Below, piece after piece: positions 1 through 64,000 of a stretch of DNA of 64,000 bases. Source of the stretch: Donghicola mangrovi (GTDB lineage: Bacteria > Pseudomonadota > Alphaproteobacteria > Rhodobacterales > Rhodobacteraceae); assembly GCF_013377535.1 (NCBI RefSeq), contig NZ_JABCJE010000001.1, forward strand, positions 62,001 through 126,000. Reading direction: 5' to 3'. Made by a program: the position numbers and the translations under genes. Under the pieces are notes generated by a model. The model was not told where the DNA came from. It saw only the letters and a list, made by a program, of their open reading frames with translations, and did no database searches. Numbering within the stretch: the stretch's first letter is position 1; every line of letters begins with the position of its first letter.

Positions 1-502
1 CCCCACCGTTCCCGTAAAGCGGCTTGACGATGATATCGCCATGATCGGCTTTAAAGGCCTTCAGCGTTTCAAGGTCGCGGGCAATCGCAGTCGCTGGAGT
101 TAATTCGGGAAAATCCAGAACCATTAGCTTCTCGGGGCTATTCCGAACCCAGAACGGATCATTAACGACCAGCGTCTTGTCCCGAATCCGATCCAGAAGG
201 TGCGTCGTGGTGATATAGTGCATGTCGAACGGCGGGTCCTGACGCAGCCAGACCACATCTATCTCCGTCAGCGGAGTATCGACGAACTCACCTAAAGAAA
301 AATGGTCACCCACCACACGCCGCACCGTCAGAGGAGCCATGCGCGCATAAACTTGCCCCTCGCGGTAGTACATATGATCCGGCTCGTAATAATAGAGTTC
401 ATGACCCCGAGCCTGTGCCTCTTCGGCCAAACGGAAAGTACTATCTGCGTTGATGTTGATCGGACCGATCGGGTCCATCTGGAATGCAACTTTCAGGGCC
501 AT
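1..502 (-). CDS. gshB: Glutathione synthetase, partial (C-terminus outside window)
   Basis: Makes glutathione by ATP-dependent ligation of gamma-glutamylcysteine and glycine in the cytosol. About 167 N-terminal residues are present. They begin [20 protein letters not shown], the typical start of bacterial GshB with its PI..I...DST segment, and continue through [16 protein letters not shown] and [13 protein letters not shown]. These are the N-terminal substrate domain and hinge. The ATP-grasp domain begins near [11 protein letters not shown], where the window cuts the gene. The ATG at 502 has an AAGGAG ribosome binding site 7 nt upstream. It follows yraN on the same strand after 60 nt, so it is probably the last gene of an rsmI-yraN-gshB operon. 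Confidence 0.95.
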
Positions 503-562
503 GGCGCTTCTCCTTCGTCATTGACCGAATAGATGGCGCGGAGATGGCTCTACTGCAATGCC

Positions 563-919
563 TCAGGCCGCCATTAGGGCATTTTCCAGAATTTGGATCG
601 CCCCCATCTGGTCCATGAGCGCCACATCCAAACGCATACCGACATTGGTGCGACCGTAAAGTTTTCCGGCATATTCTTCGGCGGCGCGCATAATGCGCTG
701 CTGTTGACGGCCAGTCAGGGACTGGGCCGCACGATCATGGGTTTTGGAAGCTTTGACCTCTACGAAGACAAGCTCACCCGCTTTTTCAGCGACGATATCA
801 ATCTCACCGCTGCGTCCACGCCAACGGCGTGCCACGATACGATGTCCAGCATCTTCATACTGCCTTGCCACTGAGTCCTCGGCGGCGAGGCCCGCCAGAT
901 ACGAAACTTTTCCGCTCAT
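563..919 (-). CDS. yraN: YraN family (UPF0102) endonuclease-like protein
   Basis: 118 aa, the usual length for the family. The restriction-endonuclease-like core is visible: GEIDIVAEKAGELVFVEVKA carries the E/D-x-D...E-V-K metal-binding arrangement (E38, D40, E53, K55 approximately). Members are thought to be Holliday-junction or recombination-associated nucleases, but the physiological role is unproven. The ATG at 919 overlaps the rsmI stop by 4 nt, so translation is probably coupled to rsmI, the usual neighbour of yraN in proteobacteria. Confidence 0.9.
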   Translation of the reverse strand: MSGKVSYLAGLAAEDSVARQYEDAGHRIVARRWRGRSGEIDIVAEKAGELVFVEVKASKTHDRAAQSLTGRQQQRIMRAAEEYAGKLYGRTNVGMRLDVALMDQMGAIQILENALMAA

Positions 920-1791
920 CCATCGTCCTTTCCCAGTTTCAGCGCCAACTGATAGACCTTGCGTCGCGGCATCGCATTGGCTTGGGCCACCGCGTCGCTC
1001 GCATCTTTTACAGACATACGCGAGAGCGCATCTTTTAGCTGCTGCTCAATGGATTCTTCGTTAACCGCCGATGCGATCTGGCGGCCGATCAGAACAACGA
1101 TTTCGCCCTTGAGTTGGCGCTCAGACAGCTGTGCGTTGATTTCGCTCAGGTTTCCGCGCAGGACTTCCTCGAATTTTTTAGTAAGTTCTCGGCAGATCGC
1201 AACCTCACGATCGCCGCCCAAAACCTCGACCGCATCGTTGATCATCGCAGCGACACGCTTCGGCGATTCGTAGAAAACCAGTGTGGCGGGCACTTGGCCA
1301 AGCTCGACCAAGGCGGAACGGCGCTGCGATTTTGTGTTGGGCAAAAAGCCCGCAAAAAGAAACTTGTCGGTCGGCAGGCCCGCGATGGTCAATGCGGTCA
1401 GAATGGCCGACGCGCCGGGGGCTGCGTGAACGGGAAATCCTGCTGCGATCGCGTCTTTGGACAGCTGGAAGCCCGGATCGGCGACCAGGGGCGTACCCGC
1501 TTCGGAGGCATAGGCGACCGTTTTCCCCTCGGCCAGCGCTTGCATCAAGCGCGGACGGGCTTGGGGGCCGTTGTGATCGTGATACGCGACCAAAGGCCGG
1601 TCCCCCAGCGGGATGCCGTGGATATCCATCAGATGGCGCAGGGTGCGGGTGTCTTCGGCTGCCAGAACGTCTGCCGAGGCCAGAACATCCAAGGCTCGCA
1701 ATGTGATATCGCGGGCGGTCCCGATCGGTGTTGCAACAAAATACAATCCCGAGGCGAGAGCTTCTATTTTATGATTACCCACTGGACCCAT
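916..1791 (-). CDS. rsmI: 16S rRNA (cytidine1402-2'-O)-methyltransferase RsmI
   Basis: 291 aa, full length. Methylates the ribose of C1402 of 16S rRNA at the ribosomal decoding centre using SAM. Tetrapyrrole-methylase (YraL) fold. Signatures include GLYFVATPIGTARDITLRA at the N-terminus, AEDTR, the central EAGTPLVADPG loop, and FVFYESPKR-type sequence (LVFYESPKRV). A C-terminal helical segment carries LKDALSRMSVKDASDAVAQA. The start is uncertain. The ATG at 1791 has its G-rich stretch only 1 nt away, and an in-frame GTG a few codons downstream could be used instead. It is divergent from the lipoprotein gene at 1861, with a 69-nt shared promoter region. Confidence 0.93.
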   Translation of the reverse strand: MGPVGNHKIEALASGLYFVATPIGTARDITLRALDVLASADVLAAEDTRTLRHLMDIHGIPLGDRPLVAYHDHNGPQARPRLMQALAEGKTVAYASEAGTPLVADPGFQLSKDAIAAGFPVHAAPGASAILTALTIAGLPTDKFLFAGFLPNTKSQRRSALVELGQVPATLVFYESPKRVAAMINDAVEVLGGDREVAICRELTKKFEEVLRGNLSEINAQLSERQLKGEIVVLIGRQIASAVNEESIEQQLKDALSRMSVKDASDAVAQANAMPRRKVYQLALKLGKDDG

Positions 1792-1860
1792 GCCCCCTGT
1801 ACTCTATGATCCGCCCCAACAACTGCTCTGTGGTCAATTGTGTGTCAGGGGGATTCTGAA

Positions 1861-3045
1861 GTGGCTATCATCAAGTTTTTGGCGCAGGCCCGCAAGGCCG
1901 TGAAGTGGGCGGCATTGCCTGTCGCCGCTTTGGCTTTGTCGGCGTGCGAACCTATTGCCACCAGCCCCAGCGCTGCCAAAGGCCCGAAACTGGGCGCCGG
2001 CGACAGGGTCAAGGTCGCACTTCTGGTTCCCAAAGGCACAGGTCAGGCCGGTGACGAAGTGATTGCCACCGCTCTGGAAAACGCCGCCCGCATGGCGATT
2101 GCCGATCTGAACGGCGCAAATATTGACCTGACCGTTTACGGCACCGCTGGCAGCGCTGCAGGCGCAACGAACGCTGCCACCGCCGCCGTAAACGAAGGGG
2201 CCGACATCATTCTGGGCCCGGTTTACGCCGATGCCGCGAACGCCGCCGGTGTTGTCGCCGCGCAGAAAGGCGTGAACGTGCTAGCGTTCTCGAACAACCG
2301 CACCATCGCGGGGAACAACGTTTTCGTTCTGGGGCCGCTGTTTGAAACCTCGGCCGAGCGTCTGCTGAAATATGCGAAATCGCAGGGCAAGCAGTCGGTT
2401 GCAGGCATCTACGCCGATAACCTGGCCGGTCAGCTGGCAAAGCACGCGGTTGACAACGCCGCCAGCCGCGCGGGCATCACCGTGACCGGCAGCGTCGTGC
2501 ACCCGTTCTCGCAGCAGGGGATCGTCGATGCGATGCCCAGCATCAAGCAGGCCGCACAGGCCGCTGACAGCGTCTTCCTGACCTCGACCACCGATGGCGC
2601 CCTGCCCTTGCTGACCCAATTGCTGCCCGAGCAAGGCATCAACTCGGCCGAGCACCAATTCATCAGCCTGACCCGTCTGGACATCCCGCCGCAGACGCTG
2701 GAACTGCCCGGCGTTCAGAACGCATGGTTCGCCCTGCCCGATCCGGCGCGCACCACCCTGTTCAACGATCGCTATAAATCCGCTTACGGTTCGCCCGCGC
2801 ACTCGATCGCCGGTCTGGCCTATGATGGCATAGCAGCGATCGGTGCATTGGTGGCTTCGGGCCGTCAGAACGCCCTGAGTGCCCAAAGCCTGACCCAATC
2901 GCAGGGTTTCGAAGGTGTAACTGGCATTTTCCGCCTGAATCCGGACGGAACCAACGATCGGGGTCTTGCTGTTGCCACCATCCGCGATAAGCAGGTCGTC
3001 GTAATCGACGCCGCCCCCCGCAGCTTTAGCGGTGCCGGTTTCTGA
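1861..3045 (+). CDS. Penicillin-binding protein activator-like lipoprotein (periplasmic-binding fold)
   Basis: 394 aa. The GTG at 1861 is preferred over the GTG at 1840 because AGGGGG lies 8 nt before it and it gives a clean lipoprotein signal: a basic N-terminus, a hydrophobic stretch, then the lipobox LSAC near residue 29. The mature part is a type-1 periplasmic-binding (LivJ-like) domain, with VKVALLVPKGTG, NAARMAIADLNG, GADIILGPVYAD and FSNNRTIAGNNVFVLGP. This matches the alphaproteobacterial 'penicillin-binding protein activator' family related to the C-terminal half of LpoA. Those proteins are thought to act at the outer membrane on peptidoglycan synthases. Function is inferred from family only. 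An amino-acid-binding role is the alternative. Confidence 0.8.
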   Translation: MAIIKFLAQARKAVKWAALPVAALALSACEPIATSPSAAKGPKLGAGDRVKVALLVPKGTGQAGDEVIATALENAARMAIADLNGANIDLTVYGTAGSAAGATNAATAAVNEGADIILGPVYADAANAAGVVAAQKGVNVLAFSNNRTIAGNNVFVLGPLFETSAERLLKYAKSQGKQSVAGIYADNLAGQLAKHAVDNAASRAGITVTGSVVHPFSQQGIVDAMPSIKQAAQAADSVFLTSTTDGALPLLTQLLPEQGINSAEHQFISLTRLDIPPQTLELPGVQNAWFALPDPARTTLFNDRYKSAYGSPAHSIAGLAYDGIAAIGALVASGRQNALSAQSLTQSQGFEGVTGIFRLNPDGTNDRGLAVATIRDKQVVVIDAAPRSFSGAGF

Positions 3046-3070
3046 TCCGGCACCCCTTTAAGGGACAGAA

Positions 3071-5821
3071 ATGACGAACGACCTGATTTGCCCGGCCGAA
3101 GAAATTTTCGACCGGGCAGCGATTGATACAGCCATTGCCTCGGCGTTTGCAGAGGCCGCTGGAAACACCTCCGAGTTCCGCAAAAACGCTCTGAAGATCC
3201 TGCAGGACGCCCAGAAACTGGGCCGCACCCGCATCGAAGAGGCCTTGGCGAAGTCCCCCTTTGCCGCACGCGAGACGACCCACGCCTATACCTATCTGAC
3301 CGATGGGCTGGTGATTGCGGTGCTGAAGATCGCCTCAACCTACATCCATCCGCTGGCCACCCCGACCGAAGGCGAAAAGCTGTCGGTTCTGGCTGTGGGC
3401 GGCTACGGGCGTGGGGACATGGCGCCGTTTTCGGACGTGGACCTGCTGTTCCTGACCCCCTACAAGATCACCCCTTGGGCCGAGAGCGTCATTGAAACGA
3501 TGCTCTATCTGCTGTGGGACCTGCGGATGAAGGTTGGCCACGCCAGCCGCACCATCCCCGACTGTATCCGCCTCGCCAAAGAGGACTTCACCATCCGCAC
3601 CGCTCTCTTGGAGCAGCGCTATCTGGCGGGTGACGAGGCCCTTGCGAACAAGCTGCACACCCGCCTGCGGGACGATCTGTTCAAATCCACGGGGCGCGAA
3701 TTCATCGCAGCCAAGCTCGAAGAGCGGGACACCCGCCACGAAAAGCAAGGCGGCCAGCGTTATGTCGTTGAACCCAACGTCAAAGAGGGCAAAGGCGGCC
3801 TGCGCGACCTGCAATCCATGTTCTGGATCGCGAAATACGTGCACGGCGTCGATGATGCGGCTGATCTGGTGCCCTTGGGCGTGTTCACCAAAGACGAATA
3901 CCGCCTGCTTGTCCGCGCCGAGGATTTCCTGTGGGCCACCCGCTGCCACCTGCATCTGGTGACCAACCGCCCGACCGAACAGCTGACCTTTGACCTGCAG
4001 GTCGAGATTGCCAGCCGGATGGGCTATGTGGACACCGGCGGGCGCCGCGCGGTCGAACACTTTATGCAGGACTACTTCCGCCACGCCACCTCGGTGGGCG
4101 ATCTGACCCGCATCTTCCTGACCTCGCTCGAGGCCAGCCACAACAAGCCGGGCCCCTCTCTGGCGACCCTGTTCCGCCGCCGCAAGAAACTGCGCGACGG
4201 GTACAAAGAGATCAACAACCGCCTCGCCATCGTCAACGACAAGGAATTCCTGTCGGACCCGCTGAACTTCCTTCAGCTGTTTGACGAAGCCTTGCGCACC
4301 GGTCTGCTGATCCACCCCGATGCGATGCGTCTGGTGGTGGCGAACCTCAAGCTGATCAACGACGAGATGCGCAACGATCCGGCGGCGAACAAGATCTTCC
4401 TTGATCTGCTGCTGAAACGCGGCAACCCCGAGCGCGCCCTGCGCCGGATGAACGAACTGGGTGTTCTGGCGGCCTTTATGCCGGAATTCGCCCCCATCGT
4501 CGCGATGATGCAGTTCAACATGTACCACAGCTACACGGTGGACGAGCATACCATCCAGTGCATCAGCCAGATGGCGCAGATCGAACGTCAGGAACTGACC
4601 GAGCCGCTGCCGCTGGCCTCCTCGATCTTTGACGAAGGGCTGAACCGCAAGGTCCTCTATGTCGCCATGCTGCTGCACGATATCGGTAAGGGCCGCAAAG
4701 AGGATCACTCGATCCTCGGGGCGCAGATTGCCCGCCGCGTGACCCCGCGTCTTGGCCTCAAGAAAGAGGAATGCGAGACCGTGGAATGGTTGGTCCGCTA
4801 TCACCTGCTGATGTCCGACGTGGCACAGAAACGCGACATCTCGGACCCGCGGACGGTGCGCGACTTTGCCAAGGTGGTGAAGAACCGCAAGCGTCTGGAC
4901 CTGCTGACCGTGCTGACCGTCTGTGACATCCGCGGAGTGGGCCCCGACACGTGGAACAACTGGAAGGCCATGCTGCTGCGCCAGCTCCACGCGGAAACCG
5001 CCAAGGCGCTGGAACACGGGCTCGAGGAAATCAACCGCGAGACCCGCGGCAACGAGGCCCGCAAAGCCCTTCGCGATGCCCTGCCCAAGTGGTCCGAGGC
5101 CGATCTCAAGCACGAGACCAAGCGCCACTATCCGCCCTACTGGACCGGCCTGCCCCCGCAGACCCACGTGATCTTTGCCGAGCTGCTCAAGGACATTCCG
5201 GACGATGAAATCCGCATCGACCTGAAGCCCGACACCGACCGCGACGCGACCCGTGCGTGCTTTGCCATGGCGGACCATCCGGGCATCTTTGCCCGTCTGG
5301 CCGGTGCGCTGGCGCTGGTGGGCGCAAACGTGGTGGACGCGCGGACCTATACGTCCAAGGACGGCTACGCGACCGCCGTGTTCTGGGTTCAGGACGCCGA
5401 TGGCCACCCCTATGAGGAATCCCGCCTGCCCCGTCTGCGCGACATGATCGGCAAGACGCTCAAGGGCGAGGTTCTGGCAGGCAAGGCGCTCAAGGACAAA
5501 GACAAGTTCAAGAAGCGCGAGAAAGCCTTCCGCGTGCCGACCCACATCACCTTCGACAACGAGGGATCGGAAATCTACACGATCATCGAAGTCGACACCC
5601 GCGACCGCCCCGGTCTGCTCTATGATCTGGCGCGCACCCTGTCGGGGGCGAACGTCTATATCAGCAGCGCGGTGATTGCGACCTACGGCGAGCAGGTGGT
5701 CGACACCTTCTACGTCAAGGACATGTTCGGATTGAAATTCCACTCTGCCAGCCGGCGCGAGAGCCTTGAGAAGAAACTCCGAGAGGCGATCGACAAAGGC
5801 GTTGAAAGGGCAATTGCTTGA
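3071..5821 (+). CDS. glnD: Bifunctional PII uridylyltransferase/uridylyl-removing enzyme GlnD
   Basis: 916 aa, full length. Senses glutamine and adds or removes UMP on PII proteins, controlling nitrogen assimilation. The N-terminal nucleotidyltransferase motif is GGYGRGDMAPFSDVDLLFL (around residues 115-133). A central HD phosphohydrolase domain carries LHDIGKG and EDHS (around 540-555) and removes UMP. Two C-terminal ACT domains begin near ACFAMADHPGIFARLAGAL and VDTRDRPGLLYDLARTL and bind glutamine. ATG at 3071, 25 nt after the lipoprotein gene, with AGGGACAG upstream. The 3' end overlaps murJ by 4 nt (TTGA), suggesting coupling. Confidence 0.97.
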   Translation: MTNDLICPAEEIFDRAAIDTAIASAFAEAAGNTSEFRKNALKILQDAQKLGRTRIEEALAKSPFAARETTHAYTYLTDGLVIAVLKIASTYIHPLATPTEGEKLSVLAVGGYGRGDMAPFSDVDLLFLTPYKITPWAESVIETMLYLLWDLRMKVGHASRTIPDCIRLAKEDFTIRTALLEQRYLAGDEALANKLHTRLRDDLFKSTGREFIAAKLEERDTRHEKQGGQRYVVEPNVKEGKGGLRDLQSMFWIAKYVHGVDDAADLVPLGVFTKDEYRLLVRAEDFLWATRCHLHLVTNRPTEQLTFDLQVEIASRMGYVDTGGRRAVEHFMQDYFRHATSVGDLTRIFLTSLEASHNKPGPSLATLFRRRKKLRDGYKEINNRLAIVNDKEFLSDPLNFLQLFDEALRTGLLIHPDAMRLVVANLKLINDEMRNDPAANKIFLDLLLKRGNPERALRRMNELGVLAAFMPEFAPIVAMMQFNMYHSYTVDEHTIQCISQMAQIERQELTEPLPLASSIFDEGLNRKVLYVAMLLHDIGKGRKEDHSILGAQIARRVTPRLGLKKEECETVEWLVRYHLLMSDVAQKRDISDPRTVRDFAKVVKNRKRLDLLTVLTVCDIRGVGPDTWNNWKAMLLRQLHAETAKALEHGLEEINRETRGNEARKALRDALPKWSEADLKHETKRHYPPYWTGLPPQTHVIFAELLKDIPDDEIRIDLKPDTDRDATRACFAMADHPGIFARLAGALALVGANVVDARTYTSKDGYATAVFWVQDADGHPYEESRLPRLRDMIGKTLKGEVLAGKALKDKDKFKKREKAFRVPTHITFDNEGSEIYTIIEVDTRDRPGLLYDLARTLSGANVYISSAVIATYGEQVVDTFYVKDMFGLKFHSASRRESLEKKLREAIDKGVERAIA

Positions 5822-7365
5822 AACCTATACGGTTGATGTCAGGCTTTCTGACGGTCGGCGGCTGGACCTTTGCCAGCCGCATTCTCGGCTTTTTGCGGGA
5901 TATGGCCATCGCATCCATGTTGGGTGCGGGCCCCGTCGCCGAGGCGTTTCTGATCGCGTTCTCGCTGCCGAACATGTTCCGCCGCTTCTTTGCCGAAGGG
6001 GCGTTCAACATGGCCTTCGTACCCATGTTCTCGAAAAAGCTCGAGGGCGACGAGACGCAGGCGCAGGCCCGGGTTTTCGCGCAGGATGCCTTTGCAGCAC
6101 TGGGATCTGTGCTGATCGTGTTCACCGTCATTGCCCAGATTTTCATGCCCGCGCTGGTGCTGGCGATGGCCAGCGGCTTTGCCGGGGATGAGCGGTTCGA
6201 TCTGGCCGTTCTGTTTGGCCGCATCGCGTTTCCCTACATTCTGCTGATCTCCTTGGCGGCTCTGCTGTCGGGTCTGCTGAACGCGACGGGCAAGTTCTTT
6301 GCCGCGGCTGCTGCGCCTGTTGCGCTGAACCTTGTGTTTCTGGGGGCGCTTGGGCTGGGGAATATCTTTGGCTGGAACCCCGGTCTGACGCTGGCGTGGT
6401 CGGTGCCTGTGGCGGGTGTGATCCAGATGGGCATCGTGTGGCGCGCCGCTGCTGCCGAAGGCTACCGTCTTTACCCCCGCCTGCCCCGCCTGACACCCGA
6501 AGTGCGCCGACTGGCCGTGATCGCAGGCCCTGCCGCGCTGGCGGGCGGTGTGGTTCAGGTGAACCTGCTGATCGGCCGTCAGGTCGCCAGCTATTTCGAT
6601 GGGGCCGTGGCGTGGCTGAACTATGCGGACCGCCTGTACCAGCTGCCCTTGGGCGTGGTGGGTGTGGCCATCGGCGTGGTGCTACTGCCCGACCTGTCCC
6701 GCCGCCTGCGCGCGGGCGATACCGCTGGCGGGCGTGACGCGATGAACCGCGCAGCCGAGGTGTCCTTGGCACTGACCATCCCCGCCGCCGTGGCGCTGAT
6801 TGCGATGCCCCATGCGCTGGTGACGATCCTGTTCCAGCGCGGCGCCTTTGACGCGGCGGACACCCAGTCCACGGCGCTGGCGGTTGCGGTCTATGGCCTC
6901 GGCCTGCCGTCATTCGTGCTGCAAAAGGTCCTGCAGCCCCTGTTCTTTGCCCGCGAGGACACCAAGCGCCCGTTTTACATCGCGCTGGCCTCGCTGGCGA
7001 TCAACCTTGGTATGGCGGTCGGCCTGTCGCCCTTTATCGGGTATATCGCGGCCGCTTGGGGCACCACTCTGGCCGGTTGGGGCACTGTTGTGCTGCTGTG
7101 GATCATGTCCCGAGGCATGGGAGAAGCCGCCCAGACCGACGCCCGTTTCCGTTCGCGGATCTGGCGGATCATCGTGGCCTCGCTGGCAATGGGGGCGATT
7201 CTGGCGGCCCTGAGCAGCGTTCTGACCCCGATGTTGGCCAATGGCGCCCTGAAACTGCCGACCCTGCTGGCGCTCGTGATTTCGGGCATCGTCAGTTATT
7301 TCGGGATCGGTCAGGTGATCGGCGCCTTCCGCCTGTCGGAATTCAAGCGCAACCTAAAAAGGTAA
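5818..7365 (+). CDS. murJ: Lipid II flippase MurJ (MviN)
   Basis: 515 aa polytopic membrane protein. Moves lipid II across the inner membrane for peptidoglycan synthesis. MOP/MATE-like fold with roughly 14 hydrophobic segments. The family signature lies in the first 60 residues: TFASRILGFLRD, then AFLIAFSLPNMFRRFFAEGAFNMAFVP, which contains the conserved arginines. Later landmarks are YADRLYQLPLGVVGVAIGVVLLPDLS and LFQRGAFDAADTQ. The start is TTG at 5818, embedded in the glnD stop (TTGA), which is typical of translational coupling. The glnD-murJ pairing and trpS nearby are common in Rhodobacterales. Confidence 0.96.
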   Translation: MKPIRLMSGFLTVGGWTFASRILGFLRDMAIASMLGAGPVAEAFLIAFSLPNMFRRFFAEGAFNMAFVPMFSKKLEGDETQAQARVFAQDAFAALGSVLIVFTVIAQIFMPALVLAMASGFAGDERFDLAVLFGRIAFPYILLISLAALLSGLLNATGKFFAAAAAPVALNLVFLGALGLGNIFGWNPGLTLAWSVPVAGVIQMGIVWRAAAAEGYRLYPRLPRLTPEVRRLAVIAGPAALAGGVVQVNLLIGRQVASYFDGAVAWLNYADRLYQLPLGVVGVAIGVVLLPDLSRRLRAGDTAGGRDAMNRAAEVSLALTIPAAVALIAMPHALVTILFQRGAFDAADTQSTALAVAVYGLGLPSFVLQKVLQPLFFAREDTKRPFYIALASLAINLGMAVGLSPFIGYIAAAWGTTLAGWGTVVLLWIMSRGMGEAAQTDARFRSRIWRIIVASLAMGAILAALSSVLTPMLANGALKLPTLLALVISGIVSYFGIGQVIGAFRLSEFKRNLKR

Positions 7366-7439
7366 GAAATACCTACACTACCGATTAAGGTGTGAACTGC
7401 TAGTCTCCCGCCACGCAGCCAAGTGGTGGGAGATGAGGC

Positions 7440-7961
7440 ATGCCAAACAACACAGCCCTGCGGATCGTGGGGTTCTTATTCTGCTTGTCCGGCGCGTTGG
7501 CCTTGGGGCTGCCCGCCGTTGCCTCCTTGGCGATCGAGGTCGCGATCGGGTGGCTTTTTATTTTCATTGGAACGATCCAGATCATCTCTGCCGCACAGGG
7601 CGCGGGCCATCCCGTGATGCGCGGCACAGTCGGTCTGGGTGTGGTTTCGCTGCTGCTGGGGGTGGTGCTGATCAGCGCGCCTGCGGCAGGGCTTCAGACC
7701 CTGACAATGCTGGTGGCGCTGCTGTTCATGCTGTCCGGCCTGCTGAAAATCGCGATTGGCCGTTCCCTGCGCAGCGGGCCATCGGCCAGGCCCCTGATCC
7801 TGTCCGGCGCGGTGTCCATGGGGCTCGGCCTTTGGGTGCTGGCCACCCTGCCCCGCAGCGCCGCCGTTACATTGGGGCTGCTCTTGGGGCTAGAGCTGCT
7901 GTCCCACGGGATCGCAGCCCTGTTTGTGGCCAACCTTTTCGCAGATCAGTCGGAACGCTGA
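7440..7961 (+). CDS. HdeD-family (DUF308) membrane protein
   Basis: 173 aa with about six hydrophobic segments in three repeated helical pairs (FLFCLSGALALGLPAVASLAIE, WLFIFIGTIQIISAAQ, VGLGVVSLLLGVVLI, LLFMLSGLLKIAIG and so on). This is the HdeD/DUF308 pattern with a basic C-terminal residue pattern between pairs. In E. coli, HdeD contributes to acid resistance. No function can be inferred here beyond a small inner-membrane protein. Its end overlaps the convergent rhomboid gene by 16 bp. Confidence 0.75.
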   Translation: MPNNTALRIVGFLFCLSGALALGLPAVASLAIEVAIGWLFIFIGTIQIISAAQGAGHPVMRGTVGLGVVSLLLGVVLISAPAAGLQTLTMLVALLFMLSGLLKIAIGRSLRSGPSARPLILSGAVSMGLGLWVLATLPRSAAVTLGLLLGLELLSHGIAALFVANLFADQSER

Positions 7962-8638
7962 CGCAGCTTGTTCAGGATTTTGGCCCAACCGCCGGGGCTG
8001 ACCACAAAGGACATCAGGAACCCTGCGGCAAAACCGCCGATATCGGCAACCCAATCCTTGGGGCCGCTGAACAGCACCGCAAACAGCAGCTGAACCCCCA
8101 GCAGCATACCGATCAGGGAAAAGGCGCGGATCTGCGCCTCTCCCATTTCGCCCATGCGCAGCCACAGCAAATAGGTGAACCCGCCGATCAGACCGTAGGC
8201 CCCCGGATAGGCCCCAAAGAGCAGCTGCTCACCGCCGACGAACACCCCATAGGTGATCGCCCCGATCACCGTTGCCACAAAGAAAACCGAGATGGTGGCC
8301 AGTGCGCCGAACCGTTCGCCGACCATTTTCCCAAGGGCCAGCACGAAAACCCCGCCGAACAGCGCATGGGTGAACGTCCCGTGGATAAAGGCATAGGACA
8401 CAAAGCGGATCATATGCTCGGCCGGGAATACGCGGTTCTCGATCATCCACCAGAACACGCGGGGCGAAAAGGCGTACTTCTCGAGCAGAGACATGCGCCA
8501 GCCCACCGCCAACGGCCCGCCGATGATGCCGCGATCGGCCAGCGACAGCACGGCCTCGATCCCGATCAGCACCAGAAACAGCGCCATAATGTAGGGCGGT
8601 ACAGGGTTGATGGGACGATTATGGGGCTGGTTGTTCAT
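7946..8638 (-). CDS. Rhomboid-family membrane protein, predicted catalytically inactive
   Basis: 230 aa, six-helix rhomboid fold. The ATG at 8638 has AAGGA 8-9 nt upstream; a longer frame to 8755 would overlap trpS and is rejected. Landmarks include RFVSYAFIHGTFTHALFGGVFVLALGKMVGERFG (L1/TM2), FGAYPGAYGLIGGF (TM4) and WVADIGGFAAGFL (TM6). Active rhomboid proteases have a TM2 H-x3-N, a TM4 G-x-S-G serine and a TM6 histidine. Here the aligned positions are Gly95, Tyr144 and Asp199, so all three key residues are replaced. It is probably a pseudoprotease that binds or escorts membrane clients. It is divergent from trpS and overlaps hdeD at its 3' end. Confidence 0.8.
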   Translation of the reverse strand: MNNQPHNRPINPVPPYIMALFLVLIGIEAVLSLADRGIIGGPLAVGWRMSLLEKYAFSPRVFWWMIENRVFPAEHMIRFVSYAFIHGTFTHALFGGVFVLALGKMVGERFGALATISVFFVATVIGAITYGVFVGGEQLLFGAYPGAYGLIGGFTYLLWLRMGEMGEAQIRAFSLIGMLLGVQLLFAVLFSGPKDWVADIGGFAAGFLMSFVVSPGGWAKILNKLRQRSD

Positions 8639-8711
8639 GGGGCAATCCTTGACGTGGCCTTTGGGCAGGGGGTAAGCGATGCAGGCCTTAAAATCCAGAC
8701 GGAGAATTCCG

Positions 8712-9740
8712 ATGACTGCAGCCACCCATACCCCCCGTGTGCTTTCGGGGATCAAACCTTCGGGCGGTTTGACACTGGGGAACTACCTCGGTGCGATCAA
8801 ACGCTTTGTGGATATGCAGGGACAGGACTACGAGACCATTTATTGTGTCGCGGACCTGCATGCGATCACCGTCTGGCAAGACCCGGCCGAGCTTAAGAAC
8901 GCAACGCGCGAAGTCGCCGCCGGTTTCCTTGCGTCGGGCATCGACCCGACCAAATCGATCCTGTTCAATCAGGCGTCGGTCCCGCAGCACGCGGAACTTG
9001 GCTGGATCTTCAACTGCGTCGCGCGTGTGGGCTGGATGAACCGCATGACCCAGTTCAAGGACAAGGCCGGTAAAAATTCCGAAGCGGTGTCGCTGGGTCT
9101 GTATGCCTATCCCGCGCTGATGGCCGCCGACATCCTGATCTATCACGCGACCCACGTCCCCGTGGGCGAGGACCAGAAGCAACACGTGGAACTGACCCGC
9201 GACATCGCGACCAAGTTCAACAACGACTTCAAGGCCGAGAACTTCTTCCCGCTGTGCGAGCCGATCATCGAAGGCCCCGCCACCCGCGTGATGAACCTGC
9301 GCGACGGGTCGAAAAAGATGTCGAAATCCGGCGAGTCGGACATGGAGCGCATCAACATGACCGATGACGCGGACACCATCGCCAAGAAGTTCAAGAAGGC
9401 CAAGACCGACCCCGAGCCCCTGCCCGAGTCGCTGGACGGCCTGAAAGAACGCCCCGAGGCGCGCAACCTGGTGAACATTTATGCCGCCTTGTCTGAGCAG
9501 AGCAGCGAAGCCGTGATCGGCGAGTTCGGCGGCGAAGGCTGGGGTAAGTTCAAGCCCGCGCTGGCAGAACTGGCGGTTGAAAAGCTGGCCCCCATCTCGG
9601 CCGAGATGAAGCGCCTGATGGATGACCCCGCCGAGATTGACCGACTGCTGCTGAATGGCTCCGAGGCGGCGCAGGCGATTGCCGAGCCGATCCTGCAGCA
9701 AACCTACGATATCGTGGGCCTGCTGCGTCCGCGCCGTTAA
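8712..9740 (+). CDS. trpS: Tryptophanyl-tRNA synthetase
   Basis: 342 aa class I aminoacyl-tRNA synthetase that charges tRNA-Trp. The HIGH-equivalent is in [21 protein letters not shown] (residues ~12-32). The KMSKS loop is KKMSKSG (around 200). Other landmarks are ADLHAITV and [23 protein letters not shown], the tryptophan/ATP pocket. The start is the ATG at 8712 with GGAG 7-8 nt upstream, not the earlier ATG at 8679. It is divergent from the rhomboid gene across 73 bp. A rho-independent hairpin lies at 9853-9877. Confidence 0.97.
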
Positions 9741-9852
9741 GGGAAGCTGCATGGTTTTAGAAATTGTTTACACGACTCGGCTAGATTGAGGGTGTTGACG
9801 ATTTTCATGACCATTCCTGTTTCCCCAACAGAAGTCTTTTTATGACGAAATG

Positions 9853-9877
9853 GCCCTCGCGAAAGCGGGGGCTTTTT
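9853..9877 (+). terminator. Rho-independent terminator after trpS
   Basis: GCCCTCGC and GCGGGGGC form an 8-bp stem (one G-T pair) closed by a GAAA tetraloop, followed directly by TTTTT. It sits 113 nt past the trpS stop and 132 nt before the universal stress gene, so it separates the two. Confidence 0.85.
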
Positions 9878-9924
9878 CGTTGCAGGCTCTTCTGAAGCGG
9901 CGCGGCACGTCGCGGTGGTGCCGT

Positions 9925-9946
9925 GGGTATTTGAACCAAGATGAAG
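9925..9946 (-). repeat. Intergenic CATCTTGG...ATACCC repeat, reverse copy
   Basis: Read on the minus strand this is CTTCATCTTGGTTCAAATACCC, split here as CTTCATCTTGG plus TTCAAATACCC. It is a near-match to the element at 18719 and 44806. It lies just upstream of the universal stress gene. Similar short intergenic elements are common in Rhodobacteraceae and are usually near gene ends. Confidence 0.55.
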
Positions 9947-10008
9947 GACACGCGCTTGCCAGACGGGATGGGGCAGTGCAGAGTTGGCCCCTAGTCAGGA
10001 GGGCCAAG

Positions 10009-10464
10009 ATGCGCAAATTCCTAGTTGTTCTGGACGACACCCGAGAGTGTCTGAATGCCATGCGCTTTGCTGCGATGCGTGCGTCCCACACCGGTGGCGG
10101 CGTCACGATCCTGTCGATCATTCCGCCCGACGAGTTCAACCACTGGATCGGCGTTGGCGACATCATGCGCGAAGAGGCCCGCGAACGGATCATCGCCCAT
10201 TACGAGGTGTTCGCCAAATGGATGCGCGACAAGCAGCACGTGGAACCCGAACTGGTGATCCGCGAGGGTGAGCCTGTGCCGGAAATTCTGGCACATGTTC
10301 GTGAGGACCCCGAGGTCGGCGTGCTGGTGTTGGGGGCGGGTTCGGGCAAGGGCGGACCGGGCCCCTTGGTCACGCAACTGACGCGCAGCTCGGGATCTTT
10401 GCCCATTCCGTTCACCATTGTGCCGGGCGATCTGAGCAAAGAGCGGCTCGAGGCGATCACCTGA
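10009..10464 (+). CDS. Universal stress protein (UspA) family
   Basis: 151 aa, single Usp domain. The N-terminal beta-strand is KFLVVLDDTRECLNAMRFAAMRA. The C-terminal ATP-binding signature G-x2-G-x9-G-(S/T) is recognisable as GAGSGKGGPGPLVTQLTRSSGSLPIPFTIVP, which suggests nucleotide binding. The start is ATG at 10009, behind a strong AGGAGGGCC; the longer frame from 9850 runs through the trpS terminator and is rejected. Role: a cytosolic stress protein of unknown target. Confidence 0.88.
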   Translation: MRKFLVVLDDTRECLNAMRFAAMRASHTGGGVTILSIIPPDEFNHWIGVGDIMREEARERIIAHYEVFAKWMRDKQHVEPELVIREGEPVPEILAHVREDPEVGVLVLGAGSGKGGPGPLVTQLTRSSGSLPIPFTIVPGDLSKERLEAIT

Positions 10465-10473
10465 TAAGCTGAC

Positions 10474-10490
10474 TTTAGAATTATTCTAAA
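10474..10490. promoter_or_regulatory. Irr box (iron control element) upstream of nfuA
   Basis: TTTAGAATTATTCTAAA is a perfect 17-bp inverted repeat (TTTAGAA-N3-TTCTAAA). It equals the consensus Irr box/ICE of alphaproteobacteria. Irr senses heme/iron status. The box ends 2 bp before a TTGACA -35 (10493-10498). The 17-bp spacer leads to CATATC (10516-10521). Control of the downstream Fe-S gene by iron is therefore well supported by sequence; the sign of regulation is not. Confidence 0.9.
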
Positions 10491-10492
10491 CC

Positions 10493-10521
10493 TTGACACC
10501 ACGACGGCCCGCCCGCATATC
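10493..10521 (+). promoter_or_regulatory. Sigma-70-type promoter of nfuA-tsaB-rimI
   Basis: TTGACA (10493-10498), 17-bp spacer, CATATC (10516-10521), 28 nt before the start codon at 10549. Directly abuts the Irr box. The position is consistent with the promoter of the nfuA operon. Confidence 0.65.
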
Positions 10522-10548
10522 CAAGGGCGAGACAACCGGAGGCTTCCT

Positions 10549-11112
10549 ATGTTCATCCAGACTGAATCGACCCCGAACCCGGCCACGTTGAAGTTTTTGC
10601 CCGGTCAGGCTGTTCTAGAGGTTGGCACTGCGGATTTCCCCAGCGTCGAGGCTGCGGCCAAGTCGCCTCTGGCCAAGCGCCTGTTCGCCGTTTCGGGCGT
10701 GAGCGGCGTATTTCTGGGCAATGATTTCGTGACCGTCACCAAGAGCGACAGCGTCGAGTGGGATCACATCAAGCCGAACCTGCTGGGTGCCATCATGGAG
10801 CATTTCCAGTCCGGCGCGCCCGTGATCGACGAAGGCGAGACTGCGGCTTCGGGTCATGCGGACCACAGCGGCGAGGATGCCGAGATCGTCACCCAGATCA
10901 AGGAACTGCTGGACACCCGCGTGCGTCCGGCTGTGGCTCAGGATGGCGGCGATATCACGTTCCACGGCTTTGACCGCGGCGTTGTGTATCTGCACATGCA
11001 GGGGGCCTGCGCGGGCTGCCCGAGCAGCACCTTGACCCTGAAAATGGGCATCGAGAACCTGCTGCGCCACTACATCCCCGAAGTCACCGAAGTCCGTCCC
11101 GTCGCCGTATAA
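10549..11112 (+). CDS. nfuA: NifU-family iron-sulfur carrier (NfuA type)
   Basis: 187 aa. The N-terminal Nfu_N scaffold-like domain (MFIQTESTPNPATLKFLPGQ, residues 1-85) and the C-terminal NifU-like domain (110-187) carry C154-x2-C157 in MQGACAGCPSSTL, the cysteine pair that holds a bridging [4Fe-4S] cluster in a dimer. It delivers clusters to target apoproteins in the cytosol. RBS CCGGAGG lies 6 nt before ATG 10549. It has its own Irr-controlled promoter, and the downstream tsaB starts 2 nt after its stop, so the three genes form one operon. Confidence 0.93.
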   Translation: MFIQTESTPNPATLKFLPGQAVLEVGTADFPSVEAAAKSPLAKRLFAVSGVSGVFLGNDFVTVTKSDSVEWDHIKPNLLGAIMEHFQSGAPVIDEGETAASGHADHSGEDAEIVTQIKELLDTRVRPAVAQDGGDITFHGFDRGVVYLHMQGACAGCPSSTLTLKMGIENLLRHYIPEVTEVRPVAV

Positions 11113-11114
11113 CG

Positions 11115-11699
11115 ATGGTCTGGACTCTGGCATTCGATACGTCGGCCGCGCATTGCGCGGCCGCTTTGCTGCGCGGGGACCAGTTGGTTGCTGCGCGGGC
11201 CGAGGATATGGGGCGCGGTCAGGCAGAACGTCTGATGCCCCTCATTCAGGAAGTTCTGGCCGAGGGTGGCTGCCCCATGTCCGATCTGGATGTGATCGGT
11301 GTGGGCGTCGGCCCCGGCAACTTTACCGGCATCCGGATTTCTGTGTCCGCGGCGCGGGGCATGGCGTTGGCCTTGGGCATTCCGGCGGTCGGGGTTTCGA
11401 CCTTGGACGCGACCGCGCTGGACGCAGAACGCCCCGTGCGCGTGCATGTCCCTGCCCCCCGTGATCAGGTCTATGAGCAAGGCTTTGGCTGCGAACCCGC
11501 TGTTCCGCTCATGCGCGCCGGTGGCACGGACGGCGACACCCCTGTGATCCTGCCCCCTGCCCCCGCCGAACTGGCCGAACGCATCGCGCGCATCGCCCTG
11601 ACCCGCGCCCCGTTCGAGACCGAGGCCCCCGCCCCCCTGTACCTGCGGGCCGCCGATGCCGCTCCGGCCAAGGACGCGCCGCCGGTCATCCTGCCATGA
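11115..11699 (+). CDS. tsaB: tRNA t6A biosynthesis protein TsaB (YeaZ)
   Basis: 194 aa. Partner of TsaD/TsaE in threonylcarbamoylation of A37 in ANN-decoding tRNAs. ASKHA-fold N-terminus LAFDTSAAHCAAALL, then HGQ-like GRGQAERLMPLIQEVL and the signature VGVGPGNFTGIRISVSAARGMAL. The C-terminal part is shorter than E. coli TsaB (231 aa), as usual in alphaproteobacteria. It overlaps rimI by 4 nt (ATGA). Confidence 0.92.
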   Translation: MVWTLAFDTSAAHCAAALLRGDQLVAARAEDMGRGQAERLMPLIQEVLAEGGCPMSDLDVIGVGVGPGNFTGIRISVSAARGMALALGIPAVGVSTLDATALDAERPVRVHVPAPRDQVYEQGFGCEPAVPLMRAGGTDGDTPVILPPAPAELAERIARIALTRAPFETEAPAPLYLRAADAAPAKDAPPVILP

Positions 11700-12112
11700 C
11701 GCCCCAAGAGCTGGCCGATCTGCACCACAAAGCGATGACCGAAACCCGCCCGTGGACGGATGCGGATTTCGCCGATCTGCTGGCCCAACCCGATGTCTTT
11801 GTGGTGGGGGATCTGCGCAGCTTTGCCTTGGGGCGTGTTGTGCTGGACGAGGCCGAGCTGCTGACCATCGTGACCGATCCGGATTTGCGCCGTCAGGGCC
11901 TTGGTGCCCAAACTCTGAGCGCCTTTGACACCGAGGCCGTTGCCCGCGGAGCCGTCATGGGCTTTCTCGAGGTCTCGGTTGAAAACCAAGCTGCCACAGC
12001 GCTTTACCTGCGCAGCGGCTGGACGCGCGCGGGAACTCGCAAGCGATACTACCACTTGCAGGACGGCCGCGTGGTCGATGCATTGGTGATGTCGCGATCA
12101 TTGGCGCAGTGA
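11696..12112 (+). CDS. rimI: Ribosomal protein S18 alanine N-acetyltransferase-like GNAT (RimI)
   Basis: 138 aa single GNAT domain. Acetyl-CoA-binding motif A is visible as ELLTIVTDPDLRRQGLGAQTLSAF (R/Q-x2-G-x-G/A). The C-terminal motif is EVSVENQAATALYLRSGWTRAGTRKRYY, the typical RimI ending. The assignment rests on the tsaB-rimI overlap, a near-universal pairing. Substrate specificity for S18 versus other proteins is inferred from family. Confidence 0.88.
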   Translation: MTPQELADLHHKAMTETRPWTDADFADLLAQPDVFVVGDLRSFALGRVVLDEAELLTIVTDPDLRRQGLGAQTLSAFDTEAVARGAVMGFLEVSVENQAATALYLRSGWTRAGTRKRYYHLQDGRVVDALVMSRSLAQ

Positions 12113-12118
12113 ACGCTG

Positions 12119-12177
12119 GGTCAACTGACCAAACAATCAAAAATTCTATTGACCCTTTCGGGCCCGTGCGCACTAAA
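12119..12177 (+). promoter_or_regulatory. Predicted promoter and inverted repeat before the BMP transporter operon
   Basis: An inverted repeat GGTCA-AC-TGACC (12119-12130) lies 18 bp upstream of a -35-like TTGACC (12149-12154). The 17-bp spacer is followed by ACTAAA (12172-12177). It is the only promoter-like sequence in the 150-bp gap before the substrate-binding gene. The inverted repeat may be an operator; no family is assigned. Confidence 0.45.
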
Positions 12178-12262
12178 CTGGCCGGAGCCGGACTCTGATG
12201 TCCCGAGCCAAAGGGAGCGCCATTCGCAACAGGCAGCCCCCGCGTCCAACAGGAGAAACACC

Positions 12263-13252
12263 ATGACCGTGATGCAGAAATTCTTTGGCGCCGCCGCAGC
12301 GCTGGCCCTGACCGCAGGTGCCGCCGCCGCCGAGCCCGCCTTGATCTATGACCTTGGCGGTAAGTTCGACAAAAGCTTCAACGAAGCCGCCCACACCGGC
12401 GCGGAAAAATGGGCGTCGGAAACCGGCCAGAAATACCGCGAGATCGAGCTTCAGTCCGAAGCCCAGCGCGAGCAGGCCCTGCGCCGCTTTGCCGAGGCTG
12501 GCGCGAACCCGATCGTCATGGCGGGCTTTGCGTTCGGCAGCGCCCTAGAGGAAGTCGCGGGCGACTATCCCGACACCAAATTCGCGATCATCGACATGGT
12601 GACCGACAAGCCGAACGTGCGCTCGGTTGTCTTCAACGAGCACGAAGGCTCGTATCTGGTCGGCATGCTGGCCGCGATGAAGTCGGCCTCCGGCACCGTT
12701 GGTTTCGTGGGCGGTATGGACATCCCGCTGATCCGCAAATTCGCCTGTGGCTACGTGCAGGGCGCCAAAGCGGCCAACCCCGATGCCAAGGTCATCCAGA
12801 ACATGACCGGCACCACCCCTGCCGCGTGGGGTGACCCGGTCAAGGGCGCCGAACTGACCAAAGCCCAGATCGCTCAGGGCGCGGACGTTGTGTACCACGC
12901 AGCAGGCGGCACCGGTGTGGGTGTTCTGCAGGCTGCTGCCGACGAGGGCATTCTGGGCATCGGCGTCGACAGCAACCAGAACTACATGCACCCCGGCAAG
13001 GTTCTGACCTCGATGCTCAAGCGCGTGGATAACGCGGTTTATGACGCCTTTACCGCTGGTCCCGACATGGAAACCGGCATTCAGGTCATGGGCATCGCCA
13101 ATGGCGGCATTGGCTATGCGATGGACGACAACAACTCTGCCCTCGTGACCCCCGAGATGAAAGCAGCCGTCGACGCAGCCGCCGCGAAAATCGCAAGCGG
13201 CGAGCTGGTCGTGCACGACTACATGTCCGACAACACCTGCCCCGTCGAGTAA
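12263..13252 (+). CDS. BMP-family ABC transporter substrate-binding protein (nucleoside/purine type)
   Basis: 329 aa periplasmic protein. A signal peptide of about 22 residues ends GAAAA-EPALIYD. BMP/Med domain landmarks: YDLGGKFDKSFNEAAHTGAEKW, GFAFGSALEEVAGDYPDTKFAIID, GFVGGMDIPLIRKFACGYVQGAKA, YHAAGGTGVGVLQAA and IGVDSNQNYMHPG. Relatives bind guanosine, inosine, adenosine or oxidised purines. ATG at 12263 with AGGAGA upstream. It is the first gene of a four-gene importer operon. Confidence 0.92.
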   Translation: MTVMQKFFGAAAALALTAGAAAAEPALIYDLGGKFDKSFNEAAHTGAEKWASETGQKYREIELQSEAQREQALRRFAEAGANPIVMAGFAFGSALEEVAGDYPDTKFAIIDMVTDKPNVRSVVFNEHEGSYLVGMLAAMKSASGTVGFVGGMDIPLIRKFACGYVQGAKAANPDAKVIQNMTGTTPAAWGDPVKGAELTKAQIAQGADVVYHAAGGTGVGVLQAAADEGILGIGVDSNQNYMHPGKVLTSMLKRVDNAVYDAFTAGPDMETGIQVMGIANGGIGYAMDDNNSALVTPEMKAAVDAAAAKIASGELVVHDYMSDNTCPVE

Positions 13253-13259
13253 GGCGCAC

Positions 13260-14870
13260 ATGGTGTCCAACCAACATACGGGGCGGCCAGACATGGCCGC
13301 CCCTGATGCTGCCAAAGCTCCGGCGATCGAGCTGCGCGGTATCTCGAAATCCTTTGGGCCCGTGCAGGCGAACAAGGACATCTCGATCCGCGTGATGCCC
13401 GGAACGATCCACGGGATTATCGGTGAAAACGGCGCGGGGAAATCGACGCTGATGTCGATCCTCTACGGCTTTTACAAGGCCGACGCGGGCGAGATTTTTA
13501 TCAACGGCACCAAGACCAACATCACCGACAGTCAGACCGCCATCGCGGCAGGCATCGGCATGGTGTTCCAGCATTTCAAGCTGGTTCCGAATTTTACCGT
13601 CCTCGAGAACGTGATCCTCGGGGCCGAAGATGGCGCTTTGCTGCGTCCGTCGCTGGCCAAAGCACGCAAGGAACTGACCGCGCTGGCCAAGGAATACGAG
13701 CTGAACGTGAACCCCGACTCGGTCGTCGAGGACCTTAGCGTCGGCCACCAGCAGCGCGTCGAAATCCTGAAGGCGCTGTACCGCCGCGCCGAGATCCTGA
13801 TCCTTGATGAGCCGACCGGCGTGCTGACTCCTGCCGAGGCCGACCACCTGTTCCGCATTTTGGAAAACCTGCGCCGCGAGGGCAAAACCATCATCCTGAT
13901 CACGCACAAACTACGCGAGATTATGGAAACCACCGACACCGTCAGCGTCATGCGCCGCGGCCAGATGACAGCCACTGTCAAAACCGCCGAAACCAGCCCC
14001 GAAGAGTTGGCCGAGCTGATGGTCGGCCGCAAGGTGCTGCTGCGGGTGGACAAAACCGCCGCCACCCCCGGCGCCAAGGTCTTGGAAATCGAGAACCTGA
14101 AGGTCGTGGACAGCGCGGGCGTCATGCGCCTCAAGGGGATCAATCTGGACATCCGCGCGGGCGAAATTCTTGGCATCGCGGGTGTGGCTGGGAACGGGCA
14201 ATCCGAACTGCTCGAGGTCCTTGGCGGGATGCACAGTGCCACCGGAACCGTGCGCCTGAACGGCAAACCCCTGCCCTTGACCGGCCCCGGATCGGACGCG
14301 AGCGCGCGTCGTGATCTGGGCATCGCCCATGTGCCCGAGGATCGCCACCGCGAAGGTCTGATCCTTGATTTCCACGCATGGGAAAACGTCGCCTTTGGCT
14401 ACCATCGCGACGCGAAATACCAGCGCGGCATGTTCATGGACAACGCCGCCTTGCGCGCCGACACCGAGGCCAAGATGGCCAAATTCGATGTGCGTCCGCC
14501 GGACCCATGGCTCGCTGCCAAAAGCTTTTCCGGCGGCAACCAGCAAAAGATCGTCGTCGCCCGCGAGATCGAGCGTAATCCCGACCTGCTGCTGATCGGC
14601 CAGCCAACCCGCGGCGTGGACATTGGCGCGATCGAGTTCATCCACGAACAGATCATCGCCCTGCGCGACCAAGGCAAAGCGATCCTGCTGGTCTCGGTCG
14701 AACTGGACGAAATCTTTGCCCTGTCCGACAGGATCGCGGTGATGTTCGATGGCCAGATCATGGGCGTTCGCAACCCCGCCACCACCAACGAAAAAGAGTT
14801 GGGCCTGATGATGGCCGGTATTACCGACACCAGCGCCCTCGCAACACAAGAGGCGTCCCAAAATGGATAA
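13260..14870 (+). CDS. ABC transporter ATP-binding protein, tandem NBDs (nucleoside/BMP system)
   Basis: 536 aa with two nucleotide-binding domains, as in RbsA/YufO-type ATPases. NBD1 has Walker A GENGAGKST, signature LSVGHQQRVEI (degenerate LSGGQ) and Walker B ILILDEPTGVLTP. NBD2 has a degenerate Walker A (GVAGNGQSE), signature FSGGNQQK and Walker B LLLIGQPTRGVD. Such asymmetry is normal for this subfamily. It starts 7 nt after the binding protein. The ATG at 13260 has a weak RBS, and the in-frame ATG at 13293 is a plausible alternative. It overlaps the first permease by 8 nt. Confidence 0.92.
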   Translation: MVSNQHTGRPDMAAPDAAKAPAIELRGISKSFGPVQANKDISIRVMPGTIHGIIGENGAGKSTLMSILYGFYKADAGEIFINGTKTNITDSQTAIAAGIGMVFQHFKLVPNFTVLENVILGAEDGALLRPSLAKARKELTALAKEYELNVNPDSVVEDLSVGHQQRVEILKALYRRAEILILDEPTGVLTPAEADHLFRILENLRREGKTIILITHKLREIMETTDTVSVMRRGQMTATVKTAETSPEELAELMVGRKVLLRVDKTAATPGAKVLEIENLKVVDSAGVMRLKGINLDIRAGEILGIAGVAGNGQSELLEVLGGMHSATGTVRLNGKPLPLTGPGSDASARRDLGIAHVPEDRHREGLILDFHAWENVAFGYHRDAKYQRGMFMDNAALRADTEAKMAKFDVRPPDPWLAAKSFSGGNQQKIVVAREIERNPDLLLIGQPTRGVDIGAIEFIHEQIIALRDQGKAILLVSVELDEIFALSDRIAVMFDGQIMGVRNPATTNEKELGLMMAGITDTSALATQEASQNG

Positions 14871-15954
14871 GATGCCCCGTTGGGCGGAGGTCTTTCTGGT
14901 CCCGCTCATCTCCCTACTGCTGGCGGCGGTCCTGTCCGCGCTGGTGATTCTTGCCATCGGTGAAAACCCGTGGGCTGCGGTCAAAATGATGGTCTCCGGC
15001 GCATTGGGCTCGACCTATGGCTGGGGGTACACGCTGTACTACACCACCAACTTCATCTTCACCGGTCTGGCGGTCGCGGTGGCCTATCATGCCCGGCTGT
15101 TCAACATCGGCGGCGAAGGTCAGGCGATGCTCGGCGGCCTTGGCGTGGCGCTGGCCTGCCTGTATCTGCCCCTGCCCCACTGGCTGATCGCCCTGCCCGT
15201 AGCGGCGATTGGCGCGGCACTGTTCGGGGCGGCTTGGGCCCTGATCCCCGCCTATCTGCAAGCCAAACGTGGCAGCCACATCGTGATCACCACGATCATG
15301 TTCAACTTCATCGCGGCGGGTTTGCTGAACTACCTCTTGGTAAACCTGATGCGACCCGTGGGCTCGATGGACCCCGCTACCGACAAGTTCCCCGAAGGCA
15401 CCCACTTGCCTACCCTGCACGACCTGCTCGCCCCCATCGGGATCGAGTTCTCAAAGGCCGCGCCTGCCAACGTGACTTTCATCGTCGGCCTGCTGGCCTG
15501 TCTGGTGGTCTGGCTGCTGCTGTGGCGCACGCGCCTTGGTTATGAAATCCGCGCGTTCGGCCATTCGGAACCCGCTGCGGTCTACGCCGGCATTAACCCT
15601 GTCAAAATCACCATGATCGCCATGCTGATCTCTGGCGGATTGGCGGGCATGATGGCCGTGAACAACGTCATGGGCGAAGCGGAACGTCTGGTCATGAACG
15701 CCGTCGAGGGCGCAGGCTTCATCGGGATCGCTGTTGCCCTGATGGGTCGCAACCACCCGTTCGGCGTCTTGATCGCAGCGCTTCTGTTCGGCTTCCTCTA
15801 CCAAGGCGGCGCGGAACTGGCCCTTTGGACCAGCATCCCGCGCGAGTTGATCGTGGTAATCCAAGCGCTCGTGATCCTGTTCACTGGCGCACTCGACCAC
15901 ATGGTCCGCATGCCGCTAGAGCGCCTGTTCCTCGCCTTTAGAAAAGGAGCCTGA
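14863..15954 (+). CDS. ABC transporter permease 1 (nucleoside/BMP system)
   Basis: 363 aa BPD_transp_2 (RbsC/YufP-like) inner-membrane subunit with about ten hydrophobic segments. The family signature is FTGLAVAVAYHARLFNIGGEGQAMLGGLG (residues 65-95), found in BMP-linked permeases. The EAA-like region is GYEIRAFGHSEPAAVYAGI. It begins within the ATPase gene and ends 2 nt before the second permease, so all are cotranscribed. Confidence 0.92.
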   Translation: MDKMPRWAEVFLVPLISLLLAAVLSALVILAIGENPWAAVKMMVSGALGSTYGWGYTLYYTTNFIFTGLAVAVAYHARLFNIGGEGQAMLGGLGVALACLYLPLPHWLIALPVAAIGAALFGAAWALIPAYLQAKRGSHIVITTIMFNFIAAGLLNYLLVNLMRPVGSMDPATDKFPEGTHLPTLHDLLAPIGIEFSKAAPANVTFIVGLLACLVVWLLLWRTRLGYEIRAFGHSEPAAVYAGINPVKITMIAMLISGGLAGMMAVNNVMGEAERLVMNAVEGAGFIGIAVALMGRNHPFGVLIAALLFGFLYQGGAELALWTSIPRELIVVIQALVILFTGALDHMVRMPLERLFLAFRKGA

Positions 15955-15956
15955 GC

Positions 15957-16922
15957 ATGGATTTTCTGACAATCATCCAGATCCTCGACTCCACCATCCG
16001 GCTGGCGACCCCGCTGCTGCTGGCCTGTCTCGCGGGTCTGTATAGCGAACGCGCGGGCGTTTTCGACATCGGGCTAGAGGGCAAGATGCTGGCCGCAGCC
16101 TTCCTCTCTGCCGCCGTTGCCTATGTGTCGGGTTCGGTCTGGCTGGGTTTGTTGGCGGGCATTGGCGCGTCGGTGGTGCTGGCGATGGTCCACGGGCTGG
16201 CTTCGATCACCTTCCGTGGAAACCAGCTAATTTCGGGCGTCGCGATCAACTTTCTGGCCGCGGGTCTAACGGTTCTGGTCGCCCAAAGCTGGTTCCAACA
16301 AGGCGGCCGCACCCCCAGCCTGATGGGTGGCGCACGGTTCGAGCCGATCACCCTGCCCTTTGCCGACGCCCTGTCCGGCGTCCCGTTCCTCGGGCCGATC
16401 TACGGCGACCTGATCAGCGGCCATTCGGTGCTGGTCTATCTGGCCTTCGCGCTGGTGCCGACCACATGGTGGGTGCTGTTCCGTACCCGTTTCGGCCTGC
16501 GCCTGCGGGCTGTGGGCGAAAACCCCGCTGCCGTCGATACCGCTGGCGTCTCGGTCACCCGTCTGCGCTATGCCGCCGTGCTGATCTGCGGCGTCCTTTG
16601 CGGGATCGCGGGGGCCTATCTGGCGACAGGCCTGCAAGCGGGCTTTGTCAAAGACATGACCGCCGGCCGTGGCTTCATCGCCCTCGCCGCGCTGATCTTT
16701 GCCAAGTGGCGCCCGTGGAATTCCCTGTGGGCCTGCCTGCTGTTCGGCCTGCTGCAAGCGGTCGCCCTGCGCTACCAGAACCTTGATCTGGGGGGCGTTG
16801 TGATCCCCGTGCAGGTGATGGACGTTCTGCCCTATATCCTGACCGTGATTTTCCTGGCTGGCTTCGTGGGCAAAGCCATTCCGCCCCGCGCTGGTGGCGA
16901 GCCCTACGTCAAGGAACGCTAA
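15957..16922 (+). CDS. ABC transporter permease 2 (nucleoside/BMP system)
   Basis: 321 aa BPD_transp_2 (YufQ-like) permease. Family signature SERAGVFDIGLEGKMLAAAFLSA near the N-terminus, and FGLRLRAVGENPAAVDTAGVSV as the coupling loop. Completes a heterodimeric importer. A GC-rich hairpin follows the stop at 16931-16949. Confidence 0.92.
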   Translation: MDFLTIIQILDSTIRLATPLLLACLAGLYSERAGVFDIGLEGKMLAAAFLSAAVAYVSGSVWLGLLAGIGASVVLAMVHGLASITFRGNQLISGVAINFLAAGLTVLVAQSWFQQGGRTPSLMGGARFEPITLPFADALSGVPFLGPIYGDLISGHSVLVYLAFALVPTTWWVLFRTRFGLRLRAVGENPAAVDTAGVSVTRLRYAAVLICGVLCGIAGAYLATGLQAGFVKDMTAGRGFIALAALIFAKWRPWNSLWACLLFGLLQAVALRYQNLDLGGVVIPVQVMDVLPYILTVIFLAGFVGKAIPPRAGGEPYVKER

Positions 16923-16930
16923 CACCGAAG

Positions 16931-16953
16931 CGGGGCCCCGGCGGCCCCGTTTC
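16931..16953 (+). terminator. Probable terminator of the BMP transporter operon
   Basis: CGGGGCC and GGCCCCG form a 7-bp stem with a CCGGC loop, followed by TTTC. The T-tract is short, so termination may be partial. Confidence 0.5.
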
Positions 16954-17042
16954 TGCAACTGCACCGCAACATTTTGTCCGAAATTACAGACACCAAACGC
17001 GACCGCCTTGTGCTGGGGCAAAATCGCGGTTTACGGTGAATC

Positions 17043-17954
17043 ATGCAGATATACCTCCCGATTGCCGAAGTTTCCGTTAACGCTTTCCTCCTGCTAGGGC
17101 TGGGAGGCATTGTGGGTTTTCTGTCCGGCATGTTCGGGGTTGGCGGGGGCTTTCTGATCACCCCTCTGCTGTTTTTTATCGGCGTTCCGCCCGCTGTGGC
17201 CGTGGCCACCGGCGCGAACCAGATCGTGGCCTCGTCCTTTTCGGCGCTGATGGCGCACCTCAAACGCAAGACCGTCGATTTCAAGATGGGCGGCGTGCTG
17301 CTGGCGGGGGGCCTTGTCGGATCGGCACTCGGTGTCTGGGTCTTCAACTTCCTGAAAACGCTGGGCCAAGTCGACCTGCTGGTGAACCTGTTCTACGTGG
17401 TTTTTCTGGGCATCGTCGGCGGCCTGATGATGATCGAGAGCCTGCGCGCCCTCAGCCGCGCCAAACATGCGGGCCCCTACAAGGCCAAGAAACGCGGCCG
17501 CGGCATCGTCCAGACCCTGCCCCTGAAGATGCGGTTCCGCGCATCGGGCCTTTATATCTCGGTCATTCCGCCGTTCGTGGTTGGCCTGTCGGTCGGCGTT
17601 CTGGCGGCGATCATGGGCGTTGGCGGCGGCTTCATCATGGTGCCTGCGATGATCTATATTCTGGGGATGCCCACCAAAGTGGTGATCGGCACCTCGCTGT
17701 TCCAGATCATCTTTGTGACCGCGTTTACCACGCTGCTGCATGCGACCACCAACTACACCGTGGACATCGTTCTAGCCCTCTTGCTGCTGATCGGCGGCGT
17801 GATCGGCGCGCAATTCGGCACCCAAGTGGGCGCGAAACTCAAGGCCGAGCAGCTGCGCATCGCGCTGGCCTCTCTGGTGCTTATCGTCTGCGGCAAGCTG
17901 GCCTTTGACATGCTGATCACCCCGTCCGACCTCTACTCGATCGGATCGAACTGA
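17043..17954 (+). CDS. TauE/SafE (TSUP) family sulfite/organosulfonate exporter-like permease
   Basis: 303 aa with about eight membrane segments in two homologous halves. Each half carries the TSUP glycine-rich motif: GIVGFLSGMFGVGGGFLITPLL (N-half) and GVLAAIMGVGGGFIMVPAMIYILGMPTKVVIGTSLFQII (C-half). Family members move sulfite, taurine-derived anions or other organic anions; the substrate is not predictable here. It is followed directly by TIGR02186, an arrangement conserved in Rhodobacterales. Confidence 0.88.
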   Translation: MQIYLPIAEVSVNAFLLLGLGGIVGFLSGMFGVGGGFLITPLLFFIGVPPAVAVATGANQIVASSFSALMAHLKRKTVDFKMGGVLLAGGLVGSALGVWVFNFLKTLGQVDLLVNLFYVVFLGIVGGLMMIESLRALSRAKHAGPYKAKKRGRGIVQTLPLKMRFRASGLYISVIPPFVVGLSVGVLAAIMGVGGGFIMVPAMIYILGMPTKVVIGTSLFQIIFVTAFTTLLHATTNYTVDIVLALLLLIGGVIGAQFGTQVGAKLKAEQLRIALASLVLIVCGKLAFDMLITPSDLYSIGSN

Positions 17955-18718
17955 TGCTGCGCCTGATCGCCATTCTGTGCCTTGCGCTGCTATCCCCCCT
18001 GCCCCTGCGTGCCGAGGAGGTCGTCCTTGGCCTCAGCCACGAGGAAATCCGCATCACCACCCGCTTTGACGGGTCCGACATCCTGATCTATGGCGCGGTC
18101 AAGCGGGACGAAACCTCGGCCCCCGATCTGCCCCTGCAGGTCATCATCACCGTGGCAGGCCCCTCTGGCCCCACCACCGTCTGGCGCAAAGAGCGTGTGG
18201 GCGGCATCTGGATGAACACGGACTCGGTCGAAATCGACCGCGCCCCCAGCTTCTACGCCGTGGCTACCACCGCCCCGCTTAAGGAAATCCTGTCCGAGAC
18301 AGAGGACCTGCGCCACAAAATCTCGATTCCCCGCGCGATCCGTTCTGTTGGCGCACCGCAGAACATCGATGATGCCGAGGCCTTCACCGACGCCCTGATC
18401 CGCATCCACGAGCGCAACCACTCGTACCTCACAGCCGAGGGCGCGGCGCAGCTGCACGAAAACACCCTGTTCGACACGAACATCACCCTGCCCTCGAACC
18501 TGACCGAGGGAGAATACAAGATCCGCATCTTCCTGACCCGCGATGCTGCGGTGGTCGCGAACTACGAAACCCCGATCTCGGTCCGCAAAGTCGGCCTCGA
18601 ACGCTGGCTCTACGCCCTGTCGCGGGAACATGCGCTGCTCTACGGCCTCTTGTCGCTCGCACTGGCCGTGGCCGCAGGCTGGGGTGCCTCGACCTTCTTC
18701 GCGTTAATCAAACGCTAA
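17954..18718 (+). CDS. TIGR02186 family membrane-anchored protein
   Basis: 254 aa. N-terminal signal peptide (LIAILCLALLSPLPLRAEEV), an extracytoplasmic beta-rich region, and one C-terminal transmembrane helix (LLYGLLSLALAVAAGWGASTFFALI). The start of the mature protein, VVLGLSHEEIRITTRFDGSDILIYGAVKR, is the family hallmark. The function is unknown. It overlaps the TauE/SafE gene by 1 nt (TGATG), suggesting it is an accessory protein of that transporter. Confidence 0.8.
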   Translation: MLRLIAILCLALLSPLPLRAEEVVLGLSHEEIRITTRFDGSDILIYGAVKRDETSAPDLPLQVIITVAGPSGPTTVWRKERVGGIWMNTDSVEIDRAPSFYAVATTAPLKEILSETEDLRHKISIPRAIRSVGAPQNIDDAEAFTDALIRIHERNHSYLTAEGAAQLHENTLFDTNITLPSNLTEGEYKIRIFLTRDAAVVANYETPISVRKVGLERWLYALSREHALLYGLLSLALAVAAGWGASTFFALIKR

Positions 18719-18790
18719 TTCATCTTGGCAAAATTACCCCGGGGAGTGAATTGCGCCCCAAGGGCGCAAGAGAGGGGCAGCGTCCCTCTT
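18719..18790 (+). repeat. Intergenic CATCTTGGCAAAA repeat element with GC-rich hairpins
   Basis: The sequence opens TTCATCTTGGCAAAATTACC and continues through CCGGGG, GCGCCC/GGGCGC and GAGGGGCAGCGTCCCTC hairpin segments. It fills the whole gap between two convergent genes, and its last bases include the stop of the helicase gene. A close relative is at 44806-44852, with further relatives at 9925, 24879 and 55502. It probably doubles as a bidirectional terminator. Confidence 0.65.
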
Positions 18791-20312
18791 ATTCCGTGAA
18801 ATCCATCTGCAAGGGCGCCGGTGTGCCCCCCAGATCATCCACGCTCAGCGGCCCCGACGGTTTCGACAGGCGCGGACGCACCACCCAGTACAGCCGCTCG
18901 GACGCGCGCGTCACCGCCACATAGGCCAGACGTTTCCACAGGGGTTGCCCCGCCTCGGTCCGCCCCATCCGCGCGGCGGCATAGATGTCAGGCGCAAAGA
19001 CCTGCACATCGCTCCATTGCGACCCCTGCGCCTTGTGAATCGTGACAGCCGCCCCATGCAGGAACGCCGCCCCCATCCGCGCCGCAAAGGGGATAAAGGG
19101 CTCTTCCTCGTCCGGTTTCTCGATCTTGACGATGGACGCAGCACTGACCTGAGGTTCCTCTGCCCCCAGCACATGCAGGCGCGAGAACCCCGGCTTTCGC
19201 CCCGGCCCCAGATACACGACCTGAGCGCCCTTGATCAGGCCTCTGGCCTCCAGATCGATGCGCTTCTTGCGGTGTTTCAAAGGCAGTTCGATACCGTCGC
19301 AAATCAGCGGCTCTCCCTCAAGCAGCTCGGTCTCGGGCGCGCCATAGACGCTGCGGAAGGCGTTGATCAGCCGGATGCGCGTCGCGTTGCGCCAAACCAG
19401 AACAGGGCTGCGGGCCATCAGGTCCACCTCGACCCGCTGGCCCCAGATCACGCGATCATCCTCTCGGGCTTTCTGTTCAATCAGACGTTCGAAATCCTCG
19501 AACTCGACCGCCGGATCGGCCAGCGCATGGGCGATGTCCAGAATGGGGCTGTCCCCCTGCTGGCGGTGAATGCGGTTCAGGTGCATCACCGCAGGCTGAG
19601 GCAGCTTGTCGAACACCATCTTGCCCGACTGGTTCACAGGGGCCAACTGCGCCGGATCGCCGAACAGCATCAGCGTCGGGAAAATGTCCCGCAAATCGTC
19701 ATACTGGCGGTCATCCAGCATCGAGGCTTCGTCCACCAGACCGATGTCCAAGGGCTGCTCGCGCCGTTTCCAACCGGTGATGAAATCGGATCCGCGCAGC
19801 CCCGCCGCGGCCAAGGCCCCCGGCACGGATTTGTGGGTCTCATAGCTGGCCTTGGCGCGTTCCAGCGCCTCGTCCGTCAGGCCCTCGATATCCGGGCGCT
19901 CGGCGTTGCCCGCCAGCCATTCCGCGACCCGCTCGTATTCGGGGTCATAAACGGGGGTATAAAGGATGCGGTGGATCGTCGTCGCGGGCACACCGCGCAT
20001 ACGCAACACGCTCGCGGCCTTGTTCGTCGGGGCCAGAATAGCGAGCGACCGGCGCTCCTTCTTCTTTTTGCCCTCGTAATCGCCCGAGACGATCTCGACA
20101 CCTGCTTCCTCCAGCGCCTTGACCACGGCGGCCAGCAGCATCGTCTTGCCCGAGCCCGCCTTGCCGGTCACGGCCAGAATGGACTGCTTTTCCTCGATCA
20201 ACGGGGTGAGGATACCGTTTTCCACGTCCACGCCGACACCCCGCAGCATCTGCGTGATACGGTCGTGGGCCTCGGCCTGATCTTCGGAGAAAATAATGCT
20301 GGGAACGCTCAT
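18789..20312 (-). CDS. RecD-like / UvrD-C ATP-dependent DNA helicase
   Basis: 507 aa superfamily-1 helicase core. Walker A is LAVTGKAGSGKTMLL (around 48-62), motif Ia is ILAPTNKAASVLR, Walker B is LVDEASMLDD, motif III is LFGDPAQLAPV, and the C-terminal motifs are AVTIHKAQGSQWSDVQVF and RLAYVAVTRASERLYWV. It is shorter than RecD2 and lacks an obvious N-terminal extension. Such 'AAA_30/UvrD_C_2' proteins are common in alphaproteobacteria, with an undefined repair or recombination role. The ATG at 20312 is used. Confidence 0.85.
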   Translation of the reverse strand: MSVPSIIFSEDQAEAHDRITQMLRGVGVDVENGILTPLIEEKQSILAVTGKAGSGKTMLLAAVVKALEEAGVEIVSGDYEGKKKKERRSLAILAPTNKAASVLRMRGVPATTIHRILYTPVYDPEYERVAEWLAGNAERPDIEGLTDEALERAKASYETHKSVPGALAAAGLRGSDFITGWKRREQPLDIGLVDEASMLDDRQYDDLRDIFPTLMLFGDPAQLAPVNQSGKMVFDKLPQPAVMHLNRIHRQQGDSPILDIAHALADPAVEFEDFERLIEQKAREDDRVIWGQRVEVDLMARSPVLVWRNATRIRLINAFRSVYGAPETELLEGEPLICDGIELPLKHRKKRIDLEARGLIKGAQVVYLGPGRKPGFSRLHVLGAEEPQVSAASIVKIEKPDEEEPFIPFAARMGAAFLHGAAVTIHKAQGSQWSDVQVFAPDIYAAARMGRTEAGQPLWKRLAYVAVTRASERLYWVVRPRLSKPSGPLSVDDLGGTPAPLQMDFTE

Positions 20313-20372
20313 GGCGCGGACACTACACAGGCGGCGCGGGCAACGGAACTGGCAAAACGCCAGCCCCCTGCC

Positions 20373-21089
20373 CTAGATGATGATGAAGCCGTGGCTGATC
20401 GCCTTGGCCACCGCATTCACGGTGTTCGTAGCCCCCAGCTTTTCGCGGGCGGACTCGATATAGGCCCGCAGGGTGTGTTCGGAAATTTCCAGCGTCGCCG
20501 CGACCTTGGCCCGACTGTAGCCGCGCGCCAGATAGGTCATCGCGTCCACCTCGCGCGGGGACAAGGGGCGGGTCAAGCTGTGCCGCTCGACTGCGCCAAG
20601 TTCCAGAACGCAGTCGTTCAGCAGATGGGCTAGCACCAGCAGGTCTGCCATGTGGTCCGCGCATTTGATGCGCCAAGCCTCGGGGCAGGTATCGTCGCTG
20701 ATGGTGAAGACCGCATATTGCGCCTTGGGGCCACGGACCGGGATGGTCAGCCCTTGGGGGCCAACGCCTGCTGCGACGGCCTCGGTCATGATGGTTTGGG
20801 CTGCCTTGGTGGACCAATCCAGATCCTGCCAGTCGATCGGACGGAAGCTGTGATAGCAAGCGTGCACAACAGGATCCTGCCGCCCGTACCCTAATTCCAG
20901 ATAACGGGTCAGCCACGCCTCGGGATAGGTGCCGACATGATGAACCGCGCCGTCCGAGTTGGTCCAGAAATAGATCGCGTGCGCGACATCAAAGTGATCG
21001 CAGATCATCTTCATCACGCCGTGCAGATCATCCTGAGATTTAATTCCCTGAATAACCTCGAATATCGCCTTGATACCAACCTCGGGCAA
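20373..21089 (-). CDS. LuxR-family quorum-sensing regulator with AHL-binding domain (no luxI nearby)
   Basis: 238 aa. The N-terminal autoinducer domain carries W59, Y63, D72-P73 and W87. This is the same spacing as the acyl-homoserine-lactone ligands W57, Y61, D70-P71 and W85 of TraR. The C-terminal GerE HTH is LSPREVDAMTYLARGYSRAKVA...HTLRAYI (about 175-225). The start must be TTG at 21089: there is no ATG, GTG or other TTG in frame before the upstream stop, and GGAG lies 8 nt before it. No synthase gene is in the window, so it is a LuxR solo here. The ~150 bp upstream of it is unusually AT-rich. It lies downstream of ccr but behind the ccr terminator. Confidence 0.87.
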   Translation of the reverse strand: MPEVGIKAIFEVIQGIKSQDDLHGVMKMICDHFDVAHAIYFWTNSDGAVHHVGTYPEAWLTRYLELGYGRQDPVVHACYHSFRPIDWQDLDWSTKAAQTIMTEAVAAGVGPQGLTIPVRGPKAQYAVFTISDDTCPEAWRIKCADHMADLLVLAHLLNDCVLELGAVERHSLTRPLSPREVDAMTYLARGYSRAKVAATLEISEHTLRAYIESAREKLGATNTVNAVAKAISHGFIII

Positions 21090-21244
21090 AGCAATGGCTC
21101 CAATCAGAATACACGAAAGCCAAATAAGAAGCGGCCAAACATGTATAAAAAATCTAACAATATTAATGCCATTAGATTGGTTTGAACCGCGCCGAACCGC
21201 AAGGGATTAATTGCCGCTAACAGGTCGAAATGTAATTCAGTGCA

Positions 21245-21276
21245 ACAAAAAGGCCGCGCATTTCATAATGCGCGGC
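21245..21276 (-). terminator. Rho-independent terminator of ccr
   Basis: A perfect 10-bp stem, GCCGCGCATT/AATGCGCGGC, with a 4-nt loop. On the minus strand it is followed by CTTTTTGTTG. It is 33 nt past the ccr stop and separates ccr from luxR. Confidence 0.9.
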
Positions 21277-21309
21277 GCTTCTGTAGCTTGAGCGGCTATC
21301 GTGCGTTGA

Positions 21310-22593
21310 TTAACGCGCGGCCAGTGCGTCCTCGAAGGTGCGCAGGCCGGTCTTGGGGGCCTGAACCAGCACCGCCATGTTGCCGGGCTTGTGCTCGTTA
21401 CGCAGCATCTTGGTGTGCGCCTGGGGAATCTGGTCCCAAGTGAACACTTCGGACATGCAGGGGTCCAGACGGCGTTCGCACATCAGGCGGTTTGCCGAAG
21501 CTGCCTGCTTGAGGTTCGCAAAGTGCGAGCCCTGAAGACGCTTCTGGTGCATCCACATGTAGCGCACGTCGAAGGTGCAGTTGAAGCCAGAGGTACCGGC
21601 GCAGATCACAACGATACCGCCCTTTTTCACGATCAGGGTCGATACGGGGAAGGTCGACTCGCCGGGGTGTTCGAAGACCATGTCCACGTTCACACCCTTG
21701 CCTGTGATGTCCCAGATCGCCTTGCCGAACTTACGTGCTTCTTTCAGCCACTCGTTGTACTCGGGCGAGTTTACGGTGGGCAGCTGACCCCAGCAGTTGA
21801 AGTCCTTGCGGTTGATGACGCCCTTGGCACCCTGATCCATCACGAACTGACGCTTGCTCTCGTCCGAGATCACACCGATCGCGTTTGCACCTGCGGTATT
21901 CGCCAGCTGGATTGCGTACGAACCCAGACCGCCCGAGGCACCCCAAACCAGAACGTTCTGGCCGGGCTTCAGCTCGTGGGGGTGGTGGCCGAACAGCATA
22001 CGGTATGCGGTTGCCAGAGTCAGAGTGTAGCAGGCGCTCTCTTCCCAGGTCAGGTGCTTGGGACGGGGCATCAGCTGCTGGGCCTGAACGCGGGTGAACT
22101 GAGCGAACGAACCGTCGCCGGTCTCGTAGCCCCAGATGCGCTGGGTGGGCGAGAACATGGGATCGCCACCGTTGCACTCTTCGTCGTCACCGTCGTCTTG
22201 GTTACAATGGATGACAACTTCATCACCCACCTTCCAGGTTTTCACTTTATCGCCAACGGCCCACACAATCCCTGCGGCATCCGAACCCGCAATGTGGTAA
22301 TCCTGCTTGTGTACGTCGAAGGGCGAAATCGGTTTGCCGAGACCAGCCCAGACACCGTTATAGTTAACACCGGCAGCCATCACGAGAACCAGCACTTCGT
22401 GGCTGTCGATTTTCCAAGTGTCTACAACTTCTTTCTGGAACGAAACTTCGGGTTCGCCGTGACGTTCGCGGCGGATCGCCCACGCATACATCTTGGGGGG
22501 AACGTAGCCGAGGGGCGGCATTTCGCCCACTTCGTACAGGTCCTTTTCCGGCGCATCGTAGGGGGCAATCCCAGTGTTTGTATCAAGTGCCAT
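21310..22593 (-). CDS. ccr: Crotonyl-CoA carboxylase/reductase
   Basis: 427 aa, key enzyme of the ethylmalonyl-CoA pathway: crotonyl-CoA + CO2 + NADPH to ethylmalonyl-CoA. Medium-chain dehydrogenase fold. Landmarks: DLYEVGEMPPLGYVPPKMYAWAIRRERHG at the N-terminus, HIAGSDAAGIVWAVG (YHIAGSDAAG), the NADPH-binding VLVWGASGGLGSYAIQLA, and VICAGTSGFNCTFDVRYMWMHQKRLQGSHFAN, the CCR-specific C-terminal segment. The start at ATG 22593 has GGAGG 7 nt upstream; the longer frame to 22716 lacks an RBS. It is divergent from ecm, the enzyme two steps later. Confidence 0.97.
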   Translation of the reverse strand: MALDTNTGIAPYDAPEKDLYEVGEMPPLGYVPPKMYAWAIRRERHGEPEVSFQKEVVDTWKIDSHEVLVLVMAAGVNYNGVWAGLGKPISPFDVHKQDYHIAGSDAAGIVWAVGDKVKTWKVGDEVVIHCNQDDGDDEECNGGDPMFSPTQRIWGYETGDGSFAQFTRVQAQQLMPRPKHLTWEESACYTLTLATAYRMLFGHHPHELKPGQNVLVWGASGGLGSYAIQLANTAGANAIGVISDESKRQFVMDQGAKGVINRKDFNCWGQLPTVNSPEYNEWLKEARKFGKAIWDITGKGVNVDMVFEHPGESTFPVSTLIVKKGGIVVICAGTSGFNCTFDVRYMWMHQKRLQGSHFANLKQAASANRLMCERRLDPCMSEVFTWDQIPQAHTKMLRNEHKPGNMAVLVQAPKTGLRTFEDALAAR

Positions 22594-22797
22594 CGTCGTG
22601 CCTCCATGCTCCCGAAGTGTCGGGGGGGTAAACTCGTTCTGCGGCGCAGAATCGCGCTGCCTCTGCAGCATGGATATAATCCGTCGCGCAACATAGCAAC
22701 AGTTATCCCGCGTCATTTTGTAATTTTATGTCGCGACCAAAGTCTAATGCTGCGCCAGCAGCTTGTAAAATAGGGGTTTGCGCCGCATCGCGGCGAA

Positions 22798-22827
22798 TTG
22801 ACAGCGCCATATAATTCCAAGTACTAA
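22798..22827 (+). promoter_or_regulatory. Predicted ecm promoter
   Basis: TTGACA (22798-22803), 18-bp spacer, TACTAA (22822-22827), about 48 nt before the ecm start. A good -35 and a fair -10 in the divergent ccr/ecm region. Confidence 0.6.
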
Positions 22828-22835
22828 ATCACGAA

Positions 22836-22849
22836 CGCAAGAAAATTGC
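22836..22849. promoter_or_regulatory. Inverted repeat CGCAA-N5-TTGC at the ecm transcription start
   Basis: CGCAA-GAAAA-TTGC lies 8 nt after the predicted -10 of ecm and 26 nt before its ATG. The same arrangement occurs at 33828-33842 before mcl2. On the ccr side of this gap there are also direct TTGC half-sites (GCAACATAGCAAC, near 22688-22700). Possibly an operator for an EMC-pathway regulator. Confidence 0.4.
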
Positions 22850-22875
22850 TGAACCAGATTCATTGCGAGGCACCG

Positions 22876-24843
22876 ATGACCGAGACTCAGAAAGACCGCC
22901 CGTGGCTGATCCGCACTTATGCGGGGCACTCGACCGCAGCGAAGTCGAACGCCCTTTATCGTGGCAACCTGGCCAAAGGTCAGACCGGCCTGTCGGTGGC
23001 TTTCGACCTGCCCACCCAGACTGGCTATGACAGCGACCACGTGCTGGCCCGCGGCGAAGTCGGCAAGGTTGGCGTGCCCGTCTGCCACCTTGGCGACATG
23101 CGCACCCTGTTCGACCAGATCCCGCTGGAACAGATGAACACCTCGATGACCATTAACGCGACGGCGCCTTGGCTGCTGTCTCTTTATATTGCGGTCGCCG
23201 AGGAACAGGGCGCGGACATTTCCAAGCTGCAGGGCACCGTCCAGAACGACCTGATCAAGGAATACCTGTCGCGCGGCACGTATATCTGCCCGCCCAAGCC
23301 CTCGCTCAAGCTGATCGCGGACGTGGCCGAGTACTGCTATCAGAACGTGCCCAAGTGGAACCCGATGAACGTGTGTTCCTATCACCTGCAAGAAGCCGGC
23401 GCGACGCCCGAGCAGGAGCTGGCCTTCGCTCTGGCCACCGCGACCGCCGTTCTGGACGAACTGCGCCCCCGCGTTTCGGCCGAGGACTTCCCTGCCCTCG
23501 TCAGCCGCATCAGCTTCTTTGTGAACGCAGGCATCCGCTTTGTCACCGAGATGTGCAAGATGCGCGCATTCGTGGACCTGTGGGACGAAATCTGTCTGAA
23601 CCGCTACGGCGTTGAGGAATCGAAGTACCGCCGCTTCCGGTATGGCGTTCAGGTGAACAGCCTTGGCCTGACCGAGCAGCAGCCTGAAAACAACGTCTAC
23701 CGCATCCTGATCGAGATGCTGGCCGTGACCCTGTCGAAAAAGGCCCGTGCCCGCGCCGTGCAGCTACCCGCTTGGAACGAAGCGCTTGGCCTGCCCCGTC
23801 CGTGGGACCAGCAGTGGTCGATGCGGATGCAGCAGATTCTGGCCTATGAGACCGACCTTCTGGAATACGAAGACCTGTTCGACGGCAACCCCGCTGTGGA
23901 TGCCAAGGTCGAAGCCCTGAAAGAAGGCGCGCGTCAGGAACTGGCGCAGCTGGACGGCATGGGCGGCGCGGTCAGCTCGATCGAATACATGAAGGGCCGT
24001 CTGGTCGAATCGAACGCGGATCGCCTGAACCGCATCGAAAAGAACGAGACTATCGTGGTTGGCGTGAACAAGTTCCAGCAGGGCGAACCCAGCCCGCTGG
24101 TCGGCTCGGACGGCGGCATCATGGTTGTCGACCCCGCGGTCGAAGTCGAGCAGATCGAACGCCTGAACGCATGGCGCGCCGAGCGTGACGAAGCCGCCGT
24201 TCAGGCCGCTCTGGCCGAGCTGCGCGAAGTCACCAAAGCGGGCGACAACGTCATGCCTGCCTCGATCAAAGCGGCCAAGGCTGGCGCGACCACCGGCGAA
24301 TGGGCGGCAGAGATGCGCGCGGCGTTCGGCGAATACCGTGGCCCGACCGGCGTTGCCCGCGGTGTGTCGAACAAAACCGAAGGTCTGGACGATATCCGCG
24401 AAGCTGTGGACGCCGTCAGCGACAAGCTGGGCCGCCGCCTGAAGTTCTTGGTGGGCAAGCCCGGCCTCGACGGTCACTCGAACGGGGCCGAGCAGATTGC
24501 TTTCCGCGCCCGCGACTGTGGTATGGACATTGAATACGAAGGTATCCGTCTGACACCCGAAGAGATCGTTGGCGCCGCCCGAGAGAACGACGCCCATGTG
24601 GTCGGCTTGTCGATTCTGTCCGGCAGCCATATTCCGCTGGTCGAAGACGTGATGAACCGTATGCGGTCAGAGGGGTTGGGGGACATCCCCGTTGTGGTTG
24701 GCGGTATCATCCCGGACGAGGACGCGAAGCGCCTTTTGGGCTTTGGTGTGGCCAAGGTCTACACGCCCAAGGACTTCGAACTGAACCGCATCATGATGGA
24801 CATCGTGGCGCTGGTCGATCCGGCACCGGTTGCCGCTGAATAA
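22876..24843 (+). CDS. ecm: Ethylmalonyl-CoA mutase (MeaA type), coenzyme B12-dependent
   Basis: 655 aa single-subunit mutase: (2R)-ethylmalonyl-CoA to (2S)-methylsuccinyl-CoA. The substrate TIM-barrel domain begins RPWLIRTYAGHSTAAKSNALYRGNLAKGQTGLSVAFDLPTQ. The C-terminal cobalamin domain (about 520-655) has the lower-ligand motif DGHSNG (D-x-H-x2-G), SILSGSH and GGIIP. Its length and N-terminus fit Ecm rather than the longer (~710 aa) methylmalonyl-CoA mutase, and adjacency to ccr supports this. ATG at 22876 with GCGAGG upstream. Confidence 0.94.
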   Translation: MTETQKDRPWLIRTYAGHSTAAKSNALYRGNLAKGQTGLSVAFDLPTQTGYDSDHVLARGEVGKVGVPVCHLGDMRTLFDQIPLEQMNTSMTINATAPWLLSLYIAVAEEQGADISKLQGTVQNDLIKEYLSRGTYICPPKPSLKLIADVAEYCYQNVPKWNPMNVCSYHLQEAGATPEQELAFALATATAVLDELRPRVSAEDFPALVSRISFFVNAGIRFVTEMCKMRAFVDLWDEICLNRYGVEESKYRRFRYGVQVNSLGLTEQQPENNVYRILIEMLAVTLSKKARARAVQLPAWNEALGLPRPWDQQWSMRMQQILAYETDLLEYEDLFDGNPAVDAKVEALKEGARQELAQLDGMGGAVSSIEYMKGRLVESNADRLNRIEKNETIVVGVNKFQQGEPSPLVGSDGGIMVVDPAVEVEQIERLNAWRAERDEAAVQAALAELREVTKAGDNVMPASIKAAKAGATTGEWAAEMRAAFGEYRGPTGVARGVSNKTEGLDDIREAVDAVSDKLGRRLKFLVGKPGLDGHSNGAEQIAFRARDCGMDIEYEGIRLTPEEIVGAARENDAHVVGLSILSGSHIPLVEDVMNRMRSEGLGDIPVVVGGIIPDEDAKRLLGFGVAKVYTPKDFELNRIMMDIVALVDPAPVAAE

Positions 24844-24878
24844 CCGGCGTTCGCGGCGGCTGGACCGCCGGTGACGTT

Positions 24879-24900
24879 GAGTATTTATCGCAAAAAGAAG
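24879..24900 (-). repeat. Degenerate copy of the CATCTTGG...ATAC intergenic repeat
   Basis: On the minus strand this reads CTTCTTTTTGCG then ATAAATACTC, resembling the CTTCATCTTGGCAAAAATACC element of 44804. It sits just past the ecm stop and before the ecm terminator. Similarity is partial. Confidence 0.35.
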
Positions 24901-24903
24901 CAT

Positions 24904-24937
24904 GGGGCTTGCCAATCGGCGGGCCCCGTTCTTTTTT
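24904..24937 (+). terminator. Rho-independent terminator of ecm
   Basis: GGGGCTTGCC and GGCGGGCCCC pair over 10 positions (two G-T) with an AATC loop, followed by GTTCTTTTTT. It explains why deoD does not start at the ATG at 24902, which lies inside the hairpin. Confidence 0.88.
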
Positions 24938-24967
24938 GACCGTCAGGTAAATGCGGGAGACTTCGAG

Positions 24968-25672
24968 ATGACGGTACATATTGGCGCAAAGCCGGGGCAA
25001 ATCGCCGAGACGGTGCTGATGCCGGGTGATCCCTATCGGGCCAAGTGGGCGGCCGAGACGTTTCTGGAAAGCGCCGAGTTGGTGAATGAGGTGCGCGGGA
25101 TGCTGGGATTCACCGGCACGTGGCGCGGGCATCGGGTGACCATTCAGGGCAGCGGGATGGGAATGCCGTCGCTGTCCATCTATGCCAACGAGTTGATCAA
25201 GGACTACGGTGCGCAGACATTGATCCGGATTGGGTCGGCTGGCGGGATGCAGCCTCAGGTCAAGATCCGCGATCTGGTGATTGCGATGACCAGTTCGACG
25301 CTTTCGACGCCGTCCTCGGGGATTTTCCGAGAGCTGAAATATGCGCCCTGTGCCGATTTCGGGCTCCTGCGGGCGGCGGTTGCAGCGGCCGAGGCGCGTG
25401 GGTCGGTGCCCCATGTGGGCGGGATCTATAGCTCTGACGTGTTTTATGACGAGCGCCCCGATCTGAACGAGCAGATGACCCGTCACGGTATTCTAGCGGT
25501 CGAGATGGAGGCGGCTGAGCTTTATACCTTGGCAGCGCGCTATGGGCGGCGGGCTTTGGCGATCCTGACGATCTCGGACCACCTTCAGACCGGTGAGGCG
25601 CTGCCCTCCGAGGACCGCGAGCGCAGCTTTGGCGAGATGGTCGAGATTGCTTTGGAAGCGGCCTTCGCCTGA
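24968..25672 (+). CDS. deoD: Purine nucleoside phosphorylase (DeoD type)
   Basis: 234 aa trimer-of-dimers type phosphorylase. Cleaves purine (deoxy)nucleosides with phosphate. Motifs: [25 protein letters not shown] (phosphate site G-D-P-x-R), [25 protein letters not shown], and [12 protein letters not shown] (nucleoside site). ATG at 24968, with GGGAG upstream, gives the canonical DeoD N-terminus. It may work with the BMP nucleoside importer at 12.3-16.9 kb. Confidence 0.94.
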
Positions 25673-25675
25673 GGG

Positions 25676-26521
25676 TTAACGCCCGTGGCTGCGGTCGTAT
25701 CCGTTGGCTGCGGGCAGTTGCCATGTGTCAAGTGCCCCCTCTGCAGGGCGCAGGATGTCGATTTGCAGTGGATAGCAGGCGGCGGTGTCGCTGGAGTGTT
25801 CGCTGCTACAATCTCCCCCCGGACAGGCGCTGAGTGCGCCCAGTAGGTCGATTTCCGCGAAGAACTCGATGTAGTCGCCGGGGCGCACGGGGCTGGCCTT
25901 CATAAAGTACTGGCCCGTGTTGCGGGTGAAGCCTGTGCACATAAAGACGTTCAGCACATCGTGGACGTGGGGCTCGGCCTCGGCCAAGGACAGGCCCGAG
26001 TGGTCGGACAGCGCCCGCGTCAGGTTTGAATGGCAACAGTGGTGATATTGCCCGCCGGACAGCAGATAATGGGTGTAGGGATCGCAGCGGGTGCCGATCA
26101 CGTCGTGGACCGAACCGCCGAATTGGTCGATCCCGTACCAGCCCAAGGTATCGTGGGTCACCGTCGCCATGGGGCGCAGGTGCGGCAGGTTCGACCATAG
26201 CCGATCCCCCGTGGTCACGTGGGTGCCATGCAAAGCACGGGTTTTGCCGCTGAAGAACCGCTCGGTCAGATCATGGGCATTCCACAGGTTCAGGTCCCCG
26301 ACCTGAGGCCCCTGCACCGAACTGATGCGAAAGAAATGCCCTGCAGGAACGGTGAAGCTGGCGGCGTCTCGGGGGGATGCGGTGACGGTCTCGATCACCT
26401 TGGCGCCGGTGCGGGCGGCCAGAAACAGCGCCATGTCGGGCTTGGGCAGCGTCTCCACCGGATAGCAGATCACGGGCGGGATCGCGCGGCGGGCGTCTGC
26501 GTCATCGGGGGTGGTACACAT
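25676..26521 (-). CDS. DUF1989 / urea carboxylase-associated family protein
   Basis: 281 aa. Contains the DUF1989 core: TVPAGHFFRISSVQGPQVGDLNLWNAHDLTERFFSGKTRALHG, then YGIDQFGGSVHDVIGTRCDPYTHYLLSGGQYHHCCHSNL with clustered His/Cys (possible metal site) and CTGFTRNTGQYFMKASPVRPGDYIEFFAEIDLLGALSACPGGDCS. Family members are linked to urea or guanidine/carboxyguanidine metabolism, but no such genes are adjacent, so the substrate is unknown. ATG at 26521 with AGGAGG 8 nt upstream. It converges with deoD (3 nt apart). Confidence 0.82.
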   Translation of the reverse strand: MCTTPDDADARRAIPPVICYPVETLPKPDMALFLAARTGAKVIETVTASPRDAASFTVPAGHFFRISSVQGPQVGDLNLWNAHDLTERFFSGKTRALHGTHVTTGDRLWSNLPHLRPMATVTHDTLGWYGIDQFGGSVHDVIGTRCDPYTHYLLSGGQYHHCCHSNLTRALSDHSGLSLAEAEPHVHDVLNVFMCTGFTRNTGQYFMKASPVRPGDYIEFFAEIDLLGALSACPGGDCSSEHSSDTAACYPLQIDILRPAEGALDTWQLPAANGYDRSHGR

Positions 26522-26614
26522 GGGTTGGCCTCCTGCAACTGGTCGGGTCAGAAGGCCACAAAATGCAGGCTCGGGATAGCACGAAGTCGCCCCATCACGA
26601 TCCAACCGCGCCGT

Positions 26615-26815
26615 CTAGTCCTGCGGCTTCAGGCAGTCCTGCGGCTGCTTTTTCGGATCGCCCCATGTTTCGGCCCCGCAGTTCACGCAGTGATAATAGC
26701 GCAGCCCGTCTCGATCATTCCGCCGGTTTTCCCGCCAACGGCAGTTACGGGTTTTTCGGTTCGAGAAAATCATCACCAGCACAAAGGCGATGGCCAGTCC
26801 GACTACTGCGATCAT
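26615..26815 (-). CDS. Small membrane-anchored Cys-rich protein (66 aa)
   Basis: One N-terminal transmembrane helix (MIAVVGLAIAFVLVMIFS). A basic stretch follows (NRKTRNCRWRENRRNDRDGL), then a zinc-ribbon-like CVNCGAE...C. Short proteins of this build occur in Rhodobacteraceae with no known function. The ATG at 26815 has CCGGAG 7 nt upstream; the longer reading frame from 26902 crosses a terminator hairpin and is rejected. Confidence 0.6.
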   Translation of the reverse strand: MIAVVGLAIAFVLVMIFSNRKTRNCRWRENRRNDRDGLRYYHCVNCGAETWGDPKKQPQDCLKPQD

Positions 26816-26871
26816 CTGGGGGCTCCGGTTCGCGGGGGTTGGCAGGTACCTATGCCCTGCCCCGCCAAAAG

Positions 26872-26906
26872 CAAACCCCGTGCATGGAGGAGGGTCCAGC
26901 ACGGGG
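26872..26906 (-). terminator. Terminator after the 50-aa gene
   Basis: On the minus strand CCCCGTGC and GCACGGGG form an 8-bp stem with a 15-nt loop, followed by TTTGC. It lies 16 nt past the stop of the small gene at 26922. Confidence 0.65.
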
Positions 26907-26921
26907 TCGCGAGGTCACGGA

Positions 26922-27074
26922 TTATGCGGCCTCGGAATATTCTACGTAGTCGTAGTCGGCAGTTTCGTCCTCGTAGAGGTTCGGGGTCGGAACGGCCAGT
27001 TCTGCTTCAGGCATGTAGTAGCCGAACATCTGCTCAAGAGCTTGGTCGGCGGGGGAGAGTACAACATCCATCAT
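26922..27074 (-). CDS. Small acidic protein of unknown function (50 aa)
   Basis: MMDVVLSPADQALEQMFGYYMPEAELAVPTPNLYEDETADYDYVEYSEAA (quoted in pieces: the N-terminus MMDVVLSPADQALEQM and the acidic, Tyr-rich tail YEDETADYDYVEY). It has its own hairpin terminator downstream, and the sdhB terminator separates it from sdh, so it is an independent transcript. The start at 27074 (or the Met codon at 27071) has a weak AGGTG upstream; the ORF to 27170 has no RBS. The function is not recognised. Confidence 0.55.
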   Translation of the reverse strand: MMDVVLSPADQALEQMFGYYMPEAELAVPTPNLYEDETADYDYVEYSEAA

Positions 27075-27198
27075 TAGAGCACCTGTTTTTACAAAGGTAG
27101 CTCCTCCCTGACAGGGGATATGGTCCTGTTTTTCGCCAAGGACACCCCCACACCTTCGCAGGTGCAGCATAACCTTTGGAAGTGTGCCAGAAATGCAA

Positions 27199-27230
27199 CG
27201 CGCCGCTACCCACTACTGGGTAACGGCGCG
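27199..27230 (-). terminator. Hairpin terminator of the sdh operon
   Basis: CGCGCCGcTACCC and GGGTAaCGGCGCG form a 12-bp stem with one mismatch and a 6-nt loop, 25 nt past the sdhB stop. The minus-strand tail (TTGCATTTC) is only moderately T-rich. Confidence 0.65.
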
Positions 27231-27255
27231 CTAATTCGCAATAGTGTCGGCCCGA

Positions 27256-28035
27256 TTAGTAGGCGCGATCGACCATCATCTTCTTGATCGACGCGATTGC
27301 CTTGGCGGGGTTCAGACCCTTGGGGCAGGTTTTCGCGCAGTTCATGATGGTGTGGCAGCGGTACAGCTTGAAGGGGTCTTCAAGGTTGTCCAGACGCTCG
27401 CCGGTGGCCTCGTCACGGCTGTCGATCAGCCAGCGATAGGCGTGCAGCAGCGCGGCGGGGCCGAGGTAACGGTCGCCGTTCCACCAGTAGCTGGGGCAGC
27501 TGGTCGAGCAGCAGGCGCACATGACGCACTCGTACAGACCATCCAGCTTTTCGCGATCTTCGATCGACTGCTTCCACTCTTTCTTCGGAGTGTTGGTCTT
27601 GGTTTCCAGCCAGGGCATGATGCTGGCGTGCTGCGCGTAGAAGTGGGTCAGGTCCGGAACAAGGTCCTTGACCACCGGCATGTGCGGCAACGGATAGATT
27701 TTCACATCACCTTTGATCTCGTCCAGGCCATAGATACAGGCCAGGGTGTTGATCCCGTCGATGTTCATGGCGCACGAGCCACAAATCCCTTCGCGGCACG
27801 AGCGGCGGAAGGTCAGGGTGGGGTCGATCTCGTTCTTGATCTTGATCAGAACGTCCAGAACCATCGGACCACAGGTGTCCATGTCGACAAAGTAAGTGTC
27901 TACGCGGGGGTTCTGACCATCGTCAGGGCTCCAGCGATAGATCTGGACCGTGCGAACATTTTTCGCGCCCTCGGGCTTGGGCCAGGTTTTGCCTGTGGTG
28001 ATACGGCTATTCTTGGGCAGAGCCAATTCAACCAT
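27256..28035 (-). CDS. sdhB: Succinate dehydrogenase iron-sulfur subunit
   Basis: 259 aa. Passes electrons from FADH2 in SdhA to ubiquinone through three clusters. The [2Fe-2S] ligands are C80, C85, C88 and C100 ([10 protein letters not shown]). The [4Fe-4S] and [3Fe-4S] ligands come from C170-VMC-AC-C176-STSC180 and C227-HTIMNC233-AKTC237-P. Peripheral on the cytoplasmic face of the membrane. Last gene of sdhCDA-lipoprotein-sdhB. Confidence 0.97.
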
Positions 28036-28047
28036 GGGTCTCTCCTC

Positions 28048-28374
28048 TCAGAGAAGCTGTTTCGCGATACAATCGTTGGCGGCGGGCGCCTTGATCAATT
28101 CCAGAATGCGGCGGGTCTGCATGTCGCTGGCCACGCCCATCTGGACGAAGTCGGTAATGTCTGCGGCAGGCGCGGTCTGGGCCACACAGGTGGCAACCAC
28201 CCCAGCCTGCGCCGCAGGCACGTAGTTTTCAATGACCGGAAGGATGGCCATAGCCGCCCCATTCCGGTCGATCGGAGCCGCGAGAGGCTGCTGGACAGTC
28301 TGTTGGCCACAGGCCGAAACCGCCAGCAGCAGACCGGCGGCCGTAGCCGCGCGGTATACTCCCGCAAATCCCAT
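28048..28374 (-). CDS. Small lipoprotein inside the sdh operon
   Basis: 108 aa. Signal peptide GVYRAATAAGLLLAVSAC with lipobox VSAC at about residue 22, then an Ala-rich helical domain with two further cysteines (TCVAQ and NDCIAKQLL). The start codon overlaps the sdhA stop (TGATG), and sdhB follows 12 nt later, so it is cotranscribed and probably coupled. No known domain. A role in the succinate dehydrogenase complex or its biogenesis is only inference from location. Confidence 0.7.
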   Translation of the reverse strand: MGFAGVYRAATAAGLLLAVSACGQQTVQQPLAAPIDRNGAAMAILPVIENYVPAAQAGVVATCVAQTAPAADITDFVQMGVASDMQTRRILELIKAPAANDCIAKQLL

Positions 28375-30179
28375 CAGAAGGTCCGTGCCTTGGGCGCGAT
28401 CTTCTTCAGCGCGATACCGCCCTGCTCTTCGGTTGTCAGCGGATCGACGATGACGGGGCGGTAGGTCAGATCGACCTTGTTGCCCTCGACGCGGCTGACG
28501 GTGTGGACGCGCCAGTTATCGTCGTCACGGGTTGCGAAGTCCTCGTGAGCGTGTGCACCGCGCGATTCCTTACGCGCCTCTGCGCCGACGATGGTCGCCA
28601 GAGCGTTGGGCATCAGGTTGGTCAGTTCCAGCGATTCCATCAGGTCGCTGTTCCAGACCAGGCTGCGGTCGGTGACTTTGATGTCGCCCATTTTGCCCGC
28701 GATTGCGGTCATGTCGGTGACACCTTGGCTCAGGGTTTCCGAGGTACGGAACACCGCTGCGTCACGCTGCATGGTCTTCTGCATTTCCAGACGCAGGTCT
28801 GCGGTCGGAATGCCACCCTTGGCATAACGGACGCTGTCGAAACGCTCGAAGCACTTCTCGACGCTGGCCACGTTGGTCGCGGGGATCGCGGCTTCGCGGT
28901 CCACAACCTGACCGGCGCGGATTGCGGCGGCGCGGCCGAACACCACGAGGTCGATCAGCGAGTTCGAGCCCAGACGGTTCGCACCGTGTACCGAAGCACA
29001 GCCAGCCTCGCCCACAGCCATCAGGCCGGGAACGACAGCGGTCGGGTTCTCTTCGGAGGGGTTCAGCACTTCGCCCCAGTAGTTGGTCGGAATACCGCCC
29101 ATGTTGTAGTGCACGGTCGGGATTACGGGGATCGGCTCTTTGGTCACGTCAACGCCAGCAAAGATGCGGGCCGATTCCGAGATACCGGGCAGACGCAGGT
29201 GCAGCGCTTCGGCGGGCAGGTGCGACAGGTTCAGGTGGATGTGATCCCCGTCCTTGCCAACGCCGCGGCCTTCGCGGATTTCCATGGTCATGCAGCGCGA
29301 AACGTAGTCGCGGGGCGCGAGGTCTTTGTACTGGGGCGCATAACGCTCCATGAAACGCTCGCCTTCGCTGTTGGTCAGGTAACCGCCTTCGCCGCGCGCA
29401 CCCTCGGTGATCAGACAGCCTGCGCCGTAAATCCCGGTGGGGTGGAACTGAACGAATTCCATGTCCTGCAGCGCCAGACCCGCGCGGGCCACCATACCGC
29501 CACCGTCACCGGTGCAGGTGTGCGCCGAGGTCGCGCTGAAGTAGGCACGGCCGTAACCGCCGGTCGCCAGAACAACCATCTTCGCGTTGAAGACGTGCAT
29601 GGTGCCGTCGTCCAGCTTCCAGCAGACAACGCCGGTGCAGACGCCATCGTCGGACATGATCAGGTCCAGCGCGAAGTATTCGATGTAGAATTCCGCGTTG
29701 TTCTTGACCGACTGGCCGTACAGGGTGTGCAGGATCGCGTGACCGGTACGGTCAGCCGCCGCGCAGGTACGCTGCACTGCGGGGCCCTCGCCGAATTCGG
29801 TGGTGTGACCGCCGAAGGGACGCTGGTAGATCTTGCCTTCTTCGGTACGGCTGAAGGGCACGCCATAGTGCTCCAGCTCGTAGACCGCTGCCGGCGCTTC
29901 GCGCGCCAGATATTCCATCGCGTCGGTGTCACCCAGCCAGTCCGACCCCTTTACGGTGTCGTACATGTGCCACTGCCAGCTGTCGGGACCCATGTTCCCC
30001 AGCGAAGCAGCGATACCGCCCTGCGCCGCAACAGTGTGCGAGCGGGTCGGGAATACTTTGGTCACACAGGCGGTACGCAGGCCCTGTTCGGCCATACCGA
30101 GGGTCGCACGAAGACCCGCACCACCGGCGCCGACGACGACCACGTCATATTCGTGTGTTTCGTACTGATATGCAGCCAT
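28374..30179 (-). CDS. sdhA: Succinate dehydrogenase flavoprotein subunit
   Basis: 601 aa, full length. Oxidises succinate to fumarate. FAD-binding Rossmann motif [20 protein letters not shown]. Covalent-FAD histidine in [16 protein letters not shown]. Active-site regions [25 protein letters not shown] and the HxxR-type [14 protein letters not shown]-terminal ...[15 protein letters not shown] at 30179, 15 nt after sdhD. Confidence 0.98.
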
Positions 30180-30194
30180 TTGCGCTTCTCCGAA

Positions 30195-30566
30195 TTAAAG
30201 TGCGATGCGGATGATCGAGAAGATGCCGGTTGCCGCAGCAGCGTAGCACAGGCAGTTCATCGCGATGATCGCATACTGGCCGGCCGCACCGTGAACGTAG
30301 TCCTCGATCAGGACCTGGAAACCGTTCTTGAAGTGCATGAAGCCGACGCCAAGGGTCAGGATCGCTACGATCGCGGGGAACGGATGCGCGTAATATGCGA
30401 CCATTTCCTCGTAGCTGCTGCCCAGAGCAGGACCGAAGGTGAACACGAACAGCGGGACCAGGATCAGCAGACCGATCGAGCTGACTTTCATGTTCCAGAA
30501 ATGCTCGACGCCCGATTTGGCCGAGCCCATGCCGGTAGCGCGCTTGCGGGGGGTAAGATATGCCAT
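30195..30566 (-). CDS. sdhD: Succinate dehydrogenase membrane anchor subunit
   Basis: 123 aa with three transmembrane helices. MAYLTPRKRATGMGSAKSGVEHFW is the alphaproteobacterial SdhD start. The H-F-K-N segment (GVGFMHFKNGFQVLIEDYVHG) follows, with D-Y near the quinone/heme site. ATG at 30566; the longer frame upstream runs into sdhC and is a shadow. Confidence 0.94.
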   Translation of the reverse strand: MAYLTPRKRATGMGSAKSGVEHFWNMKVSSIGLLILVPLFVFTFGPALGSSYEEMVAYYAHPFPAIVAILTLGVGFMHFKNGFQVLIEDYVHGAAGQYAIIAMNCLCYAAAATGIFSIIRIAL

Positions 30567-30580
30567 CTGACGCTCTCCTC

Positions 30581-30973
30581 TTATGCGACCAGCATGATGA
30601 TCCAGGTCAGCACGGTCAGTGCTGCGGACCCGATAACCACGGCCCAGCTCAGGCTTTCGGCGGTTTTGATGTCCAGCGCGATGACCTGATCCCAGATCAG
30701 GTGACGGACGCCTGCCAGGGTATGGTACCACAGGCCCAGGACGGACAGACCCATGACCAGATCGCCGAACCAGCTGGTGACGATGCCATCTGCGAACGCA
30801 TAGTATTCGGGGCCCGAAGCGGCCGCCAGAAACCACCATACGGTCATCAGCGCTGCAACCAGCAGAGCGTTACCGGTGATACGGGTCAGGATCGACGTAA
30901 TCGCAGTAATCGGCAAGCGATAGATCGTCAGGTGCGGTGAGAGCGGGCGGTTGCCCCGATTCACATCAGCCAT
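30581..30973 (-). CDS. sdhC: Succinate dehydrogenase cytochrome b556 subunit
   Basis: 130 aa. RPLSPHLTIYRLPITAITSILTRITG is the signature with the quinone-site S and R. The heme-ligand histidine lies in LGLWYHTLAGVRHLIWD. Three transmembrane helices. ATG at 30973 with GAAAGGAACACTT upstream (AAGGA). First gene of the operon. Twin TGTGATCACA palindromes lie 143-173 nt upstream. Confidence 0.95.
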   Translation of the reverse strand: MADVNRGNRPLSPHLTIYRLPITAITSILTRITGNALLVAALMTVWWFLAAASGPEYYAFADGIVTSWFGDLVMGLSVLGLWYHTLAGVRHLIWDQVIALDIKTAESLSWAVVIGSAALTVLTWIIMLVA

Positions 30974-31115
30974 AAGTGTTCCTTTCGGTTGCGCAGCCGA
31001 CTCCCAGGCGGCCGCGGTGCCTCGGGCAGATTGATAGCCGATTTTCACGATCTGTCACGGCTTCAACGTGCCGCAGAGCAGCATTTTATCGCGTTTCTGT
31101 CATATTTTTTGCGAA

Positions 31116-31146
31116 TGTGATCACACAATTATTCCGTGTGATCACA
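31116..31146. promoter_or_regulatory. Twin TGTGATCACA palindromes upstream of sdhCDAB
   Basis: Two perfect copies of the palindrome TGTGATCACA, at 31116-31125 and 31137-31146. Their centres are exactly 21 bp apart, which is two helical turns. The identical motif with identical spacing occurs upstream of sucC (36873-36903). They lie in the 180-bp gap between mch and sdhC. No other copy was found in the window's intergenic DNA. Interpreted as a cooperative operator. Confidence 0.8.
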
Positions 31147-31154
31147 TTTTAGCG

Positions 31155-32186
31155 TTAACAGGGAATCAATACCCAGTAATCCAGATCCAAGAGTACTTCG
31201 CTCAGGTATTTTCCGTTTTCGTCCTTGAGCGCAAAGGGTTCACCACCCTTGGTTGCGACCAGTCGCAGACGAAGAGCGCCAACACCGGGCGCTGCGGTTT
31301 CGGCTTTGTCCAGAACTTCGGTCCAGCATTTCACGGTATCACCGGCGAAACAGGGGTTCGCGTGCGCCCCGCCGTTAATGCCCACGATCATCTGCGCGTT
31401 GGCCAGACCGTTGAACGACAGCGCCCGCGCCATCGAGATCACGTGGCCGCCGTAAATCAGGCGCTTGCCATCTTCGCGGAAGGTCGCGTCGAAGTGCACC
31501 TTGGCGGTGTTCTGCCACAGGCGCGTGGCCAGCATATGCTCGGCTTCTTCGATGGTCACACCGTCCACGTGGTCGATCTTTTCGCCCACTTCGTAATCGG
31601 CCCAGCGATGCCCCTCGCCTGCCAAGGTGAAGTCATAGCCGGTGAAATCCAGCCCCTCGGGGATCACCAGATCCTCGACCGACAGGACCTTTTTCAGGTC
31701 GGGCACAACGGCATCGGGCGCAGGCGCGGTCACATCGCGTTTGCGGACCATCACCCAGCGGACATATTCCATGACCACTTCGTCGTTCTGGTTCAGGCCC
31801 TGAGTGCGCACATAGACCACCCCGGTCTTGCCGTTCGAGTTCTCTTTGACGCCGATCACTTCGCTGCGCGAGCGCAGGGTGTCCCCCTCGTAGACCGGTT
31901 TCAGGAAGCGGCCCTCGGCGTAGCCAAGGTTTGCAACCGCGTTAAGCGAAACGTCAGGGACGGTTTTGCCGAACACGGTGTGGAACGCGATCAGATCATC
32001 CATCGGCGATTTGGGCAGACCGCTGGCCTGCGCAAAGGCGTCCGACGAATACAGTGCATGACGGGCAGGATAGAGCGCGTGGTACAGCGCCCGCTCCCCG
32101 CCCGATACCGTCCGCGGAACCGCGTGGTCAATCACTTGGCCCACTGCATAATCTTCAAAGAAACGTCCCGCGTTGGTCTTGCTCAT
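31155..32186 (-). CDS. mch: Mesaconyl-CoA hydratase (beta-methylmalyl-CoA dehydratase)
   Basis: 343 aa with two tandem MaoC/hotdog domains. EMC pathway step: mesaconyl-CoA + H2O to beta-methylmalyl-CoA. N-terminal GRFFEDYAVGQVIDHAVPRTV and second-half WADYEVGEKIDHVDGVTIEEAEHM, then IYGGHVISMARALSFNGLANAQMIVGINGGAHANPCFAGDTV, matching the Mch family and its length. It is the last gene of mcl2-nnrU-DUF1737-mch. Confidence 0.92.
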   Translation of the reverse strand: MSKTNAGRFFEDYAVGQVIDHAVPRTVSGGERALYHALYPARHALYSSDAFAQASGLPKSPMDDLIAFHTVFGKTVPDVSLNAVANLGYAEGRFLKPVYEGDTLRSRSEVIGVKENSNGKTGVVYVRTQGLNQNDEVVMEYVRWVMVRKRDVTAPAPDAVVPDLKKVLSVEDLVIPEGLDFTGYDFTLAGEGHRWADYEVGEKIDHVDGVTIEEAEHMLATRLWQNTAKVHFDATFREDGKRLIYGGHVISMARALSFNGLANAQMIVGINGGAHANPCFAGDTVKCWTEVLDKAETAAPGVGALRLRLVATKGGEPFALKDENGKYLSEVLLDLDYWVLIPC

Positions 32187-32187
32187 G

Positions 32188-32394
32188 TCATTGCTCTCCG
32201 AGTTTCATGCCGGGGGTGTACTCACCCTCGATCTCTTTGGTGACCGCCTGACCGCAGCGCATTTTCCCTGCCGCATGATCAAACGAATAAGTCGGGTTGC
32301 CATGCAGTTCCCAGCCCTTGGACAGGGCCAGAGTCACCTTGTGGCAAAAGTCCGAGGTGTCGTCCTCGGTCAAAAAACGATAGATTTTGCTCAT
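32188..32394 (-). CDS. DUF1737 protein in the mcl2-mch operon
   Basis: 68 aa. MSKIYRFLTEDDTSDFCHKVTLALSKGWELHGNPTYSFD is the DUF1737 core (YR.LTG.DD..FC..V...L..GW.L.G.P). The function is unknown. Its stop is 1 nt from the mch start and it begins 5 nt after nnrU, so it is firmly within the EMC operon. AGGAT precedes the ATG at 32394. Confidence 0.8.
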   Translation of the reverse strand: MSKIYRFLTEDDTSDFCHKVTLALSKGWELHGNPTYSFDHAAGKMRCGQAVTKEIEGEYTPGMKLGEQ

Positions 32395-32399
32395 CAGTC

Positions 32400-32951
32400 T
32401 TATCCTTGTGGGAAGGGCGAGACGCCCAAAGCCATATGAATGCCCGTGATCGCGCCGAACGCAACCAAGGTGATGATCACAAGGATGATGTCCCGTTTGG
32501 CGGGGCCCTTCTCGGGACGCTCCCATTCGGGGGCCGCGCGGTTGATCAGCATGACCTGCAGGCCCGCCCACAAAAGCATACCGCCGAACAGCACTATCGA
32601 GGCCAGATCCCCGTTCACAAGCAAATGCGCAACCGCCCAGATTTTCACCGCGATCAGCATCGGATGACGGGTCCAACCGCGCAGGCGGCCTTTGGTGTGG
32701 GCCGTGCCGAACACGAACACCGCAACCAGCATCAAGAGGTTATTCAGGTGAACGGTCCACGTGGGCGGGAACCACACGTTGATGAAGTCGGCGTTGCGAT
32801 AGCCGACAATCATCATCCCGAGGCCCATGACGATCAGCAGGGTCGACAGACCTTTGGCCTTCTGGCCCATCTGTTCATGAAGTTCGGGAAGAATTCGCTT
32901 GTAATAGTGGCCCCCTGCCCAAAGCAGGAGACCGAGGATAAGGATCAGCAT
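32400..32951 (-). CDS. NnrU-family membrane protein in the mcl2-mch operon
   Basis: 183 aa with about five or six membrane helices. NnrU signature segments are LLLWAGGHYYKRILPELHEQMG at the N-terminus and GWTRHPMLIAVKIWAVAHLLVNGDLASIVLFGGMLLWAG, which carries the R-H-P and A-H motifs. NnrU was named in nitric oxide metabolism, and relatives include isoprenoid-modifying enzymes. No denitrification gene is nearby; its place between mcl2 and DUF1737 is unexplained. Confidence 0.85.
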   Translation of the reverse strand: MLILILGLLLWAGGHYYKRILPELHEQMGQKAKGLSTLLIVMGLGMMIVGYRNADFINVWFPPTWTVHLNNLLMLVAVFVFGTAHTKGRLRGWTRHPMLIAVKIWAVAHLLVNGDLASIVLFGGMLLWAGLQVMLINRAAPEWERPEKGPAKRDIILVIITLVAFGAITGIHMALGVSPFPQG

Positions 32952-32957
32952 TCTGGA

Positions 32958-33815
32958 TTACTCCGCGGATAGAGCTGCAATTGCCTCCGCTTGTGCCAGA
33001 ATTTTCTTCGCTGTGACAATGTGAAGGTTCTCGACGATCTTGCCGTCGACCACCGCAACGCCCTGCCCTTCGGCCTCGGCGGCCTCGAACGCGGCGATTT
33101 GGCGCTGGGCCAGATCAATCTCGGCCTGGGACGGTGCAAAGGCTGCGTTGCAAACCTCGACCTGTGCGGGGTGGATCAGCGTCTTGCCGTCAAAGCCCAT
33201 GTCGCGGCCCTGCTCGCATTCCGCTTTCAGACCTTCGTCATCTTTGAAGGCGTTATACACACCATCAACGATAGTCACGCCGTGGGCCTTGGCGGCCAGC
33301 AGGCACAGTTGCAGGCTGGTGATCATCGGCAGACGGTCGGCGCGGAAGCGGGTGTTCAGCTCCTTGGCCAGATCGTTGGTGCCCATGACAAAGCCCTTCA
33401 GCGCGGGGTGGGCTGCGATCGCCTCGGCGTGCAGCATCCCTTTGCAGGTCTCCATCATGGCCCAGATGTCCTTGCCGGGTACCAATGCTGCAAGCGCATC
33501 CAGCTGCTCGGGTCCGTCGACCTTGGGCAGCAGAACCGCGTCGCATTCCATAGTGGCTGCGGCGCGGGCATCGTCTTCGCCCCACTGGGTGTCCAGACCG
33601 TTGATCCGGACGATCTTCATGCGGCTGCCATAGCCCCCTGCGGCCAGCGATGCCTTCAGGGTGTCACGAGCGCCCAATTTTTCATCAATCGCAACAGCAT
33701 CTTCGAGGTCGAAGATGATCGCATCGACGGGCAGGGTCTTGGCCTTGTCCAGCGCACGCTCTTTGGAGCCGGGGATGTAAAGTACCGAGCGGGTGGGCCG
33801 TGTGGTCGCGTCCAT
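32958..33815 (-). CDS. mcl2: (3S)-malyl-CoA thioesterase (Mcl2 type)
   Basis: 285 aa CitE-like TIM barrel. RSVLYIPGSKERALDKAKTLPVDAIIFDLEDAVA has the Arg and Glu/Asp substrate/Mg residues. Further motifs are AMMETCKGMLHAEAIA and GRDMGFDGKTLIHPAQVEVCN. The 285-aa length matches Rhodobacter Mcl2 (malyl-CoA hydrolysis to malate + CoA) rather than the longer Mcl1 lyase (~318 aa), and it is operon-linked to mch as expected. Lyase activity cannot be excluded by sequence alone. Confidence 0.82.
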   Translation of the reverse strand: MDATTRPTRSVLYIPGSKERALDKAKTLPVDAIIFDLEDAVAIDEKLGARDTLKASLAAGGYGSRMKIVRINGLDTQWGEDDARAAATMECDAVLLPKVDGPEQLDALAALVPGKDIWAMMETCKGMLHAEAIAAHPALKGFVMGTNDLAKELNTRFRADRLPMITSLQLCLLAAKAHGVTIVDGVYNAFKDDEGLKAECEQGRDMGFDGKTLIHPAQVEVCNAAFAPSQAEIDLAQRQIAAFEAAEAEGQGVAVVDGKIVENLHIVTAKKILAQAEAIAALSAE

Positions 33816-33827
33816 CGCAAATCTCCT

Positions 33828-33842
33828 CGCAATAATCTTGCG
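33828..33842. promoter_or_regulatory. Inverted repeat CGCAA-N5-TTGCG at the mcl2 transcription start
   Basis: CGCAA-TAATC-TTGCG, a perfect 5+5 inverted repeat, lies between the predicted -10 and the mcl2 ATG. The same CGCAA-N5-TTGC arrangement sits just after the -10 of ecm (22836-22849). Candidate operator shared by EMC genes. Confidence 0.45.
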
Positions 33843-33846
33843 TGGA

Positions 33847-33874
33847 TGGATACATTTCCGACCGACTATTTCAA
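33847..33874 (-). promoter_or_regulatory. Predicted promoter of mcl2-nnrU-DUF1737-mch
   Basis: On the minus strand TTGAAA (33874-33869), 16-bp spacer, TATCCA (33852-33847), about 32 nt before the mcl2 start. Moderate match to sigma-70. Confidence 0.5.
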
Positions 33875-33902
33875 GCCCAATCTTGCCGCAACGCAGAATA
33901 CT

Positions 33903-34658
33903 TTAGAACAATGCGTCCCAGATCAGCTTGGCCCCTGTTAGCGTTAGCGCAACATAGGTGAACACAAAGAACGGCTTCTCGGGGACCAGATGGTGCGCTT
34001 TGACGCCCAAGTAGACACCCAGAATGCCGAACGGCGCAAGGAACAGATCCGCAAGGAACGTCTGCTTGGTAAAGATGCCCAAGGCGAAATAAGGGATAAA
34101 CTTCATCAGGTTGATGGCCCAGAACACGATGATCGTGGTCGCCTGAAACGTGGTCTTGTCCAGCCCCTGACGCAGCAGATACACGGCCACGGGCGGGCCG
34201 CCCGCATGGCTGACAAAGCTGGTAAACCCCGCCATCAGACCGGAAAACGCCCCCGCTTTGGCCCCGAGCAGATCGCCAGACACCTCGATCCAGCCCTGCG
34301 AACGGGCCACTGCCCAAATAACGAACGCAATCGAGATGCCGCCGATCAGCAGACGGAACAGATCCGGATTCGCGAGGTCATAAAGGAACGCCCCCAAGGC
34401 GACTCCGGGCACCGCGCCGATGATAATCCGCTTTGCATCACGGCTATTCCACCGCTTCCAGTAGGGACGCAAAGAAGAAATATCCATGAGCATCAGCAGC
34501 GGCAGCATGATTCCCAATGCAACCCCAGGTTCAAGCAGCAGCGCCAGAATCGAGGCAGAGGCGAACGACGCCCCCGAACCAAAGCCCGCCTTTGTAATTC
34601 CTGCGAAAATCACTGCCGGGATCGTGATGGCGAAGAACACCATGCTAAAATCGATCAC
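33903..34658 (-). CDS. TauE/SafE (TSUP) family permease
   Basis: 251 aa with about eight membrane segments. The TSUP motif is AGITKAGFGSGASFASASILALLLEPGVALGIMLPLLMLMD in the N-half, and AGFTSFVSHAGGPPVAVYLLRQGL marks the C-half. The start is taken as GTG at 34658, because AAAGGA lies 6 nt upstream; a TTG at 34688 would add ten residues. Substrate unknown (sulfite or other small organic anions). Confidence 0.82.
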   Translation of the reverse strand: MIDFSMVFFAITIPAVIFAGITKAGFGSGASFASASILALLLEPGVALGIMLPLLMLMDISSLRPYWKRWNSRDAKRIIIGAVPGVALGAFLYDLANPDLFRLLIGGISIAFVIWAVARSQGWIEVSGDLLGAKAGAFSGLMAGFTSFVSHAGGPPVAVYLLRQGLDKTTFQATTIIVFWAINLMKFIPYFALGIFTKQTFLADLFLAPFGILGVYLGVKAHHLVPEKPFFVFTYVALTLTGAKLIWDALF

Positions 34659-34729
34659 GAAATTTCCTTTCAAAAAAACGCTTATCAATAGGGCTTTAGC
34701 ACACGGTTAGCGTTCACATAAGTTGCTGA

Positions 34730-35782
<1,053 letters not shown>

Positions 35783-35810
35783 TCGCCGCACCGGTTCCGG
35801 ATTTCGAAAC

Positions 35811-35836
35811 GCGCGCCCTAACCGGCGCGCGTTTTT
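35811..35836 (+). terminator. Rho-independent terminator of mdh
   Basis: GCGCGCC and GGCGCGC form a 7-bp stem with a CTAACC loop, followed by GTTTTTC. It also marks the 3' side of the convergent glycosyltransferase gene. Confidence 0.85.
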
Positions 35837-36843
35837 CATTTCAGGCGGTCCAGCAGGTCCCCTGCCCGTTCGCGCAGGATCGCATCGAACCCCTCGACCG
35901 ACAGATCGGGCATATAGCCCAGTTGCGCCGCGATCTGGTTCGCCGGATCAAAGGGCGCGTCCACGAACATATCCCGATCCTCGAGCCGCGCGCGCAAACC
36001 GCCATCGGTGACCTTCAGGCGGTTGTGGAACTTCAGCAGCCCACCGGGGCTATGGGACCGTCGCAGCGCCATCAGCACCTGTTCGCGCCGGTGCCCGCCA
36101 AGCATCCCCTCCACGACCTCTCGGGGCAGACGGGCATAGCGCAGCACCTTCACCATCCAGTGCAACGGCGTCATCCCGTCAAAGTGCAGCAAAGCCATCT
36201 CTGGCACGTAATCGCCGCGGATGCGTTTCTCTTCCTCTTTCGGGGAATGAATGCCGATCCGCCACCCCTGCCGCGTGGGCATCAGGGCTTTGCCCGCGGA
36301 ATGGCCTGTCAGCCCTTTGGTCAGGAACGGCGTGGAGCGCCAGAATAGGTCCTGATCGTCCTGAAGCTTGCCCAGATAGGGCACACGAAAGCCGCCCTCG
36401 AACAAAGAGGTCGGCGGCGTGTCGGTCAGGTAGGTGCGTTCCCACGGCTGGATGCGCAGGAATCGCCCCTCACGGGCGTATTCGCCGATGATCTGGGACA
36501 CGGGCCGTTCGGGCATCAGGAACTCGTCCGCGTCCAGATGGATCATCCAGTCCGCGCCGGTTTTCCGGTAGGCATCGGTCGCGTTCAAGCCTTGCCTACG
36601 GGTCTGCCGCGCATCCCCTGCCCGACCGTCCAAACGGGCCCAATGGGCGGCACCGCACCGAATGACGTTGACACCCGCAACCACTTGCAGTTGATCACCC
36701 ACAGTGTCCATTGGGTCATCAAGGTACACATGTACCTCAGAAGCACCAAGGGACAGGTGCCACGCCACATTGGCCATAACCAATGGCGCAGGCTCCCTGA
36801 CGGTCATGACAACCGCCCAACTTATGTTAGCGCCCGACGTCAT
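35836..36843 (-). CDS. Glycosyltransferase family 2-type protein (GT-A, DxDE motif)
   Basis: 335 aa. WAVVMTVREPAPLVMANVAWHLSLGASEVHVYLDDPMD is the N-terminal nucleotide-sugar-binding strand typical of 'glycosyl transferase family 2, 2_4' proteins in Rhodobacteraceae. The metal-binding D-x-D is in MIHLDADEFL. The acceptor and product are unknown; it may act on a surface polysaccharide. The ATG at 36843 has only a weak RBS. It is divergent from sucC, and the twin palindromes lie 30-60 nt upstream of its start. Confidence 0.75.
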   Translation of the reverse strand: MTSGANISWAVVMTVREPAPLVMANVAWHLSLGASEVHVYLDDPMDTVGDQLQVVAGVNVIRCGAAHWARLDGRAGDARQTRRQGLNATDAYRKTGADWMIHLDADEFLMPERPVSQIIGEYAREGRFLRIQPWERTYLTDTPPTSLFEGGFRVPYLGKLQDDQDLFWRSTPFLTKGLTGHSAGKALMPTRQGWRIGIHSPKEEEKRIRGDYVPEMALLHFDGMTPLHWMVKVLRYARLPREVVEGMLGGHRREQVLMALRRSHSPGGLLKFHNRLKVTDGGLRARLEDRDMFVDAPFDPANQIAAQLGYMPDLSVEGFDAILRERAGDLLDRLK

Positions 36844-36872
36844 GCGAATCTTTGTGCAACACCGTTATCGGT

Positions 36873-36903
36873 TGTGATCACACCCTCAAAACCTGTGATC
36901 ACA
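36873..36903. promoter_or_regulatory. Twin TGTGATCACA palindromes upstream of sucC
   Basis: Perfect TGTGATCACA at 36873-36882 and 36894-36903, with centres 21 bp apart. This is the same sequence and spacing as at 31116-31146 before sdhC. They lie 108-138 nt upstream of sucC and 30-60 nt upstream of the divergent glycosyltransferase. A weaker relative, CTGATCACG, is at 36931-36939. Confidence 0.8.
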
Positions 36904-37010
36904 AAATGCAGATTTTTGCCGATTTTCAAGCTGATCACGCAAAAACTCCTTAATCCGGCGATTTCATGAGCGTATAGGTACACCGAATTTCAGCAAGATG
37001 GGACAGGTCC

Positions 37011-38204
37011 ATGAACATTCACGAATATCAGGCCAAAGCACTGCTGCGCGAATACGGCGCACCGGTCAGCGACGGCCGCGTCGTGCTCAAGGCCGAAGAC
37101 GCTAAAACCGCTGCTGGCGAGCTTGACGGCCCCCTCTGGGTTGTAAAGGCGCAAATCCACGCAGGTGGCCGCGGCAAGGGCAAATTCAAAGAAGCCGATG
37201 CTGGTGAAAAGGGCGGTGTCCGCCTTGCCAAGTCGGTTGAAGAAGCAGCCGAAGAAGCCAAGAAAATGCTTGGCCGCACTCTGGTAACCCACCAGACCGG
37301 TCCCGCTGGCAAGCAGGTCAACCGCATCTACATCGAAGATGGCTCGGACATCAGCCGCGAACTGTACCTCGCGCTGCTCGTTGACCGTCAGACCAGCCGC
37401 ATCTCGTTCGTTTGCTCGACCGAAGGTGGCATGGACATCGAGGAAGTCGCAGCATCGACCCCCGAAAAGATCCTGTCGTTCTCGGTTGATCCGGCAACCG
37501 GCTACCAGCCCTACCACGGCCGCCGCATCGCGTTCTCGCTGGGCCTCGAAGGTGCGCTGGTCAAGCAGTGCGTCAGCCTGATGGGCACTCTCTACAAAGC
37601 CTTCGTCGAGAAGGACATGGAGATGCTGGAAATCAACCCGCTGATCGTCATGGACAACGGCAACCTCAAGGTTCTGGACGCCAAAGTCGGCTTTGACGGC
37701 AACGCCATCTACCGCCACCCCGAGATCGCCGCTCTGCGCGACGAGACCGAAGAAGATCCCAAAGAACTGGCAGCCTCGAAGTTCGACCTGAACTACATCG
37801 CGCTGGACGGCGAGATCGGCTGCATGGTGAACGGTGCGGGTCTGGCGATGGCCACCATGGACATCATCAAACTGTACGGCGCAGAGCCTGCAAACTTCCT
37901 CGACGTTGGCGGCGGCGCCACCAAAGAGAAAGTGACCGAAGCCTTCAAGATCATCACCTCGGATCCGAACGTAAAAGGTATCCTCGTGAACATCTTCGGC
38001 GGAATTATGCGCTGTGACGTGATCGCAGAAGGCGTAATTGCGGCTGTTAAGGAAGTCGGACTGAAAGTTCCGCTGGTCGTACGCCTCGAAGGCACTAACG
38101 TCGAGAAGGGTAAAGAGATCATCAACACCTCTGGTCTCGACGTGATCGCCGCAGACAACCTTAGCGACGGCGCGGAGAAGATCGTTAAAGCAGTGAAAGG
38201 TTAA
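37011..38204 (+). CDS. sucC: Succinyl-CoA synthetase beta subunit (ADP-forming)
   Basis: 397 aa. [24 protein letters not shown] is the canonical start. ATP-grasp region [26 protein letters not shown]-equivalent [10 protein letters not shown]. Succinate/CoA side [20 protein letters not shown] and [13 protein letters not shown]. With SucD it makes ATP from succinyl-CoA. ATG at 37011 with ACAGG upstream. First gene of the suc-odh operon. Confidence 0.98.
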
Positions 38205-38206
38205 GT

Positions 38207-38464
38207 ATGCGTTTTTTGGTTCTGGTTGGCTGTGTTTTTGTTTCGGCCTGTGTGAATTTCAATGCCCCCGCTCATCCGGTGGGACAAACTCAACAGGACG
38301 ACTTCATCGGGTATAACGAGGGCGACCGCCCCGCGCCTCTGGCAGGCATACCCGCAGATGCAGCCCCAGGACCAATCGCATCGGGTTCGGACGGCCCTCT
38401 TAGCTGCCCCGCAGGTACATTGCTGATCCAAACTACGGACGGCCGAGCCTGCGCACCCGAATAA
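38207..38464 (+). CDS. Small lipoprotein inserted between sucC and sucD
   Basis: 85 aa. Signal peptide MRFLVLVGCVFVSAC with lipobox VSAC (Cys15). The mature part is Pro/Asp-rich, ending with SCPAGTLLIQTTDGRACAPE, which has two cysteines that could form a disulfide. It starts 2 nt after the sucC stop. No known domain. The location parallels the lipoprotein within sdhCDAB at 28048. Confidence 0.65.
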   Translation: MRFLVLVGCVFVSACVNFNAPAHPVGQTQQDDFIGYNEGDRPAPLAGIPADAAPGPIASGSDGPLSCPAGTLLIQTTDGRACAPE

Positions 38465-38476
38465 CCACTCACTGAG

Positions 38477-38560
38477 TGTAGGGTAGAGAGTGAAAAACCA
38501 GTCCTGACCGGGCCCCATTCCCGGAACCTTGGTCAGGAAATGGTCGCGCTCTACCCGGCG
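38477..38560 (+). ncRNA. Nested stem-loop element in the suc mRNA before sucD
   Basis: Outer helix GGGTAGAG (38481-38488)/CTCTACCC (38549-38556), extended inward by GTG/CGC and outward by TGT/GCG with mismatches. Inner helix CCTGACC (38503-38509)/GGTCAGG (38531-38537), with CCA/TGG below it, and an apical GGG/CCC. There is no T-tract, so it is not a terminator. Possible roles: mRNA processing or stability, or control of sucD translation. No known RNA family recognised. Confidence 0.5.
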
Positions 38561-38624
38561 CCAGATGTAACAAGGGTTCGGAACCATCCGGACCGTTTCG
38601 TAGAAAAACTTAGGAGCCAACAAC

Positions 38625-39509
38625 ATGGCAGTCCTCATCGACGAAAACACCAAGGTCATCTGTCAGGGCTTTACCGGCTCGCAGGGCACCTTCCACTCGG
38701 AACAGGCGATCGCTTACGGCACCAAAATGGTCGGCGGCGTAACCCCCGGCAAAGGCGGCTCGCAGCACCTCGGCCTGCCCGTGTTCAACTCGGTCCACGA
38801 AGCCAAGCACGTCACCGAAGCAAACGCGACCGTGATCTACGTTCCCCCGCCGTTCGCAGCGGACTCGATCCTCGAGGCCATCGACGCGGAAATGGAACTG
38901 ATCGTCTGCATCACCGAAGGTATCCCGGTACTGGACATGATGAAGGTGAAGCGCGCGCTTGAAACCAGCAAATCGCGCCTGATCGGCCCGAACTGCCCCG
39001 GCGTCATCACCCCCGATGCATGCAAAATCGGCATTATGCCCGGCCACATCCACAAGCGTGGCTCGGTCGGCGTTGTGTCGCGTTCGGGCACCCTGACCTA
39101 CGAAGCTGTGAAGCAGACCTCGGACGCGGGCCTCGGCCAGTCTACCGCAGTCGGCATCGGCGGCGACCCGATCAAGGGCACCGAGCACATCGACGTGCTG
39201 GAAATGTTCCTGGCAGACCCCGAAACCCAGTCTATCATCATGATCGGTGAAATCGGTGGTTCGGCCGAAGAAGAAGCGGCACAGTTCCTGGCCGACGAAA
39301 AGAAAAAAGGCCGTTGGAAGCCCACCGCTGGCTTCATTGCTGGCCGTACCGCTCCTGCTGGCCGCCGCATGGGCCACGCCGGTGCGATCGTCGCAGGCGG
39401 CAAAGGTGGCGCAGAAGACAAGATCGAAGCCATGCTGTCGGCTGGCATCGTTGTCGCTGACAGCCCCGCCGGTCTCGGCGAAGCCGTGCTGAAAGCAATC
39501 GGCAAATAA
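38625..39509 (+). CDS. sucD: Succinyl-CoA synthetase alpha subunit
   Basis: 294 aa. CoA-binding Rossmann region ([38 protein letters not shown]). [40 protein letters not shown]. Catalytic phospho-histidine in [10 protein letters not shown] (His near 246). RBS TAGGAG lies before ATG 38625. Separated from sucC by the lipoprotein gene and a structured 160-nt gap. Confidence 0.98.
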
Positions 39510-39518
39510 GCCCTTGTA

Positions 39519-39585
39519 CCGGACCTGCTGCACATTGCGGGTCCGGCTGAACCCATCAGCCCGCCCGAGGGACGCCTCGGGCGGG
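39519..39585 (+). other. Two intercistronic hairpins between sucD and sucA
   Basis: Hairpin 1: CCGGACC (39519-39525)/GGTCCGG (39540-39546). Hairpin 2: CCCGCCCGAGG (39560-39570), GACG loop, CCTCGGGCGGG (39575-39585), a perfect 11-bp stem. Neither is followed by T residues. These are typical of mRNA stabilising or processing sites, or of an attenuating structure before odhA. Confidence 0.6.
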
Positions 39586-39608
39586 TCCAACCTAACTCAG
39601 GTGCAGCG

Positions 39609-42572
39609 ATGACCGACCAATCCCCGAACGACCAGTTCCATGCCTCGAGCTTCTTGCAAGGGCACAATGCTGAATACATCGAACAGCTTTACGCCCGTTA
39701 TGCCACTGACCCGAATTCCGTAGATGAATCCTGGCAGGCTTTCTTTGCGGCCCTCGGTGATGGGGAAGTCGAAGTCAAGAAAGAGGCCCAAGGCGCCTCG
39801 TGGGGCCGCACCGACTGGCCGCCGCTGCCCGCAGGCGACAACGTCTGGGCTCTGACCGGCGAATGGCCGGAAGCTGCCAAAGAAGTCAAAGGCGCTGGCG
39901 ACAAGATCAAAGCCAAAGCCGCCGAAAAGGGCGTAGAGATTTCCGACGAGCAGGTGAAACGCGCTGTTCTCGACTCCGTCCGCGCGCTGATGCTGATCCG
40001 CGCCTACCGTATTCGTGGCCACCTGGCTGCCGACCTGGATCCGCTAGGTCTGCACGGCCGTGAGCCCCACCCCGAGCTGGACCCCAAAGCGTACGGCTTC
40101 ACCGAAGCCGACATGGATCGTCCGATCTTTATCGACAACGTTCTGGGCCTTCAGGTCGCGTCGATGCGCCAGATCGTGGACATCGTCAAACGCACCTATT
40201 GCGGCACCTTTGCCCTGCAGTACATGCACATCTCGGATCCCGAGCAGTCCGCATGGCTGAAAGAGCGCATCGAAGGCTACGGCAAGGAAATCACCTTTAC
40301 CCGTGAAGGCCGCCGCGCGATCCTGAACAAACTGGTCGAGGCCGAAGGCTTCGAAAAGTTCCTGCATGTGAAATACATGGGCACCAAGCGTTTCGGCCTC
40401 GACGGTGGCGAAGCGCTGATCCCCGCGATGGAACAGATCATCAAGCGCGGTGGCGCGCTGGGTGTTCGTGACATCGTTATCGGTATGCCTCACCGCGGCC
40501 GTCTGTCGGTCCTGGCCAACGTGATGGGCAAACCCTACCACGCGATCTTCAACGAATTCCAAGGCGGCAGCTTCAAGCCCGAGGACGTCGACGGTTCGGG
40601 TGACGTGAAGTACCACCTCGGCGCATCGAGCGACCGCGAGTTCGACGGCAACAGCGTTCACCTGTCGCTGACCGCGAACCCCTCGCACCTCGAGGCCGTG
40701 AACCCCGTTGTTCTGGGCAAGGTCCGCGCGAAACAGGAACAGCTGGGTGACAAGGCGCGTACTCAGGTTCTGCCGATCCTGCTGCACGGCGACGCGGCCT
40801 TCGCAGGTCAGGGCGTTGTGGCGGAATGCTTCGGTCTGTCGGGTCTGGTCGGTCACCGCACCGGCGGCACCATGCACATCGTGGTGAACAACCAGATCGG
40901 CTTCACCACCGCGCCGCACTTCTCGCGCTCGTCCCCCTACCCCACCGACATCGCTCTGATGGTCGAGGCGCCGATCTTCCACGTGAACGGCGACGATCCG
41001 GAGGCTGTGGTTCACGCGGCCAAGGTTGCGACCGAGTTCCGTCAGAAGTTCCACAAAGACGTTGTTCTGGACATCTTCTGCTACCGCCGCTTCGGTCACA
41101 ACGAAGGCGACGAGCCGATGTTCACCAACCCGCAGATGTACAAGCAGATCAAGTCGCACAAGACCACTCTGTCCCTGTACACCGAGCGTCTGGTCAAGGA
41201 CGGCCTGATCCCCGAAGGCGAAATCGAGGATATGAAGGCGCAGTTCCAGGCGCACCTGAACGACGAGTTCGAAACCGGCAAGACCTACAAGCCCAACAAG
41301 GCTGACTGGCTGGACGGCCGCTGGTCGCACCTGAACAAGCAGGGCGAAAAGTACCAGCGCGGCAAAACCGCCATCAAGCCCGAGACCATGGCAGAGGTCG
41401 GCAAGTCGCTGGTGCACGCACCCGCGTCCGTGGACATCCACAAGACCGTTGCCCGTCAGCTGGACGCCAAGGCGCAGATGTTCGCCACCGGCGAAGGCTT
41501 TGACTGGGCCACCGGCGAGGCACTGGCGTTCGGCTCGCTTCTGACCGAGGGCTACCCCGTTCGTCTGGCAGGTCAGGACTCGACCCGTGGTACGTTCTCG
41601 CAGCGTCACTCGGCCTTCATCGACCAGACCACCGAAGAGCGTTACTACCCGCTGAACAACATCCGCGAAGGTCAGGCACGCTACGAAGTCATCGACTCGA
41701 TGCTGTCGGAATACGCGGTTCTGGGCTTTGAATACGGCTACTCGCTGGCAGAACCCAACGCGCTGACCATGTGGGAAGCCCAGTTCGGCGACTTCGCAAA
41801 CGGCGCTCAGATCATGTTCGACCAGTTCATCTGCTCGGGCGAAAGCAAGTGGCTGCGTATGTCGGGTCTGGTCTGCCTTCTGCCCCACGGCTTCGAAGGT
41901 CAGGGCCCCGAGCACAGCTCGGCCCGTCTGGAGCGTTTCCTGCAGATGTGTGGTCAGGACAACTGGATCGTGGCGAACTGCTCGACCCCGGCGAACTACT
42001 TCCACATCCTGCGTCGCCAGATGCACCGCAGCTACCGCAAGCCGCTGGTTCTGATGACCCCGAAATCCCTGCTGCGCCACAAGCTCTGCGTCAGCAAGGC
42101 CGAGGACTTCACCACTGGTTCCAGCTTCCACCGCGTCCTGTGGGACGATGCGGAACGCGGCAACTCAACCACCCAGCTGGCCGCAGATGCGGATATCAAG
42201 CGCGTGGTGATGTGCTCGGGCAAGGTCTACTACGATCTGCTCGAAGAGCGTGACGCACGTGGCATCAACGACGTGTACCTGCTGCGTATCGAACAGTTCT
42301 ACCCCTTCCCGGCGATCTCGCTGGTCAAGGAACTGGAGCGTTTCCCACACGCAGAGATGATCTGGTGTCAGGAAGAGCCCCAGAACCAGGGCGCCTGGAC
42401 CTTTATCGAGCCCAACATCGAGTGGGTCTTGCGCCGGATCAAGGCAACGCACGGCCGTCCCCGTTACGTAGGCCGCGCAGCAAGCGCGTCGCCCGCAACG
42501 GGTCTGGCATCGCAACACAAAGCACAACAAGCGGCGCTCGTGGACGAGGCGCTGACCATCGAAGGAAAGTAA
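39609..42572 (+). CDS. sucA: 2-oxoglutarate dehydrogenase E1 component
   Basis: 987 aa thiamine-diphosphate enzyme that decarboxylates 2-oxoglutarate. N-terminal [36 protein letters not shown]/Mg region [21 protein letters not shown] and [20 protein letters not shown]...[10 protein letters not shown]. Transketolase-like [15 protein letters not shown] and [23 protein letters not shown]. Full length. ATG at 39609 with AGGTG upstream; sucB follows after 4 nt. Confidence 0.98.
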
Positions 42573-42576
42573 GCAA

Positions 42577-44079
42577 ATGACTGAAGTCCGCGTTCCCACC
42601 CTGGGTGAATCCGTGACCGAGGCAACCGTTGCCACCTGGTTCAAGAAACCTGGCGACCGTGTCGAGGCTGACGAAATGCTGTGCGAACTGGAAACCGACA
42701 AGGTCACCGTCGAGGTTCCCGCACCCGCCGCTGGCGTCCTGACCGAGATCGTTGCTGCCGAAGGCGAGACCGTCGGCGTTGACGCTCTGCTGGCCAACAT
42801 CAGCGCCTCGGGCGAGGCAGCAGCCCCCGCCCCCAAAGCAGCCGCCCCCGCGGCTGCCCCCGCAGCGGCTGCCGCTTCGGTTGACGTCATGGTCCCGACC
42901 TTAGGTGAATCCGTGACCGAAGCCACCGTTTCGACCTGGTTCAAAAAGGTCGGCGACACCGTTGCTCAGGACGAGATGCTCTGCGAGCTGGAAACCGATA
43001 AAGTATCGGTCGAAGTGCCCGCACCCGCAGCTGGCGTTCTGACCGAGATCCTGTTCGCCGAAGGCACCACCGTCGAAGCTGGCGGCAAGCTGGGTGTCAT
43101 CGCATCGGGCGAAGGCGCAGCCGCAGCTGCCCCCGCCACAGCACCTGCCGCAGCCGCTCCTGCCGCTGCATCGGGCGCCAAGGATGTCGAGCACGCCCCC
43201 GCCGCCAAAAAGGCAATGGCAGAGGCTGGCCTGACCGCTGCTCAGGTTCAGGGCACCGGCCGTGACGGTCGCATCATGAAAGAAGACGTGGCCGCTGCTG
43301 CCGCCGCTGTTGCCGCCGCCGCCAAGGCCGCGCCCGCACCGGCCGCTGCACCCCGCGCCCCCGTTGCTGCAGACGACGCATCGCGCGAAGAGCGCGTGAA
43401 AATGACCCGTCTGCGTCAGACCATCGCGCGCCGTCTGAAAGACGCGCAGAACAACGCCGCAATGCTGACCACCTATAACGAGGTGGACATGACCGGCGTG
43501 ATGGAACTGCGCAACGAGTACAAAGACCTCTTCGAGAAGAAACACGGCGTCCGTCTGGGCTTCATGTCCTTCTTCACCAAGGCGTGCTGCCACGCTCTGA
43601 AAGAGGTCCCCGAGGTCAACGCCGAGATCGACGGCACCGACATCGTCTACAAGAACTACGTCCACATGGGCATCGCGGCCGGCACCCCCCAGGGTCTGGT
43701 TGTGCCTGTCATCCGTGACGCGGACCAGAAGTCCTTTGCCGAGATCGAAAAAGAGATCAACGAAAAGGGCAAGCGCGCACGTGACGGCAAGCTGTCGATG
43801 GCCGAAATGCAGGGCGGTTCGTTCACCATTTCGAACGGCGGCGTCTACGGCTCGCTGATGTCCTCGCCGATCCTGAACCCCCCGCAGTCGGGTATCCTCG
43901 GCATGCACAAGATCCAGGATCGTCCGATGGTCGTGAACGGTCAGATCGTCATCCGTCCGATGATGTACCTGGCGCTGTCCTATGACCACCGCATCGTTGA
44001 CGGCAAAGGCGCTGTGACCTTCCTCGTCCGCGTCAAAGAAGCACTCGAAGATCCCCGCCGTCTGCTGATGGATCTGTAA
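42577..44079 (+). CDS. sucB: 2-oxoglutarate dehydrogenase E2 (dihydrolipoyl succinyltransferase), two lipoyl domains
   Basis: 500 aa. Two near-identical lipoyl domains with lipoylated lysines K42 and K142 (both in ELETDKV), exactly 100 residues apart and joined by Ala/Pro linkers. The peripheral subunit-binding domain is [14 protein letters not shown]...[13 protein letters not shown]. The catalytic acyltransferase domain ends with [15 protein letters not shown] (catalytic His/Asp). E. coli SucB has a single lipoyl domain, so this is a duplicated form. Core of the OGDH complex, between E1 and E3 genes. Confidence 0.97.
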
Positions 44080-44082
44080 TAA

Positions 44083-44364
44083 ATGACGGGCCAGCCCGCG
44101 AAGCGGCAGAAGACGTTCTCCGGAATGTTGACGCCGACACTAAATAACTTCGCGGGCTGGCTCTTTCTTTACCTCGTATCTTTCTTTTTCTACGCCAGCT
44201 TCGGCTTCCAGCTATCGACTGCACTGCAAGACCCGCACGGCAAGGCCGGCCTTCTTGCTTTGGCGGCAGCGATAGTCACCTACACAGGCTGGATACCGCT
44301 GGTAATCATTCTGGTTCGCGCCCTGATGGGGCAGGAAAACACTGAAACGCCTCATGGTGAATGA
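44083..44364 (+). CDS. Small two-helix membrane protein in the odh operon (93 aa)
   Basis: Two hydrophobic segments (FAGWLFLYLVSFFFYASFGF and AGLLALAAAIVTYTGWIPLVIILVRALMG) with a basic N-terminus. It starts right after the tandem stops of sucB (TAATAAATG) and ends one nucleotide before the MAPEG start. The function is not recognised; it is probably cotranscribed with sucB. Confidence 0.6.
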   Translation: MTGQPAKRQKTFSGMLTPTLNNFAGWLFLYLVSFFFYASFGFQLSTALQDPHGKAGLLALAAAIVTYTGWIPLVIILVRALMGQENTETPHGE

Positions 44365-44365
44365 G

Positions 44366-44776
44366 ATGACGACCGAACTCACAGTCCTCACCCTCGCCGC
44401 CCTGCTACAGGTCGTCCAGTTCGTCCTGATGTCCGTTCCTGCGAACCTCGAACTCGGCCCCGGCAAAACGATGGGACCCCGCGATCCGGAGCGCCTTGGC
44501 AAACCGTTGATCGAACAGGTCTCCCCCCGCACCGGCCGCCTGTTCCGCGCCCTTAATAACCACTTCGAGGGTCTGATCCTCTTTTCCATCGCCTGCGTCG
44601 TGATCACCCTGTCGGGCCAATCGACCGCCCTGACCGGCGCCTGCGCGTGGATCTACCTTGTGGCCCGCATCCTCTATGTGCCCGCCTATGCCTTCGGGCT
44701 TGTGCCGTGGCGCTCGGTGATCTGGGCTGTCGGCTTCATCGCCACCACCATCATGCTGGTCTCGGCCCTCGTCTAG
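44366..44776 (+). CDS. MAPEG-family membrane protein
   Basis: 136 aa with four membrane helices. MAPEG landmarks are [35 protein letters not shown] (R-x2-N-x2-E) and [24 protein letters not shown]. The eukaryotic family covers glutathione transferases and leukotriene synthases; the bacterial role is unclear. The ATG at 44366 has GGTGA 5 nt upstream, better than the ATG at 44354. Confidence 0.8.
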
Positions 44777-44803
44777 ACCCGCCCCGCCAACACCGCCAAG
44801 GCC

Positions 44804-44852
44804 TCTTCATCTTGGCAAAAATACCCCGGGGGCCCGGGGGCAGCGCCCCCGG
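44804..44852 (+). repeat. Intergenic CATCTTGGCAAAAATACC repeat with GC hairpin
   Basis: CTTCATCTTGGCAAAAATACC, then CCGGGGGCCCGGGGGCAGCGCCCCCGG split as CCGGGGGC, CCGGGGGC and AGCGCCCCCGG, which folds into a strong hairpin. It is the best-preserved copy of the family also found at 18719, 55502, 9925 (reverse) and 24879 (degenerate). Located 28 nt before lpdA. Confidence 0.65.
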
Positions 44853-44880
44853 CCTCGACCACCAGAAAGGAACTTCGAAA

Positions 44881-46269
44881 ATGGCATCCTACGACGTCAT
44901 CGTGATCGGCGCCGGACCCGGCGGCTATGTTTCGGCCATCCGCGCCGCACAGCTCGGCCTGAAAACCGCCTGTGTCGAGGGTCGTGAAACCCTCGGCGGC
45001 ACCTGCCTGAACGTGGGCTGCATCCCCTCCAAGGCGCTGCTGCACGCCACCCACCAGCTGCACGAAGCAGAGCACAACTTTGCGGCCATGGGCCTCAAGG
45101 GCAAAACCCCGACCGTCGATTGGGACCAGATGCAGTCCTACAAGGGCGACGTGATCGGCCAGAACACCAAGGGCATCGAGTTCCTGTTCAAGAAGAACAA
45201 GGTTGACTGGCTCAAGGGTTGGGCCTCGATCCCCGAAGCTGGCAAAGTCAAAGTCGGCGACGAAGTCTATGAAGCCAAGAACATCATCATCGCGTCCGGC
45301 TCGGCTGTGGCCACCCTGCCCGGCATCGAGATCGACGAAGAGATCGTCGTGTCCTCGACCGGCGCGCTGTCGCTGCCCAAGATCCCCAAGAAGATGGTTG
45401 TGATCGGCGCAGGCGTCATCGGTCTGGAACTGGGCTCGGTCTACAAGCGTCTGGGTGCCGAAGTGACCGTCGTGGAATACATGGACGGCATCACCCCCGG
45501 TCAGGACCTCGAGGTTGCGCGCACCTTCCAGAAACTGCTGGCAAAACAGGGCCTGAACTTTGTTCTGGGTGCCGCCGTTCAAGGCGTCGAAAAGGCCAAG
45601 AACAAAGCCAAAGTCACCTACAAGCTCAAGAAAGACGACAGCGAGCATACCCTCGATGCGGACGTCGTTCTGGTGGCCACCGGCCGCAAGCCCTTCACCG
45701 ACGGTCTGGGCCTTGCCGAACTGGGTGTCGAGATGACCGAACGCGGCCAGATCAAGACCAACGCCCACTGGCAGACCAACGTGCCCGGCATCTACGCGAT
45801 CGGTGACGTGATCACCGGCCCGATGCTGGCCCACAAAGCCGAAGACGAAGGCATGGCCGCCGCCGAAGTGATCGCGGGCAAGCATGGCCACGTGAACTAT
45901 GGCGTCATCCCCGGCGTGATCTACACCCACCCCGAGGTTGGCAGCGTTGGCGCCACCGAAGAGCAGCTCAAGGCCGAAGGTCGCGCCTACAAGGTTGGCA
46001 AGTTCAGCTTCATGGGCAACGGCCGCGCCAAGGCGAACTTTGCCGCTGACGGCTTTGTCAAACTGCTGGCCGACAAAGAAACCGACCGCATTCTGGGCTG
46101 CCACATCATCGGCCCGATGGCGGGCGACCTGATCCACGAGATCTGCGTTGCGATGGAATTCGGCGCTTCGGCCGAGGATATCGCCCTGACCTGCCACGCG
46201 CACCCGACCTATTCGGAAGCGGTTCGCGAAGCGGCTCTGGCCTGCGGCGACGGCGCAATCCACGCCTGA
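44881..46269 (+). CDS. lpdA: Dihydrolipoyl dehydrogenase (E3)
   Basis: 462 aa flavoprotein that reoxidises dihydrolipoamide with NAD+. FAD motif [20 protein letters not shown]. Redox disulfide [16 protein letters not shown] (C-x4-C). NAD motif [41 protein letters not shown]-terminal active-site His-Glu in [13 protein letters not shown] at 44881 with GAAAGGAAC upstream. It is the E3 of the adjacent 2-oxoglutarate complex, and possibly shared. Confidence 0.97.
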
Positions 46270-46292
46270 TCCCTGCGATCAAAGACCTTCGG

Positions 46293-46323
46293 AAAACCCC
46301 TGCCCTGCGCGGGGGTTTTTCAT
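46293..46323 (+). terminator. Rho-independent terminator of the suc-odh-lpd operon
   Basis: AAAACCCC pairs with GGGGTTTT (loop TGCCCTGCGCG), and the T-run continues into TTC. Located 24 nt past the lpdA stop. Confidence 0.85.
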
Positions 46324-46353
46324 TTTCGGCCTCCTAAGCGGGCCCCTGTCAAT

Positions 46354-46397
46354 TATCTGACTCTTGTCAGATATATTTATCTGACCTAAGTCAGACA
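46354..46397. promoter_or_regulatory. Two tandem operators (TATCTGAC-N4-GTCAGATA) of the MarR-GNAT gene
   Basis: TATCTGAC-TCTT-GTCAGATA (46354-46373, perfect) and TATCTGAC-CTAA-GTCAGACA (46378-46397, one mismatch). The second ends 1 nt before the ATG at 46399. The AT-rich stretch between them is the likely -10. Very probably autoregulatory sites of the downstream MarR-type protein. Confidence 0.8.
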
Positions 46398-46398
46398 A

Positions 46399-47274
46399 AT
46401 GACCCATGATCCCATCTCCCGATTCCGCCGCTTTGCCCGCTCTGTCACGACCGAGGTCGGCGCACTGGACGAATCCTTTCTTGGCCGCGGCCGGTCCCTT
46501 GGGGCGGCGCGCGTGCTCAATGCCATTGGCCATGGTCGCACCGACGTGGCCGAGGTGCGCCAGTACCTGAACCTTGATTCCGGCCTGCTCAGCCGCCTGC
46601 TGCGCCAGTTGGAATCCGAGGGGCTGATCACCCTGTCCCCCCACCCCACCGACGCCCGCGCCCGCATCGCCGCGCTGACACCGCTCGGCCAGTCGGAATT
46701 CGACGCCTACGAGGGGATCAGCAACACCCGCGCCAGCGAATTGTTCGCCCGCCATCCCCGCCCCGAGGCGCTGCTGGCCGCCATGGACCTGATCGCCAGC
46801 GCCCTAGGCCAAGACCGCATCACGATCGAGGAACGCGATCCCCGCGACCCCCAATCCCTGTTTTGCCTGAACGAATACTACGCCGAACTGGGACGGCGCT
46901 TCAAAACCGGCTTTGACGTGAACCTGTCCTGCGATCCCCAAGCCACCGACATGATCCCCCCGCGCGGGGCGTTTCTGGTGGCGATGTCTGACGGGATGCC
47001 CATCGGCTGCGTCGGCGTCAAAGGGCACGGCGGCGACACCGCCGAGATCAAGCGCCTGTGGATTGCCCCCTCGGCCCGCGGCCTTGGGCTGTCGAAACGT
47101 CTGATGACCGCCGCCGAAACCCGCGCCCGAGAGCTGGGGATCAGCACCCTGCGGCTGGACACCAACAGCGCCCTACCCGAGGCCGTGCGCCTCTATCAGA
47201 CCAGCGGTTGGACCGAAATCGACCGTTTCAATGATGACCCCTATCCCGACCATTTCTTTGAAAAGCGGATATGA
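46399..47274 (+). CDS. MarR-type HTH regulator fused to GNAT acetyltransferase
   Basis: 291 aa. Residues 1-140 are a winged-helix MarR domain (RFARSVTTEVGALDESFLGRGRSLGAARVLNAIG, EVRQYLNLDSGLLSRLLRQLESEGLITLSPHPTDARARIAALT). Residues 150-291 are a GNAT domain with the acetyl-CoA loop EIKRLWIAPSARGLGLSKRLM and the ending LYQTSGWTEIDRFNDDPYPDHFFEK. These fusions are widespread and may couple sensing to small-molecule acetylation. No ribosome binding site precedes ATG 46399, so the message may be leaderless or nearly so. Confidence 0.85.
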   Translation: MTHDPISRFRRFARSVTTEVGALDESFLGRGRSLGAARVLNAIGHGRTDVAEVRQYLNLDSGLLSRLLRQLESEGLITLSPHPTDARARIAALTPLGQSEFDAYEGISNTRASELFARHPRPEALLAAMDLIASALGQDRITIEERDPRDPQSLFCLNEYYAELGRRFKTGFDVNLSCDPQATDMIPPRGAFLVAMSDGMPIGCVGVKGHGGDTAEIKRLWIAPSARGLGLSKRLMTAAETRARELGISTLRLDTNSALPEAVRLYQTSGWTEIDRFNDDPYPDHFFEKRI

Positions 47275-47308
47275 AAAAACCGGATGGGGGAGGATCAGCC
47301 CCATCCGG
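47275..47308 (-). terminator. Rho-independent terminator serving plsC (minus strand)
   Basis: CCGGATGGGG and CCCCATCCGG form a perfect 10-bp stem with a 9-nt loop. On the minus strand it is followed by TTTTTTC. It lies 128 nt beyond the plsC stop and directly after the convergent MarR-GNAT stop. Confidence 0.8.
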
Positions 47309-47435
47309 CCAAGTTGGAACACAAGCAAGCTTGTGAGCGGTGCGACCGACCCACCGGGTCTAGTGGGTCAGACAAGAGGTTTAACGAAAGGTGAAAACTC
47401 TTCCGTCGCTGCAACCGCGAAAAATCCGAAAAAAG

Positions 47436-48173
47436 TTAGCCCTCGCTCCGGACGAAGCCAGCCTCGGCCATCAGTTCGTCCGAGCGGGTTTCGACCATGT
47501 CCTTGAGCACAGTCATCATGCTGTCGATGCTGGCCCCCGGCGGAATGGGATCAAGGAACTCGACCACCGCCAGACCGGGCTTGCGATAGATGCCCGTGCG
47601 CGGCCAGAAGACGCCCACATTGGTCGCCGCCGGCACACAAGGCTGGCCGGTTTCGCGGTACAGAACCCCCGTCCCCACCTTGTAGGGCGCGTCCACACCG
47701 GGCGCGACGCGGGTACCTTGGGGGTAAATCACCAGCTGGCCACCGGGCATGACCCCGTGTTTGACGTCCTTGACCATCTTGCGCATGGCCTCGGCGCGCT
47801 TGCCCCGCTCGACGGCGACACAGCCGATACGGCTGGCGTACCAGCCCAGAACCGGCGTGTAGCGCAGCGAATGCTTCATGATGTACTTGGGCTGAGGCAG
47901 CACGCTCGCAATCATGATGATGTCCAGAAAGCTCTGGTGCTTGGAGGCCACGATGACCTCGCCGGTGGGAATTTGGCCGCGGATTTCGGTCTTTAGCCCG
48001 ATCATCCAGCCCGCCGTCCACCGCACCCAGCGGCAATACCCATGAATGCCGCCATAGGCGCCTTTGCGGTCAACCAGAGCCCAAGGCAAGTAGATCAGCC
48101 CGATCACCGGCAGCATGATGTACATCTGGATGACGAACAGGATGGACCGGATCCACTGGAATGCCTTAGCCAT
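47436..48173 (-). CDS. plsC: 1-acyl-sn-glycerol-3-phosphate acyltransferase
   Basis: 245 aa membrane-bound enzyme that acylates lysophosphatidate in phospholipid synthesis. One or two N-terminal hydrophobic helices. The catalytic H-x4-D motif is KHQSFLD (H79, D84). The acyl-acceptor motif is YPQGTRVAPG, with Gln in place of the usual Glu of EGTR. The ATG directly abuts the ftsX stop (0 nt), so it is in one operon with ftsEX. Confidence 0.92.
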   Translation of the reverse strand: MAKAFQWIRSILFVIQMYIMLPVIGLIYLPWALVDRKGAYGGIHGYCRWVRWTAGWMIGLKTEIRGQIPTGEVIVASKHQSFLDIIMIASVLPQPKYIMKHSLRYTPVLGWYASRIGCVAVERGKRAEAMRKMVKDVKHGVMPGGQLVIYPQGTRVAPGVDAPYKVGTGVLYRETGQPCVPAATNVGVFWPRTGIYRKPGLAVVEFLDPIPPGASIDSMMTVLKDMVETRSDELMAEAGFVRSEG

Positions 48174-49076
48174 TTACCGCAACCCCCTCAATGTGCGCAT
48201 TGCGGCCCCGCGGGTCGCAAAGAAGGCCACGACAGCCCCCATCGGGGGGATAATCAGCGGCCACAGCCATTGCCACCCCTGAAATCCCAGACCGGTCAGA
48301 AAACCGCCTTCGGCTTGGGCGCCGGGCAACAGGAACACCGCGCCCATCCCGATCACAGTGCCAATCACCCCGCCAATCAGCGCCCGCAGGGTAAACCGCC
48401 GGACAAAGGCGCTGGCGATGTAGCTGTCGGTCGCCCCGACCAGCCGCAGCACGCGGATCACCTGCCCGTTCGCCGCCAAAGCCGCCGTCGCCGCCAGCGT
48501 AATGATCGCCGCCATCGTCCCGCCAATCAGCAGCAAAGACAGCGTCCCCAGCCGCCGCAAGCTATAGGCCGCGCGGATCAAGGGTTTGCGCCACTGGGAA
48601 TGGTCGTCCAGCGTGGCCCCCGGCACCTCGGCCTGAAGACGCAGGCGCAGGCCGTTCACGTCATAGCCGTCCCCCTCTTCGATCACCTCGATCAGCTGGG
48701 GGACAGGCAGCGCGGACAGCAGCACCCCGTTGCCGAACCACGGCTCCAGCAGGGCTTGTTCCTCTTCGGGGGTCAGCGCGCGGGCGCTCTTGATGCCGGG
48801 TGTGGTGGACAAAACGCGCAGGGCGGCCTCGGTCTGGGCCGCCTCTTGGGCTGCGGGCGCCGAGATGCGGATGGTCGAGGACCGCGCCAATTCGTCACCC
48901 CATCTTACCGCCAAGCGCCCTGTGGCCATCGACAGCGCCATCGCGAACACCGCCAGAAAGGCCATCGCCGCCGCAGAAAACAGCGTCAGCCGCACCGTAT
49001 GACCGGTCGGAGGCACCACGCGATCGGCCTGCGTATCTGCCTCGAGAATCGACATCACGTATTGAATCGGGTTCAT
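48174..49076 (-). CDS. ftsX: Cell-division ABC permease FtsX
   Basis: 300 aa. A cytosolic N-terminus and a first membrane helix (VRLTLFSAAAMAFLAVFAMALSMATG), a periplasmic domain of about 130 residues, then three C-terminal helices (LSLLLIGGTMAAIITLAATAALAA, ALIGGVIGTVIGMGAVFLL, WPLIIPPMGAVVAFFA). VLRLVGATDSYI is the FtsX coupling segment. With FtsE it controls peptidoglycan hydrolases at the septum. It overlaps ftsE by 4 nt. Confidence 0.9.
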   Translation of the reverse strand: MNPIQYVMSILEADTQADRVVPPTGHTVRLTLFSAAAMAFLAVFAMALSMATGRLAVRWGDELARSSTIRISAPAAQEAAQTEAALRVLSTTPGIKSARALTPEEEQALLEPWFGNGVLLSALPVPQLIEVIEEGDGYDVNGLRLRLQAEVPGATLDDHSQWRKPLIRAAYSLRRLGTLSLLLIGGTMAAIITLAATAALAANGQVIRVLRLVGATDSYIASAFVRRFTLRALIGGVIGTVIGMGAVFLLPGAQAEGGFLTGLGFQGWQWLWPLIIPPMGAVVAFFATRGAAMRTLRGLR

Positions 49077-49747
49077 AGATCGGCTCCCGCAAACTGCAGT
49101 TTACGGTTCGCGATGCGCAGCACCCGCGCCTGAACCTGTGACTTGGCCGCACGGATCAGCGCCAGATCGTGGGTCGCAATCAGCACGGTTTTGCCCAGAC
49201 GGTTCAGCTCGATCAGCAGGGTCAGCAGGCGCTGGGACATCTCCCAATCCACGTTGCCCGTGGGCTCGTCCGCCAGAATAACATCCGGCGACATGATGAT
49301 CGCCCGCGCTAGCGCGGCCCGCTGCCGTTCCCCGCCCGACAATTCCGGCGGCAGCGCGCGGGCGCGCTTGGCCAGGCCAACCCATTGAATTAGCTCGCGC
49401 AAATGGGCCTCTTCGACGCCACCCTGTTCTGACACCGTCAGCGGCAGCGCGATATTTTCATACAGCGGCAGGTGATCCAGAAACTGGCAATCCTGATGCA
49501 CCACGCCAATCCGGCGGCGCATAATGGCCAGATCATCGCGGCTCAGGTCGCGCACATCGTTCCCGAACAGGCGCACCGCCCCCGCTGTGGCGGTCAGATC
49601 CCCGTAGCACAGGCGCAAAAAAGTGGTCTTTCCCGACCCCGACGGCCCCGTCAAAAAATGGAACGCGCCCGGCTGCAACTGCAACGAGACGCCGCTCAGC
49701 AGCTCGCCCCCGCCATAGCTGTAAGCCATGTTGTCCAGCTCGATCAC
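49073..49747 (-). CDS. ftsE: Cell-division ATP-binding protein FtsE
   Basis: 224 aa ABC ATPase. Walker A GPSGSGKTTFL, Q-loop VHQDCQFLDHLPLYENIALPL, signature LSGGERQRAALARAI, Walker B VILADEPTGNVDWE, H-loop LIATHDLALI. The start is GTG at 49747 with GAGGGG 8 nt upstream. First gene of ftsE-ftsX-plsC. Confidence 0.94.
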   Translation of the reverse strand: MIELDNMAYSYGGGELLSGVSLQLQPGAFHFLTGPSGSGKTTFLRLCYGDLTATAGAVRLFGNDVRDLSRDDLAIMRRRIGVVHQDCQFLDHLPLYENIALPLTVSEQGGVEEAHLRELIQWVGLAKRARALPPELSGGERQRAALARAIIMSPDVILADEPTGNVDWEMSQRLLTLLIELNRLGKTVLIATHDLALIRAAKSQVQARVLRIANRKLQFAGADL

Positions 49748-49910
49748 CGTTTGCCCCTCGTTTTATCAGCTTTCTATGCTTTTTGCCGTAAGCTGTAGAG
49801 TGTTGCAATGCACGGCAATCATTGACTTTGCCTTCGTTTCGACAAGGATTACAACGAACTGGAAATGATAACTCACCTATGGCGCGATTTGCTGCCGGAA
49901 CGAGGAACAG

Positions 49911-50825
49911 ATGCGGCTAACCTGTCCGAACTGCGACGCCCAATACGAAGTCCCGGATAACGTGATTCCGGACGACGGACGTGACGTGCAATGTTCGAAC
50001 TGCGCCCACACCTGGTTCCAGATGCCCGCCGACTGGCAGGCCGACGACTCTATCCCTGCGGACGACGAAATCCCGCTCGACATGGCCGATTTCGCCGAAG
50101 AACCCGAAGATTCCCCCGAGGATGACACCGAAGTCGATGAAAACGACCTCTCCCCCGAGGAGTTTCTGGATCGGCTGGAGCAGGAAGAAACCACCGAAAT
50201 CGACGTCCCCATGGACGCTGCGATGGGTGCCACCGCCGCCGGTGGCCTGCCCCGCCGCGAACTGGACCCCATGGTCCGCGAGGTTCTGCGCCAAGAGGCC
50301 GAGTACGAGGCAGAGCGCCGCGCCCGCGCCGATGCTGGTCTGGAAAGCCAGCCGGAACTGGGCCTCGATCAGCCCGTCCGCAAGCGCATCATCCCCGCCG
50401 ACATCCCCTCTTTGCGCGAAAAAGAGGCGAAAGAGGCCGCAATGGTTGCCGAAGCCGCCGATGCGAACCCCGAGCCAGAGCATAAATCCCGCCGCGATCT
50501 GCTGCCCGACGTCGAGGATATCAACTCGACCCTGCGCAAACGCGAGGTCCGCTCGGTCCGCACCCCCGGTGAGCTGATGGAAGACCCCGAAGAGGTTGCC
50601 CAACGCGGCTTCCGCTCGGGTTTCTTCCTGTCGCTGATTTTCGCGCTGCTGTTCGCGATGTTCTACGTCAAGGCAGACGCCCTGTCGCAGTCCCTGCCCT
50701 CGGCCGCGCCTGCGCTGGCCAGCTATGTCGAATCAGTTGATTCGGTCCGCGTGTGGCTCGACACCAAGGTGCGCGGCGCCGCAGGCTGGCTCGACGGCTT
50801 CAGTTCCGAAGCCAAAGAGGGCTGA
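49911..50825 (+). CDS. Zinc-ribbon (MJ0042-type) single-pass membrane protein
   Basis: 304 aa. N-terminal zinc ribbon C5-x2-C8...C28-x2-C31 (LTCPNCDAQYEVPDNVIPDDG, then CSNCAHTWF). A long acidic Glu/Asp-rich middle region (about 45-110) follows. One transmembrane helix (SGFFLSLIFALLFAMFYVKA, about 240-260) and a short extracytoplasmic tail complete it. It resembles the zinc-ribbon/DUF3426-like proteins adjacent to ftsEX in alphaproteobacteria. The function is unknown. RBS GAGGAAC. Confidence 0.78.
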   Translation: MRLTCPNCDAQYEVPDNVIPDDGRDVQCSNCAHTWFQMPADWQADDSIPADDEIPLDMADFAEEPEDSPEDDTEVDENDLSPEEFLDRLEQEETTEIDVPMDAAMGATAAGGLPRRELDPMVREVLRQEAEYEAERRARADAGLESQPELGLDQPVRKRIIPADIPSLREKEAKEAAMVAEAADANPEPEHKSRRDLLPDVEDINSTLRKREVRSVRTPGELMEDPEEVAQRGFRSGFFLSLIFALLFAMFYVKADALSQSLPSAAPALASYVESVDSVRVWLDTKVRGAAGWLDGFSSEAKEG

Positions 50826-50833
50826 GGGCCGGC

Positions 50834-53281
50834 TTAGAACCGGTCCAGCAATCTGTTCAGATAATCCCGCTCTTCTTCCGGTCGGTCCGTTTCTGCGGAC
50901 CGGCGACGGATTTCCTCGGTCAGCTCTTCGGCGCGGCGGTACACGTCCTCGCCCTGCAGCAGGTTGTCCTCGGTGCCCATGGGGGCGCCGTTGCCCTCGC
51001 GCCGCCCCAAGGGATCCTGACGCCCTTCGCCGGTGGGTTTGCCCTGCCCCTGCTGGCCGCCAGCCTCTTGCTGACCCTGCTGCTGGTCGCCCTGGAGCGC
51101 CTCGCTCAGGCTGCGCATCCCTTCGCGCATCCGCTCGATCGCTTCGGACTGGCGGTCGATCGCCTCACCCAGATTTTCGTCGCGCAGGGCCTCCTCGGCC
51201 TGATCCATCGCGCGTCCTGCATCGTCCAGACTACGGCGCGCAGAATCGCCCTCTTCGGTGCCCGCACCGGGCAGGCCGCGCCGCTGGCGATCCAGTTCTT
51301 GGCGCAAGGATTTCTGCCGTTTGGCCAGCTCGTCGGCCAGATCGCTCTGCCCCTGCTGCCCTTCGTCGCCCTGCTGGCGGTTCAATTCGTTGAACGCCTC
51401 GTCCGACAGTTCCTGCTGGTCGCGCAGCGTATCCCCCAGCTGATCCAAGGCCTGCTGCCCCTGACCGCCCTGCCCTTTCTGGACAGCCATATTCTCCATC
51501 AGTTGCATCAACTGGTCCAAGAGCTGCTGCGCCTCGGCCATGCGGCCTTCGTTCATCAGCTGCTGGATGCGGTCCATCATCTCGGCCAGATCGTTCTGGC
51601 TCAGCTCCATCTGGTTGGCGTTCGACTGCGCGTCGTCGTCGGTTTCCTCGCCCCCGCGTTCGGCCAGTTCCTTCATGAAATCGCGGGTCGCGTCGCGCAA
51701 TTCCTGCATCAACTGCTCGATCTCTTCGGGGCTGGCGCCGTTGCGCATCGCCTCGCTCAGCCGTTCCTGAGCCTGCCGCATCCGCTCGCGGGCATCCTCC
51801 AGATCGCCATCTTCCAATTCCAGAGCGTACGCCCACAGGTCCTCGGCCAACCCGTCGCGGGTCGCGTCGTCCATCGTGGGGCCACCCTCATCCAGCCGCG
51901 CTAGAATGCCCTTCAGCGTCTCGTACCGCGTCATGTCGCGGAACAGATCCTCGGGCTGCCAGGTCACGGCCTTCATCAACTGGCTGATCTGCCCCGCATT
52001 GGCGCGGTTCCACAGCAGATCACGCCGCGCCTCGATCACCGCGCGAGCCACCGGATCAAAGAACCGCCGCCCCGGCAGCGTAAACGCCAGAATATCGGAA
52101 TGCCCCTGCTGTCCGGTCGCGTCCTGCACCGTCAGCACCACCTGCACCGGCAGATTGGCCCACGGATGCTTGGAAAAATCCTCGCGCAGCACCTCGCGGA
52201 AGGCCTGACGGTTCCCCGAATAGCTCAGCGGCAAGTCCAGACGCACCGGATCGCGCGGCTCGGGGTCGATCGTCAGGCCATAGCGCCGGTCTACCGCCGC
52301 CAGATCCAGCCGCACTTCGGCCCCGCCCGTTTCCACGCCATAGTCATCCTCGGCCCAGAACGGCAGCGACATCTCGCCCTCGGGGGTGACCTCCAACTCC
52401 CCGTCCTGCGAGACGGTCGGCGGCGCGTCGGGGCGCAAGGCCACCTGCCACACACGGCCATTCTCGCCGGTAATCTCAAGCGTTCCCGACTGGGTCACCG
52501 CCATCTCGCGGGTCTGAACGGGGGTGTCTACCGCCGTCAAAACCTGCTCGGGCGCCTGCCCGCTAACAGTTTCCTCGATCCCCGCGCCGGTACCGTACAG
52601 GCGCACGGTCACGCGGCTGCCCTGCATCAGCTCCAGCTTGCCCGAAGGAATATCGTTCAAATAGATCGCCGGACGGCGGGTATGCGCGGGCGGTTCGACC
52701 CACCCTTCCCAACTGGGCCCGGCGGCCTGCGCCGCACCGGTGCCCGCAGGGTCCGTCAGCGCACCCATCTGGCCAAAGGACCCGAACAAGAGCCCCATCG
52801 CCACTGCCACCAAGGCCACATAGCGCAGCGCATAAGGGTCGCGCTTGCGCTGGCTCAGCTCGGGCGGCACGGCGCGGGCACCTTGCACCCGCTCGGCCAT
52901 CCGCTCCAGGTGCGCCTGCCACAGGGCCTCGGACGCCGGATCTCCGCGCCCAATGGCGGGACGGTCCCGCAGCGCTGCGATCGGGCGGCCCGCCAAAGTC
53001 GCATCCAGCCGCCGCAGCGCATCCTCGCGCACCGGCCGGCGAAACCGCCGCAGACCCAGCACCAGAAACACCGCCACAGTCGCCAGCACCACGCCAGCAA
53101 CCCCGACCTGCCACCAGAACGGCAACGCCCCCATGACGCCAAACATCATCAGGCCCGCGAATGCGAACAGCACCGACCAGACGGGCCAGAAGGCATGCGT
53201 CAAACGCTCTGCCCACAGGCCGGCCCAAGTCAGTGCCAACGGTTTGCGGATTGCTTTGGGTAGCTGGTCTTGAGCCGCCAT
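50834..53281 (-). CDS. TIGR02302 family membrane protein
   Basis: 815 aa. Two N-terminal helices (FWPVWSVLFAFAGLMMFGVMGALPFW, WQVGVAGVVLATVAVFLVLGL) and a third (YVALVAVAMGLLFGSFGQ) precede a large extracytoplasmic region. The last ~350 residues are helical with Gln/Asp/Arg-rich low complexity (QQGQQEAGGQQGQG near the end). The family has no defined role and is restricted to alphaproteobacteria. The start is ATG 53281 with GCGAGG upstream; a GTG at 53329 would lie inside lysA. A hairpin sits between lysA and this start. Confidence 0.8.
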   Translation of the reverse strand: MAAQDQLPKAIRKPLALTWAGLWAERLTHAFWPVWSVLFAFAGLMMFGVMGALPFWWQVGVAGVVLATVAVFLVLGLRRFRRPVREDALRRLDATLAGRPIAALRDRPAIGRGDPASEALWQAHLERMAERVQGARAVPPELSQRKRDPYALRYVALVAVAMGLLFGSFGQMGALTDPAGTGAAQAAGPSWEGWVEPPAHTRRPAIYLNDIPSGKLELMQGSRVTVRLYGTGAGIEETVSGQAPEQVLTAVDTPVQTREMAVTQSGTLEITGENGRVWQVALRPDAPPTVSQDGELEVTPEGEMSLPFWAEDDYGVETGGAEVRLDLAAVDRRYGLTIDPEPRDPVRLDLPLSYSGNRQAFREVLREDFSKHPWANLPVQVVLTVQDATGQQGHSDILAFTLPGRRFFDPVARAVIEARRDLLWNRANAGQISQLMKAVTWQPEDLFRDMTRYETLKGILARLDEGGPTMDDATRDGLAEDLWAYALELEDGDLEDARERMRQAQERLSEAMRNGASPEEIEQLMQELRDATRDFMKELAERGGEETDDDAQSNANQMELSQNDLAEMMDRIQQLMNEGRMAEAQQLLDQLMQLMENMAVQKGQGGQGQQALDQLGDTLRDQQELSDEAFNELNRQQGDEGQQGQSDLADELAKRQKSLRQELDRQRRGLPGAGTEEGDSARRSLDDAGRAMDQAEEALRDENLGEAIDRQSEAIERMREGMRSLSEALQGDQQQGQQEAGGQQGQGKPTGEGRQDPLGRREGNGAPMGTEDNLLQGEDVYRRAEELTEEIRRRSAETDRPEEERDYLNRLLDRF

Positions 53282-53289
53282 ACACCTCG

Positions 53290-53310
53290 CCCGGAGTTCC
53301 TCACTCCGGG
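53290..53310. other. Hairpin between lysA and the TIGR02302 gene
   Basis: CCCGGAGT-TCCTC-ACTCCGGG, an 8-bp perfect stem in the 38-nt gap, with no T-tract on the minus strand. Possible partial attenuator or mRNA processing site between the two genes. Confidence 0.5.
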
Positions 53311-53319
53311 CAGGATGCC

Positions 53320-54585
53320 TCAGAGCCACTCGGGGATGCTATCGCGATTTATGATTTCGTCAAACGTCGGGCGCTGACGAATGACAGCGAATTGATCACC
53401 TTTCACCAGAACCTCGGGGACGAGGGGACGGGTGTTGTATTCGCTGGACATGACTGCGCCATACGCCCCTGCACTGCGGAAGGCGATCAGATCGCCCTCG
53501 GACAGCTTGGGCATCATACGGCCCTTGGCAAAGGTATCGCCCGATTCGCACACCGGCCCCACGATGTCATAGGGCTGCTGCTCGGCGCCCGCTTCGGGCT
53601 CGGTCACGGCGATAATGTCGTGGTGGGCGCTGTACATGGCGGGGCGCACCAGATCGTTCATGGCCGCATCGACGATCATGAATTCACGGCCTTCGCCCTC
53701 TTTCAGATAGATGATCCGGCTGGCCAGAATGCCCGCGTTGCCCGCGATCAGACGACCCGGCTCGATCTCGATCTCGCAGCCCAGATGACCCAGTTCCTCT
53801 TTGATCATCGCGCCGTATTCCATCGGCAGCGGCGGGTTCTCGTTCCCGCGCTGATAAGGAATGCCCAGACCGCCGCCCAAATCCAGACGGGTGATCTCGT
53901 GACCGTCCTCGCGCAGCGCCTCGGTCAGCTCGGCCACCTTGCGATACGCCAGACGGAAGGGCTCCAGATCCACCAACTGGCTGCCGATATGCACGTCGAT
54001 GCCCACAACCTTCAGCCCCTTCAGCGCGGCGGCTTCGGCGTAAACCGCACGGGCCTTGGCGATCGGAATCCCGAATTTGTTCTCGGATTTGCCGGTGGCG
54101 ATCTTTTCGTGGGTCTTCGCGTCCACATCGGGGTTCACGCGCACAGTAATCGGCGCCACAACCCCCAAGGACTGCGCCACACGGTCAATCGCGCGCATCT
54201 CGGGCTCGGATTCCACGTTGAACTGGCGAATGCCGCCGGTCAGCGCGGCGCGGATTTCCTCATCGGTCTTGCCCACGCCGGAAAACACGATGCGATCACC
54301 GGGCACACCCGCCGCCTTGGCGCGCGCATATTCACCGCCCGACACCACGTCCATGCCCGCGCCCAACGCCGCCAAAGTCTTCAGGATCGCCTGATTGCTC
54401 GCCGCCTTCATCGCGTAGCACACCAGATGAGGGGTCCCCTCCAGCGCCTCGTCGAACAGCTTGAAGTGACGCTCCAGCGTCGCGGTCGAGTAGATATAGA
54501 CCGGCGAGCCAACGGTCGCGACGATCTCGGAAACCGGCACATCCTCGGCAAACAGTGCGCCTTCGCGGTACAGGAAATGATCCAT
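53320..54585 (-). CDS. lysA: Diaminopimelate decarboxylase
   Basis: 421 aa PLP enzyme, last step of lysine synthesis. PLP-lysine in HLVCYAMKAASNQAIL. GMDVVSGGEYARAKAAG. DVHIGSQL. The glycine-rich phosphate loop is LGGGLGIPY. EPGRLIAGNAG. The partner-subunit Cys is in GPVCESGDTFAKG. ATG at 54585 with AAAGGAGG upstream. The next gene downstream is TIGR02302. Confidence 0.97.
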   Translation of the reverse strand: MDHFLYREGALFAEDVPVSEIVATVGSPVYIYSTATLERHFKLFDEALEGTPHLVCYAMKAASNQAILKTLAALGAGMDVVSGGEYARAKAAGVPGDRIVFSGVGKTDEEIRAALTGGIRQFNVESEPEMRAIDRVAQSLGVVAPITVRVNPDVDAKTHEKIATGKSENKFGIPIAKARAVYAEAAALKGLKVVGIDVHIGSQLVDLEPFRLAYRKVAELTEALREDGHEITRLDLGGGLGIPYQRGNENPPLPMEYGAMIKEELGHLGCEIEIEPGRLIAGNAGILASRIIYLKEGEGREFMIVDAAMNDLVRPAMYSAHHDIIAVTEPEAGAEQQPYDIVGPVCESGDTFAKGRMMPKLSEGDLIAFRSAGAYGAVMSSEYNTRPLVPEVLVKGDQFAVIRQRPTFDEIINRDSIPEWL

Positions 54586-54680
54586 GGGCCAGCCTCCTTT
54601 GCGGCAATACGTTGCGCCGCCTTTTAGGGGCTGGCACCGCGCACTGCAATCGCGCCCGCGTCAAATCCGCTTAAAAGGCG

Positions 54681-55370
54681 TCACACATTGGCCCGATGGC
54701 CGGTCCGCTCCTGATACTCGCGCCAATCGGCCAGCAATTTGTCCCGCCGCGTCGGATAGCGCGCATCCAGAACGTCGATCGCCTCGATCTGGTCCAGTGT
54801 GAAATGGCGAAAGCCCTCTCGCAATTCGCACCACGCAACCAGCACCCGCACCTCGTCCGCATGGGCAATCACCAAAGGCCACACAATGCGCGAGGTCACC
54901 TCGCCCTTCAGCCCCCGATACCGCATCCGGACCTTGGCCCGCGTGCGCAGCGCCTGGCGCATCATCCGCCCGTCATAGGTCGGCAGCTTGGCCACCGCCT
55001 GACGTTCGCTTTCTAAAATAACAGGGCGCAATTCCTCTGGCAGATGCCGCGCCAGCTTGGCGACCACCATCCGCGCCGCCGTCGCAACCGTCGGGTCCCC
55101 CCGTTCGACCGCCCAGACCGCGCCCATCAGCGCCGCTTCCATCTCGTCCAATGTCAGCGTCAGGGTAAACGCCTCGCGCGCCTGCTCCAGCAGATAGCCC
55201 CGCTCGGCATCCCCGTGCACGGGGATTTTCCGGCGCACCAGAACGCGAATATCCTCGGCCAGCAAAGGCTCCGGCGCACCGACCACCCGCGCCAGATCCT
55301 CGGCCGCGATGGGCGCGCTCTGGCTTTGCAGAACCTTCATGATGCGGATCAGGCGGTCTTTCTGGTGCAT
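54681..55370 (-). CDS. YafY-type HTH-WYL transcriptional regulator
   Basis: 229 aa. N-terminal winged HTH (HQKDRLIRIMKVLQSQSAPIAAEDLARVVGAPEPLLAEDIRVLVRRKIPVHGDAERGYLL). C-terminal WYL domain (KVRMRYRGLKGEVTSRIVWPLVIAHADEVRVLVAWCELREGFRHFTLDQI). WYL domains bind ligands or nucleic acid and regulate stress or defence loci, but none is adjacent. ATG at 55370 with GGGGGAG upstream; upstream in-frame ATGs lack an RBS. Confidence 0.87.
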   Translation of the reverse strand: MHQKDRLIRIMKVLQSQSAPIAAEDLARVVGAPEPLLAEDIRVLVRRKIPVHGDAERGYLLEQAREAFTLTLTLDEMEAALMGAVWAVERGDPTVATAARMVVAKLARHLPEELRPVILESERQAVAKLPTYDGRMMRQALRTRAKVRMRYRGLKGEVTSRIVWPLVIAHADEVRVLVAWCELREGFRHFTLDQIEAIDVLDARYPTRRDKLLADWREYQERTGHRANV

Positions 55371-55501
55371 GTGCTCCCCCAATTGCGGAATGGTTGCACG
55401 GAGCCCATGGAAAACAAACGCCTCCATTCGACCATCCCGAAACGACCGAGCGGATACCCTCCCCCATAGAAAAAGCGGGCCCCGCTATCGCGCGCCCGCT
55501 T

Positions 55502-55533
55502 CCTCTTTCTTGGTAAAAATACCCCGTCGCGGC
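55502..55533 (+). repeat. Partial CATCTTGG...ATACC intergenic repeat
   Basis: CCTCTTTCTTGGTAAAAATACC, split here as CCTCTTTCTTGG and TAAAAATACC, followed by a short GC palindrome CCGTCGCGG. It is related to 44804-44852 and 18719-18790. It lies just beyond the DUF2834 stop. Confidence 0.5.
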
Positions 55534-55537
55534 CCGA

Positions 55538-55855
55538 TCAATCGATCGGTCGGCACCGGAAATAGAGATACAGCGGCAACCCGCAGCTGACCCCGATGCA
55601 GAAGGTCGCCGGAATAGCAATCAGCGCCATCCAGTTCCGCCGCACCCAAACCTCGGCCAGAATCCAGACGGTCAGCGTGATGGCCGAAATCGTCAGATCC
55701 CACACCAAGCCACTCGACGCCGCATTGGCGTGCCACGCGTCGATCATCGGCCCCAGCGCGACCCCGTTTTCCCAGAACCACGTCAGGAAATAGGCCATGG
55801 GGTGCACCGCCCCCCACGCTGCCAAAGCCAGATAAACGACGCGCAGGGGCGTCAT
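55538..55855 (-). CDS. DUF2834 membrane protein
   Basis: 105 aa with three membrane segments. The sequence matches the DUF2834 pattern: RVVYLALAAWGAVHPMAYFLTWFWENG, then WDLTISAITLTVWILAEVWVRRNWMALIAIPATFCIGVSCGLPLYLYFR. The function is unknown. Its start overlaps the stop of the small lipoprotein gene by 4 nt, so it is in the argH operon. Confidence 0.82.
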   Translation of the reverse strand: MTPLRVVYLALAAWGAVHPMAYFLTWFWENGVALGPMIDAWHANAASSGLVWDLTISAITLTVWILAEVWVRRNWMALIAIPATFCIGVSCGLPLYLYFRCRPID

Positions 55856-55992
55856 CCCTTGATGCCCATCTCGGCCGAGCCGGACAGAGACACGCCGAAC
55901 ACCGGATCACCCTTTTGCGGGCGCTCGGGTGTGCCATCAGCCCCGCAGGCTGCCAGCATCGCCATCAAAGCCAGTGCGGCTACGGTTTTCAT
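55852..55992 (-). CDS. Small LptM-like lipoprotein downstream of argH
   Basis: 46 aa. [25 protein letters not shown]: a lipoprotein signal with lipobox LAAC, then a C-G-x2-G-x3-x-P pattern reminiscent of LptM (YifL), the small chaperone that helps LptD disulfide maturation. In many proteobacteria such a lipoprotein sits between argH and lysA; here the argH-lipoprotein-DUF2834 cluster lies just beyond lysA. It overlaps argH by 4 nt. The identity is inferred from pattern and context only. Confidence 0.6.
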
Positions 55993-57380
55993 CCCAGAAC
56001 CTCTTTCCAACGCGCCACCTGCGCGCGGACCTGTTCCGGCGCGGTGCCCCCATAGGACATGCGCGACGCGACCGAGTTGTCCACCCCGAGCACACCGAAA
56101 ACCTCTTCGGTGATGGCGTCGTGAACGGATTTCATATCCTCGAGAGTCAGGTCGGGCAGATCGCAACCCTTCTCTTCCGCCAGCGCCACCAGCGAACCCG
56201 TCACGTGGTGCGCGTCGCGGAACGGCATATCCAGCACGCGCACCAGCCAGTCCGCCAGATCGGTCGCGGTCGAGAACCCGCTGCCCGCTGCCGCCGCCAG
56301 TTGGGGACGGTTCGCGCTCATGTCCTTAACCATGCCTTCCATCGCGGCCAGCGCCAGCATCAGGTTATCGGCGGCGTCAAAGACCTGTTCTTTGTCTTCT
56401 TGCATGTCCTTGGAATAGGCTAGCGGCAGACCCTTCATCACCATCATCAGCGCGACGTTGGCACCGAAAATCCGGCCAATCTTGGCGCGGATCAGTTCCG
56501 CGGCATCGGGGTTCTTCTTCTGCGGCATGATCGACGAACCGGTCGAGAAACGGTCCGACAGGGTCACAAACCGGAACTGGGCCGAGGACCAGATCACCAG
56601 TTCTTCGGCAAAGCGGCTCAGGTGCATCGCGCAGATGCTGGCCGCGCCCAGAAACTCCAGCGCAAAGTCACGCGCCGAAACCGCGTCCAAGGAGTTCGCC
56701 ATCGGGCGGTCAAAGCCCAGCGCCTCAGCGGTCATATGACGGTTGATGGGAAAGGACGTCCCCGCCAGCGCCGCAGCGCCCAAGGGGCTTTCGTTCATAC
56801 GAACGCGCGCGTCTTTGAAGCGGCTCAGGTCGCGGCTGAACATCTCGACATAGGCCATCATGTGGTGTCCCCACGTCACCGGCTGCGCGGTCTGCAGGTG
56901 GGTGAAACCGGGCATCACCCAGTCCGCGCCCGCCTCGGCCTGCACCAAAAGCGCACGGATCAGCGCCTCGACTCCGCCGATCGCGGCGTCGATCTGGTCA
57001 CGCACCCACAGACGGAAATCGGTCGCCACCTGATCGTTGCGCGAGCGCGCGGTGTGCAGACGACCTGCAGGCTCACCTACGATTTCCTTCAGGCGGGACT
57101 CCACATTCATGTGAATATCCTCGAGCGCGGTCGAAAACTGGAAAGAACCGCTTTCGATCTCTGACAACACCGTGAGCAGGCCTTCACGAATGGCCTCTGC
57201 ATCGCTATCCCTCAGGATGCCCTGAGCAGCCAACATGGCCGCATGGGCCCGAGAGCCTGCGATGTCTTGTGCGGCCAACCGCTTGTCGAACCCGATCGAG
57301 GCATTAATTGCCTCCATGATCGCGTCCGGTCCAGCGGCGAAGCGGCCGCCCCACATTGCGTTCGAGGAAGAGTCTGACAT
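55989..57380 (-). CDS. argH: Argininosuccinate lyase
   Basis: 463 aa fumarase-superfamily enzyme. Cleaves argininosuccinate to arginine and fumarate. [70 protein letters not shown], and the mobile signature loop [19 protein letters not shown]. The ATG at 57380 has GGGGG 7 nt upstream. The divergent tlpA ATG is only 21 nt away. Confidence 0.98.
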
Positions 57381-57401
57381 GTCGTGCCCCCGGAGGTCTT
57401 G

Positions 57402-57965
57402 ATGCGCCTTGTAAAGTCCCTGTTGCTCTATACTGCCATGTGTCTGGTTGCAAATGGCCCTGCGTTTGCCGCCGATACCGCTGCGCTCGGGGCCTTGCGG
57501 GACGGCGACATGAAGAAACTGTCGTTCCACGCCGATCCCCAGCCGGTCTCGGCGCTAGAGTTCAGCGGCCCCGACGGCGCGGGAAAGCTGTCCGATTTCA
57601 AGGGCCAGATCGTTCTGGTGAACTTCTGGGCCACCTGGTGCGCCCCCTGCCGCAAGGAAATGCCGATGCTGTCGGCGCTGCAGTCCGAGCTTGGCGGGGA
57701 CGATTTCCGCGTTGTGACACTGGCCACCGGACGCAACGCGCCCGAGGGAATCGCCAAATTCTTTGACGAGATCGGGGTCGAGAACCTGCCCCACTATATG
57801 GACCACCGCCAAGCCATCGCCCGCGAGATGGGCGTGCTGGGCCTGCCAGTGACCGTGATCCTGAACCGCGAAGGTCAGGAAATCGGGCGCCTGATGGGCG
57901 ACGCGGACTGGTCCAGCGACAGCGCCAAAGCGATCCTGACCGCGCTGATCAACGATCAGGTCTGA
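57402..57965 (+). CDS. tlpA: TlpA-family thiol-disulfide oxidoreductase
   Basis: 187 aa. Signal peptide of ~24 residues ([17 protein letters not shown]). Thioredoxin fold with the redox motif W-C80-A-P-C83 ([16 protein letters not shown]) and the cis-Pro loop GLPVTV. TlpA relatives reduce periplasmic thiols for cytochrome oxidase copper-centre or cytochrome c maturation. GGAGG lies 5 nt before ATG 57402. It is divergently paired with argH, as in other alphaproteobacteria, and its 3' end overlaps tag by 17 bp. Confidence 0.9.
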
Positions 57966-58512
57966 CCGCCCAGTCGCACCCGTCCACGTGGTCATCGACC
58001 ATGCCGACCGCCTGCATAAACGCATAAACGGTGGTCGGCCCCACAAAGCGGAAGCCCCGCTTTTTCAACGCCTTGGACAGGCGCTCGGACACGTCGGTCT
58101 GCGCGGGCACGTCCGACAGCGCAGCGCGGCAAGGCTTCAGCGGCTCTCCGTCCACAAATGACCAGATCCAGTCCGAGAACCCCTCGTCCTCCTCGACCTT
58201 GATCCAAGCCTTGGCGTTGCCGATCGTCGCCTCGATCTTGCCCTTGTGCCGGACGATCCCCGCATCGCCCAGCAGCCGCGTCACATCATCCGCCCCCCAC
58301 TGCGCGATCACATAGGGATCGAACCCCGCAAAGGCCGCGCGAAACCCCTCGCGCTTTTTCAGGATGGTCAGCCAGTTCAGCCCCGCCTGAAACCCCTCAA
58401 GACACAGGCATTCGAACAGCGCGCGCCCGTCCCGCTCTGGCATGCCCCATTCATCGTCATGATAGGCCTGATACAGCGCATCCTCTGTCACCCAACCGCA
58501 TCGTTTCGTCAT
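57949..58512 (-). CDS. tag: DNA-3-methyladenine glycosylase I
   Basis: 187 aa. Removes 3-methyladenine from alkylated DNA. RCGWVTEDALYQAYHDDEWGMPERDGRALFECLCLEGFQAGLNWLTILKKREGFR is the family-defining N-terminus, followed by GFRFVGPTTVYAFMQAVGMVDDHV. Cys5, and His near the C-terminus, belong to the zinc snap. ATG at 58512 with TAGGAG-like GGAGTCGGCTT upstream. Convergent with tlpA. Confidence 0.95.
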   Translation of the reverse strand: MTKRCGWVTEDALYQAYHDDEWGMPERDGRALFECLCLEGFQAGLNWLTILKKREGFRAAFAGFDPYVIAQWGADDVTRLLGDAGIVRHKGKIEATIGNAKAWIKVEEDEGFSDWIWSFVDGEPLKPCRAALSDVPAQTDVSERLSKALKKRGFRFVGPTTVYAFMQAVGMVDDHVDGCDWAVRPDR

Positions 58513-58650
58513 AAGCCGACTCCTAATCGCACGGATGTGAACAAACCATAAACACGCATCCGCGCCAAGGCAGGAATTCTGTCGAATTCGCGCGTTTACA
58601 AATCGTTAGGGGGTGATCGGCCAGCCTGCCTTCGTGGTGGGAGTACTGGA

Positions 58651-59484
58651 ATGCTTGAAAGACATAAGGAACGACAAAGAAAGAATCGCCTGAACCCCTT
58701 GGATACAGCGATTCGCAGCCGGGATACGGATGTGTTGGCGATGGTCGACCGTGCCCTCCGGCACAAAGAGGTCATGCTGGCCTATCAGCCTGTGGTTGTG
58801 ACCACGGACACCAAACGGGTTGCCTTCTACGAGGGGCTGATCCGGGTGCTGGATGAAACCGGACGGGTCATACCCGCGCGGGACTTTATGCCCACGGTAG
58901 AGAAGACAGAGATGGGCCAAACCATCGACCGCATCGCGCTGGAGTTCGGCCTGAGGGAACTGTCGCGGCACCCCGCGCTGCGGCTGGCAATCAACCTGAC
59001 CGCGAAGTCCCTGCACGATCCCAAATGGCAGCGCGTCCTGCGCCACGGGCTGTCGCGGGACGACACGATCGGAGAGCGTCTGATCCTGGAAATCACCGAG
59101 CATTCGGTCATGGAAAAACCGGACCAAGTGCTGGACATCATGGACGAAATCCAGTTGCGAGGGGTATCTTTCGCGCTGGATGATTTCGGGGCCGGACAGA
59201 CCGCGATAAGGTATTTTAAAGACTTCGCTTTCGACATCCTGAAGATCGACGGAAGCCTGATCAGGGGCATCGACAGATCGCCCGATAATCAGGCAATCGT
59301 CGGCGCGCTTCTGTCGATCGGGCGGCACTTCGATATGTTCACCATCGCGGAACACGTTGAAACACAAGCCCAAGCGGACTGTTTGGCCTCCCTCGGGGTC
59401 GATTGCCTCCAAGGCTATTTTTTCGGCGCTCCCAGTATCCGGCCCCATTGGCACGAAAGTCGCACTAGGAAACGTTCCGCCTAG
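58651..59484 (+). CDS. EAL-domain cyclic-di-GMP phosphodiesterase
   Basis: 277 aa single EAL domain without an obvious sensor domain. The signature is E61-G-L (EAL variant). Metal and catalytic residues are present: N115, E147, D177-D178 (LDDFGAG), K198 (ILKIDGSL), E234 (AEHVE) and Q254-G. So it is probably active on c-di-GMP and not a degenerate EAL. The cytosolic N-terminus is basic (ERHKERQRKNR). A monocistronic gene between tag and phaA. Confidence 0.88.
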   Translation: MLERHKERQRKNRLNPLDTAIRSRDTDVLAMVDRALRHKEVMLAYQPVVVTTDTKRVAFYEGLIRVLDETGRVIPARDFMPTVEKTEMGQTIDRIALEFGLRELSRHPALRLAINLTAKSLHDPKWQRVLRHGLSRDDTIGERLILEITEHSVMEKPDQVLDIMDEIQLRGVSFALDDFGAGQTAIRYFKDFAFDILKIDGSLIRGIDRSPDNQAIVGALLSIGRHFDMFTIAEHVETQAQADCLASLGVDCLQGYFFGAPSIRPHWHESRTRKRSA

Positions 59485-59548
59485 CGCTAACAGATACCAA
59501 CGAACTGTTGTCGCACCGCAGAAACCTGCTACCAATAACCCGTCGGTG

Positions 59549-59589
59549 GAGGGAGGACGAGGCCGGCATTACTGGCCTCGACGGCCCTC
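59549..59589 (+). promoter_or_regulatory. Structured 5' leader of phaA
   Basis: Nested hairpin: outer GAGGG (59549-59553)/CCCTC (59585-59589), inner CGAGGCC (59558-59564)/GGCCTCG (59574-59580). It is 30 nt upstream of the phaA start and not followed by T residues, so it is probably a leader structure or an incomplete terminator of the upstream gene. Confidence 0.45.
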
Positions 59590-59618
59590 TGCCCCGAATT
59601 TGGTAGAGGACACCGCAT

Positions 59619-60794
59619 ATGACGAACGTAGTTATCGTATCCGCCGCGCGCACCGCTGTTGGCAGCTTCCTTGGATCTTTCGCAAACACGCCTGCCCATG
59701 TTCTGGGTGCTCACGTCCTGCAGGCGCTGGTTGAGCGCGCCGGCATCGAAAAGGGCGAAGTGTCGGAGACGATTCTGGGTCAGGTGCTGACCGCCGGTCA
59801 GGGCCAGAACCCTGCCCGTCAGGCGCACATCAACGCTGGCCTGCCGATCGAATCGGCGGCTTGGAGCATCAACCAGGTATGTGGTTCGGGCCTGCGCGCT
59901 GTCGCTCTGGGCGCACAGCACATCATGCTGGGTGACGCGGCCATCGTTGCTGCGGGCGGTCAGGAAAACATGTCGATGTCTCCCCACTGCGCATCGCTGC
60001 GTCAGGGCCAGAAAATGGGCGACATGCAGTATATCGACACCATGATCAAAGACGGCCTGTGGGACGCATTCAACGGCTACCACATGGGTCAGACCGCCGA
60101 GAACGTTGCCAACCAGTGGGGCATCTCGCGCGAAATGCAGGACGAATTCGCCGTCGCCTCGCAGAACAAAGCCGAAGCCGCCCAGAAGGCTGGCAAATTC
60201 GCTGACGAAATCACCCCGTTCACCATCTCGACCCGCAAGGGCGACATCATCGTGGACGCGGACGAATACATCCGTCACGGCGCAACCATCGAAGCCATGC
60301 AGAAACTGCGCCCCGCCTTCACCAAAGACGGCTCGGTCACCGCAGCAAACGCATCGGGCCTGAACGACGGCGCGGCCGGCGTTCTGCTGATGACCGCCGA
60401 TGAGGCAGAGCGCCGCGGCCTCGAGCCGCTGGCACGCATCGCGTCCTACGCGACTGCCGGTCTGGACCCCTCGATCATGGGCACCGGCCCGATCCCCGCA
60501 AGCCGCAAGGCACTGGAAAAGGCCGGCTGGAAGGCCGAGGACCTGGATCTGGTCGAAGCAAACGAAGCGTTCGCCGCTCAGGCTTGCGCCGTGAACAAAG
60601 ACATGGGCTGGAACCCCGACGTGGTGAACGTGAACGGCGGCGCAATCGCCATCGGTCACCCCATCGGCGCGTCCGGTGCCCGTATCCTGAACACCTTGCT
60701 GTTCGAAATGAAGCGTCGCGACGCCAAGAAGGGCCTTGCGACTTTGTGTATAGGTGGCGGCATGGGTGTTGCCATGTGCTTCGAACGGCCGTAA
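59619..60794 (+). CDS. phaA: Acetyl-CoA C-acetyltransferase (beta-ketothiolase)
   Basis: 391 aa. Condenses two acetyl-CoA to acetoacetyl-CoA; first step of polyhydroxybutyrate synthesis and of the EMC pathway. Acyl-enzyme Cys in [16 protein letters not shown] (near 89). [47 protein letters not shown] (catalytic His). C-terminal [20 protein letters not shown] (second catalytic Cys). RBS AGAGGA. Confidence 0.96.
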
Positions 60795-60801
60795 GACAGA
60801 T

Positions 60802-60826
60802 GGGCGCGCAAGAAAATTGCGCGCCC
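60802..60826. other. Intercistronic hairpin between phaA and phaB
   Basis: GGGCGCGCAA-GAAAA-TTGCGCGCCC, a perfect 10-bp stem. No T-tract on the plus strand. It may set phaA/phaB mRNA stability or attenuate read-through. Confidence 0.6.
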
Positions 60827-60868
60827 TAACCACATTAGGAAAAATAATTACTAACGCACGGAGAAAAC

Positions 60869-61591
60869 ATGGGACGCGTTGCATTGGTCACTGGGGGCTC
60901 GCGCGGCATTGGCGCGGCGATTTCCAAAGCACTCAAAGAAGCTGGCTACACTGTCGCGGCAACCTACGCCGGTAACGACGAGAAAGCCGCGGCCTTCACC
61001 GAAGAGACCGGCATCAAGACCTACAAATGGAACGTTGGCAGCTACGAAGAGTCGGCAGCTGGCATCGCTCAGGTCGAAGCGGATCTGGGTCCGGTTGACG
61101 TGGTTGTCGCGAACGCGGGCATCACCCGTGACGCGCCCTTCCACAAGATGACCCCCGAGCAGTGGCACGAAGTCATCGACACCAACCTGACCGGCGTCTT
61201 CAACACCGTTCACCCGCTGTGGAACGGCATGCGTGACCGTGGCTTTGGCCGCGTTGTGGTCATCAGCTCGATCAACGGTCAGAAAGGCCAGTTCGGTCAG
61301 GTGAACTACGCCGCAACCAAAGCAGGCGATCTGGGCATCATCAAGTCGCTGGCCCAGGAAGGCGCAGCCAAGGGCATCACCGCCAACGCGATCTGCCCCG
61401 GCTACATCGCGACCGAAATGGTTATGGCTGTCCCCGAGAAGGTCCGTGAAAAGATCATCTCTGGCATCCCCGCCGGTCGTCTGGGCGAGCCCGAAGAAAT
61501 CGCGCGCTGCGTGGTCTTCCTGGCGTCGGACGATGCGTCGTTCATCAACGGCTCGACCATCTCGGCCAACGGCGCGCAGTTCTTCGTCTGA
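60869..61591 (+). CDS. phaB: Acetoacetyl-CoA reductase
   Basis: 240 aa short-chain dehydrogenase. NADPH reduction of acetoacetyl-CoA to (R)-3-hydroxybutyryl-CoA. Cofactor motif VTGGSRGIGAAISKALKEAGY. NAGITRDAPFHKMT. Catalytic S-x12-Y-x3-K in VISSINGQKGQFGQVNYAATKAGDLG. C-terminal SFINGSTISANGAQFFV. RBS ACGGAG. Cotranscribed with phaA or from its own promoter across a hairpin. Confidence 0.96.
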   Translation: MGRVALVTGGSRGIGAAISKALKEAGYTVAATYAGNDEKAAAFTEETGIKTYKWNVGSYEESAAGIAQVEADLGPVDVVVANAGITRDAPFHKMTPEQWHEVIDTNLTGVFNTVHPLWNGMRDRGFGRVVVISSINGQKGQFGQVNYAATKAGDLGIIKSLAQEGAAKGITANAICPGYIATEMVMAVPEKVREKIISGIPAGRLGEPEEIARCVVFLASDDASFINGSTISANGAQFFV

Positions 61592-61671
61592 TCTGCGGCC
61601 TGTGTGGCAAGCGTCATAACGCTTGCCATACGCCAAACATACCCATGCCAGACCCGGTTTTGGCACAGAAA

Positions 61672-61707
61672 AAGGGCCGACGCACAGCGTTCGGCCCTTC
61701 GATTTTT
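61672..61707. terminator. Bidirectional rho-independent terminator after phaB
   Basis: AAGGGCCGA and TCGGCCCTT form a 9-bp stem. T-rich tails exist on both strands (CGATTTTTGC on plus, TTTTTCTG on minus). It ends phaB transcription and any minus-strand transcript from the 62-kb side. Confidence 0.85.
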
Positions 61708-62089
61708 GCAAAGGTTGGTAGAGCGGCGCATGACCAGCGCGTTTTGCCTGCTCCGCACATCCTTCAGGGAGCGTAGAAGTCATGCGCTTGACCAGCGGCG
61801 CCGGAAAGCGCCGCTCTGGAGGCTGGCCCAAGGGTGCGGGCCAGCGGGGTGGGGTTCAGGGATTTGATCCCGATAGCAGGCGGTGGGTCGTGCGCGGCAT
61901 CTCGGCAGTCGGTATAGATTGAGAGGGGTGCTCTGTTGGTCCCCACGAGATTGACTGACCACTGTCGCGCACGTACTTCGGTCTAGTTCTGTCCGAAGCG
62001 GCCGCCTGAACAGGTGCGACGGCATGCCTGTTCAAACTGGGTATCTGGGATAGATCGGGCCTTTTCAGCCTACCGGAGTGTTGCCGGTG
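61708..62089. other. Gene-free stretch with many stable hairpins (candidate structured RNA)
   Basis: No credible coding frame. Contains GCGGCGC/GCGCCGC, GCTGGCCC/GGGCCAGC (both near 61795-61843), GAACAGG/CCTGTTC (62008-62034), and a long rod. In the rod CGTGCGCG (61889-61896) pairs with CGCGCACG (61966-61973), with CAGTC/GACTG and GGGG/CCCC nested inside. Bounded on the left by a bidirectional terminator. Could be a small RNA or the long 3'UTR of ydcH; no Rfam family is recognised. Confidence 0.4.
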
Positions 62090-62257
62090 TCAATGGGTCG
62101 AAAGGCGTTCGATCTGCTCTTTGAGAGCGAGTTTCTTCTTCTTCAGCTCAGCGATCCGCAGCCTGTCCGCACTGGGCGAACGACTTTCAAATTCTACCTC
62201 CTGAGAAAGGGCTTGGTGTTTACGGCGCAGTTCCTGAACGTGCGAAGTCAAGTTCAT
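62090..62257 (-). CDS. YdcH family (DUF465) small protein
   Basis: 55 aa, short enough to be missed by default ORF cut-offs. MNLTSHVQELRRKHQALSQ begins the protein, and SADRLRIAELKKKKLALKEQIERL forms the amphipathic coiled-coil typical of DUF465/YdcH, including the K-K-x-K-L-x-L-K-E-x-I signature. The function is unknown. ATG at 62257 with AGAGGAG 10 nt upstream; stop at 62090. The structured stretch to its left lies downstream of it. Confidence 0.85.
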   Translation of the reverse strand: MNLTSHVQELRRKHQALSQEVEFESRSPSADRLRIAELKKKKLALKEQIERLSTH

Positions 62258-62384
62258 CTGAGAAAAACTCCTCTCTGCTGTTGTAACAAAACCATGACAG
62301 CACAGATTCGTTTAAATGTCACGCCGCAACGCAATAAAAAGAAAGCGTAGGCAGGTTTTGGCGCATTAAATGGAAATATGGTAT

Positions 62385-63149
62385 CTACAATAACGCAAAG
62401 GGAAGTGGTCCACCGTTCCTCAGAACGTCCACTGCCCATGCCATGTAGTCATCTGCATCGGACAAGTGTACCGCACCTTCGTGCATGATCAACGGCGCAT
62501 GTAGTCGTAAAGGCGCACGACCGTTCTTGCGCGCCCTCAGAATCACCAGATGCGAGTCCCTATTTGCCCTTGGGGCCAAGGGTTGTATCTGGATCGAGCC
62601 CAATCGCCCCGAAATGGCAGAAATCATGTCCCCCAGACGATCAGTGCGCTGGATAAAGGTTGCGTAACCTTTAGGCGCTAGCCTCTTGGCTGCGACCTCG
62701 ACCCAGGTGTCCATCGGAGTCGACTCGCCCAGCGCGGTTTCACGCCCCTCGTCTTTTGCAGAATGACGCGATCCGGGGGCATAATAGGGGGGATTGGCGA
62801 TCACATGATCGAACTGCATCTGACGCAATTCCGGCGGAAGCATCGCCAAATCCGCCTGATGAACGGTCAGATCGGCGCCATTGCCGGCGGCATTGTGACG
62901 CGCCAGCGCGGCGTACTCGGCCTGCAATTCGATACCTGTCAGCCGCAAGCCGGCCACCCGCGCGTTCAGGCACAGGCTGGCCACCCCTGCCCCGCACCCC
63001 AGTTCCAGCACCGTTTGCCCAGTAAATGCAGGCACCGCAGCCGCCAGAAACACCGCATCCACACCGGAACGAAAGCCTTTGCGCGGTTGATGAACCGTCA
63101 CGCGTCCGCCTAGGAAATCGTCAGTGGTCAGATCGGTTTCAGAGCTCAA
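62385..63149 (-). CDS. tRNA1(Val) A37 N6-methyltransferase-like (TrmN6) SAM methyltransferase
   Basis: 254 aa class I methyltransferase. SAM motif I is VLELGCGAGVASLCLNARV. The acidic residue after beta-2 is in GIELQAEY. The N6-adenine catalytic motif N-P-P-Y is in DHVIANPPYYAPGSRHSAKDEGRETALGE. The N-terminus TTDDFLGGRVTVHQPRKGFRSGVDAVFLAAAVPA is typical of TrmN6. It overlaps DUF2007 by 11 nt. The tRNA target is inferred from family. Confidence 0.85.
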   Translation of the reverse strand: MSSETDLTTDDFLGGRVTVHQPRKGFRSGVDAVFLAAAVPAFTGQTVLELGCGAGVASLCLNARVAGLRLTGIELQAEYAALARHNAAGNGADLTVHQADLAMLPPELRQMQFDHVIANPPYYAPGSRHSAKDEGRETALGESTPMDTWVEVAAKRLAPKGYATFIQRTDRLGDMISAISGRLGSIQIQPLAPRANRDSHLVILRARKNGRAPLRLHAPLIMHEGAVHLSDADDYMAWAVDVLRNGGPLPFALL

Positions 63150-63348
63150 TGCCGTTATCCCGCAAAATGGCGCGCGCCATGAACAGATCTTCTCGGCGCA
63201 CCAGCAGCCTTTGAGGTATTATTCCGAGACCGGCTTCTATGACGCTCATATTTACGTCCACGGTGTAGCAGTCTATATCCTCGCCTGACAGCAGAGCTTG
63301 CGCGAAGGCGATCACAGTGGGGTCGTTGGTGCGTAGGAGCTCTTGCAT
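63139..63348 (-). CDS. DUF2007 domain protein
   Basis: 69 aa. MQELLRTNDPTVIAFAQALLSGEDIDCYTVDVNMSVIEAGLGIIPQRLLVRREDLFMARAILRDNGI fits DUF2007 (putative signal-transducing, PII-like ferredoxin fold). Shown in pieces: ELLRTNDPTVIAFAQALL and GIIPQRLLVRREDLFMARAIL. The ATG at 63348 has no clear ribosome binding site. It is divergent from the polyprenyl synthetase and overlaps the TrmN6-like gene. Confidence 0.85.
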   Translation of the reverse strand: MQELLRTNDPTVIAFAQALLSGEDIDCYTVDVNMSVIEAGLGIIPQRLLVRREDLFMARAILRDNGIEL

Positions 63349-63404
63349 GCACGACACATAAGAGGTCGCATGACGCTTTGTCGAGATACGGCGATGGGGA
63401 TGGT

Positions 63405-64000
63405 ATGAGCCTGGACGAAACAACCGAAAAACCGCACGAGGCGCTTTCGCGTCATTTGGCTGATGGCATGCAGGCCGTCGACAAACTGATCCGCGAACGG
63501 ATGGTGTCGGACAGCGCACCCCGCATTGCCGATCTGACCGCCCACCTGATCGGTGCAGGCGGCAAGCGTTTGCGCCCCCTGATGACCTTGGCTGCCGCCG
63601 ATCTGTGCGGCTACGAGGGGCCCTATGCGGTGCATCTGGCCGCGACGGTGGAGTTCATCCACACCGCAACCCTGCTGCACGATGACGTCGTGGACGAAAG
63701 CGAACAGCGTCGTGGCCGCCCCACGGCGAACCTGCTTTGGGACAACAAATCCAGCATTCTGGTGGGCGACTACCTGTTTGCCCGCAGCTTCCAGTTGATG
63801 GTTGAAACCGGCCGCCTGCGCGTGCTGGACATCCTTGCCAACGCCTCGGCCACCATTTCCGAGGGCGAGGTTCTGCAGCTGACCGCTGCCAAAGACCTGC
63901 GCACCAACGAAGAGGTCTACCTCAAGATCGTGCGCGGCAAGACGGCGGCTCTGTTCTCGGCGGCGACTCAGGTGGGAGGCGTGATCGCCGATGCCCCCGA
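63405..64000 (+). CDS. ispB: Polyprenyl (octaprenyl/decaprenyl) diphosphate synthase, partial
   Basis: 198 residues present; the C-terminus lies outside the window. Elongates farnesyl diphosphate to the ubiquinone side chain. First aspartate-rich motif TLLHDDVVDESEQRRGRPTAN (DDxxD). Substrate-binding LIGAGGKRLRPLMTLAAADLCGY (G-G-K-R-x-R-P). NKSSILVGDYLFARSFQLMVE. The SEGEVLQL segment and IVRGKTAALFSAA follow. Chain length (C40 or C50) cannot be told from this part. ATG at 63405. Confidence 0.93.
   Translation, partial: MSLDETTEKPHEALSRHLADGMQAVDKLIRERMVSDSAPRIADLTAHLIGAGGKRLRPLMTLAAADLCGYEGPYAVHLAATVEFIHTATLLHDDVVDESEQRRGRPTANLLWDNKSSILVGDYLFARSFQLMVETGRLRVLDILANASATISEGEVLQLTAAKDLRTNEEVYLKIVRGKTAALFSAATQVGGVIADAP

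Follow-up and report, generated by a model that had tools for sequence, protein, structure and literature searches.

Twin palindromes before two TCA-cycle operons of Donghicola mangrovi, best read as operators of the known activator AkgR

In Donghicola mangrovi, the sucCD-odh-lpd and sdhCDAB operons are each preceded by two palindromes that agree in sequence and in spacing. The question raised by this arrangement is which regulator reads the pairs, and what the fixed spacing means for its action. The stretch analysed here, referred to as the window, is 64 kb long. An initial annotation of it had proposed that a single GntR/FadR-like regulator, bound as two cooperating dimers, controls the steps from 2-oxoglutarate to fumarate. 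The observation is real and strongly conserved, and its interpretation is right in outline, yet in substance it is known as AkgR control.

The two pairs and the AkgR regulon

An exact search finds four copies of the 10-bp palindrome TGTGATCACA in the window. The annotation had described them as absent from the rest of its intergenic DNA; there is no fifth copy anywhere in the window. At both loci, two palindromes flank an N11 spacer, with their centres 21 bp apart. The suc pair lies 107 bp upstream of sucC, and the sdh pair lies 142 bp upstream of sdhC, on the strand opposite to sucC. Pfam identifies, downstream of 37011, the products SucC, SucD, OdhA (E1), E2 and Lpd; at the sdh locus, the minus strand encodes Sdh_cyt and SdhA. 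These assignments, together with the exact search, confirm both pairs and the operons that they precede.

28374..30973, minus strand: sdhC (30584-30973), sdhD and sdhA, succinate dehydrogenase operon; regulated genes (Pfam)
31116..31125, no strand: proximal AkgR palindrome of the sdh promoter; exact match, pair kept before sdhC in 64/78 genomes
31137..31146, no strand: distal AkgR palindrome of the sdh promoter; exact match, pair conserved before sdhC
36873..36882, no strand: distal AkgR palindrome of the suc promoter, TGTGATCACA; exact match, pair kept before sucC in 69/77 family genomes
36894..36903, no strand: proximal AkgR palindrome of the suc promoter; exact match, centre 21 bp from that of the distal palindrome
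37011..46269, plus strand: sucC, sucD, odhA, E2, (small ORFs) and lpd operon; regulated genes (Pfam)

The sdh pair is located between mch and sdhC. Genes for mesaconyl-CoA hydratase (mch), NnrU and an HpcH/CitE-type lyase adjoin sdh on the same strand (31155-33815).

When the N11 pair is searched through the whole 4.3-Mb genome with at most three mismatches, only the sdh and suc loci are recovered, and the reversed control gives 0. The single exact palindrome occurs nine times genome-wide: four times in the window, once each before akgR and fumC, once at another intergenic position and twice within coding sequence. The two copies within coding sequence (L008, L011) were judged to be due to chance. 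The remaining intergenic copy (L009, G000:C12:490061-490070) lies 5' of a small ORF and a chromate-transporter-like gene, and is either a possible extra AkgR target or a chance occurrence.

AkgR, which we take to be RSP_0981 of Rhodobacter sphaeroides, is said to have been described by Imam et al. in mBio in 2015 as directly activating TCA genes. According to the published accounts, the R. sphaeroides AkgR activates transcription and has GTGATCAC among its sites (PMC6365646), and the GntR-family factor RSP_0981 is predicted to regulate exactly succinyl-CoA synthetase (sucCD), sdh and 2-oxoglutarate dehydrogenase (odh) (PMC4344238). In the present case, the operators contain the GTGATCAC core, sites of this type precede the sucCD, odh and sdh operons of the 2-oxoglutarate-to-fumarate segment, and a GntR gene co-occurs with them. 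RSP_0981 lies near RSP_0974-6 in R. sphaeroides; likewise, akgR is found a few kb from sdh in relatives (G046, L336), and near suc as well in several, such as G046. Because the regulated genes, the motif, the protein family and the gene neighbourhood all point the same way, the Donghicola pairs are best read as AkgR operators, a known regulon in a new genome. An apparently anonymous motif is tied to a known TCA-cycle activator, with exact operators in some 70 genomes.

The akgR candidate is located elsewhere in the same genome (contig C1:248420-249076). It encodes a 219-aa protein with a GntR winged helix (PF00392) and an FCD domain (PF07729, FadR C-terminal-type), both above curated cut-offs, in agreement with the GntR/FadR-like regulator that had been postulated. 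The protein scores below the cut-offs of every NCBIfam model that it matches, and its nearest named relative is that of Donghicola eburneus (95% identity). The FCD metal site consists of Asp and three His, and is present in many, not all, FCD members. In the akgR protein, His144 and His187 are conserved and Asn140 is found, these positions being assigned by pattern rather than from a structure; position 212, assigned in the same way, is Gln in 26/30 orthologues. Consequently, with the third FCD His and the Asp mostly missing, metal-dependent ligand binding by AkgR is uncertain. The biological role of McbR (YncC) of Escherichia coli differs from that of AkgR. By sequence, McbR is nevertheless the closest solved structure to the akgR protein (PDB 4p9f, E = 1.6e-21).

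Spacing, promoters and the proposed mechanism

A survey of 150 family genomes, nearly all of different genera, for exact pairs separated by 3-30 bp finds them in 96, and in none with the backwards-read control. In relatives whose loci were fetched, neither absence of the pair nor random placement is seen: every one of the 29 exact pairs is located at sucC, sdhC or sucA. Promoters were also read directly in 80 family genomes, of which 77 have a readable sucC promoter and 78 a readable sdhC promoter. With a pair called at 17/20 matches or more, it is present before sucC in 69/77 and before sdhC in 64/78, and a control palindrome of the same composition reaches at most 14/20 matches in these promoters. 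Of 133 pairs, 119 have their centres 21 bp apart, 13 have a spacing of 20 bp and one of 19 bp; no other spacing cluster, for example at 10 or 31 bp, occurs among the family pairs.

The position of the pairs relative to the promoters is similarly constrained. A simple sigma-70 scan gives no consensus hit near sucC, and conserved blocks were used instead. Both promoters are therefore predictions, defined as conserved blocks and not as mapped start sites.

31031..31058, minus strand: predicted sdhC promoter, -35 GTGACA (31058-31053), -10 TATCAA (31036-31031); conserved element
36950..36978, plus strand: predicted weak sucC promoter, -35-like TTAATC (36950-36955), 17 bp, -10-like TATAGG (36973-36978); conserved block

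The suc block starts 39-41 bp past the pair in 52/69 genomes and 28-31 bp past it in 12, while the sdh -35 element GTGAC[AT] begins 56-59 bp past the pair in 49 of the 56 genomes having the element. Deviating sdh promoters, located by a leave-one-out weight-matrix search, depart from the modal offset by about -22, -11, -9.5 (twice), +9.5 (twice) and +21.5 bp, and six confident suc cases deviate by about -10 bp. The confident deviations are closer to multiples of 10.5 bp than expected by chance (sdh p = 0.002, suc p = 1.5e-5), p-values that treat related genera as independent and are indicative. In the window itself, the predicted -10 elements lie 70 bp (suc) and 80 bp (sdh) from the pair, about one turn apart. 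The pair-to-promoter distance shifts only by about 10 or 21 bp at a time, which suggests two adjacent dimers on one helix face, phased with RNA polymerase. The fixed register with polymerase is proposed because the 20/21-bp spacing and the stepwise promoter offsets point to it together.

In the proposed mechanism, one AkgR dimer would bind directly to each 10-bp palindrome in D. mangrovi. Two dimers would thus sit two helical turns apart on one DNA face, probably touching. From a position some 86-118 bp upstream of the predicted starts, which fall near 36985 on the plus strand for sucC and near 31024 on the minus strand for sdhC, they would assist RNA polymerase, presumably by contact, at the weak sucCD-odh-lpd and sdhCDAB promoters. 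Expression of the 2-oxoglutarate-to-fumarate segment would thereby be matched to carbon supply, probably through a 2-oxoglutarate-linked signal to AkgR. At the single palindrome just before its own start codon, AkgR would limit its own expression by putative autorepression. As a whole explanation, each pair as a twin operator for the AkgR orthologue (GntR, FCD), with contacting dimers aiding polymerase and single-site autorepression, is in our judgement very probable.

It is also conceivable that AkgR occupies both palindromes with dimers acting alone, the 21-bp spacing reflecting recruitment of a second site to the same face and no contact. Geometry by itself does not demonstrate contact, and a single palindrome is in use before akgR and, in the window genome, before fumC. 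Against such independence stands the spacing of 20 or 21 bp in 132/133 pairs. Contact between the dimers is indicated because no clusters occur at the other same-face spacings of 10-11 and 31-32 bp, and independent dimers are consequently considered unlikely. For the cooperative pair of dimers in the initial annotation, the near-invariant 21-bp spacing and the helical-turn promoter steps fit, and cooperativity itself is what we infer from them.

A more far-reaching formulation of contacting AkgR dimers is advanced tentatively, at somewhat under an even chance: AkgR would activate only as a contacting dimer pair on an obligate phased twin, and a lone operator would repress akgR, making a spacing-coded switch that is family-wide and undescribed. 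The twin layout, the 20/21-bp spacing, the promoter phasing and the single akgR site were not found in PMC4344238 or PMC6365646, and the primary AkgR paper may contain them. Literature searches for paired FCD-GntR operators, and for TGTGATCACA as exact text, returned nothing relevant. The operator grammar, with twins at structural operons, a single site at akgR and helical phasing, may thus be the part that is new. Such a clear grammar makes TCA control easy to predict and test in marine Rhodobacteraceae, which are major ocean carbon oxidisers.

The regulator gene across genomes

The search for a co-occurring regulator gene, which the initial annotation had recommended, leads to akgR. Close orthologues (at least 64% identity) are present in 71/80 family genomes, and among 191 genomes sampled from the class, none outside the family has one at E <=1e-45. 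The pair itself, looked for in 241 genomes from across the class, turns up in three members of the window's family and once outside it, in family f13. Twin pair and regulator alike are essentially limited to the family Rhodobacteraceae.

Among 77 genomes, 68 have both akgR and the sucC pair, eight have neither, one has the pair without the gene and none has the gene without the pair. The sole genome with a pair and no akgR is a 91%-complete assembly in 210 contigs. The association is strong for the sucC pair (Fisher p = 4e-10) and for the sdhC pair (p = 1e-7), both values being nominal since the genomes are related. All eight genomes without the sucC pair fall among the nine without akgR; the family genomes lacking both are G004, G013, G016, G025, G043, G049, G054 and G076. 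Six sdh promoters have no clear pair despite the presence of akgR. The gene also carries the palindrome itself: in the window genome, an exact copy precedes the likely start by about 9 bp, and at 49/53 loci akgR is preceded by one TGTGATCACA matching at 9/10 positions or more, usually no farther than about 10-15 bp from a likely ATG.

These distributions bear on the idea that a different regulator, a GntR paralogue or another factor, reads the twin while akgR merely co-travels. The window genome has about 26 GntR-domain genes, and in family f13 the same twin adjoins the gene for a distant GntR. However, in almost all genomes the start of akgR carries the palindrome, the gene is missing from all genomes without a sucC pair, and both regulon and motif correspond to those published for AkgR (PMC4344238, PMC6365646), which leaves a different reader very improbable. 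The f13 locus (L337 of G281, 991-1021) consists of an N11 twin with one mismatch, whose neighbours are an SDR gene and a further GntR/FCD-like gene; a related regulator outside the family may use the same twin layout.

CRP/FNR-type sites, which the initial annotation had already excluded, can be discarded with near certainty. The TGTGA/TCACA half-sites do resemble CRP half-sites, but the 6-bp spacer between 5-bp half-sites is absent and the core is GATC. Moreover, GTGATCAC is almost invariant across 134 pairs, with variation only in the outer T and A, and presence of the pair tracks the GntR gene.

Hardly any probability attaches to chance palindromes (dinucleotide shuffles of the window hold on average 0.05 single copies and at most one), to a mobile repeat (spacer sequences differ among copies and among genomes) or to sites serving the divergent glycosyltransferase, whose start at 36843 is 30 bp from the suc pair. 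The closeness of that gene, as annotated, is correct; it is regarded as incidental because the pair is retained in relatives from which the glycosyltransferase gene is absent.

Further sites and related systems

Words resembling the site of a second regulator are found near both pairs. The motif of RSP_1663 (CceR) is GTT-N6-8-AAC, and CceR is also a predicted regulator of sdh in R. sphaeroides (PMC4344238). CceR belongs to the LacI family and has a different motif, unlike the GntR-family AkgR.

31147..31160, no strand: possible CceR-type site TTTTAGCGTTAACA, abutting the distal sdh palindrome; resembles the RSP_1663 motif, tentative
36825..36833, no strand: possible CceR-type half site TGTTAGCGC, upstream of the suc pair; tentative

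CceR-like words occur near the pair in 7/69 suc and 6/64 sdh promoters, and control words in 0-1; co-binding of CceR beside the pair is suggestive only.

A related protein in Pseudomonas simiae, PS417_07240, is GntR-like and 32% identical to AkgR, and the region of its own promoter contains the same GTGATCAC palindrome (PMC6365646). In contrast to AkgR, its proposed role is control of deoxyribonate catabolism and not of the TCA cycle, and one palindrome is reported (PMC6365646).

Compared with the R. sphaeroides AkgR regulon, Donghicola carries an additional site at fumC, where a single exact palindrome (L010, G000:C12:492427-492436) lies 107 bp upstream of the gene. In G034, of the same genus, a second site 21 bp away makes this a 21-bp twin. 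A site of at least 9/10 within 300 bp of fumC is absent in 25/28 relatives, and the exact site is found only in the window genome and G034. Consequently, fumC was rejected as a core target. The fumC site was apparently acquired within this genus, suggesting that fumarase is a recent recruit to the AkgR regulon.

In a family genome of 2.4 Mb whose spacers are A/T-rich (L061, G123:C1:87752-87782), the twin sits between mdh and sucA; therefore, the operon order was altered there and the operator stayed with odh.
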